From NCBI GenBank assembly GCA_023512725.1, contig JAILZB010000003.1, positions 1-58,006 on the forward strand: 58,006 bases of DNA. The letters run 5' to 3'. Shown one piece after another: positions 1-58,006 of this stretch. Below the pieces are notes generated by a model. The model saw nothing but the letters and a program-made list of their open reading frames with translations, was not told the origin of the DNA and made no database searches. The position numbers and the translations under genes are program-made. Numbering within the stretch: the stretch's first letter is position 1; each line of letters opens with the position of its first letter. This DNA comes from Chloroflexota bacterium. Its GTDB lineage: Bacteria; Chloroflexota; Dehalococcoidia; SpSt-223.

Positions 1-819
1 GTATTGGGCTTCCCAGACGACCAGGCGGCCGGGCTCCTGCACGTTGTAGCCGAACTCGAAGCCGATCGTGGCGAGCTCGGTGAGAGGGCTGTTGTGGATC
101 TCGAAGCTGGCCCTCGCCTGCGGGATCGCCTGGAGCGGCGTGTAGCGCTCGCCCGTCTCGACGTCGTGGAAGACGGCGTGGCGCTGGCTGAACGTGCCGC
201 GCTCGACGTCCTCGCCGGTGAGGCGGATCGGGATGCCATCCTCGAGGATCGAGGCGAAGGCCAGCTCCTCGGCCGTGGCCCAGTCGATGGTGCGCTCGTC
301 GCCATCGATCACGGCGGTGTTCTGGACACCCCCAATGGCTACTGTGTGGGAGCGGACCGAGACGCCAAACTCATCCAAAAACCGACGGGCGACTGCCCCC
401 GCCGCGACTCGCGCGGCGGTCTCGCGGGCGCTCGCCCGTTCGAGGACGTTGCGGATGTCCTGGTGCTGGTACTTGATCGCGCCGGGCAGGTCAGCATGAC
501 CAGGGCGGACGCGGGTGACGGGAGGGATCTCTTCCTCCACCGGCGTCGGGCTCATCTTGGTGGTCCAGTTTGCCCAGTCCTTGTTCTCGATCCGCAGGGC
601 GATGGGGCTCCCGAGCGTCTCCCCGAAGCGAACGCCCCCCTCGATGACGGCGCGGTCTTTCTCGATCTGCTGGCGCGCACCCCGCCCATACCCCCACTGA
701 CGCCGCGCAAGGTCGCGCGCGATCCATTCTTCCGTCAACGGAATGCCCGCTGGCAGACCGTCGATAATGACAGTTAGGGCTGGCCCGTGCGACTCGCCGG
801 CAGTTAGGAAACGGAGCAT
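1..819 (-). CDS. Chimeric ORF, partial at window edge: chorismate synthase N-terminal half joined in-frame to 2-oxoglutarate dehydrogenase E1-like sequence
   Basis: Reverse complement from ATG at 819 reads [32 protein letters not shown]...[62 protein letters not shown] (AroC), then without a stop ...[57 protein letters not shown]...[35 protein letters not shown] (OGDH E1/SucA signature). Absent from the ORF track because it is open at the edge. Confidence 0.8.
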
Positions 820-1685
820 TCCGGCGTTTCCTCCACCATCGCCATTGCCGCCGCTCGCATCTGGGCGAGGGGCGCCTCCTGGCCCGTCCAGAGCTCGAAG
901 GCAACTGCCCCTTGGTAGATGAGCATCGCGAGCCCTCCCAGGGTTGCCAACCCTGCCTGGCGGGCCGCGACCAACAGCGGCGTTTCCATCGGTCGGTACA
1001 CGAGATCGTACACCAGCGCCGAACGGGGGAGCCACCCAAGCGGAATCGGCAGGGCCGCGGGCGCTGGACCGCCCGCCATCCCTACCGCCGTTGCGTTCAC
1101 GACGAGGTCAGCGGCTTGGCAGGCGGCCGCAGCGGCCTCAGCGCTCGCTACCGTGACCCCAGGTAACTCCAGCTCCGCCACCAACCGCGCCGCGCGCTCG
1201 GGGCTCCGGTTGATGATGGTCACGTGGCGCGCTCCAGCCTGGGCGAGGGCGATCGCGCAGGCTCGCGCAGCGCCACCAGCACCGAGGATGACCGCCGCGC
1301 AGCCGCGTGGCTCGAAGCCGGCATCCTCCCGGAGCGCCCGGAGGAACCCGGCACTATCGGTGTTGTAGCCAATGAGCTGGCTTCCCCGGCGAACGATGGT
1401 GTTGACAGCCCGCGCCCGCGCTGCCTCCCCCACCAATTCATCCACCAGCTGGGCCACTTGCTCCTTGTAGGGAATGGTCACGTTCACCCCCAGCCAGGGT
1501 GGCTGGCGCACGGCGGCCACAAAGGTGGGCAGTGCCTCCGGTGGGAGGTCGATCGCCTCGTACCAGCCGGGAAAGCCGCTGGCCCGGAAGGCGGCGTTGT
1601 GCATCGCGGGCGAGAGCGAGTGCCCAACCGGGCTTCCGATCACGCCCGCGCGGTACCGTTCGGGTCGACCAGGTTCTGCTGCCAT
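804..1685 (-). CDS. aroE: Shikimate dehydrogenase
   Basis: [43 protein letters not shown] and GAGGAARA motifs; overlaps the aroC start. Confidence 0.95.
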
Positions 1686-1830
1686 CCTGAGCGGATGCTA
1701 CGCGCTCGCCGAGCACGCCGTCAAAGGTGCAATCTGCGCTCCGCGGGCCAGAGGGGAGGATATGTCCAGTGGCTGGTCGCCAGCGGTAGCACGCCTGGGC
1801 TCCGCGGGCTAGCAGGTAGGATTCCAGAGC

Positions 1831-2445
1831 ATGGCACGGCGCTGGCTCTTCGGCCTCTTTGCCCTGCTTGGCGCTGGCCTGGCCGGCGGGCTGGGTGCAG
1901 CAGCAGCAGTGGCGGCATTTTGCCAGGAGCCAGCCGCGGCGGATGCGGTGGTGGTGCTCGGCGCGAGCGTTTGGTCGGGAGGGCGCCCCTCGCCGGCTCT
2001 CCGGGCCCGCGCCGAGCGTGGGGTAGAACTGGTCCGCGCGGGCAGGGCCCCGGTGCTGGTCGGCACGGGGGGCGTGGGAGCATTCCCGCCCGCCGAGGGT
2101 GCGGTCATCGCGCAACTGGCCATTGAGCAGGGGGTGCCACCGGCCGCGGTGGTGATCGAGAACCGGGCCCGCAGCACCGAGGAGAGCGCTCTCTTTCTGC
2201 GCCAACTGGCGGATGGCTACGGCTGGCGCCGCCTGGTCCTAGTCTCCGATGCCTACCATCTGCCCCGCGCGGCCTGGCTGTTCCAGGAACGGGGGTTCGA
2301 AGTCCAGACGGCCTGCACCGATGCCAGTGGCTACCGCCGCGAGACGCTGGTCTACCAGGCGCTGCGTGAGGTCGCGGGCGTGCTTGCCTACGCTCTCACC
2401 CGCTGGCTGGTGATCCCTGGTTCCACCGGGCTAGGCAGCACATAG
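1831..2445 (+). CDS. YdcF/SanA/ElyC-like (DUF218) membrane-anchored protein
   Basis: N-terminal TM segment, ADAVVVLGASVWSGGRPSPALRARAERGVEL, IENRARSTEESA, LVLVSDAYHLPRAAWLF. Confidence 0.8.
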   Translation: MARRWLFGLFALLGAGLAGGLGAAAAVAAFCQEPAAADAVVVLGASVWSGGRPSPALRARAERGVELVRAGRAPVLVGTGGVGAFPPAEGAVIAQLAIEQGVPPAAVVIENRARSTEESALFLRQLADGYGWRRLVLVSDAYHLPRAAWLFQERGFEVQTACTDASGYRRETLVYQALREVAGVLAYALTRWLVIPGSTGLGST

Positions 2446-2517
2446 ACGCTTCCGGCCCTGCGCCCCCACGGGCATCGACTGCCCAAGCTCGGAAGCGCCC
2501 TGTGGTAGAATCCGGGT

Positions 2518-2601
2518 GGAGAGATGTCCGAGTGGCTGAAGGAGCTCGTCTCGAAAACGAGTAGGCGATGAGCCTCGTGGGTTCGAATCCCACTCTCTCC
2601 G
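2518..2601 (+). tRNA. tRNA-Ser (anticodon CGA)
   Basis: Acceptor GGAGAGA/TCTCTCC, long variable arm, anticodon loop CTCGAAA, GGTTCGAATCC T-arm; CCA not encoded. Confidence 0.92.
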
Positions 2602-2626
2602 CCGTCCGTTGCGTTCCCCGCCGTCC

Positions 2627-2713
2627 GGAGAGGTCGCTTAGTCTGGCCTAGAGCGCGCGACTGGAAATCGCGTGGGGCGTAAGCCCTCGTGGGTTCGAAT
2701 CCCACCCTCTCCG
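2627..2713 (+). tRNA. tRNA-Ser (anticodon GGA)
   Basis: Acceptor GGAGAGG/CCTCTCC, anticodon stem-loop CGCGA-CTGGAAA-TCGCG, long variable arm, GGTTCGAATCC T-arm, followed by CCA. Confidence 0.93.
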
Positions 2714-2764
2714 CCACGGGCGCCCACTGGGCGTACGCGTCTTCCTCCCGCGCGTGCTGGGCCG

Positions 2765-3238
2765 TTAGGCACCGGGGCGACGCTCCCCCTCCGCACCGTT
2801 CCCCGATGGTCGGCTCGCTGCCGCACCACCAGGCGGCCCGCCAGCCACCCCGGGCGGTGGGCTACCGACAGCCCCGGGTGGAGGCCCCCCGGCAACGCGC
2901 TGCGCATACTCGCGTTCAAGGTCCGCTCGGGTGGCTTCGGCGGCCTGGCGTCCCCGGGCCAAGGCCTGCTTGAGTTGAGTGGCCTTGGCAGCGCGCCAGT
3001 TCTTAAAGACCGTGTTCAGGTCGATGAGCGCCTCACGCGCAGTGGTGCGGAACTCGTCGAACTGGTCGGGGAACTCACCGAACCGCTCGCGCAGCGTCTG
3101 ACGCGTCTGGCGGCCGGGCCGGGGAGCAAACAGCACCCCCAGCGCTCCGCCGAGCGCCAGCCCCCAGAGGAGCCCGTTACGGAACGGGTGTCCCTTTTTC
3201 TTCGCCTTCGGTTCGTCGTTGGCTGGCTTCTTGGCCAT
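2765..3238 (-). CDS. YtxH-like domain protein
   Basis: FRNGLLWGLALGGALGVLFAPRPGRQTRQTLRER is a typical YtxH N-terminus; low-complexity Pro/Gly C-terminus. Confidence 0.75.
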   Translation of the reverse strand: MAKKPANDEPKAKKKGHPFRNGLLWGLALGGALGVLFAPRPGRQTRQTLRERFGEFPDQFDEFRTTAREALIDLNTVFKNWRAAKATQLKQALARGRQAAEATRADLEREYAQRVAGGPPPGAVGSPPPGVAGGPPGGAAASRPSGNGAEGERRPGA

Positions 3239-3590
3239 CGCTCTGCCCTCCTGTGATAACTGCTGCGAGCGCCTGGACCGTCGCTCGCGCTCCCGCGAAG
3301 AAACTCGCGATGGTGATGATCGGCTTGACCACCTTCTCCGAGGAGATCGCCGCCGCTACCTCCACCCGGTGGGCGGCCCGCTCGACGGCTTGGACCGAGC
3401 GCTGGGCAGTTTCCAGGATCGGTGGTACCTGGTCGATCAGTGGGGGCACCCGGTCGAGCACCGGCATCACCTTGCGCTGCAAGGTCCGCACCAGGAGAAA
3501 GAGGGCCACGGCAAGCGCCGTGATCGCCAGCGCCTGGATGATCGCAAAGACGGCGAGGATAATGATCGACAGATCGCGCGCTGTCTCCAC
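3177..3590 (-). CDS. DUF948-like membrane protein
   Basis: N-terminal TM (LSIIILAVFAIIQALAITALAVALFLLVRTL) then amphipathic helix; directly upstream of the YtxH-like gene with overlapping ends. Confidence 0.6.
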   Translation of the reverse strand: METARDLSIIILAVFAIIQALAITALAVALFLLVRTLQRKVMPVLDRVPPLIDQVPPILETAQRSVQAVERAAHRVEVAAAISSEKVVKPIITIASFFAGARATVQALAAVITGGQSDGQEASQRRTEGEEKGTPVP

Positions 3591-3626
3591 GCGCTCGTCC
3601 TCCCGTGACCTGGTGGGGCGAGTATA

Positions 3627-4739
3627 TCACAGTGCCGGGCAATCGTTTGCCTGCTCGCTTACTTCCTGCTCGACCACCGCAATCACGCCCCCTCCCAGCA
3701 CTTCCTCCCCCTGGTAGAAGACCACCGCCTGCCCGGGGGAGAGGGCGCGCTGCGGCTCATCGAACTCGACGCGCGCGGTCGTTCCCGTCGCGATGACGGT
3801 TGCCGCCGCCTCGGGGGCCCGGTAGCGCACCTTTGCCTGGACGCGCAGGGGCTCGATCGGCGGCTGCCCAGCCACCCAGCGGACCTCCTCCGCCCAGAGC
3901 ACCCGCCGGAACAGCCGGGCTGCCGACCCGACCACGACCCGATTGCGCGCCGCGTCGACCTGGATGACGTAGCGTGGCTCGGCGGCTGCTACCCCGAGGC
4001 CCCGCCGCTGGCCGACCGTAAAATTTGCGGCTCCCGGGTGGTAGGCCAGCACCCGCCCCTGCTCATCGACAATTTCGCCCGTGGGCAGGCGCCCGAGCCG
4101 CTCGCGCAGAAAGTCGCGGTAGTCCTGCCCTTGGAGAAAACAGATCTCCTGGCTGTCGGGCTTCCCCGCCACCGGCAGGCCCAAGCGCGCGGCGATCGCC
4201 CGCACCTCGCTCTTGGGGTAGTGCCCGATCGGGAGCAGCAGCTGGGCCAGTTCCCGCTGGCCGAGGGGGTAGAGGACATACGACTGGTCCTTGGCCGCAT
4301 CGACCGCCTTGAGCAAGTGGAAGCGCCCATCCTGCTCCCGGATGCGCGCGTAGTGCCCGGTGGCGAGATAGTCGCAGCCAAGGGCGCGGGCCCGCCGGAG
4401 CAAGAGGTCGAACTTCAGGAACTGATTACAGGCCAGACAGGGGTTGGGCGTTCGGCCACGGGTGTATTCGGTGACGAACGTGTCGACGACGGTGCGCTCG
4501 AACTCGCGCTCGAAGTTGAGGACGTAGTACGGAAAGCCGAGCAGCCCGGCCACCCGGCGGGCATCATCCGTCTCTTCGATCGAGCAGCAGCCCCGATGAT
4601 GGGGCGGCGCATCCGGACGCTCCTTGGTCCATAAGCGCATGGTCACGCCGACGACCTCATAGCCCTGCTCGAGCAGCAACGCCGCCGCCACCGAGGAGTC
4701 GACCCCCCCGCTCATCGCCACCATCACGCGCTGCGCCAT
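3627..4739 (-). CDS. mnmA: tRNA-specific 2-thiouridylase
   Basis: Starts at internal ATG MAQRVMVAMSGGVDSSVAAALLLEQGYEVVGVTMRLW; GRTPNPCLACNQFLKF; DQSYVLYPL; SQEICFL. The track ORF starts too far upstream (5177). Confidence 0.95.
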   Translation of the reverse strand: MAQRVMVAMSGGVDSSVAAALLLEQGYEVVGVTMRLWTKERPDAPPHHRGCCSIEETDDARRVAGLLGFPYYVLNFEREFERTVVDTFVTEYTRGRTPNPCLACNQFLKFDLLLRRARALGCDYLATGHYARIREQDGRFHLLKAVDAAKDQSYVLYPLGQRELAQLLLPIGHYPKSEVRAIAARLGLPVAGKPDSQEICFLQGQDYRDFLRERLGRLPTGEIVDEQGRVLAYHPGAANFTVGQRRGLGVAAAEPRYVIQVDAARNRVVVGSAARLFRRVLWAEEVRWVAGQPPIEPLRVQAKVRYRAPEAAATVIATGTTARVEFDEPQRALSPGQAVVFYQGEEVLGGGVIAVVEQEVSEQANDCPAL

Positions 4740-4805
4740 CGTGCGCCCTCTCTCCCGGCAAAACCTCAGGACTGTACCACGCCGGCCAACGGAGCAGCAA
4801 ACCGG

Positions 4806-6514
<1,709 letters not shown>

Positions 6515-6518
<4 letters not shown>

Positions 6519-7861
6519 GACCGGTGCTGCTCCAGGGCGGGTGGGTTGTCGACCCGGCCAGCGAGCGCGAGGAACTCGCCGACGTGCTGCTGCGCGAGGG
6601 GTGCGTCGCTGCGGTGGGGCGTGGGCTGGGCACGCCCGACGATGCCCTCGTTATCGACTGCCGTGGCAAGGTCGTCGCCCCCGGCTTGATCGACCTGCAC
6701 TGCCACCTGCGAGACCCCGGCCTGACCGAGAAGGAGACGATCGCCACCGGCACGGCTGCTGCCGCCGCGGGCGGCTTCACCACCGTCTGCTGCATGCCGA
6801 ACACCGACCCCGTCGTCGACAGTGGAAGCGTGGTGGAGTCCATCCTGCGCACGGCAGCACGGGAGGGCAGCGTGCGAGTGCTGCCGATCGGCGCGGTGAC
6901 CAAAGGGCAGGCCGGGCGGGAGCTGGCCGAACTGGCGGACCTCGCGGCGGCGGGAGCGGTTGCCTTCTCCGATGATGGCCGACCAGTCGCGAGCGCTGCC
7001 CTGCTCCGCCACGCCCTGGAATACAGCCAGCTCGTCCAGCGTCCGATCATCGACCACTGCGAGGAGCCCAGCCTCACGGTGGGCGCGGTTGCTCATGAAG
7101 GTCCAGTCGCCACCTGCCTCGGCCTACGGGGCTGGCCCGCGGCCGCCGAAACGATCGCCATCGCCCGCGACCTGGAACTCGCCGCTCTCACTGGCGGGCG
7201 GCTCCATATTGCCCACGTCTCGACGGCCGGCGGGGTTGCCCTGATCCGCGAGGCGAAGCGACGCGGCCTGCCAGTCACCGCCGAGGTCACCCCCCACCAC
7301 CTGACCCTGACCGACGAGTGGTTGCTCGGCGAGGGCCTCCACTGGCCGGCGCTCGGCGGTGAGCCGCTCCCCCGACGGGCACCCTACGACCCGCGGACGA
7401 AGGTCAACCCGCCGCTGCGAGGTCGCGAGGATGTCGCCGCGCTCATCGCTGCGCTGGCCGACGGGACGATCGATGCTATCGCGACCGACCATGCTCCCCA
7501 TACGCTCACCGATAAGCTGTGCGAGTACGACCAGGCGGCCTTCGGGATCTCGGGCCTGGAAACGGCCCTCGCTGCGGTGCTGGCACTCGTCCGGAGCGGC
7601 GCGCTCTCGCTCCGTCGGGTGATCGCCGCGTTCTCGATCGGGCCGCGCCAGGTGCTTGGGGAAGGCGCGCGGGCAGCATCGCCCGGTCGGCTGGCACCCG
7701 GCGACCCAGCCGACGTGGTGGTGTTCGACCCTGACGCCAGCTGGGTGGTCGACCCCCACGCCTTCCGCTCCAAGGGGCAGAACACCCCGCTGGCGGGCGT
7801 CCGGCTCCAGGGGCGGGTCACGCATACCTTCGTCGCCGGAAGAGGGGTCCACGGTGAGTGA
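6515..7861 (+). CDS. pyrC: Dihydroorotase
   Basis: GKVVAPGLIDLHCHLRDPGLTEKETIATGTAAAAAGGFTTVCCMPNT; ATDHAPHTLTDK; 4-bp overlap with pyrB. Confidence 0.96.
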
Positions 7862-8942
7862 GACGCAACCGGCCGTGCTGGTGCTGGAAGATGGCACCGT
7901 CTACCGCGGCCGCAGCATCGGCGCGCCGACCAGCGCCGTCGGCGAGTTGGTCTTCAATACTTCGATGTTCGGCTACCAGGAGATCCTGACCGACCCATCC
8001 TACGCCGGCCAGATCGTCCTGATGACCTATCCCCTGATCGGCAACTACGGCATCAACCTGGAAGACAGCGAGTCCCGCCGCATCCAGGTGGCGGGCTTCA
8101 TCGTGCGCGAGGCCTGCCGCGAGCCGAGCCACAACCGCGCCGTGGCCACCCTCCCGGAGTGGCTGCAAGCCCAGGGCATTCCTGCCATCGAAGGCGTGGA
8201 CACGCGTGCGATCACCCGGCGGCTTCGGATGCGCGGGGTGATGATGAGCGCGCTGGCCGTTGGCGAAGGGGTGGGGACGGTCCTCGAGCGGCTGCGCAGT
8301 GCTGAGCGCTACGAAACAGTCAACTACGTGCCGCTTGTCTCCACCGACCGCCCCTACGTTAGCACCAGCGCGGATGGGCAGCTGCACGTTGTCATCCTTG
8401 ACCTGGGCGTCAAGTACAACATCGAGCGCTCGTTGCGGCAGCTCGGCTGCCGGGTGACGGTGATGCCCGCCGAGACCAGCGCCGAGACCCTGCTCGCCCT
8501 CCGACCGGATGGCCTGGTGCTCTCCCCGGGTCCCGGCGACCCCGCCCAGCTGGATGGGATCGTCCGCGCGGTGCGGGCACTGCTTGGGCGGCTCCCGATC
8601 TTCGGGATCTGCCTCGGTCACCAGCTGCTCGCCCGCGCCCTCGGCGCGCAGACGTTCAAGCTGAAGTTCGGCCACCGGGGGGGCAACCACCCCGTCAAGG
8701 ACCTGCTAAGCGGCAAAGTCACGATCACCGCCCAGAACCATGGCTACGCGGTGGACCCAGATACCCTCCGGGGCGGGGCCGAAGTCAGCCAGATCAACTT
8801 GAACGATGGGACCGTCGAGGGGCTGACCCACCGGAGCCTGCCCTTGCTCTCGATCCAATACCACGCCGAGGCGTCGCCCGGCCCCTGGGAGAACCGGGAG
8901 GCCTTCGAGCGGTTCCTCGCGCTCATCCGGACGTTCCGATGA
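7854..8942 (+). CDS. carA: Carbamoyl-phosphate synthase small subunit
   Basis: GTG at 7854: [22 protein letters not shown]...[42 protein letters not shown] (class I GATase); [10 protein letters not shown]. Confidence 0.96.
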
Positions 8943-11900
8943 CCAAGCCTGAGAAGGTGCTCGTGATCGGCTCCGGGCCGATCGTGATCGGCCAGGCAGC
9001 CGAATTTGACTACGCCGGCACCCAGGCCTGCCGGGCCCTGCGGGAAGAAGGGGTCCGCACGGTCCTGGTCAACTCGAACCCGGCGACAATCATGACCGAT
9101 GAAGACGTGGCCGATGTGGTCTACATCGAGCCGCTGACGGTCGAGTTTCTGGAGCAGGTGATCGCCCGCGAGCGTCCCGACGGGCTGCTCCCCTCCCTGG
9201 GTGGCCAGACGGGACTGAATTTGGCGGTTGAGCTGGCTGAGGCCGGCATCCTTGACCGCTACCAGGTACGGGTGCTGGGCACCCCGCTTGGCGCGATTAA
9301 AGCGGCGGAGGACCGCCAGCTGTTCAAAGAGCTGCTGCTCCGGATCGGCGAACCGGTGCCGCCCAGCCGGACCTGCCACCGCTACGAGGAAGCGCTCGAA
9401 TTTGCCCGCCAGGTCGGCCTGCCGCTCATCGTTCGCCCGGCCTTCACCCTCGGGGGTACGGGAGGTGGGGTGGCGTCCACCTGGGAGGAGTTCGAGCGGA
9501 TCGTCACGGGTGGGCTTGCTGCCAGCCCGATCCACCAGGTGCTGGTCGAGACGAGCCTGCTGGGCTGGAAAGAGCTGGAATACGAGGTGATGCGGGATAG
9601 TGCCGACACCTGCATCATCGTCTGCAACATGGAGAACCTCGACCCGATGGGCGTCCACACGGGCGACTCCATCGTGGTCGCGCCGAGCCAGACCCTGACC
9701 GACAAAGAGCACCAGATGCTTCGCAGCGCGAGCCTGCGGATCATCCGGGCACTCGGCATCGAAGGGGGCTGCAATATCCAGTTCGCCCTGCCACCTCGCC
9801 GCCTCGACCGGACGGAACGGCGCTGCAGCCTCCCCGGCACCCGCGAGCCTGGCCCCGCGCCAGCGGCGGCCCCCCTGCCCGAGTACTACGTCATCGAGGT
9901 GAACCCGCGGGTCAGCCGCTCCTCGGCCCTGGCGAGCAAGGCCACGGGCTATCCGATCGCGCGTGTCTCCGCCAAGATCGCGATCGGGCGACGGCTGGAC
10001 GAGATCCCGAACGCCGTCACCCGCAAGACTCTTGCTGCCTTCGAACCAGCCCTTGACTACTGCGTGGTGAAGATCCCGCGTTGGCCGTTCGATAAGTTCG
10101 CTTCGGGCGACCGTGGGATCGGTACCCAGATGAAGTCGACCGGCGAGGTGATGGCGATCGGGCGCTCCTTCGAAGCGGCGCTCAATAAAGCGGTGCGCTC
10201 CCTCGAATTTGGCGGCCGCTCGCTTCAGTGGGAAGATGCCCGCTGGGCAGCGGAGTACCGTCGCCTCGCCGCAGCAGGAGAGAACCCGCTCGCAGCCTTT
10301 CCCCTCTTCCCGAACGACTTGCGGCTCTGGGCGCTGATGGCTGCGCTCCGGCGTGGCCATTCCATCGAGGAGCTGTTCCAGGTGACCAGCATCGACCCCT
10401 GGTTCCTCGCCAAGCTGCGCGGGCTGGTCCACCTGGAGGAGCGCTTGCTGCGGGAGCCACTCACCCCCGCGCTGCTCCGTGAGGCCAAGGCGGCCGGGAT
10501 GAGCGACAGCCAGATTGGTGTGCTCGCCGACCGCCTGCCCGAGCAAGTGCGGGCGTTGCGGCAGAGCTGGGGGATCCGGCCGGTCTATAAGATGGTCGAT
10601 ACCTGTGCCGCAGAGTTCGAGGCTGCCACGCCCTACTTCTACAGCAGCATCGACGAGGAGAATGAGGCGCTCCCCGAGGAAGGCCCAGCGGCTGCCGTCA
10701 TCGGCAGTGGCCCGATCCGGATTGGCCAGGGTATCGAGTTCGACTACTGCTCGGTCCATGCCGCCTGGGCCCTCCGCGATGCTGGCCACCGCAGCATCAT
10801 GATCAACTCCAACCCTGAGACCGTCTCGACCGACTTCGATACCTCTGACCGGCTGTACTTTGAGCCGCTCGATGAAGAAGCCGTGCGCGATGTGCTCGAA
10901 AACGAATCGGGTGGCAGCGAAGGCCGGGTACCGGTGGTGGTACAGTTCGGCGGGCAGACCGCAGTCAACTTGGCCGGGCCGCTTCACCGGGCGGGAGTGC
11001 CGATCCTCGGCTCGGGGGCGGAGGCGATCGACCTGGCGGAAGACCGGCGGCGGTTCGAACGTTTCCTGAGCGAACTCGGCATTCCCCAGCCGCCTGGTGG
11101 AGGGGTCGTCTCGGTCGAGCAGGGGCTGGCGGTGGCCGAAGCGATCGGGTACCCCGTGCTGGTCCGGCCGAGCTACGTCCTCGGCGGTCGAGCGATGGAG
11201 ATCGTCCAATCGCCGGAGGAACTGGTGCGGGTGCTCGGCCCGGCCCTCGAGCAGTCCGCGCCCCATCCGGTGCTGATCGATAAGTACCTGGAAGGGAAAG
11301 AGGTCGAGATCGACGCCATCTGTGACGGCGAGCAGGTGCTGATCCCGGGGGTGATGGAGCACATCGAGCGGGCTGGCGTCCACAGCGGCGATTCGATGAC
11401 GATCTACCCACCGCCGACGCTCCATCCCAGCGAGATCGCGCAGGTGGTCGATTCCAGCACCCGGATCGCCCTGGCGCTGGGCGTGCGCGGCCTGATGAAC
11501 GCCCAGTACGTGGTGGTGCGTGAGGGCGGCCCGACGGCGCCTGGTCCCGGCCAGGTCTACGTACTGGAGGTCAACCCGCGGGCCAGCCGGACTGTCCCCT
11601 ACCTGGCCAAGGCGAGTGGGGTGCCGATTGTGCGGGTGGCCACCCAGGTGATGCTGGGCCGCACCCTGGCCGAGCAGGGTTATCGCGGTGGCCTCTGGCC
11701 GGCACCACCGCTCTATGCTATCAAGGCGCCGGTCTTTTCTATGTCGAAGCTCGCTGGGGTCGATACCTTCCTGGGCCCCGAGATGAAGTCGACCGGTGAG
11801 GTGATGGGGATCGACCGCTCGCTACCGGCAGCACTGGCCAAGACGGTGCTCGCAGCAGGGATGCGCGTTCCGCCCGGGAGCGCGCTCCTCCTCTCGATCG

Positions 11901-12283
11901 CGGACCGCGACAAGCCCGCCTCCCTCCCGATCATCCGCGCCTTTGCGCGGGCGGGCTGCCGCTTCTTCGCCACCGAAGGCACTGCCGAGATGCTGCGGGC
12001 AGCCCAGATCCCGGTCGTCGAGGTGCCCAAGAAGCTTTCCGAGGGGCACCCGAACTGCGTCGATGTCATCCGCGATGGCACCGTGCAGGGGGTGATCAAC
12101 ACCCTAACTGGCCGCCCGACGCCCCTACGAGACGGGTTCGAGATCCGCCGCGCCGCCGCTGAACGCCGTATCCCCTGCTTCACCTCACTGGATACCGCGG
12201 CAGCCGCCGCCCAGGCGCTCCTAGCGGAAGGGATGCGCTACACCGTGCTCCCCCTCCCGGCGTACCGGCAGGCTGCCTCCTGA
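8939..12283 (+). CDS. carB: Carbamoyl-phosphate synthase large subunit
   Basis: [32 protein letters not shown]; duplicated ATP-grasp halves; MGS-like C-terminus. Carries an extra segment of about 30 aa around 9790-9881. Confidence 0.97.
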
Positions 12284-12587
12284 GGGAAGCCCCAGCACCA
12301 TCGATTGCCGGCCTGAGCTGTCCTTGCCAGGGAAGGATAGCCATGCTCGGAGGATCCTGAGCGCACCCAGACCCGTCCCCTGTACCAAGCAGCGAGCCCA
12401 GGCCTGTCCGCCCGGCGGCCAGCGCACACCCCGCGTGGAAGCAGGCCGCGCTGAGCCCGCCTCCTTCGGGAGATGCCACGGGGGGCAAGCGGATATTCAG
12501 CCGTCGGTCCTGCGGAGCGATCTCCTCCCGGGGGCCACGGCCAGGGCCAGCGGAAGATGAGAAACTCATGAGAATCCGGGACCAAGT

Positions 12588-12608
12588 TGTGGATAAGTCT
12601 GTGGAAAA
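12588..12608 (-). promoter_or_regulatory. Two tandem DnaA-box-like 9-mers
   Basis: TGTGGATAA (12588-12596) is the exact reverse complement of TTATCCACA; TGTGGAAAA (12600-12608) is the reverse complement of TTTTCCACA (fits TTWTNCACA); same orientation, 12-bp period. Confidence 0.4.
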
Positions 12609-12773
12609 GCCACTGGAGAAGCTCGGACTGTCGGACTATCATCCGCCCTGCTTCGACCGGGACGGGCCACTGAGCGGCATCCTCACCGGGTCCGCTGCCG
12701 CCAAGGTCGTCGGTAGCAGACCAGCCAAGGGCAGGCGACGAAGCGCAGGCTCGCGCGGGTGTTCCCGCCAAAC

Positions 12774-13121
12774 ATGCCGTGGAGGGTTCTCGTGCAGCGC
12801 ATCTATGGCAAGAGCTACCTAACGAGCCGGCTGGAGGTGCACAAGCCGATCGCCAGCCTGCCCACGGTGGCCGCGCTTCCTGGACCGAACAGCCCTACTC
12901 CGCGTCGCCGGCGCACCATCGTCTGCTCGAACCTGCTGGTCGAAGGCGAAAGCTGGGACCTGGAGACCGCCCGCGCCCGCATGAAGGAGACCCTTAAGGG
13001 CGATAAGGCCGACCTCCGCTGCAAGAAACGCCCTGGCGTGCTGATCCGCGCCGACTGGGCGCTCGACGTCTGCCTCTCGTCGTGGTGCCGCAACTGCCCC
13101 TTCCTCGACTCCGGCCACTGA
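12774..13121 (+). CDS. Hypothetical small Cys-containing protein
   Basis: MPWRVLVQRIYGKSYLTSRLEVHK...RRRTIVCSNLLVEGESWDLETARARMKETLKGDKADLRCKKRPGVLIRADWALDVCLSSWCRNCPFLDSGH; strong G/C third-position bias; no family recognised. Track ORF starts at 12759. Confidence 0.5.
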   Translation: MPWRVLVQRIYGKSYLTSRLEVHKPIASLPTVAALPGPNSPTPRRRRTIVCSNLLVEGESWDLETARARMKETLKGDKADLRCKKRPGVLIRADWALDVCLSSWCRNCPFLDSGH

Positions 13122-13292
13122 GCAGGAACTCAACCCCGTCAGCGCAGCCCAGCGGGGCGGACCGCCCCAGGCACTGGATCACCAAAATATGGGAGCCAGG
13201 CAGCCCGGCGAGGGCCACGATCCTGGAGCCAGGCGGTCTTCCCGCTGCAGTCCAGACAGTCCGTACATGCACGGCGTACTAGCCCGATCGGA

Positions 13293-14381
13293 CTAGCCCA
13301 TCCCGTCAGTTCCTCCGTCCGCGCTCTTGCTCCCCAACCCGCTCACCGCCGCCAGCCCAGCCACACTCACCAGCGCAACAGCGAGCCCCGCGAGCATTCC
13401 CCCACTTCGCGCGGGTGGCATCCCGGTTCCGGCGAGGGTAGCGTAGCCGGGGACCTCCGCAGGTGAGCGGACCGCGCCGACTAGCTGGCCCCCACCCCGT
13501 AGCGGGGCCAGCGTAGTCTCGTCTCCCGCCGCGATCACCGCAATCGCTGGAGGGTTCCCGCCCGGGCGGAGCGTCCCGAGCCAGCGGGTAGCGCTGCCGG
13601 CCTCCGCCGCGACCACGACGATCAGCTCGAGCGGTCGGCCGTGGGTGGCTCGCCGAAGTGCGGGGTCGGTGGGGGCTCCAGAGGGGCGTTCTCGTCCGCC
13701 GAGGCGGCGGGCCGTTTCACTGCTTGTCGCAACCCGACCGAGGGAGGTCAGCCGCTCGCCGAGTTCCGCCGCCGCCCATTCCACGGGGAGCATGCTCTCG
13801 GTGGTGACCGCCACGATACTTGCCTCTCGAGCGGCGAGGTGGCGAAGGACACTCTGCTCTCCAGGGCGAAGAGCCGCTGCCTGTGCTTCCGAGTAGTCGA
13901 AGACGACGAGCACCGCCGCCCCTGGCTCCAGCCGGTCGATCGCGCTGTAGGCACGCACCACATCCGGAGAAGGAAGGTCCTCCTGAGGCGGAGGAAGCAG
14001 CATCAGCGCGCCTAGCAGGATCGCCGCCAGCACGACAGCCGCAGCCACCGTGCGCCAGGGTATCCGCCGCCGCGAGCTACCTCGCTGGGTGGCGACACGC
14101 GCTTTGCCAGGCCGCTCGTCGGAGAAGGTCGCTACCCGTGGGCGTGGGAGCGCGGTCGGCGAAGTGCTGGGAGGCGTCGGCGGTGTCAGCGGAACGGTTG
14201 GGTCGGGCAGAGGGGGCAGTGGCTCCGGCTCGGCAGCAGGCATTGCGGCCGAATCGGCGAGCAGCCATTCCGGGAGATCGGGAGAGGGCGAGGTCAGGAC
14301 GAGCGGCTCGCTGCCCTCACCCAACCAGGCAGGGAGGGGCGGAGCGACCAACGCAGGCTCACGTTCCGGCAGAGCGGTCAC
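13293..14381 (-). CDS. Hypothetical single-pass membrane protein with Pro-rich cytoplasmic region
   Basis: Pro/Thr-rich N-terminus, TM TVAAAVVLAAILLGALMLLPPP, globular domain (VLVVFDYSEAQAAALRPGEQSVLRHLAAREASIVAVT), C-terminal hydrophobic segment. Confidence 0.65.
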   Translation of the reverse strand: MTALPEREPALVAPPLPAWLGEGSEPLVLTSPSPDLPEWLLADSAAMPAAEPEPLPPLPDPTVPLTPPTPPSTSPTALPRPRVATFSDERPGKARVATQRGSSRRRIPWRTVAAAVVLAAILLGALMLLPPPQEDLPSPDVVRAYSAIDRLEPGAAVLVVFDYSEAQAAALRPGEQSVLRHLAAREASIVAVTTESMLPVEWAAAELGERLTSLGRVATSSETARRLGGRERPSGAPTDPALRRATHGRPLELIVVVAAEAGSATRWLGTLRPGGNPPAIAVIAAGDETTLAPLRGGGQLVGAVRSPAEVPGYATLAGTGMPPARSGGMLAGLAVALVSVAGLAAVSGLGSKSADGGTDGMG

Positions 14382-14445
14382 CGCCTAGCGACTCTAGTGC
14401 GCCTGGTTAGCCGCTGCTAGAGGTTCGGAACTCAGGACAAGGGCT

Positions 14446-14682
14446 TTAGAGGGGCAGGTTGAGGAACTCGGCCATCACCTGCTGGAGCTGCTGGCGGTCT
14501 TCTGGGATCCCGAGGTTCAGGCCGTAGTGGTTGATCAGGCGCGGCATCAACACCATCCACTCGTTCCAGCAGTCCTGGCAGACCTGCTCCTGGATGATGG
14601 CCCCATACTTGCCCGGAGGCTTCATTGCCAGGCCCGGCTTGGTCTGCTGGCAGCGTGCGCAGAGGATATTCGTATGCGCCAC
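14446..14682 (-). CDS. YggX-like (Fe(II) trafficking/oxidative damage protection) small protein with two CxxC motifs
   Basis: MAHTNILCARCQQTKPGLAMKPPGKYGAIIQEQVCQDCWNEWMVLMPRLINHYGLNLGIPEDRQQLQQVMAEFLNLPL matches the YggX pattern (PGxxGxxI...W..W...LIN...LN...E.R..L...M..FL). Confidence 0.7.
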   Translation of the reverse strand: MAHTNILCARCQQTKPGLAMKPPGKYGAIIQEQVCQDCWNEWMVLMPRLINHYGLNLGIPEDRQQLQQVMAEFLNLPL

Positions 14683-14724
14683 GAGGCCTCCCAGGAGCTG
14701 CTTCCGTCCCTTCCGCCCCTGCCC

Positions 14725-15678
14725 CTATTGTAGGGTCTCAGCGTAGAAGCGCAGCATTCGCTCGCGGTAGGCGAGCGGCTCCAGCAGGTAGGCGCGTGCG
14801 TGGAGCGCCCCAGGGACGATCCAGAACTGGTCGCGGGGGTTATTGGCCATCTCTTTCAGGTGGCGAGAGTGCTCTGCGGGGACGCGGGGGTCGTTACTGA
14901 CGTGGATATAGAACACCGGCCGGGGTGGGATCGCCGTCACGTGCCGGATCGGCGCGATGGCGTCCAGGTCGAGGCCATAGAGCAGGCGACCGAAGAGGGT
15001 CACCCCCGGACCGAAGATGGGGGGCAGGCCGGTTCGCCGGCTGACCTCACCACCAAGCACCGGCCGGATATCGGCAAAGGGACTATCGGCGATCACGCTC
15101 CTCACGTCGGGGAGTTCGGCGGCAGCATTGATAGCAGTCGCCGCCCCGTACGAGGTGCCGTGGAGGCCAACGGGCCCGCGGAAGCCCCGCTCTCGCAGAA
15201 AGGCGATCGCTCCGGCAACATCGCGTCGCTCTCCCCAGGCGAGGCCGAGCTGGTCTCCTCCCGAGTAGCCATGGCCACGCAGGTCGAACATCAGCACGGG
15301 GTAGCCCGCTTCGACTAGGTCACGCGCGATCTCAAGACTGGCAGTATTGGTCAGTGCGCGGTTGCCATCCAAGCCGTGGACCATCACCACCGGGCGATCG
15401 CCCTGGGCGGGAAGGTACCACCCACTGAGGGAGATGCCAGCTTCAGCGCTGGGAAACTGGACCGGCTGGTAGCGCAGACCGAGTTCAGCCGGGTTGCGGA
15501 GCACGAGGTTACGCCGCGGGTGGACCGCTTCGGTCGTGACATAGGCACTCAGCCCGAGATAGCCGAAGATCAGCAGCAGGACCAGTGCCAGGACGACGCT
15601 CAGCAGCGCCCGCCCGACGCTTGCCAGCAGCGGGAAGCGCAGCGAGCGGACGCGCTCAGCCTGAGAGGCCATGCTCAC
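14725..15678 (-). CDS. Alpha/beta hydrolase, membrane-anchored
   Basis: N-terminal TM; PVVMVHGLDGNR; LMFDLRGHGYSGG; GLHGTSYGAATAI nucleophile elbow. Confidence 0.85.
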   Translation of the reverse strand: MSMASQAERVRSLRFPLLASVGRALLSVVLALVLLLIFGYLGLSAYVTTEAVHPRRNLVLRNPAELGLRYQPVQFPSAEAGISLSGWYLPAQGDRPVVMVHGLDGNRALTNTASLEIARDLVEAGYPVLMFDLRGHGYSGGDQLGLAWGERRDVAGAIAFLRERGFRGPVGLHGTSYGAATAINAAAELPDVRSVIADSPFADIRPVLGGEVSRRTGLPPIFGPGVTLFGRLLYGLDLDAIAPIRHVTAIPPRPVFYIHVSNDPRVPAEHSRHLKEMANNPRDQFWIVPGALHARAYLLEPLAYRERMLRFYAETLQ

Positions 15679-15792
15679 ATTCTACCGGGTCTGGATGCTC
15701 TATACTGGAGGAAGAGGGCGACCGCCTCCGAGCAGGATCTCACCCCGCCAGGAACCGGTGTGGTCAGCCTGGGAGCAGGGAAGGAGTCCAGC

Positions 15793-18399
15793 GTGACCGA
15801 GCGCGAGCCCAATCAACTGCCAAGGCAGCGGTCGGCGCGTCCCCGGCGGGCGTGGCAGGAGCTGGATGCCACCCGCCGCGCGCTACAGGAACAGCTCGCC
15901 CAGGCAAGCACGGCGCGCGCGGCGCTCGAGCAGCTGGAAACGGTTGCCCGTGCCTGGCTGGGTATCCCCATCTCCCTCGTGCCGGCTACTGACCTGCTGC
16001 CGCCTGGCCAGCCGATCACCTGGCGCGGCCGCCCGGTCGGGGTGCTCCAGCTCGCTGAGGAGGCGGAGGTCACGGAGGAACAGCGGGCCGTGCTGAGCGT
16101 GGTGGCGGCACCTCTCCTTGCCGAGCTCGTCGCCGAGGAAGCGCTGGCCCAGCTGGAACGGGACCTCCGCCAGCGCGAGGCCGAACTGACGACCCTGCTT
16201 GACCTGTTGCCGATCGGGGTTGCCTACTGCTCAGCCGATCTCACGCGGCTACGCACTAACTCCGCAGCCGACCAGATCGCTGGTGCCGGTTCCTTCTCTC
16301 CCACCCGCCCGCCGGGCGTCCCGAGCCGTCTTCTCGATGCGCGCACCTACCAGCCACTCCCCCTTCGCCTCACTCCCCTGCGCCAGGCGTTAGCGGGGGT
16401 GGAGACACCCCTGCAGGAGTTCGTGGTCCGCCCCCCTCAATCGGCGCAGAACCGGTGGGTCCGCCTGGCGGCGCGCCCGGTTCGCTTTGGAGGGGAGATC
16501 ACCGGGGCGTTCGCAGTGTTCATCGATGCAACTGCGGAAGTCGCCGCCCAGCAGCTCGTGTTCGAGACGCTAACCTGTGGTGTGCTGGTCCATGGCCCCG
16601 CTGGACAGCTGCTCTTTGCCAACCGCGCGGCCGCGCGCCTGCTCGGCGCTTCCGACCCGGGGACGGTCGAGGAGATGCTGGCGCGTAGTGTCCAGCCCGT
16701 GCCTGCTGACGCTGCCCTCCCCTGGGAAGTCGTCCGCACGAGTGGCCGCGAAGCCGCTACTGGCCTCCTTGTCCTCGAGCGTGCTGGTCAGCCGGTCTAC
16801 CTTGAGGTAATGAGCTGCCCGGTCTGGCGCCCGGATGGGGTACTCGACCAGGTCGTCAGCACGCTGATCGAAGTAACGGCGAATTGGCAGGCTCGGGAAA
16901 CCCTGGCAGCCTCCGAGCACCGGCTGCGCGTGATCTTCGAGCAAGCGGCGATCGGGATCGCCGTCCTCGACCAGAGCGGTCGGATCACGGCGGTGAACCG
17001 GCGGCTCCAGCAGTTTCTCCAGCGTGAGGAGCCAGCGCTGCTTGGGCTGCCGTTTGTCGAGCTTGTCCATCCCGGTACCGCCTTCGACCTGGCCACGGTT
17101 CTCGACGACCTTCGCCAGGGGAGGGCCGAGTATCTCGAGCGGGAGCTGCGCTTCCTGAGTGCCGCCGGAGCACTTCGCTGGGGGCGAGCGACCGTTGTCA
17201 GCGTCCGTGACGAGCGGGGCGAGCAGTGGTTCTTCACCTGTGTCGAAGACGTGACGGACCAGCGCGAGGCCGAAAGCCGGCTGGAGGCGATGCTGCAAGC
17301 GGAGAAGCTGCGCGCGCTGGGGCAGATGGTGAGCGGCGTCGCGCATGACTTGAACCAGTACCTCGGCCTGATCTCTGGTCACAGCGAGCTCGTCCTCGGT
17401 GAGCTCGAGCGCGGCACGCTCGACCCGGAGCAGCTGCGGGAAGCCCTCGGCGTGGTCATCCAGGCCGCGATGGACGGCGCTGAAGTCGTGCGGCGCTTGC
17501 AGTCGTTCGGCCGGGGCCAGTCTGGGAGCTCACCCCAGCGGGTCGACCTTGGGGAGCTGCTGCGCGAGATCGCCAAGCTAACTGCCCCGAAATGGCGCGA
17601 TGCGCCGCAGCAGGAGGGGCGTCCGATCACCCTCCACGTCGAGACCGAGAGTGACCTAGTGATCGAAGGGTGGCCGGAGGAGCTCCGCGAGGCGCTGACC
17701 AACCTGGTCTTCAATGCCGTCGATGCCATGCCCCGGGGTGGCACCATCCGACTGGCGTCCAACCGGAGCGGCGACGAGGTGGAAGTGCTGGTGGCTGATG
17801 ATGGCGTGGGGATGCCACCTGAGGTCCAGCGCCGCGTGTTCGAGCCGTTCTTCACCACCAAGGGGGATCGGGGCTCCGGGCTGGGCCTCTCGATCGTCTA
17901 TGCCACCGTTGAGCGCCACCGCGGCCGGATCGCGCTTACCTCGGCCCCGGGCAGCGGCACCACCTTCCGACTGCTCTTTCCCGCCGCGCCCTCCCCTCAC
18001 CCGGCAGCTGCCAGTGCCCCGCCTCCGGTGAGCCAGCGGCGACTGCACGCCCTCGCGGTGGATGACGACCCCGCGCTCGCGCGGATGCTGGCGCTCATGC
18101 TCGAGAACGATGGCCACACCGTGACGGTCGCTCTGTCGGGCGAAGAGGCGCTCCGCTTGCTGGCGACCACGCCGGTCGACCTGGTGATCTCCGACCTGGG
18201 CATGGGCACCGGGATGAACGGCTGGGAGCTTGCCGAGCACGTCCGCCAGCGGTTCCCCGACCTCCCGGTGGTGTTCGCGACCGGCTGGGGATCGGAGATC
18301 GATAGCGAAGAGGCGCGCCGCCGTGGCATCGCGGGGATCATCAGCAAGCCGTACCGGCTGCACGACCTGCGCCGCCTGCTCGCCCAGCTCACCCGCTAA
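15793..18399 (+). CDS. Multi-PAS hybrid sensor histidine kinase with C-terminal receiver domain
   Basis: GTG 15793; PAS segments; H-box VSGVAHDLNQYLGLISGHSELV; NLVFNAVDAMPRGG; GDRGSGLGLSIVY; receiver HALAVDDDPALARMLALML...DLVISDLGMG...SKPYRLHDL. Confidence 0.92.
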   Translation: MTEREPNQLPRQRSARPRRAWQELDATRRALQEQLAQASTARAALEQLETVARAWLGIPISLVPATDLLPPGQPITWRGRPVGVLQLAEEAEVTEEQRAVLSVVAAPLLAELVAEEALAQLERDLRQREAELTTLLDLLPIGVAYCSADLTRLRTNSAADQIAGAGSFSPTRPPGVPSRLLDARTYQPLPLRLTPLRQALAGVETPLQEFVVRPPQSAQNRWVRLAARPVRFGGEITGAFAVFIDATAEVAAQQLVFETLTCGVLVHGPAGQLLFANRAAARLLGASDPGTVEEMLARSVQPVPADAALPWEVVRTSGREAATGLLVLERAGQPVYLEVMSCPVWRPDGVLDQVVSTLIEVTANWQARETLAASEHRLRVIFEQAAIGIAVLDQSGRITAVNRRLQQFLQREEPALLGLPFVELVHPGTAFDLATVLDDLRQGRAEYLERELRFLSAAGALRWGRATVVSVRDERGEQWFFTCVEDVTDQREAESRLEAMLQAEKLRALGQMVSGVAHDLNQYLGLISGHSELVLGELERGTLDPEQLREALGVVIQAAMDGAEVVRRLQSFGRGQSGSSPQRVDLGELLREIAKLTAPKWRDAPQQEGRPITLHVETESDLVIEGWPEELREALTNLVFNAVDAMPRGGTIRLASNRSGDEVEVLVADDGVGMPPEVQRRVFEPFFTTKGDRGSGLGLSIVYATVERHRGRIALTSAPGSGTTFRLLFPAAPSPHPAAASAPPPVSQRRLHALAVDDDPALARMLALMLENDGHTVTVALSGEEALRLLATTPVDLVISDLGMGTGMNGWELAEHVRQRFPDLPVVFATGWGSEIDSEEARRRGIAGIISKPYRLHDLRRLLAQLTR

Positions 18400-19262
18400 G
18401 CCGCGGTGGCGAGTGTCGTCGAGGGCACCCCAGCCGGCCAGCCCAGGTAGGCAGCGGCAGCTTCTCCCAGCACCAGCTGGCGCTCGCGCTCGTTCGCGAA
18501 AGGCAGCGCCTGGCGGAACAGATCGACTTCCTGGCGGTAGGTCGCGCGCCCACGGGCACGCTGCTGGGTGTGGTCCGTCCCGAAGAAGCAGCGCTCGGCG
18601 CCAAACGTTGCCACCACCCGCATGACCAGCGCGTGGACGTCGGGGAAGGGATAGCCCAGCCGCGAGCGGGAGGGGAGGGTCGAGAGCTTGACAGCGACGT
18701 TCGGATAGCGAGCCAGGGCGAGCAGGCCCGGCAGGTCGGGGTGCTCAGCGCTGACGTCGATCGGGGGCAGGCCAAGATGGTCGATGACCAGCTTGAGGTG
18801 CGGGAACCGCTCGAGCACGGCCGCGGCGACGGCGATATCTCCGGCGAGGAAGACTGCCACCGGTGTCTGGGTACGCTCGCAGGCGGCCCAGAACCGGTCG
18901 GCTGCACGCTCGTGCGGCCAGCGCGCCCGCTCGGCGGGGTGGAGATGGGTGCGGATGCCCAGCATTCCGGGCTGCTGGCGCCAGCGCACGACCTGCTCCT
19001 CGATCTCCTCAGCCAGGACGTCGATCAACCCCATGACGGCGAAGCGGTCCGGGTAGGCTGCCGCGCACTCCAGGGCGAAGCGGTTGTCCGTCCCCATGAT
19101 CCCAGGCGGGACGATAATGGCCCGGTCGACACCCGATTCGTCCATCAGGGGCAGGAACTCCTGCGGCCCGAACGGGGTGGGCAGGCTTGGCCGACGGTCC
19201 GGGCGCCAGGGGCGGTCCGGGCGTTCTGCCTCCCAGAGGTGGATCTGGGTGTCGAGGATCAT
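18396..19262 (-). CDS. Amidohydrolase family 2 (TIM-barrel metal-dependent hydrolase)
   Basis: MILDTQIHLWE...; ESGVDRAIIVPPG; KLVIDHLGLPPID; FFGTDHTQ. Confidence 0.85.
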   Translation of the reverse strand: MILDTQIHLWEAERPDRPWRPDRRPSLPTPFGPQEFLPLMDESGVDRAIIVPPGIMGTDNRFALECAAAYPDRFAVMGLIDVLAEEIEEQVVRWRQQPGMLGIRTHLHPAERARWPHERAADRFWAACERTQTPVAVFLAGDIAVAAAVLERFPHLKLVIDHLGLPPIDVSAEHPDLPGLLALARYPNVAVKLSTLPSRSRLGYPFPDVHALVMRVVATFGAERCFFGTDHTQQRARGRATYRQEVDLFRQALPFANERERQLVLGEAAAAYLGWPAGVPSTTLATAA

Positions 19263-19344
19263 GCGCTTCCCTCTGCCCAGCCTGGCCGGGCGACGGTGCT
19301 ATCATAGGCCCACTGGCCCGCTGGTGGGCGCGGTGGAGGTTGGT

Positions 19345-20940
19345 GTGACCCTCGAACAGTTTGGCCGGCGCCGCGCGGGTGGGGTGCTTTCCGCCCGCGA
19401 AGTCGAGCTGGCTGCCCGCAACGGGCGAACGCTCGTTCTTCCTGCTTCGACGCTGATCACTCCAGCAGCGCGTGACCGGGCCCGTGAACTCGGCGTGACG
19501 ATCCAACTTCAGCGCGAGGTTGCGCCGCTCGCTCCCCCCACGGCCGCGGTCACCACCCTGCCCGGCAGCTACGACCTGATCGAGCCGCTGGCGGCCTTCG
19601 TGCTGGCCGCGGCTTCCAACGAGCTCCCCCCCGGGGTGATCGAGACGACCAAAGTGCTCCTGCTCGATTCGATCGCCGTCGGCTACGCGGGTACCCTCGC
19701 TGAGGGCGTGCGTGCGGTCATCGCCGGGCTCTCGGCCCGCCGCCAGGCGGAACGCGGCCACGTGATCGGCCAGCGCCAGAAGCTGCCTCCCCCGGAAGCA
19801 GCGCTCTGCAACGGTGCCCTCATCCACTCACTCGAATTTGACTCCGCCTTCGACGAGGGGTTGATCCATCCGATGGCAGGAGTTGTCCCGGCAGCACTGG
19901 CGCTGGCAGACGAACTCCGCCTCAGCCGCGGGCTGCCGCTGCTCACTGCCATCGCGGTGGGTGGCGAGATCGCCTGTCGGATCTCCTATGCTGCCACCGG
20001 TACGCCTCCCTTCTACCGCTGCGGTGCCATGGCCGCCTTTGGCGGGGTTGCCGCTGCGGGAGTCTTGCTCGACCTCGACCAGGATGCGCTCGTCCGTGCC
20101 TTCGGGATCGCCTACCACCAGGCCGTGATGCCCTGGCTCGCGCACGAAGAGGGGTCTCCCATTCACGGCGCGTTGCCTGGCTTCGGTGCTCACGCCGCGG
20201 TGGTCGCAGCACGGCTGGCGGCGGGTGGCGCCAGTGGCCCCCGCCGCGTCCTGGAAGGCGAGGCGGGCTACTTCCGTGCCTGCGAGGGTGGCGCCTGGGA
20301 CCGCGCGCGCGCGCTGGATGGCCTGGGGGCCTCCTGGCTCCTCCAGGCGATCAGCCTGAAACCGTACCCCTCCGGTCGGCTGACCCACGGGGCGATCGAC
20401 GGTGTCCTCCAGCTGCGGGCGGCCCACGGACTGCGACCAGAGCAGGTCCGCCAGATCACCATCGCGGCGAGCCAGATCATCGCCCACCGAACTGGCCGCA
20501 AGCCGGAGCCATCTGCCTCGCTGGTCAACCAGCGGCTGAGCGTGCCCTTCGTGGTGGCGCAGGCCCTGCGACGCGGTGCCGTTGGCCTCGACTGCTTCGG
20601 CCCGGCTGAGGTCGCCCATCCTGAGGTCCAGGCGCTGATGGAGCGGGTTCAGGTAGTGGCTGCGCCCGACATCCCCCCGACCGACCTGGCGCCGGTGCGG
20701 GTCTGCATCGAGACGGTCGAGGGGGCCCGGCTCGAAACGGAGGTCCGCCAGCTGCTGGGGAGCCCTGCCCGCCCCCTGAGCCGCGAGGAGCGGCTGGCCA
20801 AGCTCGCCCACTGCTGGCAGGTCTCTGGCCAGCCTGCCTACCGCCGCCCGGCCCGACTGGCTGAGACGATCGAGCACCTGGATGAGGCGAACTCACTGGC
20901 GGCCTTCTGGGCCGCCGTCGCCCCCCAGGCTACCCCGTGA
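19345..20940 (+). CDS. MmgE/PrpD family protein with an extra N-terminal domain
   Basis: GTG 19345 behind GGAGG; PrpD body: LLLDSIAVGYAG, CNGALIHSLEFDSAFDEGLIHPMAGVVPAALALAD, KPYPSGRLTHGAIDG. N-terminal LSAREVELAARNGRTLVLPASTLITPAARDRARELGVTI is not PrpD. Confidence 0.85.
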   Translation: MTLEQFGRRRAGGVLSAREVELAARNGRTLVLPASTLITPAARDRARELGVTIQLQREVAPLAPPTAAVTTLPGSYDLIEPLAAFVLAAASNELPPGVIETTKVLLLDSIAVGYAGTLAEGVRAVIAGLSARRQAERGHVIGQRQKLPPPEAALCNGALIHSLEFDSAFDEGLIHPMAGVVPAALALADELRLSRGLPLLTAIAVGGEIACRISYAATGTPPFYRCGAMAAFGGVAAAGVLLDLDQDALVRAFGIAYHQAVMPWLAHEEGSPIHGALPGFGAHAAVVAARLAAGGASGPRRVLEGEAGYFRACEGGAWDRARALDGLGASWLLQAISLKPYPSGRLTHGAIDGVLQLRAAHGLRPEQVRQITIAASQIIAHRTGRKPEPSASLVNQRLSVPFVVAQALRRGAVGLDCFGPAEVAHPEVQALMERVQVVAAPDIPPTDLAPVRVCIETVEGARLETEVRQLLGSPARPLSREERLAKLAHCWQVSGQPAYRRPARLAETIEHLDEANSLAAFWAAVAPQATP

Positions 20941-22496
20941 GGAACCCTATGCCATCGCTGCCTGCTACCGCTCAGACCCTGGTGATGCCGATCCGCCGCA
21001 GCTGGGTGAGCTTCGACGCTGACGCCCCGCGTCTTGGCGAAAGCGATCGTCCCGCCCCGCCGTACCACATCTCGCTCACGTTCTACGACCCCCTCGCGCT
21101 GCCTCGGGTCGTCCAGGACCCGGATGGTCAGTGGCGCGCTGACTTCTCGCAGATGGTCGGCTTTCTGGCCGAGCGCTGGGAAGCGAATGCCGATGCGAGC
21201 GAGTGGACGGTCACCCTCCGTCGTGGTGTGCGTAGTCACTTCGGCAACGAGCTGACCGCCGACGATGTGAAGTGGAGTTGGGACCGCGCCTATGCTCTCC
21301 GCGGCGTTGGGCTCTGGCGCAGCCGAGTTGTCGGGGGGCTCCCCACGAGCGAGGGCGTGATCGCCGCCGACCGCTGGACGGTCGTCTTCCGCCTGCCCGC
21401 GCCGAAACCAAGCTGGCCGAAGTTCTGGGCCTTCGCGACCAACTGCATCTTCGATTCGCGCGAGGCACGTCGGCACACCCGCGAGAGCGACCCCTGGGCG
21501 CTGGAGTTCCTAAGCGCCGTCCCCTGCGGCTTCGGCCCCTTCGCGCTGGAGCGGCAGGACCAGCACGAGCTGCTCGGCCGCGCGCGGGATGACTACTGGG
21601 CCGGCCGCCCCGGACTGGAGCGCGTGTGCTATGCCAGCGTCGCGACCCGTAGCGAGGCGATCGAGCAGTTCCTCGGCGGCGCGTTCAACCTGATCGGCGG
21701 GCTCTTCCCACGCGAGTTCCGTCGCCTGGAACAGTTGCCCGGGGTGGTACCGGTGATCGCCAAGACCAACCAGGCCCAGATCGACCTCGACTGGAAGACG
21801 CCGCCGCTCGACCAGCAGCCCCTGCGCCAGGCGATCCTGATGGCGATCCCCTACGACCGGATCATCCGGGAGGTGTACGACGGCCTCGCCCGCCCGAGCC
21901 GGGGGCCGATCCTCGATATCGCCAGCGATTACGACCCCGACGCGTGGCCTTATCCCTACGACCCGGCGCGGGCGCGGGAGCTGGTGCGCGCTGCTGGCGC
22001 CGAAGGGGCCGAACTGGACTTTGCGGTTGGTGAGGATGAAGAGAGCCAGCAGATCGCCGCGATCGTCGTTGCGGCGCTGGCCGAGATCGGCCTGCGACTC
22101 CGGGTTATCCCTCAACGGAGCGTCCCGCCTGGCCAGCTGACCCCCCTCTGGTTAAACCCGGAGACGAGTCACGGCATCGCCGATCCGCACTACAACATCG
22201 CCCACGAGTACGACCCACCGCGGGGGATGCACGGCGGGCGCTACATCCGCGACCGCGCCATCGTTGAGCGGCTGCGTGCCATCAACGAGCATCCGGACCC
22301 GGCTGCGAAGTCGGCGGAATACCGCCGCCTGGCGCGCGACCTGGTCGAGCTGGCGCCAAAGGTGTTCCTCGCCAACCTGACCTTCCTGCTCTGCTACCGC
22401 GCTGAGCTCGACCCCTGGCTGACCTCGGGCCAGTTTGCCGCTTATCAGAACTTGCTCTGGGCCGCTGGTCGCTCGCTCCTGCCCGATACCCCCTAG
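20937..22496 (+). CDS. ABC transporter family 5 substrate-binding-like protein without a recognisable signal peptide
   Basis: FLAERWEANADASEWTVTLRRGVRSHFGNELTADDVKWSWDRA; DYDPDAWPYPYDPARARELVRAAG; no N-terminal hydrophobic segment or lipobox. Confidence 0.85.
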   Translation: MRNPMPSLPATAQTLVMPIRRSWVSFDADAPRLGESDRPAPPYHISLTFYDPLALPRVVQDPDGQWRADFSQMVGFLAERWEANADASEWTVTLRRGVRSHFGNELTADDVKWSWDRAYALRGVGLWRSRVVGGLPTSEGVIAADRWTVVFRLPAPKPSWPKFWAFATNCIFDSREARRHTRESDPWALEFLSAVPCGFGPFALERQDQHELLGRARDDYWAGRPGLERVCYASVATRSEAIEQFLGGAFNLIGGLFPREFRRLEQLPGVVPVIAKTNQAQIDLDWKTPPLDQQPLRQAILMAIPYDRIIREVYDGLARPSRGPILDIASDYDPDAWPYPYDPARARELVRAAGAEGAELDFAVGEDEESQQIAAIVVAALAEIGLRLRVIPQRSVPPGQLTPLWLNPETSHGIADPHYNIAHEYDPPRGMHGGRYIRDRAIVERLRAINEHPDPAAKSAEYRRLARDLVELAPKVFLANLTFLLCYRAELDPWLTSGQFAAYQNLLWAAGRSLLPDTP

Positions 22497-24499
22497 CGCT
22501 CGGGCCGACGCGCCGTGAGGTACTCCTCCAACGTCTGGCCCCGGGCGGCGATATCGTAGGCAAGCTCGCCGACGTAGCGGTACTGCCAGGGAGCGGCCTT
22601 GAATCCGAGCACCGGTTCTTTTCCGGGCGGAGCGCTCTGGATGAAGCCGTAGCGGGCCGCCTGCGTCTTCAGCCAGCGCCCCTCGGGGCTCTCGTCGAAG
22701 CGGTCATCCAGGCTGTAGCCTTGGCTGGCACTGACAAAATCGACCACTGTCCCCAACTGGTGCTCATCATAGCCAGGCTTCGGGGTCAGCTGCTCGGCCC
22801 GGCTCTGGCCATGCTGAGCGATGAGTGCGCTGAAGAGTGCGCGTTGCTCAGCGGGCGAGCGGTAGGCACCGGCCACGGCCGGCTCAAGCCCGGCGGCCCG
22901 CATCGCCTCGATCAAGCGACGGAAGGCATCCAGCATCGTCCGGCGGATTCGCAGCTCGGGCTTGAGGGTCTTGACCACCCCCTCCAGGGGGACGAGGTCG
23001 GCAGGCTGGTAGCTTTCCGGCACGCCCCGCTGGCGCGAGACGAGGTAGAGCAGCGAATTCGGGTCCGACTGGGGCGGCAGTGGCGGCGCGAGTGTCGGCG
23101 TGACCACCGCCCCTGAGCGCCCACTCGTGGTCACTCCGCCGCTGGCAGTAGGCACGGCCGTCGGGCTCAGGGTGGGCCGTGGGCCGGTGAGTGTGACCGT
23201 CGCCGTGGGGAGCGGCGTCAGGACGGAGGTGACGGTCAGGCCGGCGCTGGTGCTGATCACCGCCGGCGGTGGAAGTGCAGCGATGACCGGGGCCGCCGAC
23301 CGGCTGGGTGTGGGCGCGGCCGGCAGTGCCGGCGGCGGAGGGGGGAGAAAGTGGCCCACCGCTGCCGTGCGCACAGCGGCGTGGCCCGCCCCGACCAGGG
23401 TCGCGGTGGCCAGGAGAGTCAGGGCAAGCGCGGTCAGGGCGATACCGACGCGAGGGAGCCCACCGAGCGACCAGCAGCGAGCGCGGGACGTGGCCTCACC
23501 GGTCGGCGGTGCAGCGGGCGATGCCGCGGCCTGGTCGTCCTGCTCGTTCGGGTCCGAGGCTGGTGCAGTGGGAACCGTGGGAACGCTCGCTGGAATCCTT
23601 GCTGTAGCTGGGTCAGCCAGGGCGCTGGCAGTCGCGGCGGCCAGGGCAGGCGGCCCACTCCCAAGGGGTTGCCGCTGTTCCGCCAGGGCGGCTGCTCCCC
23701 CTAGGAAGGGAAGCAGCGCCTGGGCGACCTCAGCCAGGGTGGAATACCGCTCCTCCGGCCGCGGGGCGAGCAGGCGCAGGGCGATCTGGTCGAGGGCGCG
23801 GGGAACCTCCGGCCGCACCTGCGAGGGTGGCGGAGGCAGCTGCTGGCGCAGGGAGGCAGTTTCCCCGACCGAAGCGCCCCGGCAGGGGATGACCCCGCTG
23901 AGCAACTGGTAGAGCAGGACTCCGAGGGCGTAGCAATCGGCCGCTGCATCCCAAAGACCGCTTCGGGCGGCCTCGGGCGAGAGGTACGGCCAGGCGGGAC
24001 CAGCACGAGGGTCACACGCGAGCAGGGCGGCGAGGGCCACATCCATCACGCCGAGGCGGTTGCCCTCCCGGAGCGCCAGGTTGGCTGGGCGGAGGTCGCC
24101 GTGGACGAGGCCGCGCGCGTGGGCCTCCTGGAGCGCCTCCGCAAGCTGCCAAACCAACCACACCCGGGCCGAAAGGTCGAGCGCGAGGGGGTTGGCCTGG
24201 ACCAACGGCACTCCCGGCTCCAGGGTAGTCACGAGAAACGGCTGCCCACCTTCGACCCCCCAGTCCAGGGCGGGGTGAAGCGCTGGGTGACGGAGGGTCG
24301 CCAGCACCGGCGCGATCGCCTCCAGGCGTAGCCCGAGGTCGGCCGCGGCCGAGCGTGGCAGCAGCCGCACCGCCACTGGCAATTGGTCGCCGGCCAGGAC
24401 GGCCCGGTAGACCTCGCCGCTGGCGGAGCTGCCCAGCCGCTCCCGGAGGAGGTAGCGTCCAAAGCGCTGGTCGGGCACGCGTGGCTCCTTCCCTTGCAA
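22493..24499 (-). CDS. Ser/Thr protein-kinase-like domain / TM / VanY-like D,D-carboxypeptidase domain fusion
   Basis: Kinase fold: FGRYLLRERLGSSASGEVYRAV, VAVRLL, HGDLRPANLAL, MDVAL, YLSPEAARSG, DCYALGVLLYQLLSG; TM VGIALTALALTLLATATLVGAG; Pro/Thr linker; VanY: AGAYRSPAEQRALF, DEHQLGTVVDF, WLKTQAARYGFI, APWQYRYVG. Confidence 0.88.
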   Translation of the reverse strand: MQGKEPRVPDQRFGRYLLRERLGSSASGEVYRAVLAGDQLPVAVRLLPRSAAADLGLRLEAIAPVLATLRHPALHPALDWGVEGGQPFLVTTLEPGVPLVQANPLALDLSARVWLVWQLAEALQEAHARGLVHGDLRPANLALREGNRLGVMDVALAALLACDPRAGPAWPYLSPEAARSGLWDAAADCYALGVLLYQLLSGVIPCRGASVGETASLRQQLPPPPSQVRPEVPRALDQIALRLLAPRPEERYSTLAEVAQALLPFLGGAAALAEQRQPLGSGPPALAAATASALADPATARIPASVPTVPTAPASDPNEQDDQAAASPAAPPTGEATSRARCWSLGGLPRVGIALTALALTLLATATLVGAGHAAVRTAAVGHFLPPPPPALPAAPTPSRSAAPVIAALPPPAVISTSAGLTVTSVLTPLPTATVTLTGPRPTLSPTAVPTASGGVTTSGRSGAVVTPTLAPPLPPQSDPNSLLYLVSRQRGVPESYQPADLVPLEGVVKTLKPELRIRRTMLDAFRRLIEAMRAAGLEPAVAGAYRSPAEQRALFSALIAQHGQSRAEQLTPKPGYDEHQLGTVVDFVSASQGYSLDDRFDESPEGRWLKTQAARYGFIQSAPPGKEPVLGFKAAPWQYRYVGELAYDIAARGQTLEEYLTARRPER

Positions 24500-24691
24500 G
24501 CAGCCACACTATGCCAACCGCTCCGCCCGCTCGCAAGCAGCAAGCGACAGCCGTGCTGGAAACCACTGGGTGCGGGGGACGCTTGGCTGGGCGAGCGCGT
24601 TTTCCGGTATGGTGGATCGGGCATGCGGAATGCTGCTGCGCGGTTCGGACTGGCCCCCCGGGCTGGTGAACCGATCTCAGGAGGAGGAACG

Positions 24692-25015
24692 ATGTACGGT
24701 GTCCTGGTGCAATTTCCGGCCGAAGCCCCGCTGAGCACCGAGCAGTGTCGCCAGCGCTGGGAGGCGATTGCGCCCATGTTCGAGAAGGAACCTGGCTTCG
24801 TCCACAAGGCGTTCCTGCGCAGCCCGGATGGCATCACCTGGGGCGGGTTCTACCTCTGGCAGAGCCGTGAGGCGGCAGAGGCGTATTACACCCCCGAATG
24901 GCGCCAGCGCATGAGCGAGCGCTACGGGGCGGAGCCGAGCGTCACGTTCTTTGAGGTCCCCGCAGTAGCGGGTGCAAGTGTCCGCCCTGGACTGGAGGTT
25001 GCGCCTAGCCGATAG
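24692..25015 (+). CDS. Small YdhR/ABM-type dimeric alpha-beta barrel protein
   Basis: MYGVLVQFPAEAPLSTEQCRQRWEAIAPMFEKEPGFVHKAFLRSPDGITWGGFYLWQSREAAEAYY; SD GGAGGAGG upstream. Confidence 0.75.
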   Translation: MYGVLVQFPAEAPLSTEQCRQRWEAIAPMFEKEPGFVHKAFLRSPDGITWGGFYLWQSREAAEAYYTPEWRQRMSERYGAEPSVTFFEVPAVAGASVRPGLEVAPSR

Positions 25016-25451
25016 TCGCGAGCTGGAAGAGGAGGTAGGTGACAGCGAAAAAGACGCCCACACCGAGAGCCAGCAAGGCGAGCACCGCGAGTTGGAGGTA
25101 GCCCAGCACCAGGCCGGCGATCGCCAGGCTGCGCCCGGCGCGAGGAGTTGGGCTGAGCCGGAACTGGCGCAGAGCAAGATGCCCGCAGACCACTGCCGCT
25201 ACTGCGCCGAGCACGGGCAGCAGGAGCCACCCTAGCACCCCCAGCACCACGGCCGCGACCGCAAGCGGTACGAGGGGTGGCCCGCCCGGCGTTGGTCGCG
25301 TGGCTGGCTGACGCAGGACCACAGGCGGAGGGACTGCTGCGCTGATGAGCACCCCCCGGGCGGTGGGCGAGGTGCTAGGGTTGCGCCCACAGACACGACA
25401 GCTGGCGGCCTCCGGCGGGTTGGTGGCGCCACAGCTTCGGCAGCTCAGCAT
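25005..25451 (-). CDS. Zinc-ribbon DUF4190-like membrane protein
   Basis: MLSCRSCGATNPPEAASCRVCGRNP zinc ribbon then two TM helices (GALRQF/GLVLGYLQLAVL pattern). Confidence 0.75.
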   Translation of the reverse strand: MLSCRSCGATNPPEAASCRVCGRNPSTSPTARGVLISAAVPPPVVLRQPATRPTPGGPPLVPLAVAAVVLGVLGWLLLPVLGAVAAVVCGHLALRQFRLSPTPRAGRSLAIAGLVLGYLQLAVLALLALGVGVFFAVTYLLFQLATIG

Positions 25452-28330
25452 CGCGGATGGCTCTCCAGGAATTCGACGACGCGCGTGGGAATAGCGCTCG
25501 CCGGCACCGTTTCAACCGGGCAGGGAAGCGAACGCCGGAAGGCCGCTCCGTATCCCTTCGTCCGCAAGCGCGTGTCCAGCACAAGGACCACCCCGCGGTC
25601 CTGCTTGCTCCGGATCAGGCGGCCGAAGCCCTGGCGGAAGCGCAGGACCGCTTGCGGAACGGCGAATTGGAAGAACCCATCTGGGAACGCCTCTTGCCGC
25701 GCGGCAAAGAGCGGGTCGCTCGGCACCCCGAAGGGCAGCCGGGTGAGCACGACAACGCTCAGCGCCTCGCCGGGGATGTCCACCCCTTCCCAGAAGGAGG
25801 CTGCTCCCAATACCACCGTCCGGTCGTTCTCGCGCAGCCGGGTGAGCAGCTGGGTCCGGGGCCCGTCGATATTCTGCCCCAGCACGGCGATGTCGTGGCG
25901 CTCGAGCGGCCCGCGCACCAGCGTGCGGACACGCCGGAGGGAAGCGTTCGCCGTGAACAGCACGAGCATCCGCCCACCAGTTGCGATCGCCGTCTCCGTA
26001 ATGACGCGGGCGAGAGCAGCATCGTAGCCGGGCTGGGTCGGCTCCGGGAAGTCAGCGTCAGCGGGAACCAGCACGAGCGCCCGCTCCGCGAAGTTGAAGG
26101 GTGAGCCCAGCTGGAGTTCCTTGGCATCGAGCAGGCCGAGGCGCTGGCGTACGTAGGCGAAGCTGTTCTCGGCGCTGAGCGTCGCACTCGTCAGGACGAC
26201 ACTCTCTTTCTGGCTGAACAGCTCCGCACTGAGCCGGCCGGCCACCTCGAGGGGTGCTGCTGCCAGCACAGGGTCGCCGCCCACACCTTCGATCCAGGTC
26301 ACTAGCCCCGGCTCCGGCCCGAGCACCAGGTGCTGGAGCCCCTCGCGCAGTTCGACCGAGCGCCGGCGCAGGGAGGAGACTTCCAGGAGGAGGTCGCTCA
26401 GCGCTTCCTGGCGGGAGGAGGCATGGGGTTCGAGCAGCGTCTCAAGGCGAGCGAGATCGGCGGCCAGGCGTCCCAGGAGCGTATCGAGCGGCTCCCAGGC
26501 GGTCACCACCGCCTCCCAGAGCGCACTCTGGCGGACCTGCGGCGTGATCCGCGTGCGGTGATCGCCCTCACTCCCGCGGAGGAACGGGTCGAGGGCGGCC
26601 GCGAGCGCCGCCACGGCCGGGCGCGCCCGCTCACACTGCTCCTCGAGCTGGCCGAGCAGCTCATTCAGCGCCCCGCTCACCCACGCGGGGAGCTCGGCCG
26701 CACGGACGGCAACCGGTGCCTCCGCCACCAGGCCACGCCAACGGTCGTGGCCACGTCGCTCGGCGATCGCATCGAGCTGGCGCAGCAGGTCGCGCCGGGA
26801 GATGGTGAAGCCAAACTGGCGGGTCGCCTCGTCTTCGAGATGGTGGGCTTCGTCAATCACGAGCCGGCTGTACTCCGGGAGTACCCGGTAGTTAGCTGCC
26901 AGGTCGGAGAGCAGCAGGGCATGGTTGACCACCACCACATGCGCGTGCTCAGCGGCCCGGCGGGCCCGGTAGAGAAAGCAGGTCCCCCGCTTCTGAAAGG
27001 TACAGCGGCCGGTCAGGCAATCGTCCGCCTGGGCCGAGAGCCGCGCCCAGACGACCTGCTCGCCCGGCGCAAGGTTCAGCTCCGCGCGGTCGCCGGTAGC
27101 CGTCTGGGGCAGCCAGACAAGTAAGCGGCAGAGCAGGCGTACTTCATCGCGCGTCAGGCCGACCGGGGCACGGCGGAACTCGGCCCAGCGACGCAGGCAG
27201 AGGTAGTTGGTCCGCCCTTTGACGACGGCAGTCCGCAAGGGCGGCAGCGACTCGCCGTGCTGCTCCTCCCAGCGCTCCAGCAGGGCGGCAACTTTGGGGA
27301 GGTCGTGCTTGACCAACTGCTCCTGGAGGGTGAGGGTCGCCGTCGAAATGACGACCCGGTTTCCGGTGCGGCGGGCCCACTCGGCGCTCGGGAGAAGGTA
27401 GGCAAGGGATTTTCCCGTTCCCGTGCCTGCCTCGACCAGCAGGTGCTCCCCCCGGACGACCGCTTCCTGGACGGCCGTGAGCATCTCCACCTGCTCGGGG
27501 CGGTACTCGAAGCCGGGGACGGTCTCGCTTCCCAGGCTGCCCGGTTCGAGGAGCTGGGCTATGGGCGCGGGCTCGCTGGCGGCAGGAGCGGGCTCAAGCG
27601 ATGGCAAGCGGTCGGGCGCGCGGGTCAGGAAGTCCAGATTGGCCACGTCGAGCCCGGCCTTGCTCGCCAGGATGGCTCCCAGCGAGCTACCGGTCGTGCG
27701 CTTGCTGACCTCGCGCTCAAGCTGCTGGAAGAGCTGCTTGAGCGGCCAGTCGGTTAGCGAAGCGAGCTGGACGATCTCGGCTAGGGTCTGGGGGTCGAGG
27801 GAACGGCCGACCGCCAGCAAGGCGAGAAAGACCTCTTTGGTGGTCAGGGCATCGGCGAGCGCACGGTGCGCTTGAGTGACGGTCACGCCCAGTCGGCTGG
27901 CGATTGCGCTCAAGCGGTAGCTCGGGAGGTCGGGCAGGAGGATGCTCGCGAGTTCGAAGGTATCGAAGACGGGATTGGTGAGGGGCAGCCCCTGACGCTC
28001 GAGCGCCTCCAGGTCACGCGCGGGGCTCTGACCGACCAGGGGGGCCTCCCCGACGAAGGTGCGGAAGGCATCGCGGACCTCGGCGAAGGTGGGAGCCTGC
28101 TGGAGATCACGCTGGTGCAAGCCGGTCAGCCGGGCAACTGCGAGCGGCAGCGCTCCAGTCGGCCGGACCAGGGTCTGGAAGCGGGCCAGCTCGCGGTGGG
28201 GGTCGAACTTGACAGCAGCAAGTTCGATAATCTCGTCGCGGGGGTCGAGCCCCGTCAGTTCGAGGTCAAACGCAACGTAGACTGGGCGCAAGGGGGTCAC
28301 CGGCAATTCTAGGCGGCGCCCGGGTGGCAC
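25445..28330 (-). CDS. dinG: DinG-family helicase with N-terminal DnaQ-like exonuclease domain
   Basis: VYVAFDLELTGLDPRDEIIELAAV; YRPEQVEMLTAVQEAVVRGEHLLVEAGTGTGKSLAYLLP; VVVNHALLLSD; VIDEAHHLED; FWEGVDIPGEALSVVVLTRLPF; RQGFGRLIRSKQDRG. Confidence 0.93.
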   Translation of the reverse strand: MPPGRRLELPVTPLRPVYVAFDLELTGLDPRDEIIELAAVKFDPHRELARFQTLVRPTGALPLAVARLTGLHQRDLQQAPTFAEVRDAFRTFVGEAPLVGQSPARDLEALERQGLPLTNPVFDTFELASILLPDLPSYRLSAIASRLGVTVTQAHRALADALTTKEVFLALLAVGRSLDPQTLAEIVQLASLTDWPLKQLFQQLEREVSKRTTGSSLGAILASKAGLDVANLDFLTRAPDRLPSLEPAPAASEPAPIAQLLEPGSLGSETVPGFEYRPEQVEMLTAVQEAVVRGEHLLVEAGTGTGKSLAYLLPSAEWARRTGNRVVISTATLTLQEQLVKHDLPKVAALLERWEEQHGESLPPLRTAVVKGRTNYLCLRRWAEFRRAPVGLTRDEVRLLCRLLVWLPQTATGDRAELNLAPGEQVVWARLSAQADDCLTGRCTFQKRGTCFLYRARRAAEHAHVVVVNHALLLSDLAANYRVLPEYSRLVIDEAHHLEDEATRQFGFTISRRDLLRQLDAIAERRGHDRWRGLVAEAPVAVRAAELPAWVSGALNELLGQLEEQCERARPAVAALAAALDPFLRGSEGDHRTRITPQVRQSALWEAVVTAWEPLDTLLGRLAADLARLETLLEPHASSRQEALSDLLLEVSSLRRRSVELREGLQHLVLGPEPGLVTWIEGVGGDPVLAAAPLEVAGRLSAELFSQKESVVLTSATLSAENSFAYVRQRLGLLDAKELQLGSPFNFAERALVLVPADADFPEPTQPGYDAALARVITETAIATGGRMLVLFTANASLRRVRTLVRGPLERHDIAVLGQNIDGPRTQLLTRLRENDRTVVLGAASFWEGVDIPGEALSVVVLTRLPFGVPSDPLFAARQEAFPDGFFQFAVPQAVLRFRQGFGRLIRSKQDRGVVLVLDTRLRTKGYGAAFRRSLPCPVETVPASAIPTRVVEFLESHPRC

Positions 28331-28381
28331 GTCAATCGCCGGGGCCAGCTAGAATGGCAGGCACAGCAGGGGAGGGAAGTG

Positions 28382-29170
28382 ATGCTCCGCGGGTACGTAG
28401 ATACCTTTCTCGGGCAAGTCCATTATCGCGAGGTTGGCACGGGCGAGCCGTTGGTGCTCCTTCACCAGACGGCCGACTCCAGCCGGATGTACACCGAGGT
28501 CTTTCCATGCCTGGCCGAGCACTTTCGCGTGGTTGCGCCGGACACCCCGGGCTTCGGCGATTCCGACAAGCCGAGCGCACCGCCCGGGATCGAGGGCTAC
28601 GCACGGGCGCTCGCAGAGGTCTTGACGGCGCTGGGCATTCCCCAGGCGCACCTGCTCGGCCACCACACGGGCGCCTCCATCGCCGTCGAGGTTGCGGCTA
28701 CCTTCCCGGAACGCGTGAACCGCCTGGTGCTTTCCGGCTGCCCAGACTATGACCCAGAAGTCCGCCAGCAGAAGCTGGCCGGCATCCAGCCGGCCCCCAT
28801 CGAACCGAGTGGGGAGCACCTGCTGCGCGCCTGGGAGCGCGTGAGCGCCGGCATGAAAGGCTGGGCCACCCTGGAGCAGATCCACCGCTCAGCGATCGAT
28901 ACCCTCAAAGCTGGACCCGAGTACTACTACGCCTACCTGGCCGTGTTCACCCAGGATGTGCGGACGCGGATCCCGAAGATCACCGCCCCGACCTTGCTGA
29001 TGAGCGGCGAGCGTGACCTGTTCGTCGAGCGTCAGGAGCAGCTCCGCCCGCTCTTTCGCCAGGCGGAGACCTACGTGTTCCGGGGCGCTGGTGCCCTCAC
29101 GATGATGGAGCGGCCGCAGGAGTTCTGTCAGGTCGTGACGCGCTTCCTCCAGGGGCAGCCCGCGGCGTAG
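28382..29170 (+). CDS. Alpha/beta hydrolase
   Basis: VDTFLGQVHYREVGTGEPLVLLHQTADSSRMY; VVAPDTPGFGDSDKP; LLGHHTGASIAVEVAA. Confidence 0.88.
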   Translation: MLRGYVDTFLGQVHYREVGTGEPLVLLHQTADSSRMYTEVFPCLAEHFRVVAPDTPGFGDSDKPSAPPGIEGYARALAEVLTALGIPQAHLLGHHTGASIAVEVAATFPERVNRLVLSGCPDYDPEVRQQKLAGIQPAPIEPSGEHLLRAWERVSAGMKGWATLEQIHRSAIDTLKAGPEYYYAYLAVFTQDVRTRIPKITAPTLLMSGERDLFVERQEQLRPLFRQAETYVFRGAGALTMMERPQEFCQVVTRFLQGQPAA

Positions 29171-29225
29171 CGCGACGGGACTGGGCACGCTTGCCACGCA
29201 CTGCTGGCGGGGTGGAGCAGGCTGG

Positions 29226-29756
29226 TTACCGGCTGGAGACGGGGGCGATCTCCTCTTTCAGCAAGCTCATCGCGTTCTCCAGGTCTCCTTCGAGAAAGCT
29301 GGTGAACGCCAGGTCGAGGGCGCGCAGGAGGTGACGGAGGTCGGCCAACCGCTCGCGGAACGCCTCGCCCTCGGCACCGTCGCTGACCGCCTGATAGAGC
29401 GTTTCGACTTCGTGCAAGGTTGGGTCGAACTCGCGGCGCTTGCGCTCGGCCAGAATGACCCGGAACAGGCGGTTGACATCGGCGATCGAGGCAAAGTACT
29501 CACGTCGCTCGCCGGGCTTATGGATCCGGCGCACCAGTCCCCAGTCGATCAGGTTGCGGAGGGTTACCGAGACATTCCCGCGACTGATATGCAGCCGCGC
29601 CATGATCTCTTCCGCGCTCCATTCCCGCCCCGTCACGAACAGCAGGGCGTGCACCTGCCCCATCGTCTTGTTGATCCCCCAGGCCTGGGCCATCTCGCCG
29701 CAGTGGAGGATGAAGCGGTCCTCAGCTTGGCGTACCGTCAGCGATCGTTCGGTCAC
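29226..29756 (-). CDS. GbsR/MarR-type wHTH transcriptional regulator
   Basis: WGINKTMGQVHALLFVTGREWSAEEIMARLHISRGNVSVTLRNLIDWGLVRRIHKPGERREYF. Confidence 0.88.
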   Translation of the reverse strand: MTERSLTVRQAEDRFILHCGEMAQAWGINKTMGQVHALLFVTGREWSAEEIMARLHISRGNVSVTLRNLIDWGLVRRIHKPGERREYFASIADVNRLFRVILAERKRREFDPTLHEVETLYQAVSDGAEGEAFRERLADLRHLLRALDLAFTSFLEGDLENAMSLLKEEIAPVSSR

Positions 29757-29841
29757 TTGTGAAACCTCGAAAAGAGCCTAGGGCGAGAGCGGCTGGCGCG
29801 TCAAGAGGGAGTGCGAAGTATTCTTCCCACGGGAAGGCACG

Positions 29842-30621
29842 ATGATTGTCCAGGCGTTTGGTGAACGGGTCCGGCTGATCGCGCAGCACGACCATGCCCT
29901 TCAGGCGGGCGTCCTCGCTCAAGCGTGGGGTGGACCGCCGTTTGACCCTCCCTCGCCCTTGCTGGTGCGCGCCACTGCTCTGCACGATGCTGGCTGGCAG
30001 GCGTGGGATGACCGGCCCCGGGTCGATCCTGCCACTGGGCTCCCTTACCGCTTTTTCGAGATGCCGGTGGCAGAACACCTGGCCATCTTCCGGCGCAGCG
30101 TGGCTGCAGCATTCGCGGAAGGCGATTTTGCCGGCCTACTGGTGAGTCTCCACACCCAGGGGCTGTACAACGGTCGCTTTGGCTTGGTCGATGTGGGAGG
30201 GGCTAGGGTGGTAGCACCGGCGGAGGAGGCGCTGCTCGTCCAGTTCCTAGGCGAGCAGGTCCGGCTGCAGGATGCCGCCCGGGCTCGCCTCGGCCTGAGC
30301 GCGATCGACCCCGAGCTGTGGCGCTGCTACCGCTTGCTCCAGGTGTGGGATATCCTCTCCCTCTTTTCGCTCATTCCCCAGGCCGCACCGCGGCGGCTCC
30401 CCGCCGTGCCTGTGGGCAGTAGCGAGGTCGCCCTTGAGCTGGTGCCGCTCTCGCCCGGCGTCTTCACGGTGACACCCTGGCCGTTCCACGAGGCGGAAGT
30501 CGAGACGCGGATTCCCATCCGTGAGGTTCCGTTCCAGCGCTACGACGACCAGAGCCTGGGCGCTGCCCTCGCCGCTGCACGCCCGGACGAGCTGCGGGTG
30601 CGTTTCCTCCAGTGTGCCTAG
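29842..30621 (+). CDS. DUF3891-like protein
   Basis: MIVQAFGERVRLIAQHDHALQAGVLAQAWG...ALHDAGWQAWDDRPRVDPATGLPYRF. Confidence 0.75.
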   Translation: MIVQAFGERVRLIAQHDHALQAGVLAQAWGGPPFDPPSPLLVRATALHDAGWQAWDDRPRVDPATGLPYRFFEMPVAEHLAIFRRSVAAAFAEGDFAGLLVSLHTQGLYNGRFGLVDVGGARVVAPAEEALLVQFLGEQVRLQDAARARLGLSAIDPELWRCYRLLQVWDILSLFSLIPQAAPRRLPAVPVGSSEVALELVPLSPGVFTVTPWPFHEAEVETRIPIREVPFQRYDDQSLGAALAAARPDELRVRFLQCA

Positions 30622-31460
30622 TCGGCTGGCTGCCAGCGATAGCTCGCTCCCCAGTGCTCGGCATAGCCGAATGGGGTTGGGTGGTGGTAGGCGACGAGGA
30701 GAAGCCGCTCCGCCGCGGCCTGCTGGAGCACCCGCAATCGCGTACGGTACGCCTGCTCGGGGGCACTGTCGAAGGCGCTGCTCCAGTTCGGCTTCTGAAA
30801 GTGCAGGGGGTGGTGGGAGAGGTCGCCCATGACAAGTGCCGTGGTCTTCCCGGAGCTCATCAGGACGCTGCGATGCCCGGGGGTATGGCCAGGAGTCTCA
30901 AGCAGCCGGATGCCTGGTGCAATCTCTACCTCCCCTTCCGGAAGCTCCAGCTGACCGGAAGCTGCCAGCACGGGCAGGTGGTCGCGGAGGGCGGGCACCG
31001 TCGCAAGGAACTGGGGCTGGGTCCAGTGGCGAAACTCAGGGCCAGCGAGCCAGTAGCGGGCGTGTGGGAAGGTCGGGCGGCGTTGCCCCGCTACCACGCT
31101 CGTGCTCCAACCGAGGTGGTCGGGATGGGCGTGGCTCAGCACCACGTCGCTAATGGCGGTGGGCGCGATCCCAGCTTGGGCAAGACCGTCGAGCAGCGTG
31201 CCTGGCTGCGCCCGGAGCGGTGAACTGGGGCCGAGCCCGGTATCGACCAGGATGAGCCGCTGGCCTGCGCGAATGACCAAGACGTGCATCGGCAGGATCG
31301 CGTGCCCCTGGGCATTCACCGGCTGGAGGAAGGGCGCGCTCCGCGCAACCGGCACGTCGCGGAAGAGCCGTTCCGGCGCGATCGCGAGGTCGCCATCGCT
31401 GCAGGTCAACAGGACGACGTCGCCAAGGGTGCGGGGGCCAGGAGGGGTCATCGGCGGCAC
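30618..31460 (-). CDS. MBL-fold metallo-hydrolase
   Basis: [14 protein letters not shown] (HxHxDH), [24 protein letters not shown]. Confidence 0.9.
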
Positions 31461-31595
31461 CTTTCTCCCGTTCCGGCTCGACGGGGAGGAACGGGATCCG
31501 GTACGATAGGGCAGCGCTTCCCGCCAGCGCCATCAGAGAAGTGTTGCGCGAGCCTGCCAGCCGTTCTGCGGTCTGATGGGGTTCCCGGAGGATTC

Positions 31596-31886
31596 ATGGC
31601 CTACGTGATTACCGAGAACTGCATCGACACCCTCGACAAGTCGTGCGTCGAGGTCTGCCCGGTCGATTGTATCTACCACGAAGAGGGTGTCGACCGGATG
31701 CTGTACATCCACCCGGATGAATGCATCGACTGTGGAGCCTGCGAGCCGGCCTGTCCGGTGACGGCGATCTTCGCCGAAGATGAGGTGCCCGAGGACCAGC
31801 GCCACTTCATCGAGATCAACGCCCTCTATTTCACCGACCGGGAGGCCGCGCGGGCGCGCACCAACGCCGTCAAACCGGTTGCCTAG
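31596..31886 (+). CDS. fdxA: Ferredoxin (3Fe-4S/4Fe-4S type)
   Basis: [66 protein letters not shown]. Confidence 0.9.
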
Positions 31887-31931
31887 CGCGAGCGGTGCTG
31901 CCCCGCCGGCGTCGGGGGATAGTGTCGCCTG

Positions 31932-32381
31932 GTGGGCAGGAAGGAACGCGAGGGGGTGATCCCGCCAGCGGCAGTTCCATTTGTTGCCCAGGCCCGGGTC
32001 GGGCGCCTGGCGACGATCGGCGAGGACGGGCTTCCCTATCTGGTGCCGTTCTGCTACGTCCTCTGGCAGGGGGATCTCTGGTCACCGCTGGATACCAAGC
32101 CGAAACGGGTGCCGGTCGAGCGGCTGCGCCGGGTGCAGAACATCGTCGCCCGGCCGGGCGTTGGGGTGGTGATCGACCGGTGGTCGGAAGACTGGAGCGA
32201 GCTGGCCTACGTCCAGATCCGCGGCCACGCTCGGCTCGTCACGAGTGCTGAGGCGCGCGCGGCGGTCGTTCCGCTCCTTCGGGAGAAATACCCCCAGTAC
32301 CGGTCGATGCCGGCCCTAGATGAGAACCCGCTGCTCCAGATCACTCCGCTGGCGGTCGCGGTTTGGGGCCGTCTTGGGTAA
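31932..32381 (+). CDS. PPOX-class (possibly F420-dependent) oxidoreductase
   Basis: FVAQARVGRLATIGEDGLPYLVPFCYVLWQGDLWSPLDTKPKRVPVERLRRVQNIVARPGVGVVIDRW. Confidence 0.82.
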   Translation: MGRKEREGVIPPAAVPFVAQARVGRLATIGEDGLPYLVPFCYVLWQGDLWSPLDTKPKRVPVERLRRVQNIVARPGVGVVIDRWSEDWSELAYVQIRGHARLVTSAEARAAVVPLLREKYPQYRSMPALDENPLLQITPLAVAVWGRLG

Positions 32382-32901
32382 CCACTTCGACCTCGCCGCA
32401 CCGGATCGCCGTGATGATGGCATCTCCCGTGCGCTCACCCACCTCCACGATGATCCAGGCTCGATTGATCATCTCGGGAGCGTGACAATCGTCTGAGGCG
32501 ACCCGGGGCCAGGAGAGCGCTTCGTAGCGCGGGCAGTAGCTCCCCTGGTTGGTGATTTCAAAGGCATCGAGCCGATGGTCGCGTAAGGCCCGGTGCACTT
32601 CCTCAGCCGTCATGTTGTAGCGCTGCGGGTGATTGAGGACCCGCAGGAGCTGAGTCTCCCCCCAGATGTAGCCGACGTGCTGCCAGCCGAGCTGCCGGTA
32701 GGAGACTTCGCACCCGCGCAGTACGAGCAGCCCATCGGGGATGATGAGCCGGTCGCGCTCTTCTTCGGTCAGCTCCTGGTCGTGGTCGGTGATAGCTACC
32801 GCATCGAAGCCATGCTCAGCGTAGCGGCGGAGCAGCTCATTGGGGGTGAGGGTGCCATCACTGCGGACGGTATGGGTGTGGAGGGCAACTTTCAGGAGCA
32901 T
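32341..32901 (-). CDS. PHP-domain phosphoesterase
   Basis: Internal ATG MLLKVALHTHTVRSDGTLTPNELLRRYAEHGFDAVAITDHD; VASDDCHA. Track start (33042) is too far upstream. Confidence 0.85.
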   Translation of the reverse strand: MLLKVALHTHTVRSDGTLTPNELLRRYAEHGFDAVAITDHDQELTEEERDRLIIPDGLLVLRGCEVSYRQLGWQHVGYIWGETQLLRVLNHPQRYNMTAEEVHRALRDHRLDAFEITNQGSYCPRYEALSWPRVASDDCHAPEMINRAWIIVEVGERTGDAIITAIRCGEVEVVTQDGPKPRPPAE

Positions 32902-33071
32902 CTCGCCTGCTGAGGTACCGGGAGTCCAGAGTGTCGCTACACCCGCGGGGGAGCCACCCGGCAGTATACCATCCCTGTCCTGCGCTGGCTCCCCGTGCCT
33001 GGATGCTTGTTCCCTGCTCGGCTGGCCGGCATAATCCCCCACGCTCGCACCATCGCCTGGAGGGGACCACT

Positions 33072-34883
33072 GTGCGCATGCTCCTGCCGCTGCTGCTCAC
33101 GACGCTGACCCTCGGCAACACCCTGGCCCCAGCGGCTGCCCAGCAGCCACGGAACCTGATCGTTAATTTCGGCTTCGAGCAGGGCTTCGACCCCTCCGCC
33201 GGGGGTGAGGTCGGCAAAGGCTGGACGCCCTTTGTGCTGAGCGGCTCGCTGGCGTTCCGGGATACCGCTGGCCTCAGCCCCGGCTTCGTGGAGCGGATCG
33301 AGGGGATCACCTCCCAGACGCTCTGGTCGGATGGCTCGCCCTTTGTTGCCGGCCTCTGGCAGCGGCGCGGCGTCACCCCGGGCAAGTTCTATAAGGCATG
33401 GTATGCCACGGCTGCCAAAGTCCGGGGGGGGGGGCCGATGGTGCGGACCCTTGGCCTCGACCCGACCGGGGGCCAGGACCCGACTGCCCCAAGCGTCGTC
33501 TGGGGGTCGCGCTACGACGGCGAGAAATGGGCCACCATCGAGCAGGGCAATGCGCCGGTCGTGCGAGTAGCAGCCCAGGGCGACCGGTTGACCGTCTTCC
33601 TGAAGGTCGAGAACAGCGGTGGCGGCCCAAACCAGGCCTACCTCGATGCCGTCTTCCTGGTGGAGGATGGCGATGCGCCGGCCATCCAGCAGCCTGCTGT
33701 CGCCAACCAGCCCGGCAGCCAGCAGAGCCCGCCCCAGCAGGCGCCGACCCCGACCCCCCTGCCACCAACCCGCCCGCCGGGCACCGAAGGGCGGGATGAC
33801 TACCCGGTCGAGGGAGGGTGGTTCTATAGCCAGGCGAACGGCCGCGATGCGGGTGGGGTCTATGGCTACGCGGTGACCGATAATGATGGGGTCCCCTTCT
33901 GGAGCTGGTTCCAGCGCTACGGCGGCGTGACCGTGGTTGGTTACCCTGTCTCGCACCGCTTCCTCTGGGATGGGTTTGTCAGTCAAGCGTTCCAGAAGGT
34001 CATCTTCCAGTACCGACCGGACCAGGGCGGCGCGGTGGTGTTTGTCAACGTCTTCGACCAGCTCAGCAAAGCCGGCAAGGACGACTGGCTGCTGACCATC
34101 CGCAATGTCCCCAAGTCGCAGGACTGGTCGATCGATACGGGCAAAGAGTGGCCCACGATTGTGCAGAACCATCAGAAACTCCTCGACCCCTACCCGGCCA
34201 TCCGCAGCGCCTACTTGGCGGCTGCCGACCCGGTCACCCAGTTCGGGTTGCCGATGGGGGTGCAGGAGTTCAGCAATGTCATCGTGGTGCGAGCGCAGCG
34301 GACGGTGTTCCAGCAATGGAAGGTCGATGTGCCATGGGCGCGGGCCGGGCAGGTGGTGCTTGCGAACGGTGGTGATGTCGCCAAGGAAGCGGGGATCCTG
34401 CCCGCGGAGGCGATCGCTCCCCAGCCCTTCACCTACCGACCGAGCACGCTGCCCAGCGTGAGCCTGGCTGCACCGGCTGCCCCTTCGCCGACCGCTGCCC
34501 CGCCGGCGGCTCCGGCCGCCACGCCGACCCCCACGAGCAGCCTGCCCTACCGGGTGGAAAATGTGAGCTACCTGCCCAACTGCGGGCTGACCCAGTTGCG
34601 GGTGCTGGTCCGGGATGCTGGCGGTGCCCCCGTGAACGGGCTCATCGCGCGGATCGAGTGGGCCGACCAGAAACTGGAGTCCAACCCCACCGGCAAGCCG
34701 GGTGCCTACGATCCGGGGTGGACCGACATCGTGCTCCGCACTGGCACCGTCGCGAATAGCTGGCGGGTTTCGATCTGGGAAGGCGGCAACCTCGTCGGTG
34801 GGCCGGTCGAAGTCCAGACGACCGACTTCTGCCAGGGGCCGGATGCCAAGCAGATCGTCACCGTGACCTTCCGCCGGCGCTAG
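33072..34883 (+). CDS. Secreted multidomain protein with Pro-rich linkers
   Basis: Signal peptide MLLPLLLTTLTLGNTLAPAAAQQ; N-terminal beta domain starting NLIVNFGFEQGF (CBM4/9-like); middle domain FQRYGGVTVVGYPVSHRFLWDGFVSQAFQKVIFQY; C-terminal beta domain; P/T/Q linkers. Confidence 0.75.
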   Translation: MRMLLPLLLTTLTLGNTLAPAAAQQPRNLIVNFGFEQGFDPSAGGEVGKGWTPFVLSGSLAFRDTAGLSPGFVERIEGITSQTLWSDGSPFVAGLWQRRGVTPGKFYKAWYATAAKVRGGGPMVRTLGLDPTGGQDPTAPSVVWGSRYDGEKWATIEQGNAPVVRVAAQGDRLTVFLKVENSGGGPNQAYLDAVFLVEDGDAPAIQQPAVANQPGSQQSPPQQAPTPTPLPPTRPPGTEGRDDYPVEGGWFYSQANGRDAGGVYGYAVTDNDGVPFWSWFQRYGGVTVVGYPVSHRFLWDGFVSQAFQKVIFQYRPDQGGAVVFVNVFDQLSKAGKDDWLLTIRNVPKSQDWSIDTGKEWPTIVQNHQKLLDPYPAIRSAYLAAADPVTQFGLPMGVQEFSNVIVVRAQRTVFQQWKVDVPWARAGQVVLANGGDVAKEAGILPAEAIAPQPFTYRPSTLPSVSLAAPAAPSPTAAPPAAPAATPTPTSSLPYRVENVSYLPNCGLTQLRVLVRDAGGAPVNGLIARIEWADQKLESNPTGKPGAYDPGWTDIVLRTGTVANSWRVSIWEGGNLVGGPVEVQTTDFCQGPDAKQIVTVTFRRR

Positions 34884-34921
34884 CCGGTGGCGGCGTTGCC
34901 ACCTCGCCGGGAAGAGCCCTC

Positions 34922-37213
34922 CTACTCGCGGTAGGCGAGGCGGTACAGGTAGTAGAAGGTGCCGACCGAGCGGACGTAGCTGGACGTCTCGCGGTAGGTG
35001 ATCCGTTCGAGGAAGAGGTCGGAGTCGGTGGCGGCCAGGCCGGTGGTCCAACGCGGGACGGCCGCCGGGCCGGCGTTATACGCCGCGAGCGCCTGGTAGA
35101 CGTTGCCATTGAAGCGCTTGAGCTGCTCGGCCAGGTAATAGGCCCCGAACTCGAGCGCTACCTCCGGACGGTAGAGGTCGGCGGCGGTGAAGGAAGTCCG
35201 GCCAAGCGCCCGGGCGATCCCCGCTCCGGTAGCGGACATCACCTGGGTGAGCCCGTGCGCTCCCGCACTCGAACGCGCGTAGCGGTCGTAGGCGCTCTCT
35301 TGCCGGACCAGCGCGAGGAGCAACAGCGGGTCGACCCCGTAGCGGCGCGCGGCGTCCTCCACCAGCGAGCGGTACGGGGTGGGCAGCACGAGCCGCAGCA
35401 GTTTCCGCGGCGCCTCGACGAGCGAACGCTCGGGCGCCGCCGCCACCAGTTGTTCGGCAGCGAAGGCGCTTGCGCGCGGAAGCGGTTGCTCATCGAGCCA
35501 GAGGACTAGCTGATAGAGCGTCAGCGGGTCGGTGCGGAGGGTGGTCGCGAGTTCCCGGAACTCTTCGGTCGCCTCGCGGTAGAACCCCGCCCGCAGCAGC
35601 TCCTCCCCTCGCTGGAAGGCTGGCTGGTTCAGGAGGGCTGGGCCCGGCCGGCGGAGCTCGGCCGTGACCGTGATACCAGCCAGGGCGCCCACCCAGCGGT
35701 CAAGGGCGAGGAGATCGGCCGCGTCTTCGAGGGCGACTGTTACCCCGGCGCGCGGTGGCGCCTGGGGAACGACTTCCCCCTGGCGGAGGGCGCGGGCGCG
35801 CAGCCCCGCCAGATCCCCGGGCGCGGTTGCCTCGGCCGCCTGCCAGAAGGCATCCGCCTGGGCGCGGTTCCCACTCGCCGCGGCGAGTTTCCCCAACCAC
35901 AGGTTGGCAGCGGCCTGCCAGGGAGGGGCAGCCGCGCGGGCAAGTTCGGCGAAGGTGGCCTGGGCAGTGGACTGGTCGCCGAGTTCGAGCGCAAGGAGGG
36001 CCGCCCGGTAGCGGGCCTCCTCGCGGCGACTGCTGCGGGGAAAGCGGTCCGCCAGCCGCTGGTAGACGCTGATGGCCTCGCGACCACGGCCGAGGGACTC
36101 GAGTAACTGCCCAGCCTGAAAGAGCGCCTCATCGGCGCTTTTCTGCCCGGGATAGCTACTGGCAGCCCGCTCGAAGTCGGCGAGCGCGCGGTCCGGCTGC
36201 CCGAGGTAGCGGTAGGCGAGGCCGCGGTGGAGCAAGGCATCGGCCGCGAGGGCGGAGCCCGGTTCGCGGGTGAGGAATTCGGTGAGGGCGCTCACAGCGT
36301 CGGCTTCGCGGTCGGCGGTGTACCAGCTAATGCCGCGCAGGTAGGGCCCGGGGTCGCCCCCCAGCCGGGCGAGCTCGCGCACCGCAGCGGCGGCCCAGCC
36401 GGTGTGGGGGTAGCGCTGCACGACTTCGAGGAAGAGGGCGGCTGCCTCGCTGCCGCGACCAAGCCGGGCGAGTGCGGCGGCGCGACGGTAGCGCACCTCG
36501 GCCTGGTAGACGTCGGCCTGGGCGAGCGACTGCAGCCGCTGCCAGGTCTGGGCAACCGCCTGGTCGTTACCCAGCCGCTCGTAGACGCTCGCGAGCTGCT
36601 CCAGGGCGGCGATCGTGCTCAGGCGGGCGAGCCCCGCGCTCGCGGCTGCCTCCAGCTCGGGAACTGCCTCATTCAGCCGACCGAGCGCTCCTAAGGATTC
36701 CCCAATCTCAAGCGCAAGGTAGCCGCCGATGGCCGTTGGCGCCGCGCGGTACTCGCGGAACAGGCGGACCGCCTCGTCGTGGGCACCGACGATCTGGCTG
36801 GCTTTCGCCAGGATCCCGATCGCGGCGAGCCGGCGGGGGTCATCGGGGGCGCGCGTGACGAACGCTGCCAGCACTGGGATCGCCTCGCCATCCCGGTCAT
36901 CGAGGTAGAGCGCCTCACCGAGCAAGAACTGGGCGCTCCGCTGGATTGCCTCACTGGCCGGGCGGTCGAGGACCGCCCGGTAGCGCTCGACGGCAGCAGC
37001 GTAGCGTCCTTGCTGCTGGAGCAGCTTCCCCTCCTCGAGGAGCCGCTCGGCCTCGCGATCGTTGGCAGCGGCTGGCGCGGGCCAGAGCAGCAGCTCGAGG
37101 CCCCACCTGATCGGCAACGGCGGTGGAGGTGCGAAAATCAGCAGGGCGAGGGCCAGGAGAGGGGCCAGCAGGAAGAGGGAGAGATGCAAGGCGCGAACCA
37201 GGCGCGCGACCAT
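34922..37213 (-). CDS. Soluble lytic transglycosylase-like protein with TPR array
   Basis: TPR-like repeats and C-terminal SLT: YRSLVEDAARRYGVDPLLLLALVRQESAYDRYARSSAGAHGLTQVMSATGAGIA...ALAAYNAGPAAVPRW. Probable start MVARLVRALHLSLFLL at 37213. Confidence 0.88.
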   Translation of the reverse strand: MVARLVRALHLSLFLLAPLLALALLIFAPPPPLPIRWGLELLLWPAPAAANDREAERLLEEGKLLQQQGRYAAAVERYRAVLDRPASEAIQRSAQFLLGEALYLDDRDGEAIPVLAAFVTRAPDDPRRLAAIGILAKASQIVGAHDEAVRLFREYRAAPTAIGGYLALEIGESLGALGRLNEAVPELEAAASAGLARLSTIAALEQLASVYERLGNDQAVAQTWQRLQSLAQADVYQAEVRYRRAAALARLGRGSEAAALFLEVVQRYPHTGWAAAAVRELARLGGDPGPYLRGISWYTADREADAVSALTEFLTREPGSALAADALLHRGLAYRYLGQPDRALADFERAASSYPGQKSADEALFQAGQLLESLGRGREAISVYQRLADRFPRSSRREEARYRAALLALELGDQSTAQATFAELARAAAPPWQAAANLWLGKLAAASGNRAQADAFWQAAEATAPGDLAGLRARALRQGEVVPQAPPRAGVTVALEDAADLLALDRWVGALAGITVTAELRRPGPALLNQPAFQRGEELLRAGFYREATEEFRELATTLRTDPLTLYQLVLWLDEQPLPRASAFAAEQLVAAAPERSLVEAPRKLLRLVLPTPYRSLVEDAARRYGVDPLLLLALVRQESAYDRYARSSAGAHGLTQVMSATGAGIARALGRTSFTAADLYRPEVALEFGAYYLAEQLKRFNGNVYQALAAYNAGPAAVPRWTTGLAATDSDLFLERITYRETSSYVRSVGTFYYLYRLAYRE

Positions 37214-37247
37214 CGGCTGAAGTGGCACGCTGCTCCACCACAGCGCC

Positions 37248-38225
37248 GTGACTGAGACGAGGGGCGCCGTGAGGCCAAGTATAGCCGCCGAGCAAGCGAG
37301 CCTCAATGAGAAGGGGTCACCTTGCAGCGAAGGTGTCTTCCCTCCACTCCCCGAGCGGGTCGCCCAGCTGACCCAGATTGCGCGTGCTGACCTGATCGCC
37401 GCCCTCGGCTGGCTCGGTCGCGGTCCGGCGCGCTGGCTGGTGGCCCGTGCTGGCGACGCGGCGGCGGCGGCCTTTGCCCGCGACCTGCTCGCCTTCGACC
37501 AGGGGATTGCTGAGCACGGTCTAACCGCCGCTGCGCGCCAGCTCCTTGCTCGCCACGTTGGGGAGCTGCGGGTGCGCGGCCGGGAGCACCTTCCCCCTCG
37601 CGGGCCGGTGCTGCTGATCGCCAATCACCCCGGCCTGAGCGATGCCCTCGCCCTGATCGTGGCCGTCGGGGACGACACCTTGCAGCTCGTTGCGGCAGCG
37701 CGGCCGTTCTTCACTGCCCTGCCCGCCCTCAGCAAGCAGCTCATCCTGGTGGGGAACGCTGGGGAGTACGGAACTGCCCGCGCCATCCTCAGCCGCTTGC
37801 GAGCTGGAGGCCGGGTGGCGACTTTTCCTGCTGGAGCCATCGAACCTGACCCGCTGCGCCACCCAGCGGCCCTGCTCGGACCGAAGCCGTGGCTCCCACG
37901 GGTAGCGACCTTTGCCCGCCGACTGCCTGCTGTCGCCGTGATCCCTGTTGTTATTGGCGGGGTGTTGACCCCGCTCGCATTGCGACAGCCGCTGGCGCGG
38001 GTGCACTGGTCACGCGCCGCCCGGGAGCGGGCTGCGGCGATGCTCCAGGTCCTGCGCCCCTCGCTCCGACCAGCAGCGGTGCGGCTTGTTTTCGGGCCAC
38101 CCCTGCGTGAGTGGAGCCCGGAGACGCTTGATGCGACCTACCGAGCTCTCGACCAGGCCCTCCGCGCTCCCACGGGCTGGACGGTACTCCCGCTCGCCGG
38201 CGCACGCCCAGCTACGTCGAGCTGA
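37248..38225 (+). CDS. PlsC-like acyltransferase
   Basis: GPVLLIANHPGLSDALALIVAV, GGRVATFPAGAIEPDPL, VIPVVIGG. Exact start uncertain. Confidence 0.75.
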   Translation: MTETRGAVRPSIAAEQASLNEKGSPCSEGVFPPLPERVAQLTQIARADLIAALGWLGRGPARWLVARAGDAAAAAFARDLLAFDQGIAEHGLTAAARQLLARHVGELRVRGREHLPPRGPVLLIANHPGLSDALALIVAVGDDTLQLVAAARPFFTALPALSKQLILVGNAGEYGTARAILSRLRAGGRVATFPAGAIEPDPLRHPAALLGPKPWLPRVATFARRLPAVAVIPVVIGGVLTPLALRQPLARVHWSRAARERAAAMLQVLRPSLRPAAVRLVFGPPLREWSPETLDATYRALDQALRAPTGWTVLPLAGARPATSS

Positions 38226-39009
38226 TGGACGATGAGCACCAGCTCACCGGCCGCAATCTGGCGTTGGCGCGCGAGCAGCCAGCGCTCGAACGCAGTCGGG
38301 CCGACCACGGCTGCAGTCGCCTGACGGTGGAACTCCAACATCGTCTCGAGGACCACCAGCTCGTCGGCGGTATAGCCCCCCTCGCGTGCTGCGATCACCC
38401 AGTCGGAGCTGCCGATAGCGCCGAGCTGAGCGCCCGCTGCCCGGAGGGCTGCTAGGAGCCGCCGACCCGTCTGGCTGCGCTGTTCACCTGCCTGGTCCAT
38501 TGAGGCGTGGTAGGCTGCGCCAATCGTCCGGTCGAGCGCAAGGGGCGGGAACCACTCAGTCAGGCCATCGAAGTTCAGGGTTGCCCAGAAGACGCCGCCC
38601 GGCCGGAGCAGGCGCAGCAGGTCGGCGACTGCTGAGGAGAGGGGCAGCAGGTCAAGGAGGTGGTGGGCAATGACGAAGTCGAATTGGCCGCTCGCCCGTT
38701 CGGCAAGCTCCGCTAGCGAGGCCACGTCGAACTCTATCCGCCAACGCGGCGGGAGTGTTCTGAGCTGCCGGGTAGCAGCAACGAGATTGGCATCAGGGTC
38801 GACGGCAAGAAGCCGGACAGACCGCTTAGGGGAGAGCAGTCTCCAACGCAGCAAGCGCTCGACCATCGCCCCCTGGCCGCAGCCGACATCGGCGACGCTC
38901 AGGGCAGTACGACCAGCTACAGCCGCGCGTACCCACCCGACAACCCCCTGGTTGAGGGCGCGGTCATCGAGGGAGGCCTTGGCAGTGAGGTACCGCGGGT
39001 AGTCTATGG
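38138..39009 (-). CDS. Class I SAM-dependent methyltransferase
   Basis: Frame continues upstream of the track ATG (38866): DYPRYLTAKASLDDRALNQGVVGWVRAAVAGRTALSVADVGCGQGAMVERLLRW..., restoring the GxGxG-type motif I; then FDFVIAHHLLDLL...LLRPGGVFWATLNF. Start codon not resolved. Confidence 0.75.
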
Positions 39010-39339
39010 TTTCCGCTCCTGTCGCAGGCTGAGGACTAGAAAGAACACGAGCAGCAGCTCGAGCAGCTTATCGAGATAGCCGATCAGGCTGCGTTCCCCG
39101 ACAGCGACCCAGGCCAGGATCGTGATGACGGTATAGCCCAAGAAGATCCCGTGCAGCAGCTGCCGCCGCTCCGGGCCGAGCGGACGTTCGGTGAGGTAGG
39201 CGAACGCCAGGGCCAGGTAGCCGAGGCCGTTGAGAAAGAAGAGGAGGTCAGGGAGCTGGAGTAGGAGCGACCAGTGGATCAGGGCAGTTGCTACCGCGAG
39301 CAGCGCGACAATCCAGCGAACACTCTGGCGCGACATCAT
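39004..39339 (-). CDS. Small multi-pass membrane protein
   Basis: MMSRQSVRWIVALLAVATALIHWSLLLQLPDLLFFLNGLGYLALAFAYL...HGIFLGYTVITILAWVAVG...LLELLLVFFLVLSLRQERKP; four hydrophobic segments; 4-bp overlap with the GT gene. Confidence 0.7.
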   Translation of the reverse strand: MMSRQSVRWIVALLAVATALIHWSLLLQLPDLLFFLNGLGYLALAFAYLTERPLGPERRQLLHGIFLGYTVITILAWVAVGERSLIGYLDKLLELLLVFFLVLSLRQERKP

Positions 39340-40424
39340 CCCTCCTTCGCCGCCACGAGCGCGCGGAGAAACTGACGGGCCTGCTGGCCCGCCTCCTGCC
39401 ACGTTGGATGGCAATTGTAGTGGGCAAGCGCTGCCTCGCTCATCGCCGCAAGTCGCTGGCGGTCCAACAGGGAGCGGAGCGCGGTAGCGAGGCCTGCCAG
39501 GTCGTCCGGGGAGACGACGAGTCCGGAGACCCCTTCCTCGATGACGGTGCGGCCACCGCCTGCGCTCGAAACGATCGCCGGCAGCCCGAAGCCGAGCCCC
39601 TCTAGAGCCGCGATGCCGAACCCTTCGTACCACGAAGGCTGGGCGAGCACATCGTGGGTGGGAAGCAACCCCCTGAGAGTGGCATCATCCACCTGCCCGG
39701 TCAACCGTACTGCGCCTGCGAGCCCCTGACGAACGATGAGCCGCTGCAACCGCCGGACAAACGCCCGGTCACGGTCGAGTGGTCCGACGACCGTGAGTTG
39801 CCAGCTCCCGGCGGGTAGGGTCGCGAGCGCCCGGAGGAGGCCATCGAGATTCTTCCGCCGCTCGACCGTGCCGACGCTGAGGATGCGCAGTGGGCCCGGT
39901 CGGCAAGCGCGCGCCAGCACCGCGACCCGTTCCAATGGTGGGCCCAGGCGGTCGCGACCGGGTGGAACGAGGGCATTGGCCGGCTGGTCGCGGCGCCAGG
40001 CGAGCACTGCCATCCGGCTGGCTTCGGACGGGAAGAGAAAAGCTTCGACCGAATCCAGGAAGCGCGGCTCGAGCAGGCGGGTGAGCAGCCCCGTTAGGCC
40101 GGTGGGCCGTTCACACTGGCGGAGGTGATGGACGATGGCAACCACCGGCGCCCGGACCTGCCGCCGGATGAAGCGATTTGCCCAGGCGAGTGCCGAGAAG
40201 GCCAGCTCATCTTCGAGCACCACCGCTGGCTGCAGCCGTGCCAGCTGGTGGACCAGGCGCACCGCCAGGCTGCCTAGCACTGCCACTCCGAACGGGAGAA
40301 GCGGGAGGGAGATGACGATGACTTCATCGCCGGCTGCGCGGAGCTGCTCGACCAGGATCCGGTCGTAGAGATAGCCACCGGAAAGCCGGTCGAGCCGGCC
40401 GGGCAGCACGAGGGCCAGCCGCAC
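39336..40424 (-). CDS. GT4-family glycosyltransferase
   Basis: GTG 40424: VRLALVLPGRLDRLSGGYLYDRILVEQLRAAG; ILSVGTVERRKNLDGLLRAL; PSWYEGFGIAALEGLGFGLPAIVSSAGG. Confidence 0.88.
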   Translation of the reverse strand: MRLALVLPGRLDRLSGGYLYDRILVEQLRAAGDEVIVISLPLLPFGVAVLGSLAVRLVHQLARLQPAVVLEDELAFSALAWANRFIRRQVRAPVVAIVHHLRQCERPTGLTGLLTRLLEPRFLDSVEAFLFPSEASRMAVLAWRRDQPANALVPPGRDRLGPPLERVAVLARACRPGPLRILSVGTVERRKNLDGLLRALATLPAGSWQLTVVGPLDRDRAFVRRLQRLIVRQGLAGAVRLTGQVDDATLRGLLPTHDVLAQPSWYEGFGIAALEGLGFGLPAIVSSAGGGRTVIEEGVSGLVVSPDDLAGLATALRSLLDRQRLAAMSEAALAHYNCHPTWQEAGQQARQFLRALVAAKEG

Positions 40425-40425
40425 C

Positions 40426-40803
40426 TCACCGCTCCAGCCGGGCAGCCGCCCAGGCAGAGGGACTTTCCCAGACGGTGACGGTGAGAGCCCGCAGCCCGGG
40501 GCGTGCAAGACGGTCCTGTAGTGTCTCGGCCAGCACCTGTGCCAAGCGTTCAGTGCTGGGGTTGAGGCCAGCGAACTCTGGGAGGTCGTTCAGCAACCGG
40601 TCCTGGTAGCGACCCAATGCGGCTGCGAGCGCTGCCTCGACCGCAGTGATGTCGGCAAGAAACCCATGCTGGTCGAGCTGGTCGCCTTCGAGGCGGAGTT
40701 CGACACGGTAGTGGTGAGCGTGAGGCAGGTTTTCAGCGCCCCAGTCACCTCCGGTCAATGCATGCTGGCAGGTGAACTCACGCCAAACCCCAAGGGAAAA
40801 CAT
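40426..40803 (-). CDS. 6-pyruvoyltetrahydropterin synthase/QueD-like protein
   Basis: FTCQHAL and LPHAHHYRVELRLEG (zinc His set), DITAVEAALAAALGRYQDRLLNDLPEFAGLNPSTERLA, VTVWESPSAWAAARL. Confidence 0.88.
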   Translation of the reverse strand: MFSLGVWREFTCQHALTGGDWGAENLPHAHHYRVELRLEGDQLDQHGFLADITAVEAALAAALGRYQDRLLNDLPEFAGLNPSTERLAQVLAETLQDRLARPGLRALTVTVWESPSAWAAARLER

Positions 40804-41834
40804 CAGGCTTCCTCCTCGTCCGGCCCGGCCGCGGTAACGAACAGGGCCTGCAGGACCGTTGGATCACCTTGGTCGAGCTGCTGGTAGAGAGTCGGGGCAG
40901 CGGTCAGCGGTAGGCGATGCGTGATCAGCTGCTCAGGCTGAAGCATCGGCACCAGCTCCCAAGTGAACGCAGTTCGCCGCTCGCGACTCCAGCGACCGGT
41001 CAGGGCGGGCGCGATCGTACTGACCTGGCTCGCCTCGATACGCACCCGGTCGCGGTGGAACCGTCCTCCGAGGTCGAGGGAGACTGGACGGGTGCCGTAC
41101 CAAGACCCTACCAGGAGCCGGCTCTGAAAGCCGAGCAGCGTTTGGGCCAAGGCCAATCCCGCCGGCTGGCCACTCACCTCGATAACAAGGTCAGCCGCAG
41201 CCGGGCCAAGCTGTTCCTGCAGATGGGCGGACTCAGCGGGTGTTCCCGCCCACTGAGCCCCAAGGGTTGCCGACCAGCGCAGCCGCTCTGGGCGTGGATC
41301 GACGGCGGCGAGCAAGGCGAGGGGAAAGCGGGCGAGCAGCGCGATGACCAGCAGCCCGATTACCCCCTGGCCGACTACCACCACCCGTTCACCGGCCAGT
41401 GGCCGGGCATCGAGCACCAGAGTGAGCGCGGTTTCCACGCTTGGATAGAGTGCGGCTGCCTCCGGCACGAGTGCTGGCGGCACGGGGAGCAGGCTCGCGA
41501 GCGGAGCAACGAAGTGGGTGGCGTGCGGTTGGAAGGCGAAGACGCGGCGACCAAGCCAGGCGCGGTCTTCCCTTGCGCCGACGGCCACCACCCGCCCGGT
41601 CGCCGCGTAGCCGTAGCGGAACGGATACTGGGCAGGGCCAGCGAGAGCAGCCAGGGTGGTATCAAGCGGCAGGTCGGCCGGCACCGCTCCCTGGTAGGCG
41701 AGCAGCTCGCTCCCCGCGCTCACGGCTGAGCACTCGACCGCGACGAGCCCCTCCCCCGCGGCCGGTGGGAGCAGCTCCAGTGGCCGCACCTCGACGTGGC
41801 GCGGCGCCACGAACCAGAGCGCCCGGGCGATCAT
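40803..41834 (-). CDS. MDR-superfamily zinc-binding dehydrogenase-like protein
   Basis: ATG 41834 MIARALWFVAPRHVEVRPLELLPPAAGEGLVAVECSAVSAGSELLAYQG; GYAATGRVVAVG; VVVVGQGVIGLLVIALL. Confidence 0.85.
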   Translation of the reverse strand: MIARALWFVAPRHVEVRPLELLPPAAGEGLVAVECSAVSAGSELLAYQGAVPADLPLDTTLAALAGPAQYPFRYGYAATGRVVAVGAREDRAWLGRRVFAFQPHATHFVAPLASLLPVPPALVPEAAALYPSVETALTLVLDARPLAGERVVVVGQGVIGLLVIALLARFPLALLAAVDPRPERLRWSATLGAQWAGTPAESAHLQEQLGPAAADLVIEVSGQPAGLALAQTLLGFQSRLLVGSWYGTRPVSLDLGGRFHRDRVRIEASQVSTIAPALTGRWSRERRTAFTWELVPMLQPEQLITHRLPLTAAPTLYQQLDQGDPTVLQALFVTAAGPDEEEA

Positions 41835-42541
41835 CCCTGGCCTGCCAGTTCGCCCCGAACGATCAGGTCGTCCCCACAGGGCGAGACACTGAGGTTGGCA
41901 AGCCGGAGGGAGTGTCCAGTGGGTGTTGCCAGCGGCGACTCCACCGCACGCAGGCCCCCCACGAGCAGCGGCGCGATCGTGAGGATGACCTGATTGACTG
42001 AGCCCTGCGCGAGAAAGCTGGTGATGATTCGGCTGCCTCCCTCGACCATCAGCGAGTTCACGTCCGCCGCTCCGAGCCAGTCGAGCAGGGCACCGAGGTC
42101 GACCCAACCGTTGGGTAAGGCAGGGAGCGGCACTGGGCGCGCGCCGGAGCGTTCCAAAGCCTGGGCACGCCCCCGGTCGGCAGCAGCGGTCGTTGCCAGC
42201 CAGGGGCCACGCTCAGCGCGCAAGACCTGGGCGGAGAGTGGAGTCCGCAGCTGGCTATCGACGATGACGACTTGCGGGTTCGGGCCGGTGACCAGGCGGA
42301 CGGTCAGCCGGGGATTGTCGCTGATCACCGTTCCTATGCCGACCAGGATCGCATCATGGAGCGCGCGGAGCTGGTGGGTAAACTGCTGTGCCATCGGACC
42401 GCTGATGGCAAGCGGCGCCCCGCGCCGCCGGGCGATGCTCCCATCGAGGGACTGGGCGTAGCTCAGGGTGATGTAAGGACGGCCTACCTGCCGGCGATAG
42501 TCTGCCGCCTGGCTGAGCACCGCGCGAACCGTCTCGATCAC
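41831..42541 (-). CDS. RibD C-terminal-type (DHFR-like fold) reductase
   Basis: RPYITLSYAQSLDGSIARRRGAPLAISGPMAQQFTHQLRALHDAILVGIGTVISDNPRLTVR...SLMVEGGSRIITSFLAQGSVNQVILTIAPLLVGG; no deaminase domain. Confidence 0.92.
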   Translation of the reverse strand: MIETVRAVLSQAADYRRQVGRPYITLSYAQSLDGSIARRRGAPLAISGPMAQQFTHQLRALHDAILVGIGTVISDNPRLTVRLVTGPNPQVVIVDSQLRTPLSAQVLRAERGPWLATTAAADRGRAQALERSGARPVPLPALPNGWVDLGALLDWLGAADVNSLMVEGGSRIITSFLAQGSVNQVILTIAPLLVGGLRAVESPLATPTGHSLRLANLSVSPCGDDLIVRGELAGQG

Positions 42542-42649
42542 GGGCGTGTTCGGTCGGACGCTCCCATCATCCTACTCGCCTGTGGCATCTGCGGCCGTTC
42601 TGCACAGGGCTGACCGGCGCTCCCTGTCGAGGCCAGTATAATCCGCGCG

Positions 42650-44122
42650 ATGCTGCGCCTTCTCCCCGGCACCCTCACCTCGCCTCGCCGGGGGATCTTC
42701 TTGGCCGCCTTGCCGCAGCGCGACCGGCTCGCTTGCGGGGCCCTCCTGCTGGGGGCTGCCCTCTGGGTGCTTGCTCCCTTCCCGCTGGCTGGGGGAGGCG
42801 CGGCTCTCTTCTTCCTGGGGGCCATCCTCCGGCTTGACCTTGCGCTGATTGCGGTCGTCCTGGCCTGCCCGTTCTATCTCCCCGTGGCGGCGAACCCTCT
42901 CCCCCCCAAGCCGATCGGCCCCTACCGCTTCAGCCTGCTCGAAGTGGCAACTCTGCTCTGCGGAGCGGCCTGGCTGGTGCGTGCCCTCATCGACCGGCCG
43001 GCGACGATCGACCGGCTGCGGCAGGCGGGCTGGGCGCTTGTTCCCCCGCTGCTCTTTCTGCTCGCCGCTACCCTCTCGACGCTGGCAGCCGTCAATCGGC
43101 ACGAGGCTCTGCGCGAACTCCGGACGGTGGCTATCGAGCCGGTGCTATTCGGCCTGCTGGTGCTCAGCACGCTTGACCGCCGCGGTGTCGCTCGGTTGGT
43201 GGTGGCTGGCGTCGCGCTCGGGGCTACGGTGGCCGCCTACAGCTTCTATCACTATGTGGTGGTTAGGGTCGTCGAGGAGGCTGACGGGGTCCGACGGGTG
43301 CTGGCGGTCTACCACTCCCCTAACCAGTTAGCGCTCCTCTTCGACCGGCTGCTCCCGCTCACCGTGGCCCTTGCCCTTCCGGCACCAGCCGAACCCTGGC
43401 GACGCTGGCTCCGGCGGGGTATGCCAGCCGGGGTGGCAGCAGTGATCATGGCTGGTGCGCTGGTACTCACCTACTCGCGAGGAGCCTACCTGGCGGTCGC
43501 CGTGGCGACTCTGGCCATCCTGGCCTGGCGCGGTTGGCGCTTCTTGCTGCCGGCAGTGGTTCTCGGCATGCTGGGCAGCGGCCTGCTGCTCACCCAGCTC
43601 TCGCCCGCCCGTCTCGTCTCGGAGCAGACTTCCGTCGGGCGGCTGACGCTCTGGAGCGCGGCCTGGCGGATGGTCCTGGACCACCCGCTGCTCGGCGTCG
43701 GGCCGGACAACTTTCTCTACGCCTACCGTGACCGCGGCTACCTGCCGCCGGAAGGCTGGCGCGAACCGGATACTTCTCACCCTCACAACCTGCTGCTCGA
43801 CGCTTGGCTCCGGACGGGCATCCTGGGCTTCGGCGCGCTTGCTGCTGCAGCGGCGCTGTTCTGGCGCGCTGCGGTGCGTCTGCTGCGTTCCCGTTCTGAC
43901 CCCTCCTGGCCGACGGCGCTCGCGCTCGCCGGGGGGATGCTGGCCGCGCTCACGCACGGGCTGTTCGACAACGGCTACTTTCTCCCCGACCTGGCAGTGC
44001 TGTTCTGGCTGGCCGTAGCCGGGATGGCCGTGCTGGCCCGACCGTCGGCCCCAGCAGCCCACCCAGCTCCTCCGCCAGCTTCCCCGCTCGCCGCCAGCGC
44101 GCCGCCTCCCGTGCCGCGCTAG
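42650..44122 (+). CDS. O-antigen ligase/polymerase-like membrane protein
   Basis: Many TM segments; LTYSRGAYLAVAVATL; HPLLGVGPDNFLYAYRDRGY...SHPHNLLLDAWLRTGILGF. Confidence 0.88.
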   Translation: MLRLLPGTLTSPRRGIFLAALPQRDRLACGALLLGAALWVLAPFPLAGGGAALFFLGAILRLDLALIAVVLACPFYLPVAANPLPPKPIGPYRFSLLEVATLLCGAAWLVRALIDRPATIDRLRQAGWALVPPLLFLLAATLSTLAAVNRHEALRELRTVAIEPVLFGLLVLSTLDRRGVARLVVAGVALGATVAAYSFYHYVVVRVVEEADGVRRVLAVYHSPNQLALLFDRLLPLTVALALPAPAEPWRRWLRRGMPAGVAAVIMAGALVLTYSRGAYLAVAVATLAILAWRGWRFLLPAVVLGMLGSGLLLTQLSPARLVSEQTSVGRLTLWSAAWRMVLDHPLLGVGPDNFLYAYRDRGYLPPEGWREPDTSHPHNLLLDAWLRTGILGFGALAAAAALFWRAAVRLLRSRSDPSWPTALALAGGMLAALTHGLFDNGYFLPDLAVLFWLAVAGMAVLARPSAPAAHPAPPPASPLAASAPPPVPR

Positions 44123-44333
44123 GGGTGGCGACACGAGCCAGCGCGGGTTGGCAAATCCTGGCAGGTTCGTTGGCGAGTGCTACGATTCGGGACGGATCCC
44201 GCTGGCTGCGGGCACTGGCCGGTGGGAGACTGGCCGCGCTCAGGCACGACGCCACTTGTCGCGTTCCCCTCCCAAGCCTGCCCCGCGGGGGAGCATGGCT
44301 GAGTGGGGGCGGCGACCGGAGGACAACAGACCA

Positions 44334-45299
44334 ATGCAGATCGTCATCAGCGGCGGGGCCGGGTTCATCGGTTCTCACCTGGTCGATGCCTGCCTGACCC
44401 GTGGCCACCGGGTGATCGTGATCGATAACCTGTTGACCGGGCGGCGGGAGAACCTGGCGCACCTGGCGGACCATCCCCGGCTGCGCTTCCTCGAACGTGA
44501 CGTGATCGAGCCGCTGCCAGAGGTCGAAGGCGAGCTGTATCTGCACCTGGCGAGTCCGGCCAGCCCGGTCGGCTACGCCCGCTATCCCATCGAGACGATG
44601 CTCGCGAACTCGCTTGGCACCCAGCGGCTGCTCGACCTCACCCGGCGGGACGGCGCGACCTTTCTGTTCGCCTCGACCTCCGAGGCCTACGGCGACCCGC
44701 TGGTCCACCCCCAGCCGGAGGAGTACTGGGGCAACGTCAACCCCGTCGGGCCGCGCGCCTGCTACGACGAGTCCAAGCGGTACGGCGAAGCGCTCACCGT
44801 CACATACGTGCGGCAGTTTGGCCTCGATGGGCGGATCGTCCGGATCTTCAATACCTATGGCCCGCGGAACGACCCCCGCGACGGTCGGATCGTGCCAAAC
44901 TTCATCACCCAGGCGCTGCGGGGCGAGCCGATCACGGTCTACGGGGATGGCACCCAGACCCGCTCCTACTGCTACGTCTCCGACCTGGTCGAGGGGATCC
45001 TCCGCGCTGCCCTCACCCCGGGGCTGGCGGGTGAGGTGATCAACCTCGGCAACCCGCTGGAATACTCGGCGGTCGAGCTCGCTGTCCTGATCCGACGACT
45101 GGCGGGCTCCTCCTCCCCGATCGTGCACGCGCCTCCGCGGCCAGAGGAGATCGCGCGCCGGCGCCCGGAGATCAGCAAAGCGCGGCGTCTGCTCGGCTGG
45201 GAACCCCAGGTGGGTATCGAGGAGGGCCTGCTCCAGACGATCGCCTGGTTCCGGGAGCAGCTGGCACTGCCAGCCTCCGCTGTGGTCGACGGCACGTGA
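44334..45299 (+). CDS. NAD-dependent NDP-sugar epimerase/decarboxylase (UDP-glucuronate decarboxylase-like)
   Basis: ATG 44334 MQIVISGGAGFIGSHLVDACLTRGHRVIVIDNLLTG; ASTSEAYGDPLVHPQPEEYWGNVNPVGPRACYDESKRYGEAL; RIFNTYGPRNDPRDGRIVPNFI. Confidence 0.93.
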   Translation: MQIVISGGAGFIGSHLVDACLTRGHRVIVIDNLLTGRRENLAHLADHPRLRFLERDVIEPLPEVEGELYLHLASPASPVGYARYPIETMLANSLGTQRLLDLTRRDGATFLFASTSEAYGDPLVHPQPEEYWGNVNPVGPRACYDESKRYGEALTVTYVRQFGLDGRIVRIFNTYGPRNDPRDGRIVPNFITQALRGEPITVYGDGTQTRSYCYVSDLVEGILRAALTPGLAGEVINLGNPLEYSAVELAVLIRRLAGSSSPIVHAPPRPEEIARRRPEISKARRLLGWEPQVGIEEGLLQTIAWFREQLALPASAVVDGT

Positions 45300-46864
45300 C
45301 GCTGCTGGCGCGCCCCCCTCTCGCTGCCCGCGCAAGCGCCTGGTGGCGGGCTGCGCGCGTTGAACTCGCTGATTGGTTCCTCCCACCCTGGGAACGGGGG
45401 TTGCTCTCGCCGCGGGCCACCGTGCTCGTAGGTATCGTGCTGGTGGGCCTCGCCCTCGTGATCGCGACCCAGCCGCTCCGGGTGCTGGTGGCCGGGCTGG
45501 CTGCGGCCGTCTTCTTCGTGCTCTCCCTCGTCCGTCCCGTAGTTGGGTTGGGGCTTATCCTGTTCTCGGTTCCCTTTGGAACGCTCGCGCCGGTTGACGT
45601 GCGCGGCATCACCCTCACCGCCACCGAGCCGCTGATCGGCCTGGTTACCCTTGCCTGGCTGCTGCGGGTGGCCGCAGCACGCCAGCTCGACTGGCGCTGG
45701 TCGCCGCTGGTAGTGCCGCTCGTGCTCTTTCTGCTCCTCGAGGCCCAGTCAGTGGCGGTCGCTCCGGCGTTCACGCTAGCGGCAAAAGAGTACGCCAAGT
45801 GGCTGGAAGCGCTGGCGCTGCTCGTGGTGACGGCGCAGGTCGTGCGTCGGCAGGAGCAGGTCGTGTTTCTGGTTGCCTGCCTGCTCGGCGCGGGGACGCT
45901 AGCTGCCCTGCAGGGGTGGTACCAGTTCTTCTTCCGCCAGGGGCCGGAGGGGTTCCTCATTGCTGAACGGTTCATCCGGGCCTATGGCGAGTTCGGTCAA
46001 CCGAACCCGTACGCTGGCTTCTTGAACCTCAGCCTCCCGTTTGCCCTGGCTGTGCTGCTGGTCGCCTTGCTCCGCCCACCGGCGGCCCGTGGGAGAGCGC
46101 CGCAGGCGCTGCTCCTCGCGGTAGCCGGCGTGGCAGGGGTCATTGCAGCGGCCGAAGCGATGACCTTCTCCCGGGCGGCGTGGCTGGGCCTGGCGGTGGC
46201 CGTCGTGGCAATGCTGGCGGTCTGCAGCCGGCGCACCCTCGGACTCCTGCTCGGTGGGCTCACGGTGGGGTTGGTCATCTGGCTCCTGGGCGCGCTCGAC
46301 CTGCTCCCCGCGGTGGCGCTCGAGCGGTTACGGCCGCTCGCCGAGAGTGTCAGTCTCTTTGACGTCAGCGCAGTGGAGCTGACGCCGGAGAACTGGTCGG
46401 TCGTCGAGCGCGTCGTCACCTGGCAGACGGCGCTTGAGATGGCCGCGACGAACCCCTGGTACGGCATTGGGCCGGGAAGCTTTCAGGTCCGCTGGCCCGA
46501 GTTTGCCCCGCTCGAGTGGGTCTTGCGCGGGTCCAACCCGCCCCACGCCCATAACTTCTACCTGAACCAGCTGGCCGAGAGCGGGATCATCGGCCTGGCG
46601 GCCTATCTCATCCTCATCGGGGCGGCCTTCGCCTATACTACCGTCCGGGTCCGAGCGGCCCAGCGGCTCGGTCGCTGGCAAGGGCATCTCCTTGCTCACC
46701 CGTTCGCGCTTGCGCTCGGGCTGCTCGGGGTGCTGCTTGCACTTTCGGTGCACAACGTGTTCGATGCGCTCTTCGTCCATGGGATGACAGCCCAACTTGG
46801 GTTGACACTTGGGCTCGTCGAAGCGAGCTGGCAGGCCCGAGCACAACACGCCGAGGGGGCATGA
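45296..46864 (+). CDS. O-antigen ligase/polymerase-like membrane protein (second copy)
   Basis: GTG start overlapping the epimerase stop; AYGEFGQPNPYAGFLNLSLPFALA; EAMTFSRAAWLGLAVAV; NPWYGIGPGSFQVRW...PPHAHNFYLNQLAESGIIG. Confidence 0.9.
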   Translation: MTLLARPPLAARASAWWRAARVELADWFLPPWERGLLSPRATVLVGIVLVGLALVIATQPLRVLVAGLAAAVFFVLSLVRPVVGLGLILFSVPFGTLAPVDVRGITLTATEPLIGLVTLAWLLRVAAARQLDWRWSPLVVPLVLFLLLEAQSVAVAPAFTLAAKEYAKWLEALALLVVTAQVVRRQEQVVFLVACLLGAGTLAALQGWYQFFFRQGPEGFLIAERFIRAYGEFGQPNPYAGFLNLSLPFALAVLLVALLRPPAARGRAPQALLLAVAGVAGVIAAAEAMTFSRAAWLGLAVAVVAMLAVCSRRTLGLLLGGLTVGLVIWLLGALDLLPAVALERLRPLAESVSLFDVSAVELTPENWSVVERVVTWQTALEMAATNPWYGIGPGSFQVRWPEFAPLEWVLRGSNPPHAHNFYLNQLAESGIIGLAAYLILIGAAFAYTTVRVRAAQRLGRWQGHLLAHPFALALGLLGVLLALSVHNVFDALFVHGMTAQLGLTLGLVEASWQARAQHAEGA

Positions 46865-47949
46865 TCATCCGCCAGCCAAGCATGGGGCACGAGGCAGCAC
46901 CATCACTGCCGCTGACCGAGACGGCACCCCCCGAGGAAGCGAGTGGGGATCTTTCCCTGCGGCGGCGCGTCTTCCGGCTGCGGACGCTGGTCTCGTTTCT
47001 GGCGGCCGGGGCCATCCTCTGGTTCTTGGTCACCCGCCTGAACGTGAATCTGGCCGACCTCTGGGCGCAGCTGCGCCAGACCAACCTGGGCTTGTTCCTG
47101 CTGGCACTCTTCGTCTACTACCTGGGCTTTCCCCTCCGGGCCCTCCGCTGGCGATTGCTGCTGGAGCAGGTCGAGCAGAGCGACCATCGCGCCCGGGAGC
47201 GCGCGGTCCACCCGAGCGTAGCGCGGCTGAGTGAGATCCTGGTGCTGGGCTGGTTTGCCAATTGCGTCGTGCCGGCCAAGATCGGCGATTTTTACCGCGC
47301 CTACCTGCTCAAGGACGCCTGCGGGGTGAGTTTTGCGCGCACCACCGGCACGATCGTGGCCGAGCGGATGATCGACTTGATCGTCCTCTTTGTCCTGCTC
47401 TTGCTCTCGGCGGTCGGGGTCATCCGGGGAATGACGACTGACCACGCCCTGGTGACCGAGCACATCTTGCTGGTCGGCCTCGTGCTGGTGGGGCTGCTCG
47501 TCCTGGTGCTGCTCGGCCTGCGGCTGTTCGGGCGGCGGTTGGAAAGGGTGCTGCCAGCGCGGCTGGGTGGGTTCTGGTACCGCTTCCAGCACGGGATTGT
47601 CGGAAGCTTCCAGCTCCGCCAGTTCCCCCTGGTGGCCGTGCTCACGATAGCAGTCTGGCTGACTGAAGCAGGCCGCCTCTACTTCGTCAGCCAGTCGCTT
47701 GGCGTGCCGCTGGGGCTTGCGGTGATCGTGTTTGTGGCGCTGGCCAACTCGCTCCTCACCGCTGTACCAGCCACGCCTGGGGGGCTGGGTGTGGTCGAGG
47801 TAGGGGTGATCACCCTCTTTGCCCTCATCGGGGTGAGCGACGATGCCGCCGCTGCCGTGACCCTGCTCGACCGTACCATCTCCTACTGGAGTCTGATCGC
47901 CGTCGGGCTGGTCGCGTACCTGTTCGCCTTCCGCCACCGGCGGGCATGA
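46861..47949 (+). CDS. Flippase-like/lysylphosphatidylglycerol synthase TM-family protein
   Basis: YYLGFPLRALRWRLLL; LGWFANCVVPAKIGDFYRAYLLK; TIVAERMIDLIVL; ANSLLTAVPATPGGLGVVEVGV. Confidence 0.9.
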   Translation: MIIRQPSMGHEAAPSLPLTETAPPEEASGDLSLRRRVFRLRTLVSFLAAGAILWFLVTRLNVNLADLWAQLRQTNLGLFLLALFVYYLGFPLRALRWRLLLEQVEQSDHRARERAVHPSVARLSEILVLGWFANCVVPAKIGDFYRAYLLKDACGVSFARTTGTIVAERMIDLIVLFVLLLLSAVGVIRGMTTDHALVTEHILLVGLVLVGLLVLVLLGLRLFGRRLERVLPARLGGFWYRFQHGIVGSFQLRQFPLVAVLTIAVWLTEAGRLYFVSQSLGVPLGLAVIVFVALANSLLTAVPATPGGLGVVEVGVITLFALIGVSDDAAAAVTLLDRTISYWSLIAVGLVAYLFAFRHRRA

Positions 47950-49055
47950 AGGTCGCGATCGAGTACACCCCGGCCGTACGCCAGCGGGCCGGCATTGGGC
48001 GCTTTGTCCGCGAGCTGACTGCTGCCGTCCTCGCCCTGGGCGAGGAGTGCTCCGTCACCCTGGTCCTGACGCGTGACGCTCCTCCCCCTCCCCTGCCGGC
48101 CCGGGTTGTCCAGTTGCCGCTCACCGAGCGTCAGGCGCTCGTGCTCTGGCACCGCTGGCGGCTCCCCCTCCCGATCGACCGCTGGCTCGGCCCGGTCGAC
48201 CTCTTCCACGGTACCAACTTCCTGCTCCCACCCCTCCGCCGACCGCGGGCGGTCGTGACGGTGCACGACCTCAGCTTTCTGCTCTACCCCCAGTTCGCCG
48301 AGCCGGCCCTGGTGGCGTTCTTGCGGGCAGCGGTGCCACGCTCGCTCCAACGTGCTCATGCTATCTGCGCCGACTCCGCGGCCACCAAGCGCGACCTGAT
48401 CCAGCACCTGGGCGTGGCAGCGGCGCGGATCACCGTCATCCCCGGCGGGGTCGACCCCCGTTTCCGACCGGCTCCTCCCGCGGAACTGGCACAGGTCCGT
48501 CAGCGCTACCCCCTGGACCGACCCTTTCTCCTCGCCCTGGGCACGCGTGAGCCGCGCAAGAACCTGGCAGGGCTGCTGGCGGCCTATCAGCTCGTGCGCC
48601 AACGCGGCGCCACGGTGCGCCTGCTGATCGCGGGGCCACCCGGCTGGCGGGAGGCGCCTTTTGCCGCCGCGCTGGCGAGCGCTCCGTACCGCGAGGATGT
48701 CATCGCGCTCGGCTACGTCCCCGATGAGGACTTGCCGGCCTTGCTCAGCGCTTGTGCGTGCTTCGTCTACCCGAGCTTCTACGAGGGGTTCGGTCTCCCG
48801 GTGGGGGAGGCGCTCGCCTGCGGCGCACCCGTCGTTTGCTCGGCGACCAGTTCGTTACCCGAGGTAGCGGGCGAGGCTGCCTTGCTCGTTCCGCCAGATG
48901 ACCCCGCGGCCATCGCGGAGGCGATCCTGCGGGTGCTGGAGGATGAGACGCTCGCCGCCAGGCTCCGCAGCGCTGGCCCGCGCCAGGCAGCGACCTTGCG
49001 CTGGGAAGATTCCGCCCGGGCGCTCCTCGCGCTCTACCACCAGGTCGTAGCGTGA
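47946..49055 (+). CDS. GT4-family glycosyltransferase
   Basis: RQRAGIGRFVRELTAAVL; LALGTREPRKNLAGLLAAYQ; VYPSFYEGFGLPVGEALACGAPVVCSATSSLPEVAGEAALLVPPDD. Confidence 0.93.
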   Translation: MKVAIEYTPAVRQRAGIGRFVRELTAAVLALGEECSVTLVLTRDAPPPPLPARVVQLPLTERQALVLWHRWRLPLPIDRWLGPVDLFHGTNFLLPPLRRPRAVVTVHDLSFLLYPQFAEPALVAFLRAAVPRSLQRAHAICADSAATKRDLIQHLGVAAARITVIPGGVDPRFRPAPPAELAQVRQRYPLDRPFLLALGTREPRKNLAGLLAAYQLVRQRGATVRLLIAGPPGWREAPFAAALASAPYREDVIALGYVPDEDLPALLSACACFVYPSFYEGFGLPVGEALACGAPVVCSATSSLPEVAGEAALLVPPDDPAAIAEAILRVLEDETLAARLRSAGPRQAATLRWEDSARALLALYHQVVA

Positions 49056-50116
49056 AGGTCGGGCTCAGCGGGGAGTTCCTGCGCCGCCCCTGGACCGGGA
49101 GCGGGCAATACACCCTGCATCTTGCGGCGCAGCTTCGCCAGCTGCTGGGGGACCAGCAGGTAGTGCTGCTCGGCCAGGGAACGGGCAGGCCACTCGCCAA
49201 GCTCTGGTGGGAGCAGGTCGGGGTGGTCCGCGCGGCGCGCGCTGCTGGGGTGGAGCTGCTGCACGTGCCCTACTTTGGCCCGCCGCTCCGCTCTCCCCTG
49301 CCGCTGGTGGTGACCGTCCACGACCTGATCATGCTGGCGTTGCCCGAGCACCGGGGACCGCTGCTTTACCGCCTCTATACCCACCTGGCGCTGGTCGGAG
49401 CGCAGCGCGCCGACCTCGTGCTGGCGGATTCCGCCGCGACCGCCCGCGACCTCACCCGGCGCGGGGGCATTGCGTCCGCGCGCATCGCCATCGTTCCGCT
49501 CGGCTACGATGAGCGGCTGGCGGAGCCGGTCTCGAGCGAGGCGGTCGAACGCTACCGGACGCAGCGCGGGCTGCCCCCCTCCTTCGTGCTCTACCTTGGC
49601 GGGTTCGATGCGCGCAAGAACGTGCCCCTGCTGCTCCGCGCTGCCCAGCGCGGTGGTTGGCCACTCGTCATCGCTGGGGACCCCCCCCCACCCCGACCAC
49701 CGCTCTACCCCTCGCTGCCCACGACGAGCGCACGGGTGCACTGGCTCGGCCGCGTGGCGGAAGAGGAGAAACCGCTGCTTTACCGGGCAGCCAGCCTCTT
49801 CTGCTACCCGAGCCGGTACGAAGGCTTCGGCCTGCCAGTGCTGGAGGCGATGGCGTGCGGGGTGCCGGTCGTGGCGGCGGCCGCGACGAGTATCCCCGAG
49901 GTGGTGGGTGAGGCTGCCGTGCTGGTGCCGCCGGACGATGAACTGGCGCTGGTAGAGGCAGTCACCGCTCTACTGGGCGACTCTGAGCGGCGCGCCGAGC
50001 TGGCCGAGCAGGGTCAGGCGCGGGCTCGCCAGTTCAGCTGGGAGCGGACGGCACGCGAGACGCTCGCTGCCTACCAGCGGGTGCTCAGCCACGCCCCGGC
50101 ACGAGTGGTAGGATAG
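49052..50116 (+). CDS. GT4-family glycosyltransferase
   Basis: VLYLGGFDARKNVPLLLRA; CYPSRYEGFGLPVLEAMACGVPVVAAAATSIPEVVGEAAVLVPPDD. Confidence 0.93.
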   Translation: MKVGLSGEFLRRPWTGSGQYTLHLAAQLRQLLGDQQVVLLGQGTGRPLAKLWWEQVGVVRAARAAGVELLHVPYFGPPLRSPLPLVVTVHDLIMLALPEHRGPLLYRLYTHLALVGAQRADLVLADSAATARDLTRRGGIASARIAIVPLGYDERLAEPVSSEAVERYRTQRGLPPSFVLYLGGFDARKNVPLLLRAAQRGGWPLVIAGDPPPPRPPLYPSLPTTSARVHWLGRVAEEEKPLLYRAASLFCYPSRYEGFGLPVLEAMACGVPVVAAAATSIPEVVGEAAVLVPPDDELALVEAVTALLGDSERRAELAEQGQARARQFSWERTARETLAAYQRVLSHAPARVVG

Positions 50117-50131
50117 CCCAGCGGAGGACGT

Positions 50132-51133
50132 GTGAGAGCGATTGTGATCGACCAGTACGGCGAGCCCGAGGTGATGCGCTGGGGAGAGGTGCCAACGCCC
50201 GAACCGGCGCCAGGCGAGATCCTGGTGCGGGTCCAGGCAGCAGGTGTCAACCAGGCCGACCTCACCGCGCGGGCCGGCCGCTATCCGGAACGTCTCCCCG
50301 TGCCGGGCATCTACTTCTATCCCCTTCGCACGCTGCCGGCGGTCGTTGGCATCGAGGCGGCCGGGGTGGTGGCAGCGCTCGGGCCTGGCGCGCGCGGCTG
50401 GCAAGTCGGCGACCGGGTCTGTGGTTTCACCGGCTCGGGGGCCTATGCCGAATACGCCACCATGCTCGACTGGGTGGCGCTGCCCATTCCGGAGGGGATG
50501 AGCTTCGTCGAAGGGGCGGCAATTCCCGTCGCTTTTCTGACCGCCTGGTTGGCGCTCTGTGAACTGATGAACGTGCGCCGCGGCGAGACCCTGCTCGTCC
50601 ACGCGGTCGGGGCAGGGGTGGGGCAGGCGATGGTCCAGTTGGGAGTGCTGCTGGGCGCCCGCGTGATCGGCACAGAAGCGGTGGATGAGAAGCTGGAGCG
50701 GGCAGCCGCGCTGGGGCTGGCGGCTGGCTGTAATGCCCGCCAGCAGGACTTCGTGGCCTGGGCGCTGGAGCAGACGGGCGGGCGCGGTGTCGATGCCCTT
50801 GTTGATACCCTCGGGGGACCCGTGTTCGCCGCGAGCCTGCGCGCGCTCGCCCTCAACGGGCGGCTCGTTCCCCTCTCGACCTCGCTCGGGGGGACGCCCG
50901 AGATCGAGCTGGGGCAGATCATTGGCAAACATCTGAAGGTGTTCGGGATGTCGGCAGCGGCCATGCTGAGCCCGGACCGGATTGCTCGCTTTCGGCGGGA
51001 AGTGCTCTCCGCGCTGCCGACCCTGCTGCGCCCGGTCGTCGACCGGGTGTTCCCGATCGAGCAAGCGGCCGCGGCCCACCGCTACCTGGCGGGTGCCACC
51101 CACTTCGGGAAAGTCGTGCTTGCGCTCCCATGA
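50132..51133 (+). CDS. Quinone oxidoreductase-like MDR alcohol dehydrogenase
   Basis: MRAIVIDQYGEPEVMRWGEVPTPEPAPGEILVRVQAAGVNQADL; VHAVGAGVGQAMVQLGVLLGARVIGT. Confidence 0.9.
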   Translation: MRAIVIDQYGEPEVMRWGEVPTPEPAPGEILVRVQAAGVNQADLTARAGRYPERLPVPGIYFYPLRTLPAVVGIEAAGVVAALGPGARGWQVGDRVCGFTGSGAYAEYATMLDWVALPIPEGMSFVEGAAIPVAFLTAWLALCELMNVRRGETLLVHAVGAGVGQAMVQLGVLLGARVIGTEAVDEKLERAAALGLAAGCNARQQDFVAWALEQTGGRGVDALVDTLGGPVFAASLRALALNGRLVPLSTSLGGTPEIELGQIIGKHLKVFGMSAAAMLSPDRIARFRREVLSALPTLLRPVVDRVFPIEQAAAAHRYLAGATHFGKVVLALP

Positions 51134-52608
51134 GCCGGATCCGTCTGCGCTGCGGTGAGCTGATCGCCTTCGATGGCCAGCGGCACCGCCTCCTCCGCAA
51201 CGTCGACCTGGTCCTGCGTGACGACCGGGTCGAAGCGATCGGTGGCCACGTGCGGGGGCCCTTCGACCGCGAGATCGATGCCAGTCGCCAGCTGGTCGCC
51301 CCGGGCTTTGTCAACCTGCACGTGCATTCTGGCTCCACTGTCCCCACGCGGCTCGTGACCGAACGGCGCTATCCGGCCCTCTTCAACGCAAGCTATCTCG
51401 CCTTTAGCCCCCGGCGGGGCGCGCGGCCGATCGGGAGCTGGGAACGCGCGGACGCCGGCGGGCTGGCCACCGCGATCGAGCTGCTCAAGGCCGGCTGCAC
51501 GACGGTCGTCGACCTTGGACAGGGCATCGACCCGGCGGCAATGGTTGCGATCTATGGTCAGCTTGGCCTCCGCGCGTACCTCGCCCCCGGGTTTCGCTCG
51601 GGCGCCCATGTCTTCGTCGCGGGACGGCTGGTGATCGATTGGCTACCCGACGAGGGGCGAGCAGCTCTGCAGCAGGCAGTCGCCTTTCTCGAGCGCTATG
51701 CTGGGAGTTACGGGGGCAGGATCCAGGGAATGCTGTTCCCCTACCAGGGCGATACCTGTAGTGACCAGCTACTGCGCGAGACGAAGACAGCCGCACGGGC
51801 GCTTGGTGTTCGCATCCAGATGCACGCCGCCCAGAGCCTCTTCGAACTGCACGAGATGGTACGGCGGACGGGGCGGACGACCATCCAGCACTTTGCGGCC
51901 CTTGGCTTCCTCGGGCCGGAGGTCATCCTGGCGCACTGCCCGTTCATCACCGGCCATCCTGCGACCGGTCTGCCGGGTGACGAAGACCTCCGCCTCCTTG
52001 CCGCGCACGGTGTGACCGTCTGCCACAACCCGACCACCCTGCTCCGGCGCGGCCATCTCCTCTGCTCGTTCGACCGCTACCGGGCAGCGGGGGTCAACCT
52101 GGCGCTCGGGACCGACCACTTCCCGCGGGACATGTTTCAGGAGATGCGACTGGCCTCGATCATGGGGAAGGTGGCAGAGGGGGACCCTGGCGCAGCCGAT
52201 TCGCTCGCGGTCTACCACGCGGCCACCATCGGCGGGGCGGATGCACTCGGTCGGCCTGACCTCGGTCGGGTGTTTCCCGGCGCCAAAGCCGACCTGATCG
52301 TGGTTGACCTCAACCGGCTGGGGGCGTTGCCCCGCCGTGACCCCGTCCAGGACCTCGTCCTCTGTGGCCAGCCGAGCGACATCCAACTCGTGATCATCGA
52401 TGGACGGGTCGTCTGCGAGCGGGGCCAGGTACCGGGGATCGATGAGGAGCAAGTGGCAGCGGCCCTCCAGACAAACGCCGAGGAGATCTACGCCAGCGTC
52501 CCGGAATGGCACGCGACTGGGGCCACGGTCGAGGAGATGGCGCCCCGCTTCCTCGAGCCGATGAGCGAATACCACTACACCCCGCCAGCGGGGTCGCAGC
52601 CACATTAG
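51130..52608 (+). CDS. Amidohydrolase (TRZ/ATZ/chlorohydrolase-like)
   Basis: QLVAPGFVNLHVHSGS; MHAAQSLFELHEM; LAHCPFITG; VCHNPTTLLRRG; NLALGTDHFPRDMFQEMRLA. Confidence 0.9.
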   Translation: MSRIRLRCGELIAFDGQRHRLLRNVDLVLRDDRVEAIGGHVRGPFDREIDASRQLVAPGFVNLHVHSGSTVPTRLVTERRYPALFNASYLAFSPRRGARPIGSWERADAGGLATAIELLKAGCTTVVDLGQGIDPAAMVAIYGQLGLRAYLAPGFRSGAHVFVAGRLVIDWLPDEGRAALQQAVAFLERYAGSYGGRIQGMLFPYQGDTCSDQLLRETKTAARALGVRIQMHAAQSLFELHEMVRRTGRTTIQHFAALGFLGPEVILAHCPFITGHPATGLPGDEDLRLLAAHGVTVCHNPTTLLRRGHLLCSFDRYRAAGVNLALGTDHFPRDMFQEMRLASIMGKVAEGDPGAADSLAVYHAATIGGADALGRPDLGRVFPGAKADLIVVDLNRLGALPRRDPVQDLVLCGQPSDIQLVIIDGRVVCERGQVPGIDEEQVAAALQTNAEEIYASVPEWHATGATVEEMAPRFLEPMSEYHYTPPAGSQPH

Positions 52609-54458
52609 GGCTGCGCTGCCGGCCGAACCCCCACCAGGGCGCGCACTGCTGCCACGATGTGGTCGGCATCGATGCCCGCTGCCGCCCGGAGCTGAGCGGG
52701 CGTTCCCGAACCGGGCAGCTCACGGACGGCCAGACGCGTCACCCGGGGTAAGGCCACTCCCGCATCGGCCAGGCAATCGAGGACGGCGCTCCCCAGCCCC
52801 CCCTCCGGATGGTGGTCTTCCGCCACCACCAGGCCTGCCGTCTCCCGGGCCGCAGCGAGCAGCACCTGCCGATCCAGCGGCTTGACCGAATAGGCATCGA
52901 TCACGCGGATGGGCAGCCCCTCGGCCCGTAACGCCTCGTAGGCACGCAAGGCCTCGAAGACAGTCACCCCCGCTGCCACGACGGTCGCGCGGTCGCGCTC
53001 GCTCTGGCGCAGCACCTTCGCTCCGCCAATCGGGAACGCTTCGTCGGGCGGGTAGAGGGGCGGGGTTTTCTCGCGCGTCGTCCGCAGGTAGACGATCCCA
53101 CGGTGGGTGGCTGCCTCGCGGACAAGAGCAGCAGTCTGGTTGCCATCGCAGGGATAGAGCACGGTACTGCCTGCCACGGCCCGCATCATGGCGAGGTCCT
53201 CCAGCGCCATCTGAGAGGGACCATCCTCCCCGATCGAGACCCCCGCATGGGAGCCGCAGAGTATCAGGGTGGCGCGTGAGATCGCCGCCATCCGGATGAA
53301 GTCGAAGGCGCGGGTCACGAAGGCCCCGAATGTCGCCGCGAACGGCTTCCAGCCACGACTTTGCAGGCCGACGGCCGCGGCTACCATCAGTTGCTCGCGG
53401 ATATAGAGCTGGAAGAAACGCTCAGGCGCCGTCCGCTCGACCAGCTCGCTGTAGGTAGAATTCCCCACCTCGGCATCGAGCACAACGAGGGTGGGGTCCT
53501 GGGTAACGAGGGCCGCCAGGGTGCGACCGTAGGCCTCGCGGGTGGCGATTGGCTCGTGAAAGGTCGGCAGCGGCTGAGGTGGCGGAGCCGGCAGCGGGTG
53601 GCCCGGTTGCGGATTGGGCAACGGGGGAGTGAATTGGACGGGCGGGCGGAGGCCGCCCAGTTCCTGGTAGGCGCGCGCCGCTTCCTCGGGTGTCAGCGCA
53701 CGACCATGCCAGCCGTTGCGGTCTTCGAGGAACGAGACCCCTTTGCCTTTGAGTGTCCGCGCCACGATTACGGTCGGGCCATCGCCAGCGATTGCGGCCT
53801 CGTAGGCCGCTGCGATCGCCGGATAGTCGTGGCCATCGATTACGAGTGGTCGCCAGCCGAAGGCGCGGGCCCGCTCGGCGTAGGCCGCAAGGTTCCATCC
53901 CAGCGCCGTCTCGCCCGTCTGGCCGAGCCGGTTGACATCGATGATCGCGATGAGGTTGCGCAGCTTCAGGCCAGCTGCGGCATCGAACGCTTCCCAGACT
54001 GATCCTTCGGCCATCTCGCTATCGCCCAGTAGCACCCAGACCCGGATGGCCCGGCCCTCGAGGTACTGCGCTGCCAGGGCCATCCCAACCCCTGCCCCGA
54101 TCCCCTGGCCGAGCGAGCCAGTGGCGACCTTCACCCAGGGGAGAACAGGCGCCGGGTGCCCCTGCAGCCGGCTCCCGAGCTTGCGGTAGGTCAGGAACTC
54201 TTCCTCCGAGACTACGCCCACGGCGCGAAACATGCTGTAGAGCAGGGGAGAGGCATGGCCCTTGGAGAAGATCAACTGGTCGTTGTCGACGCGCTCCGGG
54301 TGCTGCCAATCGTAGCGGAGGTAGCTTGCCAGCAGCACGGCCATCAGGTCAGCGGCGGAGAGTGAGGAGGTCGGATGGCCAGACCCCGCCGCGGTCGAAC
54401 AGCGGATGCTATCGACCCGCAGCTGCCGCGCGAGGTCCTGCCATAACTGGGAGTTCAT
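52605..54458 (-). CDS. tkt: Transketolase
   Basis: LRVDSIRCSTAAGSGHPTSSLSAADLMAVL; ATGSLGQGIGAGVGMALAAQYL; GDSEMAEGSVWEAFDAAAGL; IGEDGPSQMALEDLAMMRAV. Start at ATG 54458. Confidence 0.93.
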   Translation of the reverse strand: MNSQLWQDLARQLRVDSIRCSTAAGSGHPTSSLSAADLMAVLLASYLRYDWQHPERVDNDQLIFSKGHASPLLYSMFRAVGVVSEEEFLTYRKLGSRLQGHPAPVLPWVKVATGSLGQGIGAGVGMALAAQYLEGRAIRVWVLLGDSEMAEGSVWEAFDAAAGLKLRNLIAIIDVNRLGQTGETALGWNLAAYAERARAFGWRPLVIDGHDYPAIAAAYEAAIAGDGPTVIVARTLKGKGVSFLEDRNGWHGRALTPEEAARAYQELGGLRPPVQFTPPLPNPQPGHPLPAPPPQPLPTFHEPIATREAYGRTLAALVTQDPTLVVLDAEVGNSTYSELVERTAPERFFQLYIREQLMVAAAVGLQSRGWKPFAATFGAFVTRAFDFIRMAAISRATLILCGSHAGVSIGEDGPSQMALEDLAMMRAVAGSTVLYPCDGNQTAALVREAATHRGIVYLRTTREKTPPLYPPDEAFPIGGAKVLRQSERDRATVVAAGVTVFEALRAYEALRAEGLPIRVIDAYSVKPLDRQVLLAAARETAGLVVAEDHHPEGGLGSAVLDCLADAGVALPRVTRLAVRELPGSGTPAQLRAAAGIDADHIVAAVRALVGVRPAAQP

Positions 54459-54542
54459 TCGCGGCGTTCCTAGGCTATCGAAATGGGAGCGCCGAAGCGC
54501 CAGGGGCATTATGCCAGGGAAGCCCCGACCGCTGCTGCCCGC

Positions 54543-55001
54543 TCAGCGACGGAGCGCTTCCGGCGGGTCGACGATGGCGAAGCTGAGCTCGCCGGAGGCC
54601 ACCAGCTTCTCGGCGACCGTCGCCACGGCCTGGGCGGTGCCGAAGCGCCCGCGGGTGCGGAGGACGCGCGTTTCCAACCGCAGCCGGTCGCCCGGTCGGG
54701 CAGGGTGGCGGAACTTCCAGCCATCGAGCCCGGTCAAGAGGGCGAGCTTCCCCCGGTTCTCCGGCAGGCCGAGCGCAGCGACCGCCCCCACCTCGGCCAG
54801 CGCCTCGACGATGATCGCGCCCGGGAGGACGGGAAAGGCCGGAAAGTGGCCACGCAGGACGTGCTCGTAGTACTGGCCAACGTCATCGATCTCGCCGATG
54901 GCATACTGGCCGAACTCGCACTCGAGGATGCGGTCGAGGAAGAGAAACGGCTCGCGGTGGGGCAGTAGTGCTTCGATCTCAGCCCGGGTCAAGCTTGGCA
55001 T
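54543..55001 (-). CDS. FabZ-like (3R)-hydroxyacyl-ACP dehydratase
   Basis: IEALLPHREPFLFLDRI; HVLRGHFPAFPVLPGAIIVEALAEVGAV. Confidence 0.9.
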   Translation of the reverse strand: MPSLTRAEIEALLPHREPFLFLDRILECEFGQYAIGEIDDVGQYYEHVLRGHFPAFPVLPGAIIVEALAEVGAVAALGLPENRGKLALLTGLDGWKFRHPARPGDRLRLETRVLRTRGRFGTAQAVATVAEKLVASGELSFAIVDPPEALRR

Positions 55002-55004
55002 GGC

Positions 55005-55853
55005 TTACTTCAGCTGAGCGATGAAGTCGAGGATGGCCGCGATAGCTTCCGCTGCTTTCCCTGTGTAGAAGTGATCTGCTCCTTCGATGGTGGCAATGGC
55101 CGAGGGCTGTGCCTGGATGGCCGCTGCCTGGAACGCCTCGAGGAGCCCATCCGGGATGAGTTCGCGCTCGGCACTGCCGCGCAGGAAGATGGTGGGGACG
55201 GTAATCCCCCCGGCGAGCGCGAGGGTATCGTAGCGGTCGTCGGCGTTGCGGTCGAGAAAGGCCCGTGGCGTGAAGTAGCTACGGCCCTGGAGACTTTCAA
55301 AGAGCAGCAGCTCCTCTGCCCGGCCAGCGGCACTGAGCTCTTGCGCGCGTTGCACTTCGCGCGCGAGCGTCTCCCGCTGGGGGGAGGCTTCCCAGCGCGA
55401 GCGACCGATCCGCGGACCCGAGACCTGGGCGAAGGCGACCACGCGCGGGTCGCCGCCCTGGGCCAGGAAGTAGCTCCCCTTGATCGCCCCCATGCTATGG
55501 CCGAGGAGCCCCACATGGCGAAAGCCGCGTCGTTCGAGTTCGGCGAGGGCGGCGCGGATATCCCAGCTGGCCTCGTGGATTACCTCAGCCGCCGAACCGT
55601 ACAGCTTCCCATTCGGCCGGTTGACCCAGGCGAGGTCATGGCCACGGGTCGAAAGGGTCAGCACCGGGTAGCCGGCGTCGGCGAAGGCGCTCGCGAACGG
55701 CCCCTGAACCTGGCTGTAGAAGGAACCGCCAATCCCTGGCAAGAGCAGCCAGGCTGCCACTGCTCCGCCAGGCCAGGGCGCCCGCGGTTCCCAGAACCCG
55801 CCAAAAATCTGGACTCCATCCTCGGTAACAAGCGGCACCACTTCGAGCTTCAT
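55005..55853 (-). CDS. Alpha/beta hydrolase
   Basis: ATG 55853 MKLEVVPLVTEDGVQIFGGFWEP; WLLLPGIGGSFYS; VLTLSTRGHDL; VGLLGHSMGAIKGSYFL. Confidence 0.85.
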   Translation of the reverse strand: MKLEVVPLVTEDGVQIFGGFWEPRAPWPGGAVAAWLLLPGIGGSFYSQVQGPFASAFADAGYPVLTLSTRGHDLAWVNRPNGKLYGSAAEVIHEASWDIRAALAELERRGFRHVGLLGHSMGAIKGSYFLAQGGDPRVVAFAQVSGPRIGRSRWEASPQRETLAREVQRAQELSAAGRAEELLLFESLQGRSYFTPRAFLDRNADDRYDTLALAGGITVPTIFLRGSAERELIPDGLLEAFQAAAIQAQPSAIATIEGADHFYTGKAAEAIAAILDFIAQLK

Positions 55854-55980
55854 CCGCTCACTCCTCCCCTCGGCTGGGCGTGGGCGCGGCCAGGCTGCCC
55901 CAAAGGCAGGGCTAGGCCCTCGCCCACGGTGGCGCCAGTATAACGGGAGGCGACGCCTGGCAATGGTAGACTGGGCTGCG

Positions 55981-58006
55981 ATGTCACCACGGACCGCCCC
56001 TCCCTTGCTTGCCGGCCTGCAGGTGCTGGCGACGGCCGACCGATCGGCGCTGGTCGCGGCGCGGCTGCTTGCCGACCTTGGTGCCAAAGTCACCATCCTC
56101 GAGCCCCTAGGGGGAAGCCCACTGCGTACCGTGCCACCGTTGGTAGGAGGTACCGGGGTGGGCTGGTGGGAACTCACACGGGGAGCAACGGTGGTGGCAG
56201 GCGGTGACGCAGAGCTCGCCGAGCTTGCCCAGGCAGCCGACGTGCTGTTCGATGGTCGCAGCCCTCCCCGCCCTGCCCTGTCTTCCCACCCCGGCCTCAT
56301 CAGCGTCCAGCTGACACCCTTCGGGCAAAGCGGGCCGCGGGCCCACTGGAAAGGGGGAGAGCTGATCGTCGCCGCGGCCAGTGGCTTGCTCTCGTTGGTG
56401 GGCGACCCCGACCGAGCGCCCGTGCGGATCGGTGGTGACCCGCTGGGTGCGCTCACGGGCGCCTGCGCGGCGACTGCTGCCTGCCTCGCCCTCCTCGACC
56501 CCGCACGAGCCTGCCGGCAGATCGAGGTATCAGCGCAGGCCGCGGCCGCCTGGGCCACCCACCCGACGCGCCAGCTCTGGCTGCTTGCCGGCCAGCTCAC
56601 CCGACGCTCGGGGCCCTGGCGGCCTTTCGGACAAGCTCGGCGCCGCCTGATCTTCCCCTGTGCCGATGGCTACATTGCGCTCCACGGCGTGCTCGGCCGC
56701 GAATGGCCAGCCTTCCTCGCCTGGCTCGCCGAGGAAGGGCAGGCCGCACCGTTCGCAGACCCGCGCTACGCCGCCGCTGCGGCCAGTGCCAGTCTCACCC
56801 CCGGCGGAATTGATCAGGAGCTAGTCGATGAGGTCGATGGGAAGATCGCGCTGTTCTTCCAGCGCTACCCCAAGCGGCTGCTCGCCGCCGAAGGGCAGCG
56901 CCGGCGCATCATCATTTTTCCGGTCAACACGCCATCCGACCTGCTGGCCGACCGACAGTTGCAGGCCCGGGGCTTCTTCCAGCCGGTCGCAGCGCCGGAT
57001 GGCCAACCGCTGCAGGTCCCTGGGGTGCCCGCTCGGATTGAACTGGGCCCGACGGCAGCGCCACCACCGCCGCGCCCGCCTACCCGGGGCCAGCCCCTCG
57101 CGGGGGTGCGGGTGCTCGATTTCTCCTGGGTGGGCGCTGGCCCACTGCTTACGCTCCAGCTGGCGGTCTACGGCGCCGAGGTCATTCGTATCGAGTCCAC
57201 GCTGCGGCCGGATGTCTTGCGGCTGAACCCACCCTACGCCCGCGGCGAGCCCGACCTGGAAGCAAGCGGCTACTTCGCTCCTCTCAATGCCAGCAAGCGG
57301 AGCGTCCGGCTCAACTTGAGCATCCCCGCAGGGCAAGCGCTGGCACGTCGACTCGTCCAGCGTTGTGACGTGGTAGTGGAGAGCTTTACTCCCCAGGTGA
57401 TGGAGCGCTGGGGGCTGGACTACCCCTCGCTCGCGCGGGAGGCGCCGGGGATCATCATGCTGAGCTTCTCCTTGCACGGCGCCACCGGTCCGGACCGCGC
57501 TGTGCTCGGCTTCGGAACCGTCCTCTCGGCGGAGGCTGGCTTCGCTGCCCTTACCGGTTGGCCGGACCGCGACCCGGTTGTGCCCGGGGTTCCCTTCACC
57601 GACTGGCTCGCACCCTATGCGGTGCTGCCGGCGCTCCTGGCTGCGCTCGCCCAGCGGCAGCGTACCGGCCAAGGCTGCTACTTGGACTGCTCGCAGCTCG
57701 AAGCGACGCTGGCGCTCTTGCGCGAGCCGCTCCTAGCTGCCCAGCTCGGGCTGCCCGCCGAGCGACTGGGCAACCGCCTGGCTATCGCCGGGAGAGACCT
57801 CGTCGTCCCCCATAACGTCTACCGCTGCCAGGGGGAGGAGAGTTGGGTTGCGATCGCGTGCTACGCAGAAGCGGAGTGGCAGCGGCTGGCGAGCATAGTT
57901 GGTGACCCGCCGGTCGCCGCGCAGGCGCCGCTGCCCGTGCGCCAGGCACAGCGGGAGGCGATCGATGCCTGGCTCGCCACCTGGTGCGGTGGGCGCACGG
58001 CGGAGG
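55981..58006 (+). CDS. CaiB/BaiF-family (class III) CoA-transferase, partial at right edge, apparent tandem two-domain form
   Basis: Open ORF absent from track: MSPRTAPPLLAGLQVLATADRSALVAARLLADLGAKVTILEPLGGSPLRT...; second half GVRVLDFSWVGAGPLLTLQLAVYGAEVIRIESTLRPDVLR...NASKRSVRLNLSIPAGQALARRLVQRCDVVVESFTPQVMERWGLDY. Confidence 0.88.
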   Translation, partial: MSPRTAPPLLAGLQVLATADRSALVAARLLADLGAKVTILEPLGGSPLRTVPPLVGGTGVGWWELTRGATVVAGGDAELAELAQAADVLFDGRSPPRPALSSHPGLISVQLTPFGQSGPRAHWKGGELIVAAASGLLSLVGDPDRAPVRIGGDPLGALTGACAATAACLALLDPARACRQIEVSAQAAAAWATHPTRQLWLLAGQLTRRSGPWRPFGQARRRLIFPCADGYIALHGVLGREWPAFLAWLAEEGQAAPFADPRYAAAAASASLTPGGIDQELVDEVDGKIALFFQRYPKRLLAAEGQRRRIIIFPVNTPSDLLADRQLQARGFFQPVAAPDGQPLQVPGVPARIELGPTAAPPPPRPPTRGQPLAGVRVLDFSWVGAGPLLTLQLAVYGAEVIRIESTLRPDVLRLNPPYARGEPDLEASGYFAPLNASKRSVRLNLSIPAGQALARRLVQRCDVVVESFTPQVMERWGLDYPSLAREAPGIIMLSFSLHGATGPDRAVLGFGTVLSAEAGFAALTGWPDRDPVVPGVPFTDWLAPYAVLPALLAALAQRQRTGQGCYLDCSQLEATLALLREPLLAAQLGLPAERLGNRLAIAGRDLVVPHNVYRCQGEESWVAIACYAEAEWQRLASIVGDPPVAAQAPLPVRQAQREAIDAWLATWCGGRTAE

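Follow-up and report, generated by a model that had tools for sequence, protein, structure and literature searches.

A translationally coupled operon in a Chloroflexota genome and its possible role in a pathway branching from riboflavin biosynthesis

The operon and its surroundings

The window (the whole 58,006-nucleotide stretch that was analyzed) carries six closely spaced genes on its minus strand and, converging on the last of them, a gene on the plus strand:

41831..42541, minus strand: gene 1, RibD_C-type reductase (236 aa, GTG start; PF01872, 163.6 bits, 6.7e-48)
40803..41834, minus strand: gene 2, medium-chain dehydrogenase/reductase (MDR), BchC-like (PF00107, 27.9 bits, under its cut-off)
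40426..40803, minus strand: gene 3, PTPS-fold protein of a non-canonical subfamily (PF01242, 94.2 bits)
39336..40424, minus strand: gene 4, GT4-family glycosyltransferase (GTG start; PF00534, 93.6 bits)
39004..39339, minus strand: gene 5, small membrane protein, DUF7475-like (111 aa, ~4 transmembrane segments)
38138..39007, minus strand: gene 6, class I SAM methyltransferase (MT; PF08241, 46.3 bits)
37248..38225, plus strand: PlsC-like acyltransferase, convergent, a probable seventh member (PF01553, 27.2 bits)

The initial annotation had described genes 1 to 6 as a coupled operon, and profile searches and inspection of the junctions bear out all of its reading frames and families. Successive genes overlap by one to four bases or are separated by a single base (-4, -1, +1, -4 and -4 bp from gene 1 to gene 6), and the six genes form a real operon, more than a chance arrangement. 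The end given for the MT gene (38138) stands, whereas its start, placed at about 39009, is corrected to 39007, where an ATA codon overlaps the TAG stop codon of gene 5 (ATAG); this junction is kept in both other species of the genus (L029 and L030). A scan for promoters and terminators and an Rfam search of the operon region returned nothing useful.

The operon is flanked by polysaccharide genes (Wzy-type ligases, an epimerase and GT4s), and no que, fol or GTP cyclohydrolase (GCH) gene adjoins it, as had been noted. We considered whether an LPG_TM protein encoded at 46861-47949 could be the flippase of the cluster; it closely matches only its counterparts in the congeners and is not near the flippases of the clusters, so we left it with the polysaccharide locus. 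In the profile searches, no curated equivalog scored above its cut-off for the MDR, the PTPS-like protein, the GT4, the membrane protein or the MT. Membership of gene 4 in the GT4 family is supported by alignment, in which E267 and E275 of the EX7E motif are invariant.

Conservation of the gene set and its membrane partners

A search with the MDR sequence alone retrieved 80 named loci, from Gammaproteobacteria, Chloroflexota, Myxococcota, haloarchaea and others. Neighborhoods were scored in the 86 MDR-retrieved loci that match the query best, so that the frequencies hold for near relatives: within 7 kb, a PTPS gene is present in 80 of the 86, a GT4 in 72, a RibD_C gene in 68 and an MT in 51, and the PTPS gene lies within 300 bp in 64 of 71. 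Gene order is identical in both congeners and recurs, mostly without gene 5, in three further families of the class; some Anaerolineales clusters and haloarchaeal clusters have no local RibD_C. In the MDR tree the genus groups with Chloroflexota and haloarchaea, and MDR, PTPS and RibD_C show correlated pairwise distances (0.70-0.73). Co-occurrence of RibD_C, PTPS, MDR, GT4 and MT, proposed earlier as a check on the operon, is thus found in tens of loci, excluding non-conservation, and the retention of gene set and order across two domains indicates that the genes act as one functional unit. Glycosyl and methyl transfer, both predicted at the outset, belong to that unit. The window operon is a local version of a gene set common to many bacteria and salt-loving archaea.

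The suggested link to the membrane is also real, and stronger than first claimed, with four kinds of protein contributing to it. Gene 5 reaches 26.5 bits against DUF7475 (PF24287; 8.4e-6), short of the gathering score of 31.3, and has four hydropathic segments; among DUF7475-like proteins encoded within haloarchaeal clusters, two score 44-47 bits and a third scores 25. Matches to a gene 5 profile occur in 21 loci, and relatives belong to the cluster in haloarchaea and in other Chloroflexota. A CDP-alcohol phosphatidyltransferase is encoded in 42/86 loci and a flippase-like protein in 37/86, the two co-occurring strongly (p = 9e-10), and clusters elsewhere include a sulfatase-like membrane protein. 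The window holds neither a CDP-alcohol phosphatidyltransferase nor a cluster-type flippase. Its acyltransferase gene and the 3' end of gene 6 share 88 bp. In four Anaerolineales/Anaerolineae loci (L074, L077, L089 and L108) a homolog is encoded immediately upstream of the cluster in the same orientation, and such genes never accompany a CDP-alcohol phosphatidyltransferase (0/7, Fisher p = 0.012); we regard the acyltransferase as a probable seventh member of the cluster. These partners suggest, with somewhat better than even confidence, that the product is associated with the membrane or with a lipid.

Entry enzymes and the PTPS-like protein

The cyclohydrolase that accompanies the clusters is of the riboflavin type (GCH II) and not GCH I. 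It is encoded beside RibD_C, or fused to it, in 50 of the 86 loci and never occurs without RibD_C among them (Fisher p = 6e-9); some ten loci have the fusion, two of them in relatives within the class (G005 and G006; L031 and L032). In four haloarchaea GCH II is replaced by GCH III (GCH IIa), the gene for which overlaps the MDR gene in two. The residue at position 105 of E. coli RibA decides the product of GCH II; it is Met in the Streptomyces cluster, which encodes a variant GCH II and a creatininase, and Tyr (Y105) in 48 of 48 scorable GCH II proteins of the other clusters. The Streptomyces creatininase is a weak match to the ArfB deformylase model, and a creatininase-family formamidase works in riboflavin synthesis of other bacteria (PMC9478397).

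In the genome under study, the single GCH II is encoded away from the operon, at C111, with a longer RibD_C reading frame (391 aa). Gene 1 scores 161.9 bits against TIGR00227, above the cut-off of 150.15 for this riboflavin-reductase domain, and consists of PF01872 alone; it lacks the N-terminal deaminase domain and is not a bifunctional RibD. Because GCH II (GCH III in haloarchaea) is the cyclohydrolase beside the relatives' clusters, the probable starting point of the pathway is the product of GCH II and not dihydroneopterin triphosphate. The entry resembles that of the riboflavin pathway (RibA and the RibD reductase in bacteria; GCH III, ArfB and RibD_C in archaea) in its cyclohydrolase and reductase families, and also in that bacteria and archaea have parallel variants of the first step. 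It differs in what follows: the clusters examined have no deaminase, RibB, RibE or RibH, and instead encode the MDR, the PTPS-like protein, GT4 and MT.

The MDR has no ADH_N match by profile search, and its best named match, BchC (TIGR01202), reaches 63.2 bits, far under the cut-off of 291.25. Its predicted model (pLDDT 89.8) is nearest to RspB, butanediol dehydrogenase and sorbitol dehydrogenase, placing the fold closest to polyol and secondary-alcohol dehydrogenases. We take the protein as a candidate for the oxidation of a ribityl hydroxyl. Alignments to 4ILK, 6IE0 and 4CPD indicate that the Cys and His of the catalytic zinc site are missing (CG is AG, and GH(E) is GY). Since these usual ligands are absent, the reaction and its direction are not certain.

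The gene 3 product has the fold and the three zinc His of the PTPS family (PF01242, COG0720), and its model (pLDDT 94) is nearest to 3D7J (SCO6650, a PTPS-IV protein; TM 0.91) among solved structures. The T-fold families structurally nearest to it act on bicyclic pterins or purines. In its motif, GGDWGxENxPHxHHY (GAENLPHAHHY in the window), Glu stands in place of the catalytic Cys and the Asp-His dyad is lost, with Q and D at the expected positions, while the three zinc His and the pterin-anchoring Glu are kept. The pattern extends to the 87 PTPS sequences from the clusters: by E. coli numbering (D69-H70), the catalytic Cys and His70 are present in none and Asp69 in one, the zinc His are kept in 86, 81 and 82 and Glu109 in 84, and most have Glu at the Cys position. 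The initial annotation had this protein acting on dihydroneopterin triphosphate, and that assignment is not supported: Cys and His are lost in 87/87 and Asp in 86/87, and the relatives' dedicated cyclohydrolase is GCH II or GCH III. The deazapurine that it offered as an alternative product is unlikely, with no QueC or QueE in the annotated clusters examined and the genome's own QueC away from the operon.

Membership in the described PTPS classes was considered in turn. The window type shares fold, zinc His and substrate Glu with QueD/PTPS-I, PTPS-II and PTPS-III, but lacks their signature motifs as well as the Asp-His dyad. The motif of PTPS-I is CxxxHGH and that of PTPS-II CxxxxxHGH (PMC5041015). 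Neither is present: the score against the QueD model TIGR03367 is 49.4 bits versus a cut-off of 89.25, and the region in the window protein contains no Cys and has HAH in place of HGH. The ExxHGH of PTPS-III is likewise absent, the spacing being ExxxHxH with HAH or HSH and Glu at the Cys position. PTPS-IV (FGPAQ; SCO6650, 3D7J; PMC5445326, PMC5041015) comes closest, sharing both the loss of the Cys-Asp-His triad and the partners MDR, GT4, MT, CDP-alcohol phosphatidyltransferase, GCH II and RibD_C. Its FGPAQ signature, present in six of the loci (L127, L128, L129, L131, L132 and L145), is absent from the window protein (WGAEN), and it has Ala at the Cys position and has lost the last zinc His, whereas the window type has Glu and all three. 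Given that loss in PTPS-IV, some versions of the cluster may have a PTPS-like protein that is no metalloenzyme. The neighborhood of PTPS-IV with PF00925 and PF01872 has been recorded before (PMC5445326); most relatives carry both domains, while the window operon has PF01872 alone, PF00925 being at C111.

A candidate pathway and its alternatives

Taken together, our data lead us to favor, with moderate confidence, the view that the operon encodes the local form of a widespread side branch of riboflavin biosynthesis, leading to a glycosylated, methylated, membrane-associated pterin-like compound. Sequence comparison establishes the unit, its gene order and conservation, the type of cyclohydrolase and the lost residues, whereas the chemistry, and with it the pterin nature of the product, is what we infer. 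An origin in the riboflavin branch is very probable. Going by the chemistry of the enzyme families, GCH II (in the window presumably borrowed from C111) would open GTP to 2,5-diamino-6-ribosylamino-4(3H)-pyrimidinone 5'-phosphate (DARP), as expected of the cluster enzymes with Tyr at position 105, and RibD_C would reduce C1' to give the ribityl compound. The MDR would then oxidize a ribityl hydroxyl. If this were the 2'-OH, the product would be the 1-amino-1-deoxyketose of GCH I, which could close on the 5-amino group to yield 7,8-dihydroneopterin 3'-phosphate without GCH I. The PTPS-fold protein, with its zinc ligands, the Glu that holds the 2-amino-4-oxo-pyrimidine and a second Glu replacing the catalytic Cys, could catalyze ring closure or side-chain cleavage. 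Decoration by GT4 and MT would follow, and then attachment or display at the membrane through the DUF7475-like protein and the acyltransferase in the window, and elsewhere through CDP-alcohol phosphatidyltransferase, the flippase-like protein and the sulfatase-like membrane protein. We propose the specific combination of 2'-oxidation and ring closure only tentatively. GCH I of the same genome already yields dihydroneopterin triphosphate, and a second route needs a reason.

The best-placed alternative is that no pterin is ever formed: the product would be a ribityl-diaminopyrimidine with sugar and methyl groups, or a lipid bearing that moiety, and the PTPS-fold protein would do no more than bind or epimerize it. 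GCH II and RibD_C do stop at the ribityl-pyrimidine, the triad for side-chain catalysis is lost, and the clusters examined encode no other recognizable ring-forming enzyme. However, the pterin-anchoring Glu and the zinc His are kept in nearly all sequences, the structurally nearest T-fold families use bicyclic pterins or purines, and an alcohol dehydrogenase in mid-operon needs a substrate; we consider this explanation unlikely. Still less probable is that the PTPS-like protein uses dihydroneopterin triphosphate derived from GCH I and that RibD_C reduces a pterin. Dihydroneopterin triphosphate is the substrate of other PTPS families (PMC5041015), and the genome does encode GCH I, but the catalytic residues are missing as described, the cyclohydrolase within the relatives' clusters is GCH II or GCH III, and RibD_C passes the riboflavin-reductase model.

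The operon might instead hold spare riboflavin, queuosine or F420 genes brought together by accident, as RibD_C and GCH II are riboflavin families and PTPS-IV was once tied to F420 in an unpublished remark (PMC5041015). The check for queuosine and folate genes elsewhere in the genome, proposed earlier, locates GCH I with a tandem PTPS at C34 and QueC at C220, alongside the separate riboflavin genes at C111. The annotated clusters examined have no other riboflavin, F420 (CofG/CofH) or queuosine gene, and different phyla share an identical gene order that includes GT4, MT and lipid enzymes, making such an accident very improbable. Finally, a fortuitous grouping of unrelated genes within an exopolysaccharide locus, suggested by the polysaccharide flanks and by how common GT4 and MT are on their own, has a negligible probability and is refuted for the PTPS-MDR-RibD_C-GT4-MT core, the set and order of which are found again in unrelated bacterial and archaeal genomes, outside exopolysaccharide loci.

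The favored pathway has parallels in known compounds. Cyanobacteria and green sulfur bacteria have glycosylated pterins, and methanopterin is both glycosylated and methylated; their synthesis follows a GCH I-type or an archaeal route to dihydroneopterin, with a different set of enzymes, and to our knowledge none uses a GCH II-RibD_C-MDR route. Toxoflavin, an azapteridine, is a secondary metabolite for which GCH II and a RibD-type enzyme supply the precursor and which also involves a methyltransferase; we know of no PTPS-like protein, MDR or GT4 in its biosynthesis. The earlier statement that no characterized pathway has this combination holds for the open-access text searched, with the qualification that the PTPS-IV, PF00925 and PF01872 neighborhood was known (PMC5445326). 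That much of the gene neighborhood (PTPS, GCH II and RibD_C) is already in print; in the open-access literature searched we found no product, no account of the cluster beyond notes on that neighborhood, and no description of the full pathway, the archaeal version or the lipid enzymes.

The cluster is spread over several bacterial phyla and haloarchaea, where its genes usually bear the misleading labels '6-carboxytetrahydropterin synthase' and 'zinc-binding alcohol dehydrogenase'. The pathway would assign a function to SCO6650, whose solved structure is still called an 'uncharacterized protein' in the PDB, and would explain the Streptomyces GCH II variant with a creatininase alongside. A GCH I-independent dihydropterin route, using GCH II or GCH III with RibD_C, a zinc-less MDR that re-oxidizes C2' and a Glu-type PTPS for ring closure, and supplying bacteria and archaea with a membrane-anchored glycosylated, methylated pterin as a lipid-bound redox cofactor, is a speculative extension that we hold to be rather doubtful. 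Should the ring closure be true, it would be a second way of making pterins; a membrane-bound pterin, should that be the product, would represent a new class of lipid or cofactor.

The six-gene operon and its relatives

The six genes, all on the minus strand and spanning 42541 to 38138, encode members of the RibD_C, MDR dehydrogenase, PTPS, GT4 and class I SAM methyltransferase families plus, as gene 5, a 111-aa protein with four hydrophobic segments; successive junctions measure -4, -1, +1, -4 and -4 bp. The gene coordinates of the initial annotation were borne out, as were its views that the genes form a single unit, whose gene set and order are kept in relatives, and that the predicted product is decorated by glycosylation and methylation. 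The order is intact in both congeners (G001 and G002, with 54% PTPS identity within the genus) and is kept without gene 5 in two other members of the class (G005 and G006); in another (G019), GT4 lies in the opposite orientation and no methyltransferase was matched. The six-gene unit is real and conserved.

An MDR orthologue is present in only 9 of 296 genomes of the class, and the distribution is therefore patchy. The MDR alignment alone, used as query against named genomes, retrieved 80 loci from Pseudomonadota, Chloroflexota, haloarchaea, Methanomassiliicoccaceae, Myxococcota, Thermodesulfobacteriota and Verrucomicrobiota. Within 7 kb of the 86 MDR genes counted (these loci, the relatives and the window) we scored PTPS (80), GT4 (72), RibD_C (68), methyltransferase (51), GCH II (50), CDP-alcohol phosphatidyltransferase (42), flippase-like LPG_TM (37), DUF7475-like (19) and acyltransferase (7) genes, on contigs that are in many cases short and at loci that, being best matches to one query, describe its near relatives. 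Between MDR, PTPS and RibD_C, pairwise distances show correlations of 0.70-0.73. Annotated plasmid records with a like gene set come from Haloarcula, Natronorubrum, Thiodictyon, Streptomyces, Methylosinus, Rhizobium and Microbacterium.

Two other arrangements were seen. On a Natrarchaeobaculum plasmid (L125:8216-10542), a GCH IIa gene overlaps the MDR gene, a hypothetical gene comes next, and no annotated PTPS, GT4 or methyltransferase lies beside the pair, possibly a reduced version of the cluster. In a class relative (L039:6493-7563), a RibD_C fragment in a short reading frame adjoins a PTPS-like gene, possibly a decayed copy.

The methyltransferase gene appears to begin at 39007 with ATA, a codon sharing bases with the TAG that ends gene 5 (ATAG; 39004-39007, minus strand). 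The identical junction occurs in both other species of the genus (near 8856 of L029 and 9021 of L030), and the proteins of the three species are only about 47% identical. No usual in-frame start was present in the 60 bases read upstream of the ATA, and the first ATG downstream would truncate the protein within SAM motif I. A conserved AUA start, translationally coupling gene 5 to the methyltransferase, is possible.

An altered PTPS and the predicted chemistry

The initial annotation had assumed the PTPS/QueD substrate, dihydroneopterin triphosphate, for the gene 3 protein, an assignment that is wrong or unsupported. Among 87 PTPS-like sequences, the catalytic Cys is swapped for Glu (81) or Ala (6), none of the 87 has His70 and a single one has Asp69; the substrate Glu is retained in 84, and the zinc histidines in 86, 81 and 82. 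Residues are numbered on E. coli QueD and RibA reference sequences, of which QueD is consistent with the PDB alignment. The model of the window protein (pLDDT 94) has SCO6650 (3D7J) as its closest structure (TM 0.91), and the in-cluster Streptomyces PTPS is closely related to SCO6650 (E 3e-79). The literature searched held no characterization of the gene set; there is a partial precedent in the neighborhood of the FGPAQ-type PTPS, named PTPS-IV, for which PF00925 and PF01872 are on record (PMC5445326). PTPS-IV, whose rows group together in a PTPS tree of few columns, is one subfamily within this gene set, and the window type is another.

Elsewhere in the same genome (contig C34, L034:10542-13578), a fused tandem PTPS, with Asp-His in both halves, Cys kept in the C-terminal half and Ala in the N-terminal half, adjoins GCH I and short-chain dehydrogenase genes in what looks like a separate biopterin-type cluster.

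GCH II adjoins or is fused to RibD_C in cluster loci, two same-class relatives included, and was never without RibD_C in the loci examined; a riboflavin-type first step is predicted. In four haloarchaea GCH III (GCH IIa) replaces GCH II, and in Natrarchaeobaculum and Haloarcula its gene and the MDR gene overlap. The Streptomyces-cluster GCH II has Met at the position of E. coli Y105, which is Tyr in 48 of 48 scorable others, and GCH II with Met there halts at the formylated intermediate, like GCH III. That cluster also contains a creatininase gene, and a creatininase-family formamidase performs the following step in other bacteria (PMC9478397). GCH II, GCH III and the Streptomyces variant with creatininase thus represent three differing first steps toward one predicted compound. 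The window genome has a single GCH II, on contig C111 near a RibD_C frame of RibD length, and this enzyme presumably feeds the operon.

The MDR sequence is BchC-like, its fold is closest to polyol and secondary-alcohol dehydrogenases, and it is missing the usual catalytic zinc ligands. We propose that RibD_C would reduce C1' of the ribose; should the MDR enzyme then oxidize C2', it would yield the aminodeoxyketose also produced by GCH I, and this would close to a dihydroneopterin phosphate. Alternatively, the product may remain a ribityl-pyrimidine. For the proposed pterin route, ring closure or a cleavage would suit the PTPS-fold protein, with its pterin-binding Glu, zinc ligands, new Glu and lack of a side-chain triad.

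Membrane and lipid connections

The flank divergent from the operon (42650-52608, plus strand), partly conserved in congeners, is probably a locus for surface polysaccharide; its genes include those for two Wzy-type ligases, two GT4s, an epimerase and an LPG_TM protein. YceI-like or cytochrome b561-like genes adjoin some cluster versions and would be consistent with a lipid-soluble redox role.

Gene 5 resembles DUF7475, a family also represented in haloarchaeal and Chloroflexota clusters. An acyltransferase gene overlaps the end of the methyltransferase gene, and four Chloroflexota loci from beyond the genus have its homologues directly adjoining the cluster; locus L077 has acyltransferase, DUF7475-like, GCH II, RibD_C, MDR, PTPS, GT4 and methyltransferase genes in one same-strand row. 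Acyltransferase and CDP-alcohol phosphatidyltransferase never co-occur among the 86 loci. A membrane protein of ~540-550 aa, kin of proteins annotated sulfatase, recurs close to the cluster at 21 loci, most of them from Gammaproteobacteria, and also in Rhizobium.

Cluster neighbors at individual loci
L042:4865-6505, sulfatase-related membrane protein
L119:5345-6985, sulfatase-related membrane protein
L131:2493-4118, sulfatase-related membrane protein
L099:13488-15116, sulfatase-related membrane protein
L048, L079, L081, L085, L086, L114 and L061, L064, L112, L113, L127, L131, YceI-like or cytochrome b561-like neighbors

Together, the DUF7475 proteins, acyltransferase, CDP-alcohol phosphatidyltransferase and sulfatase-related protein point to a product that would be attached to lipid or displayed at the membrane.
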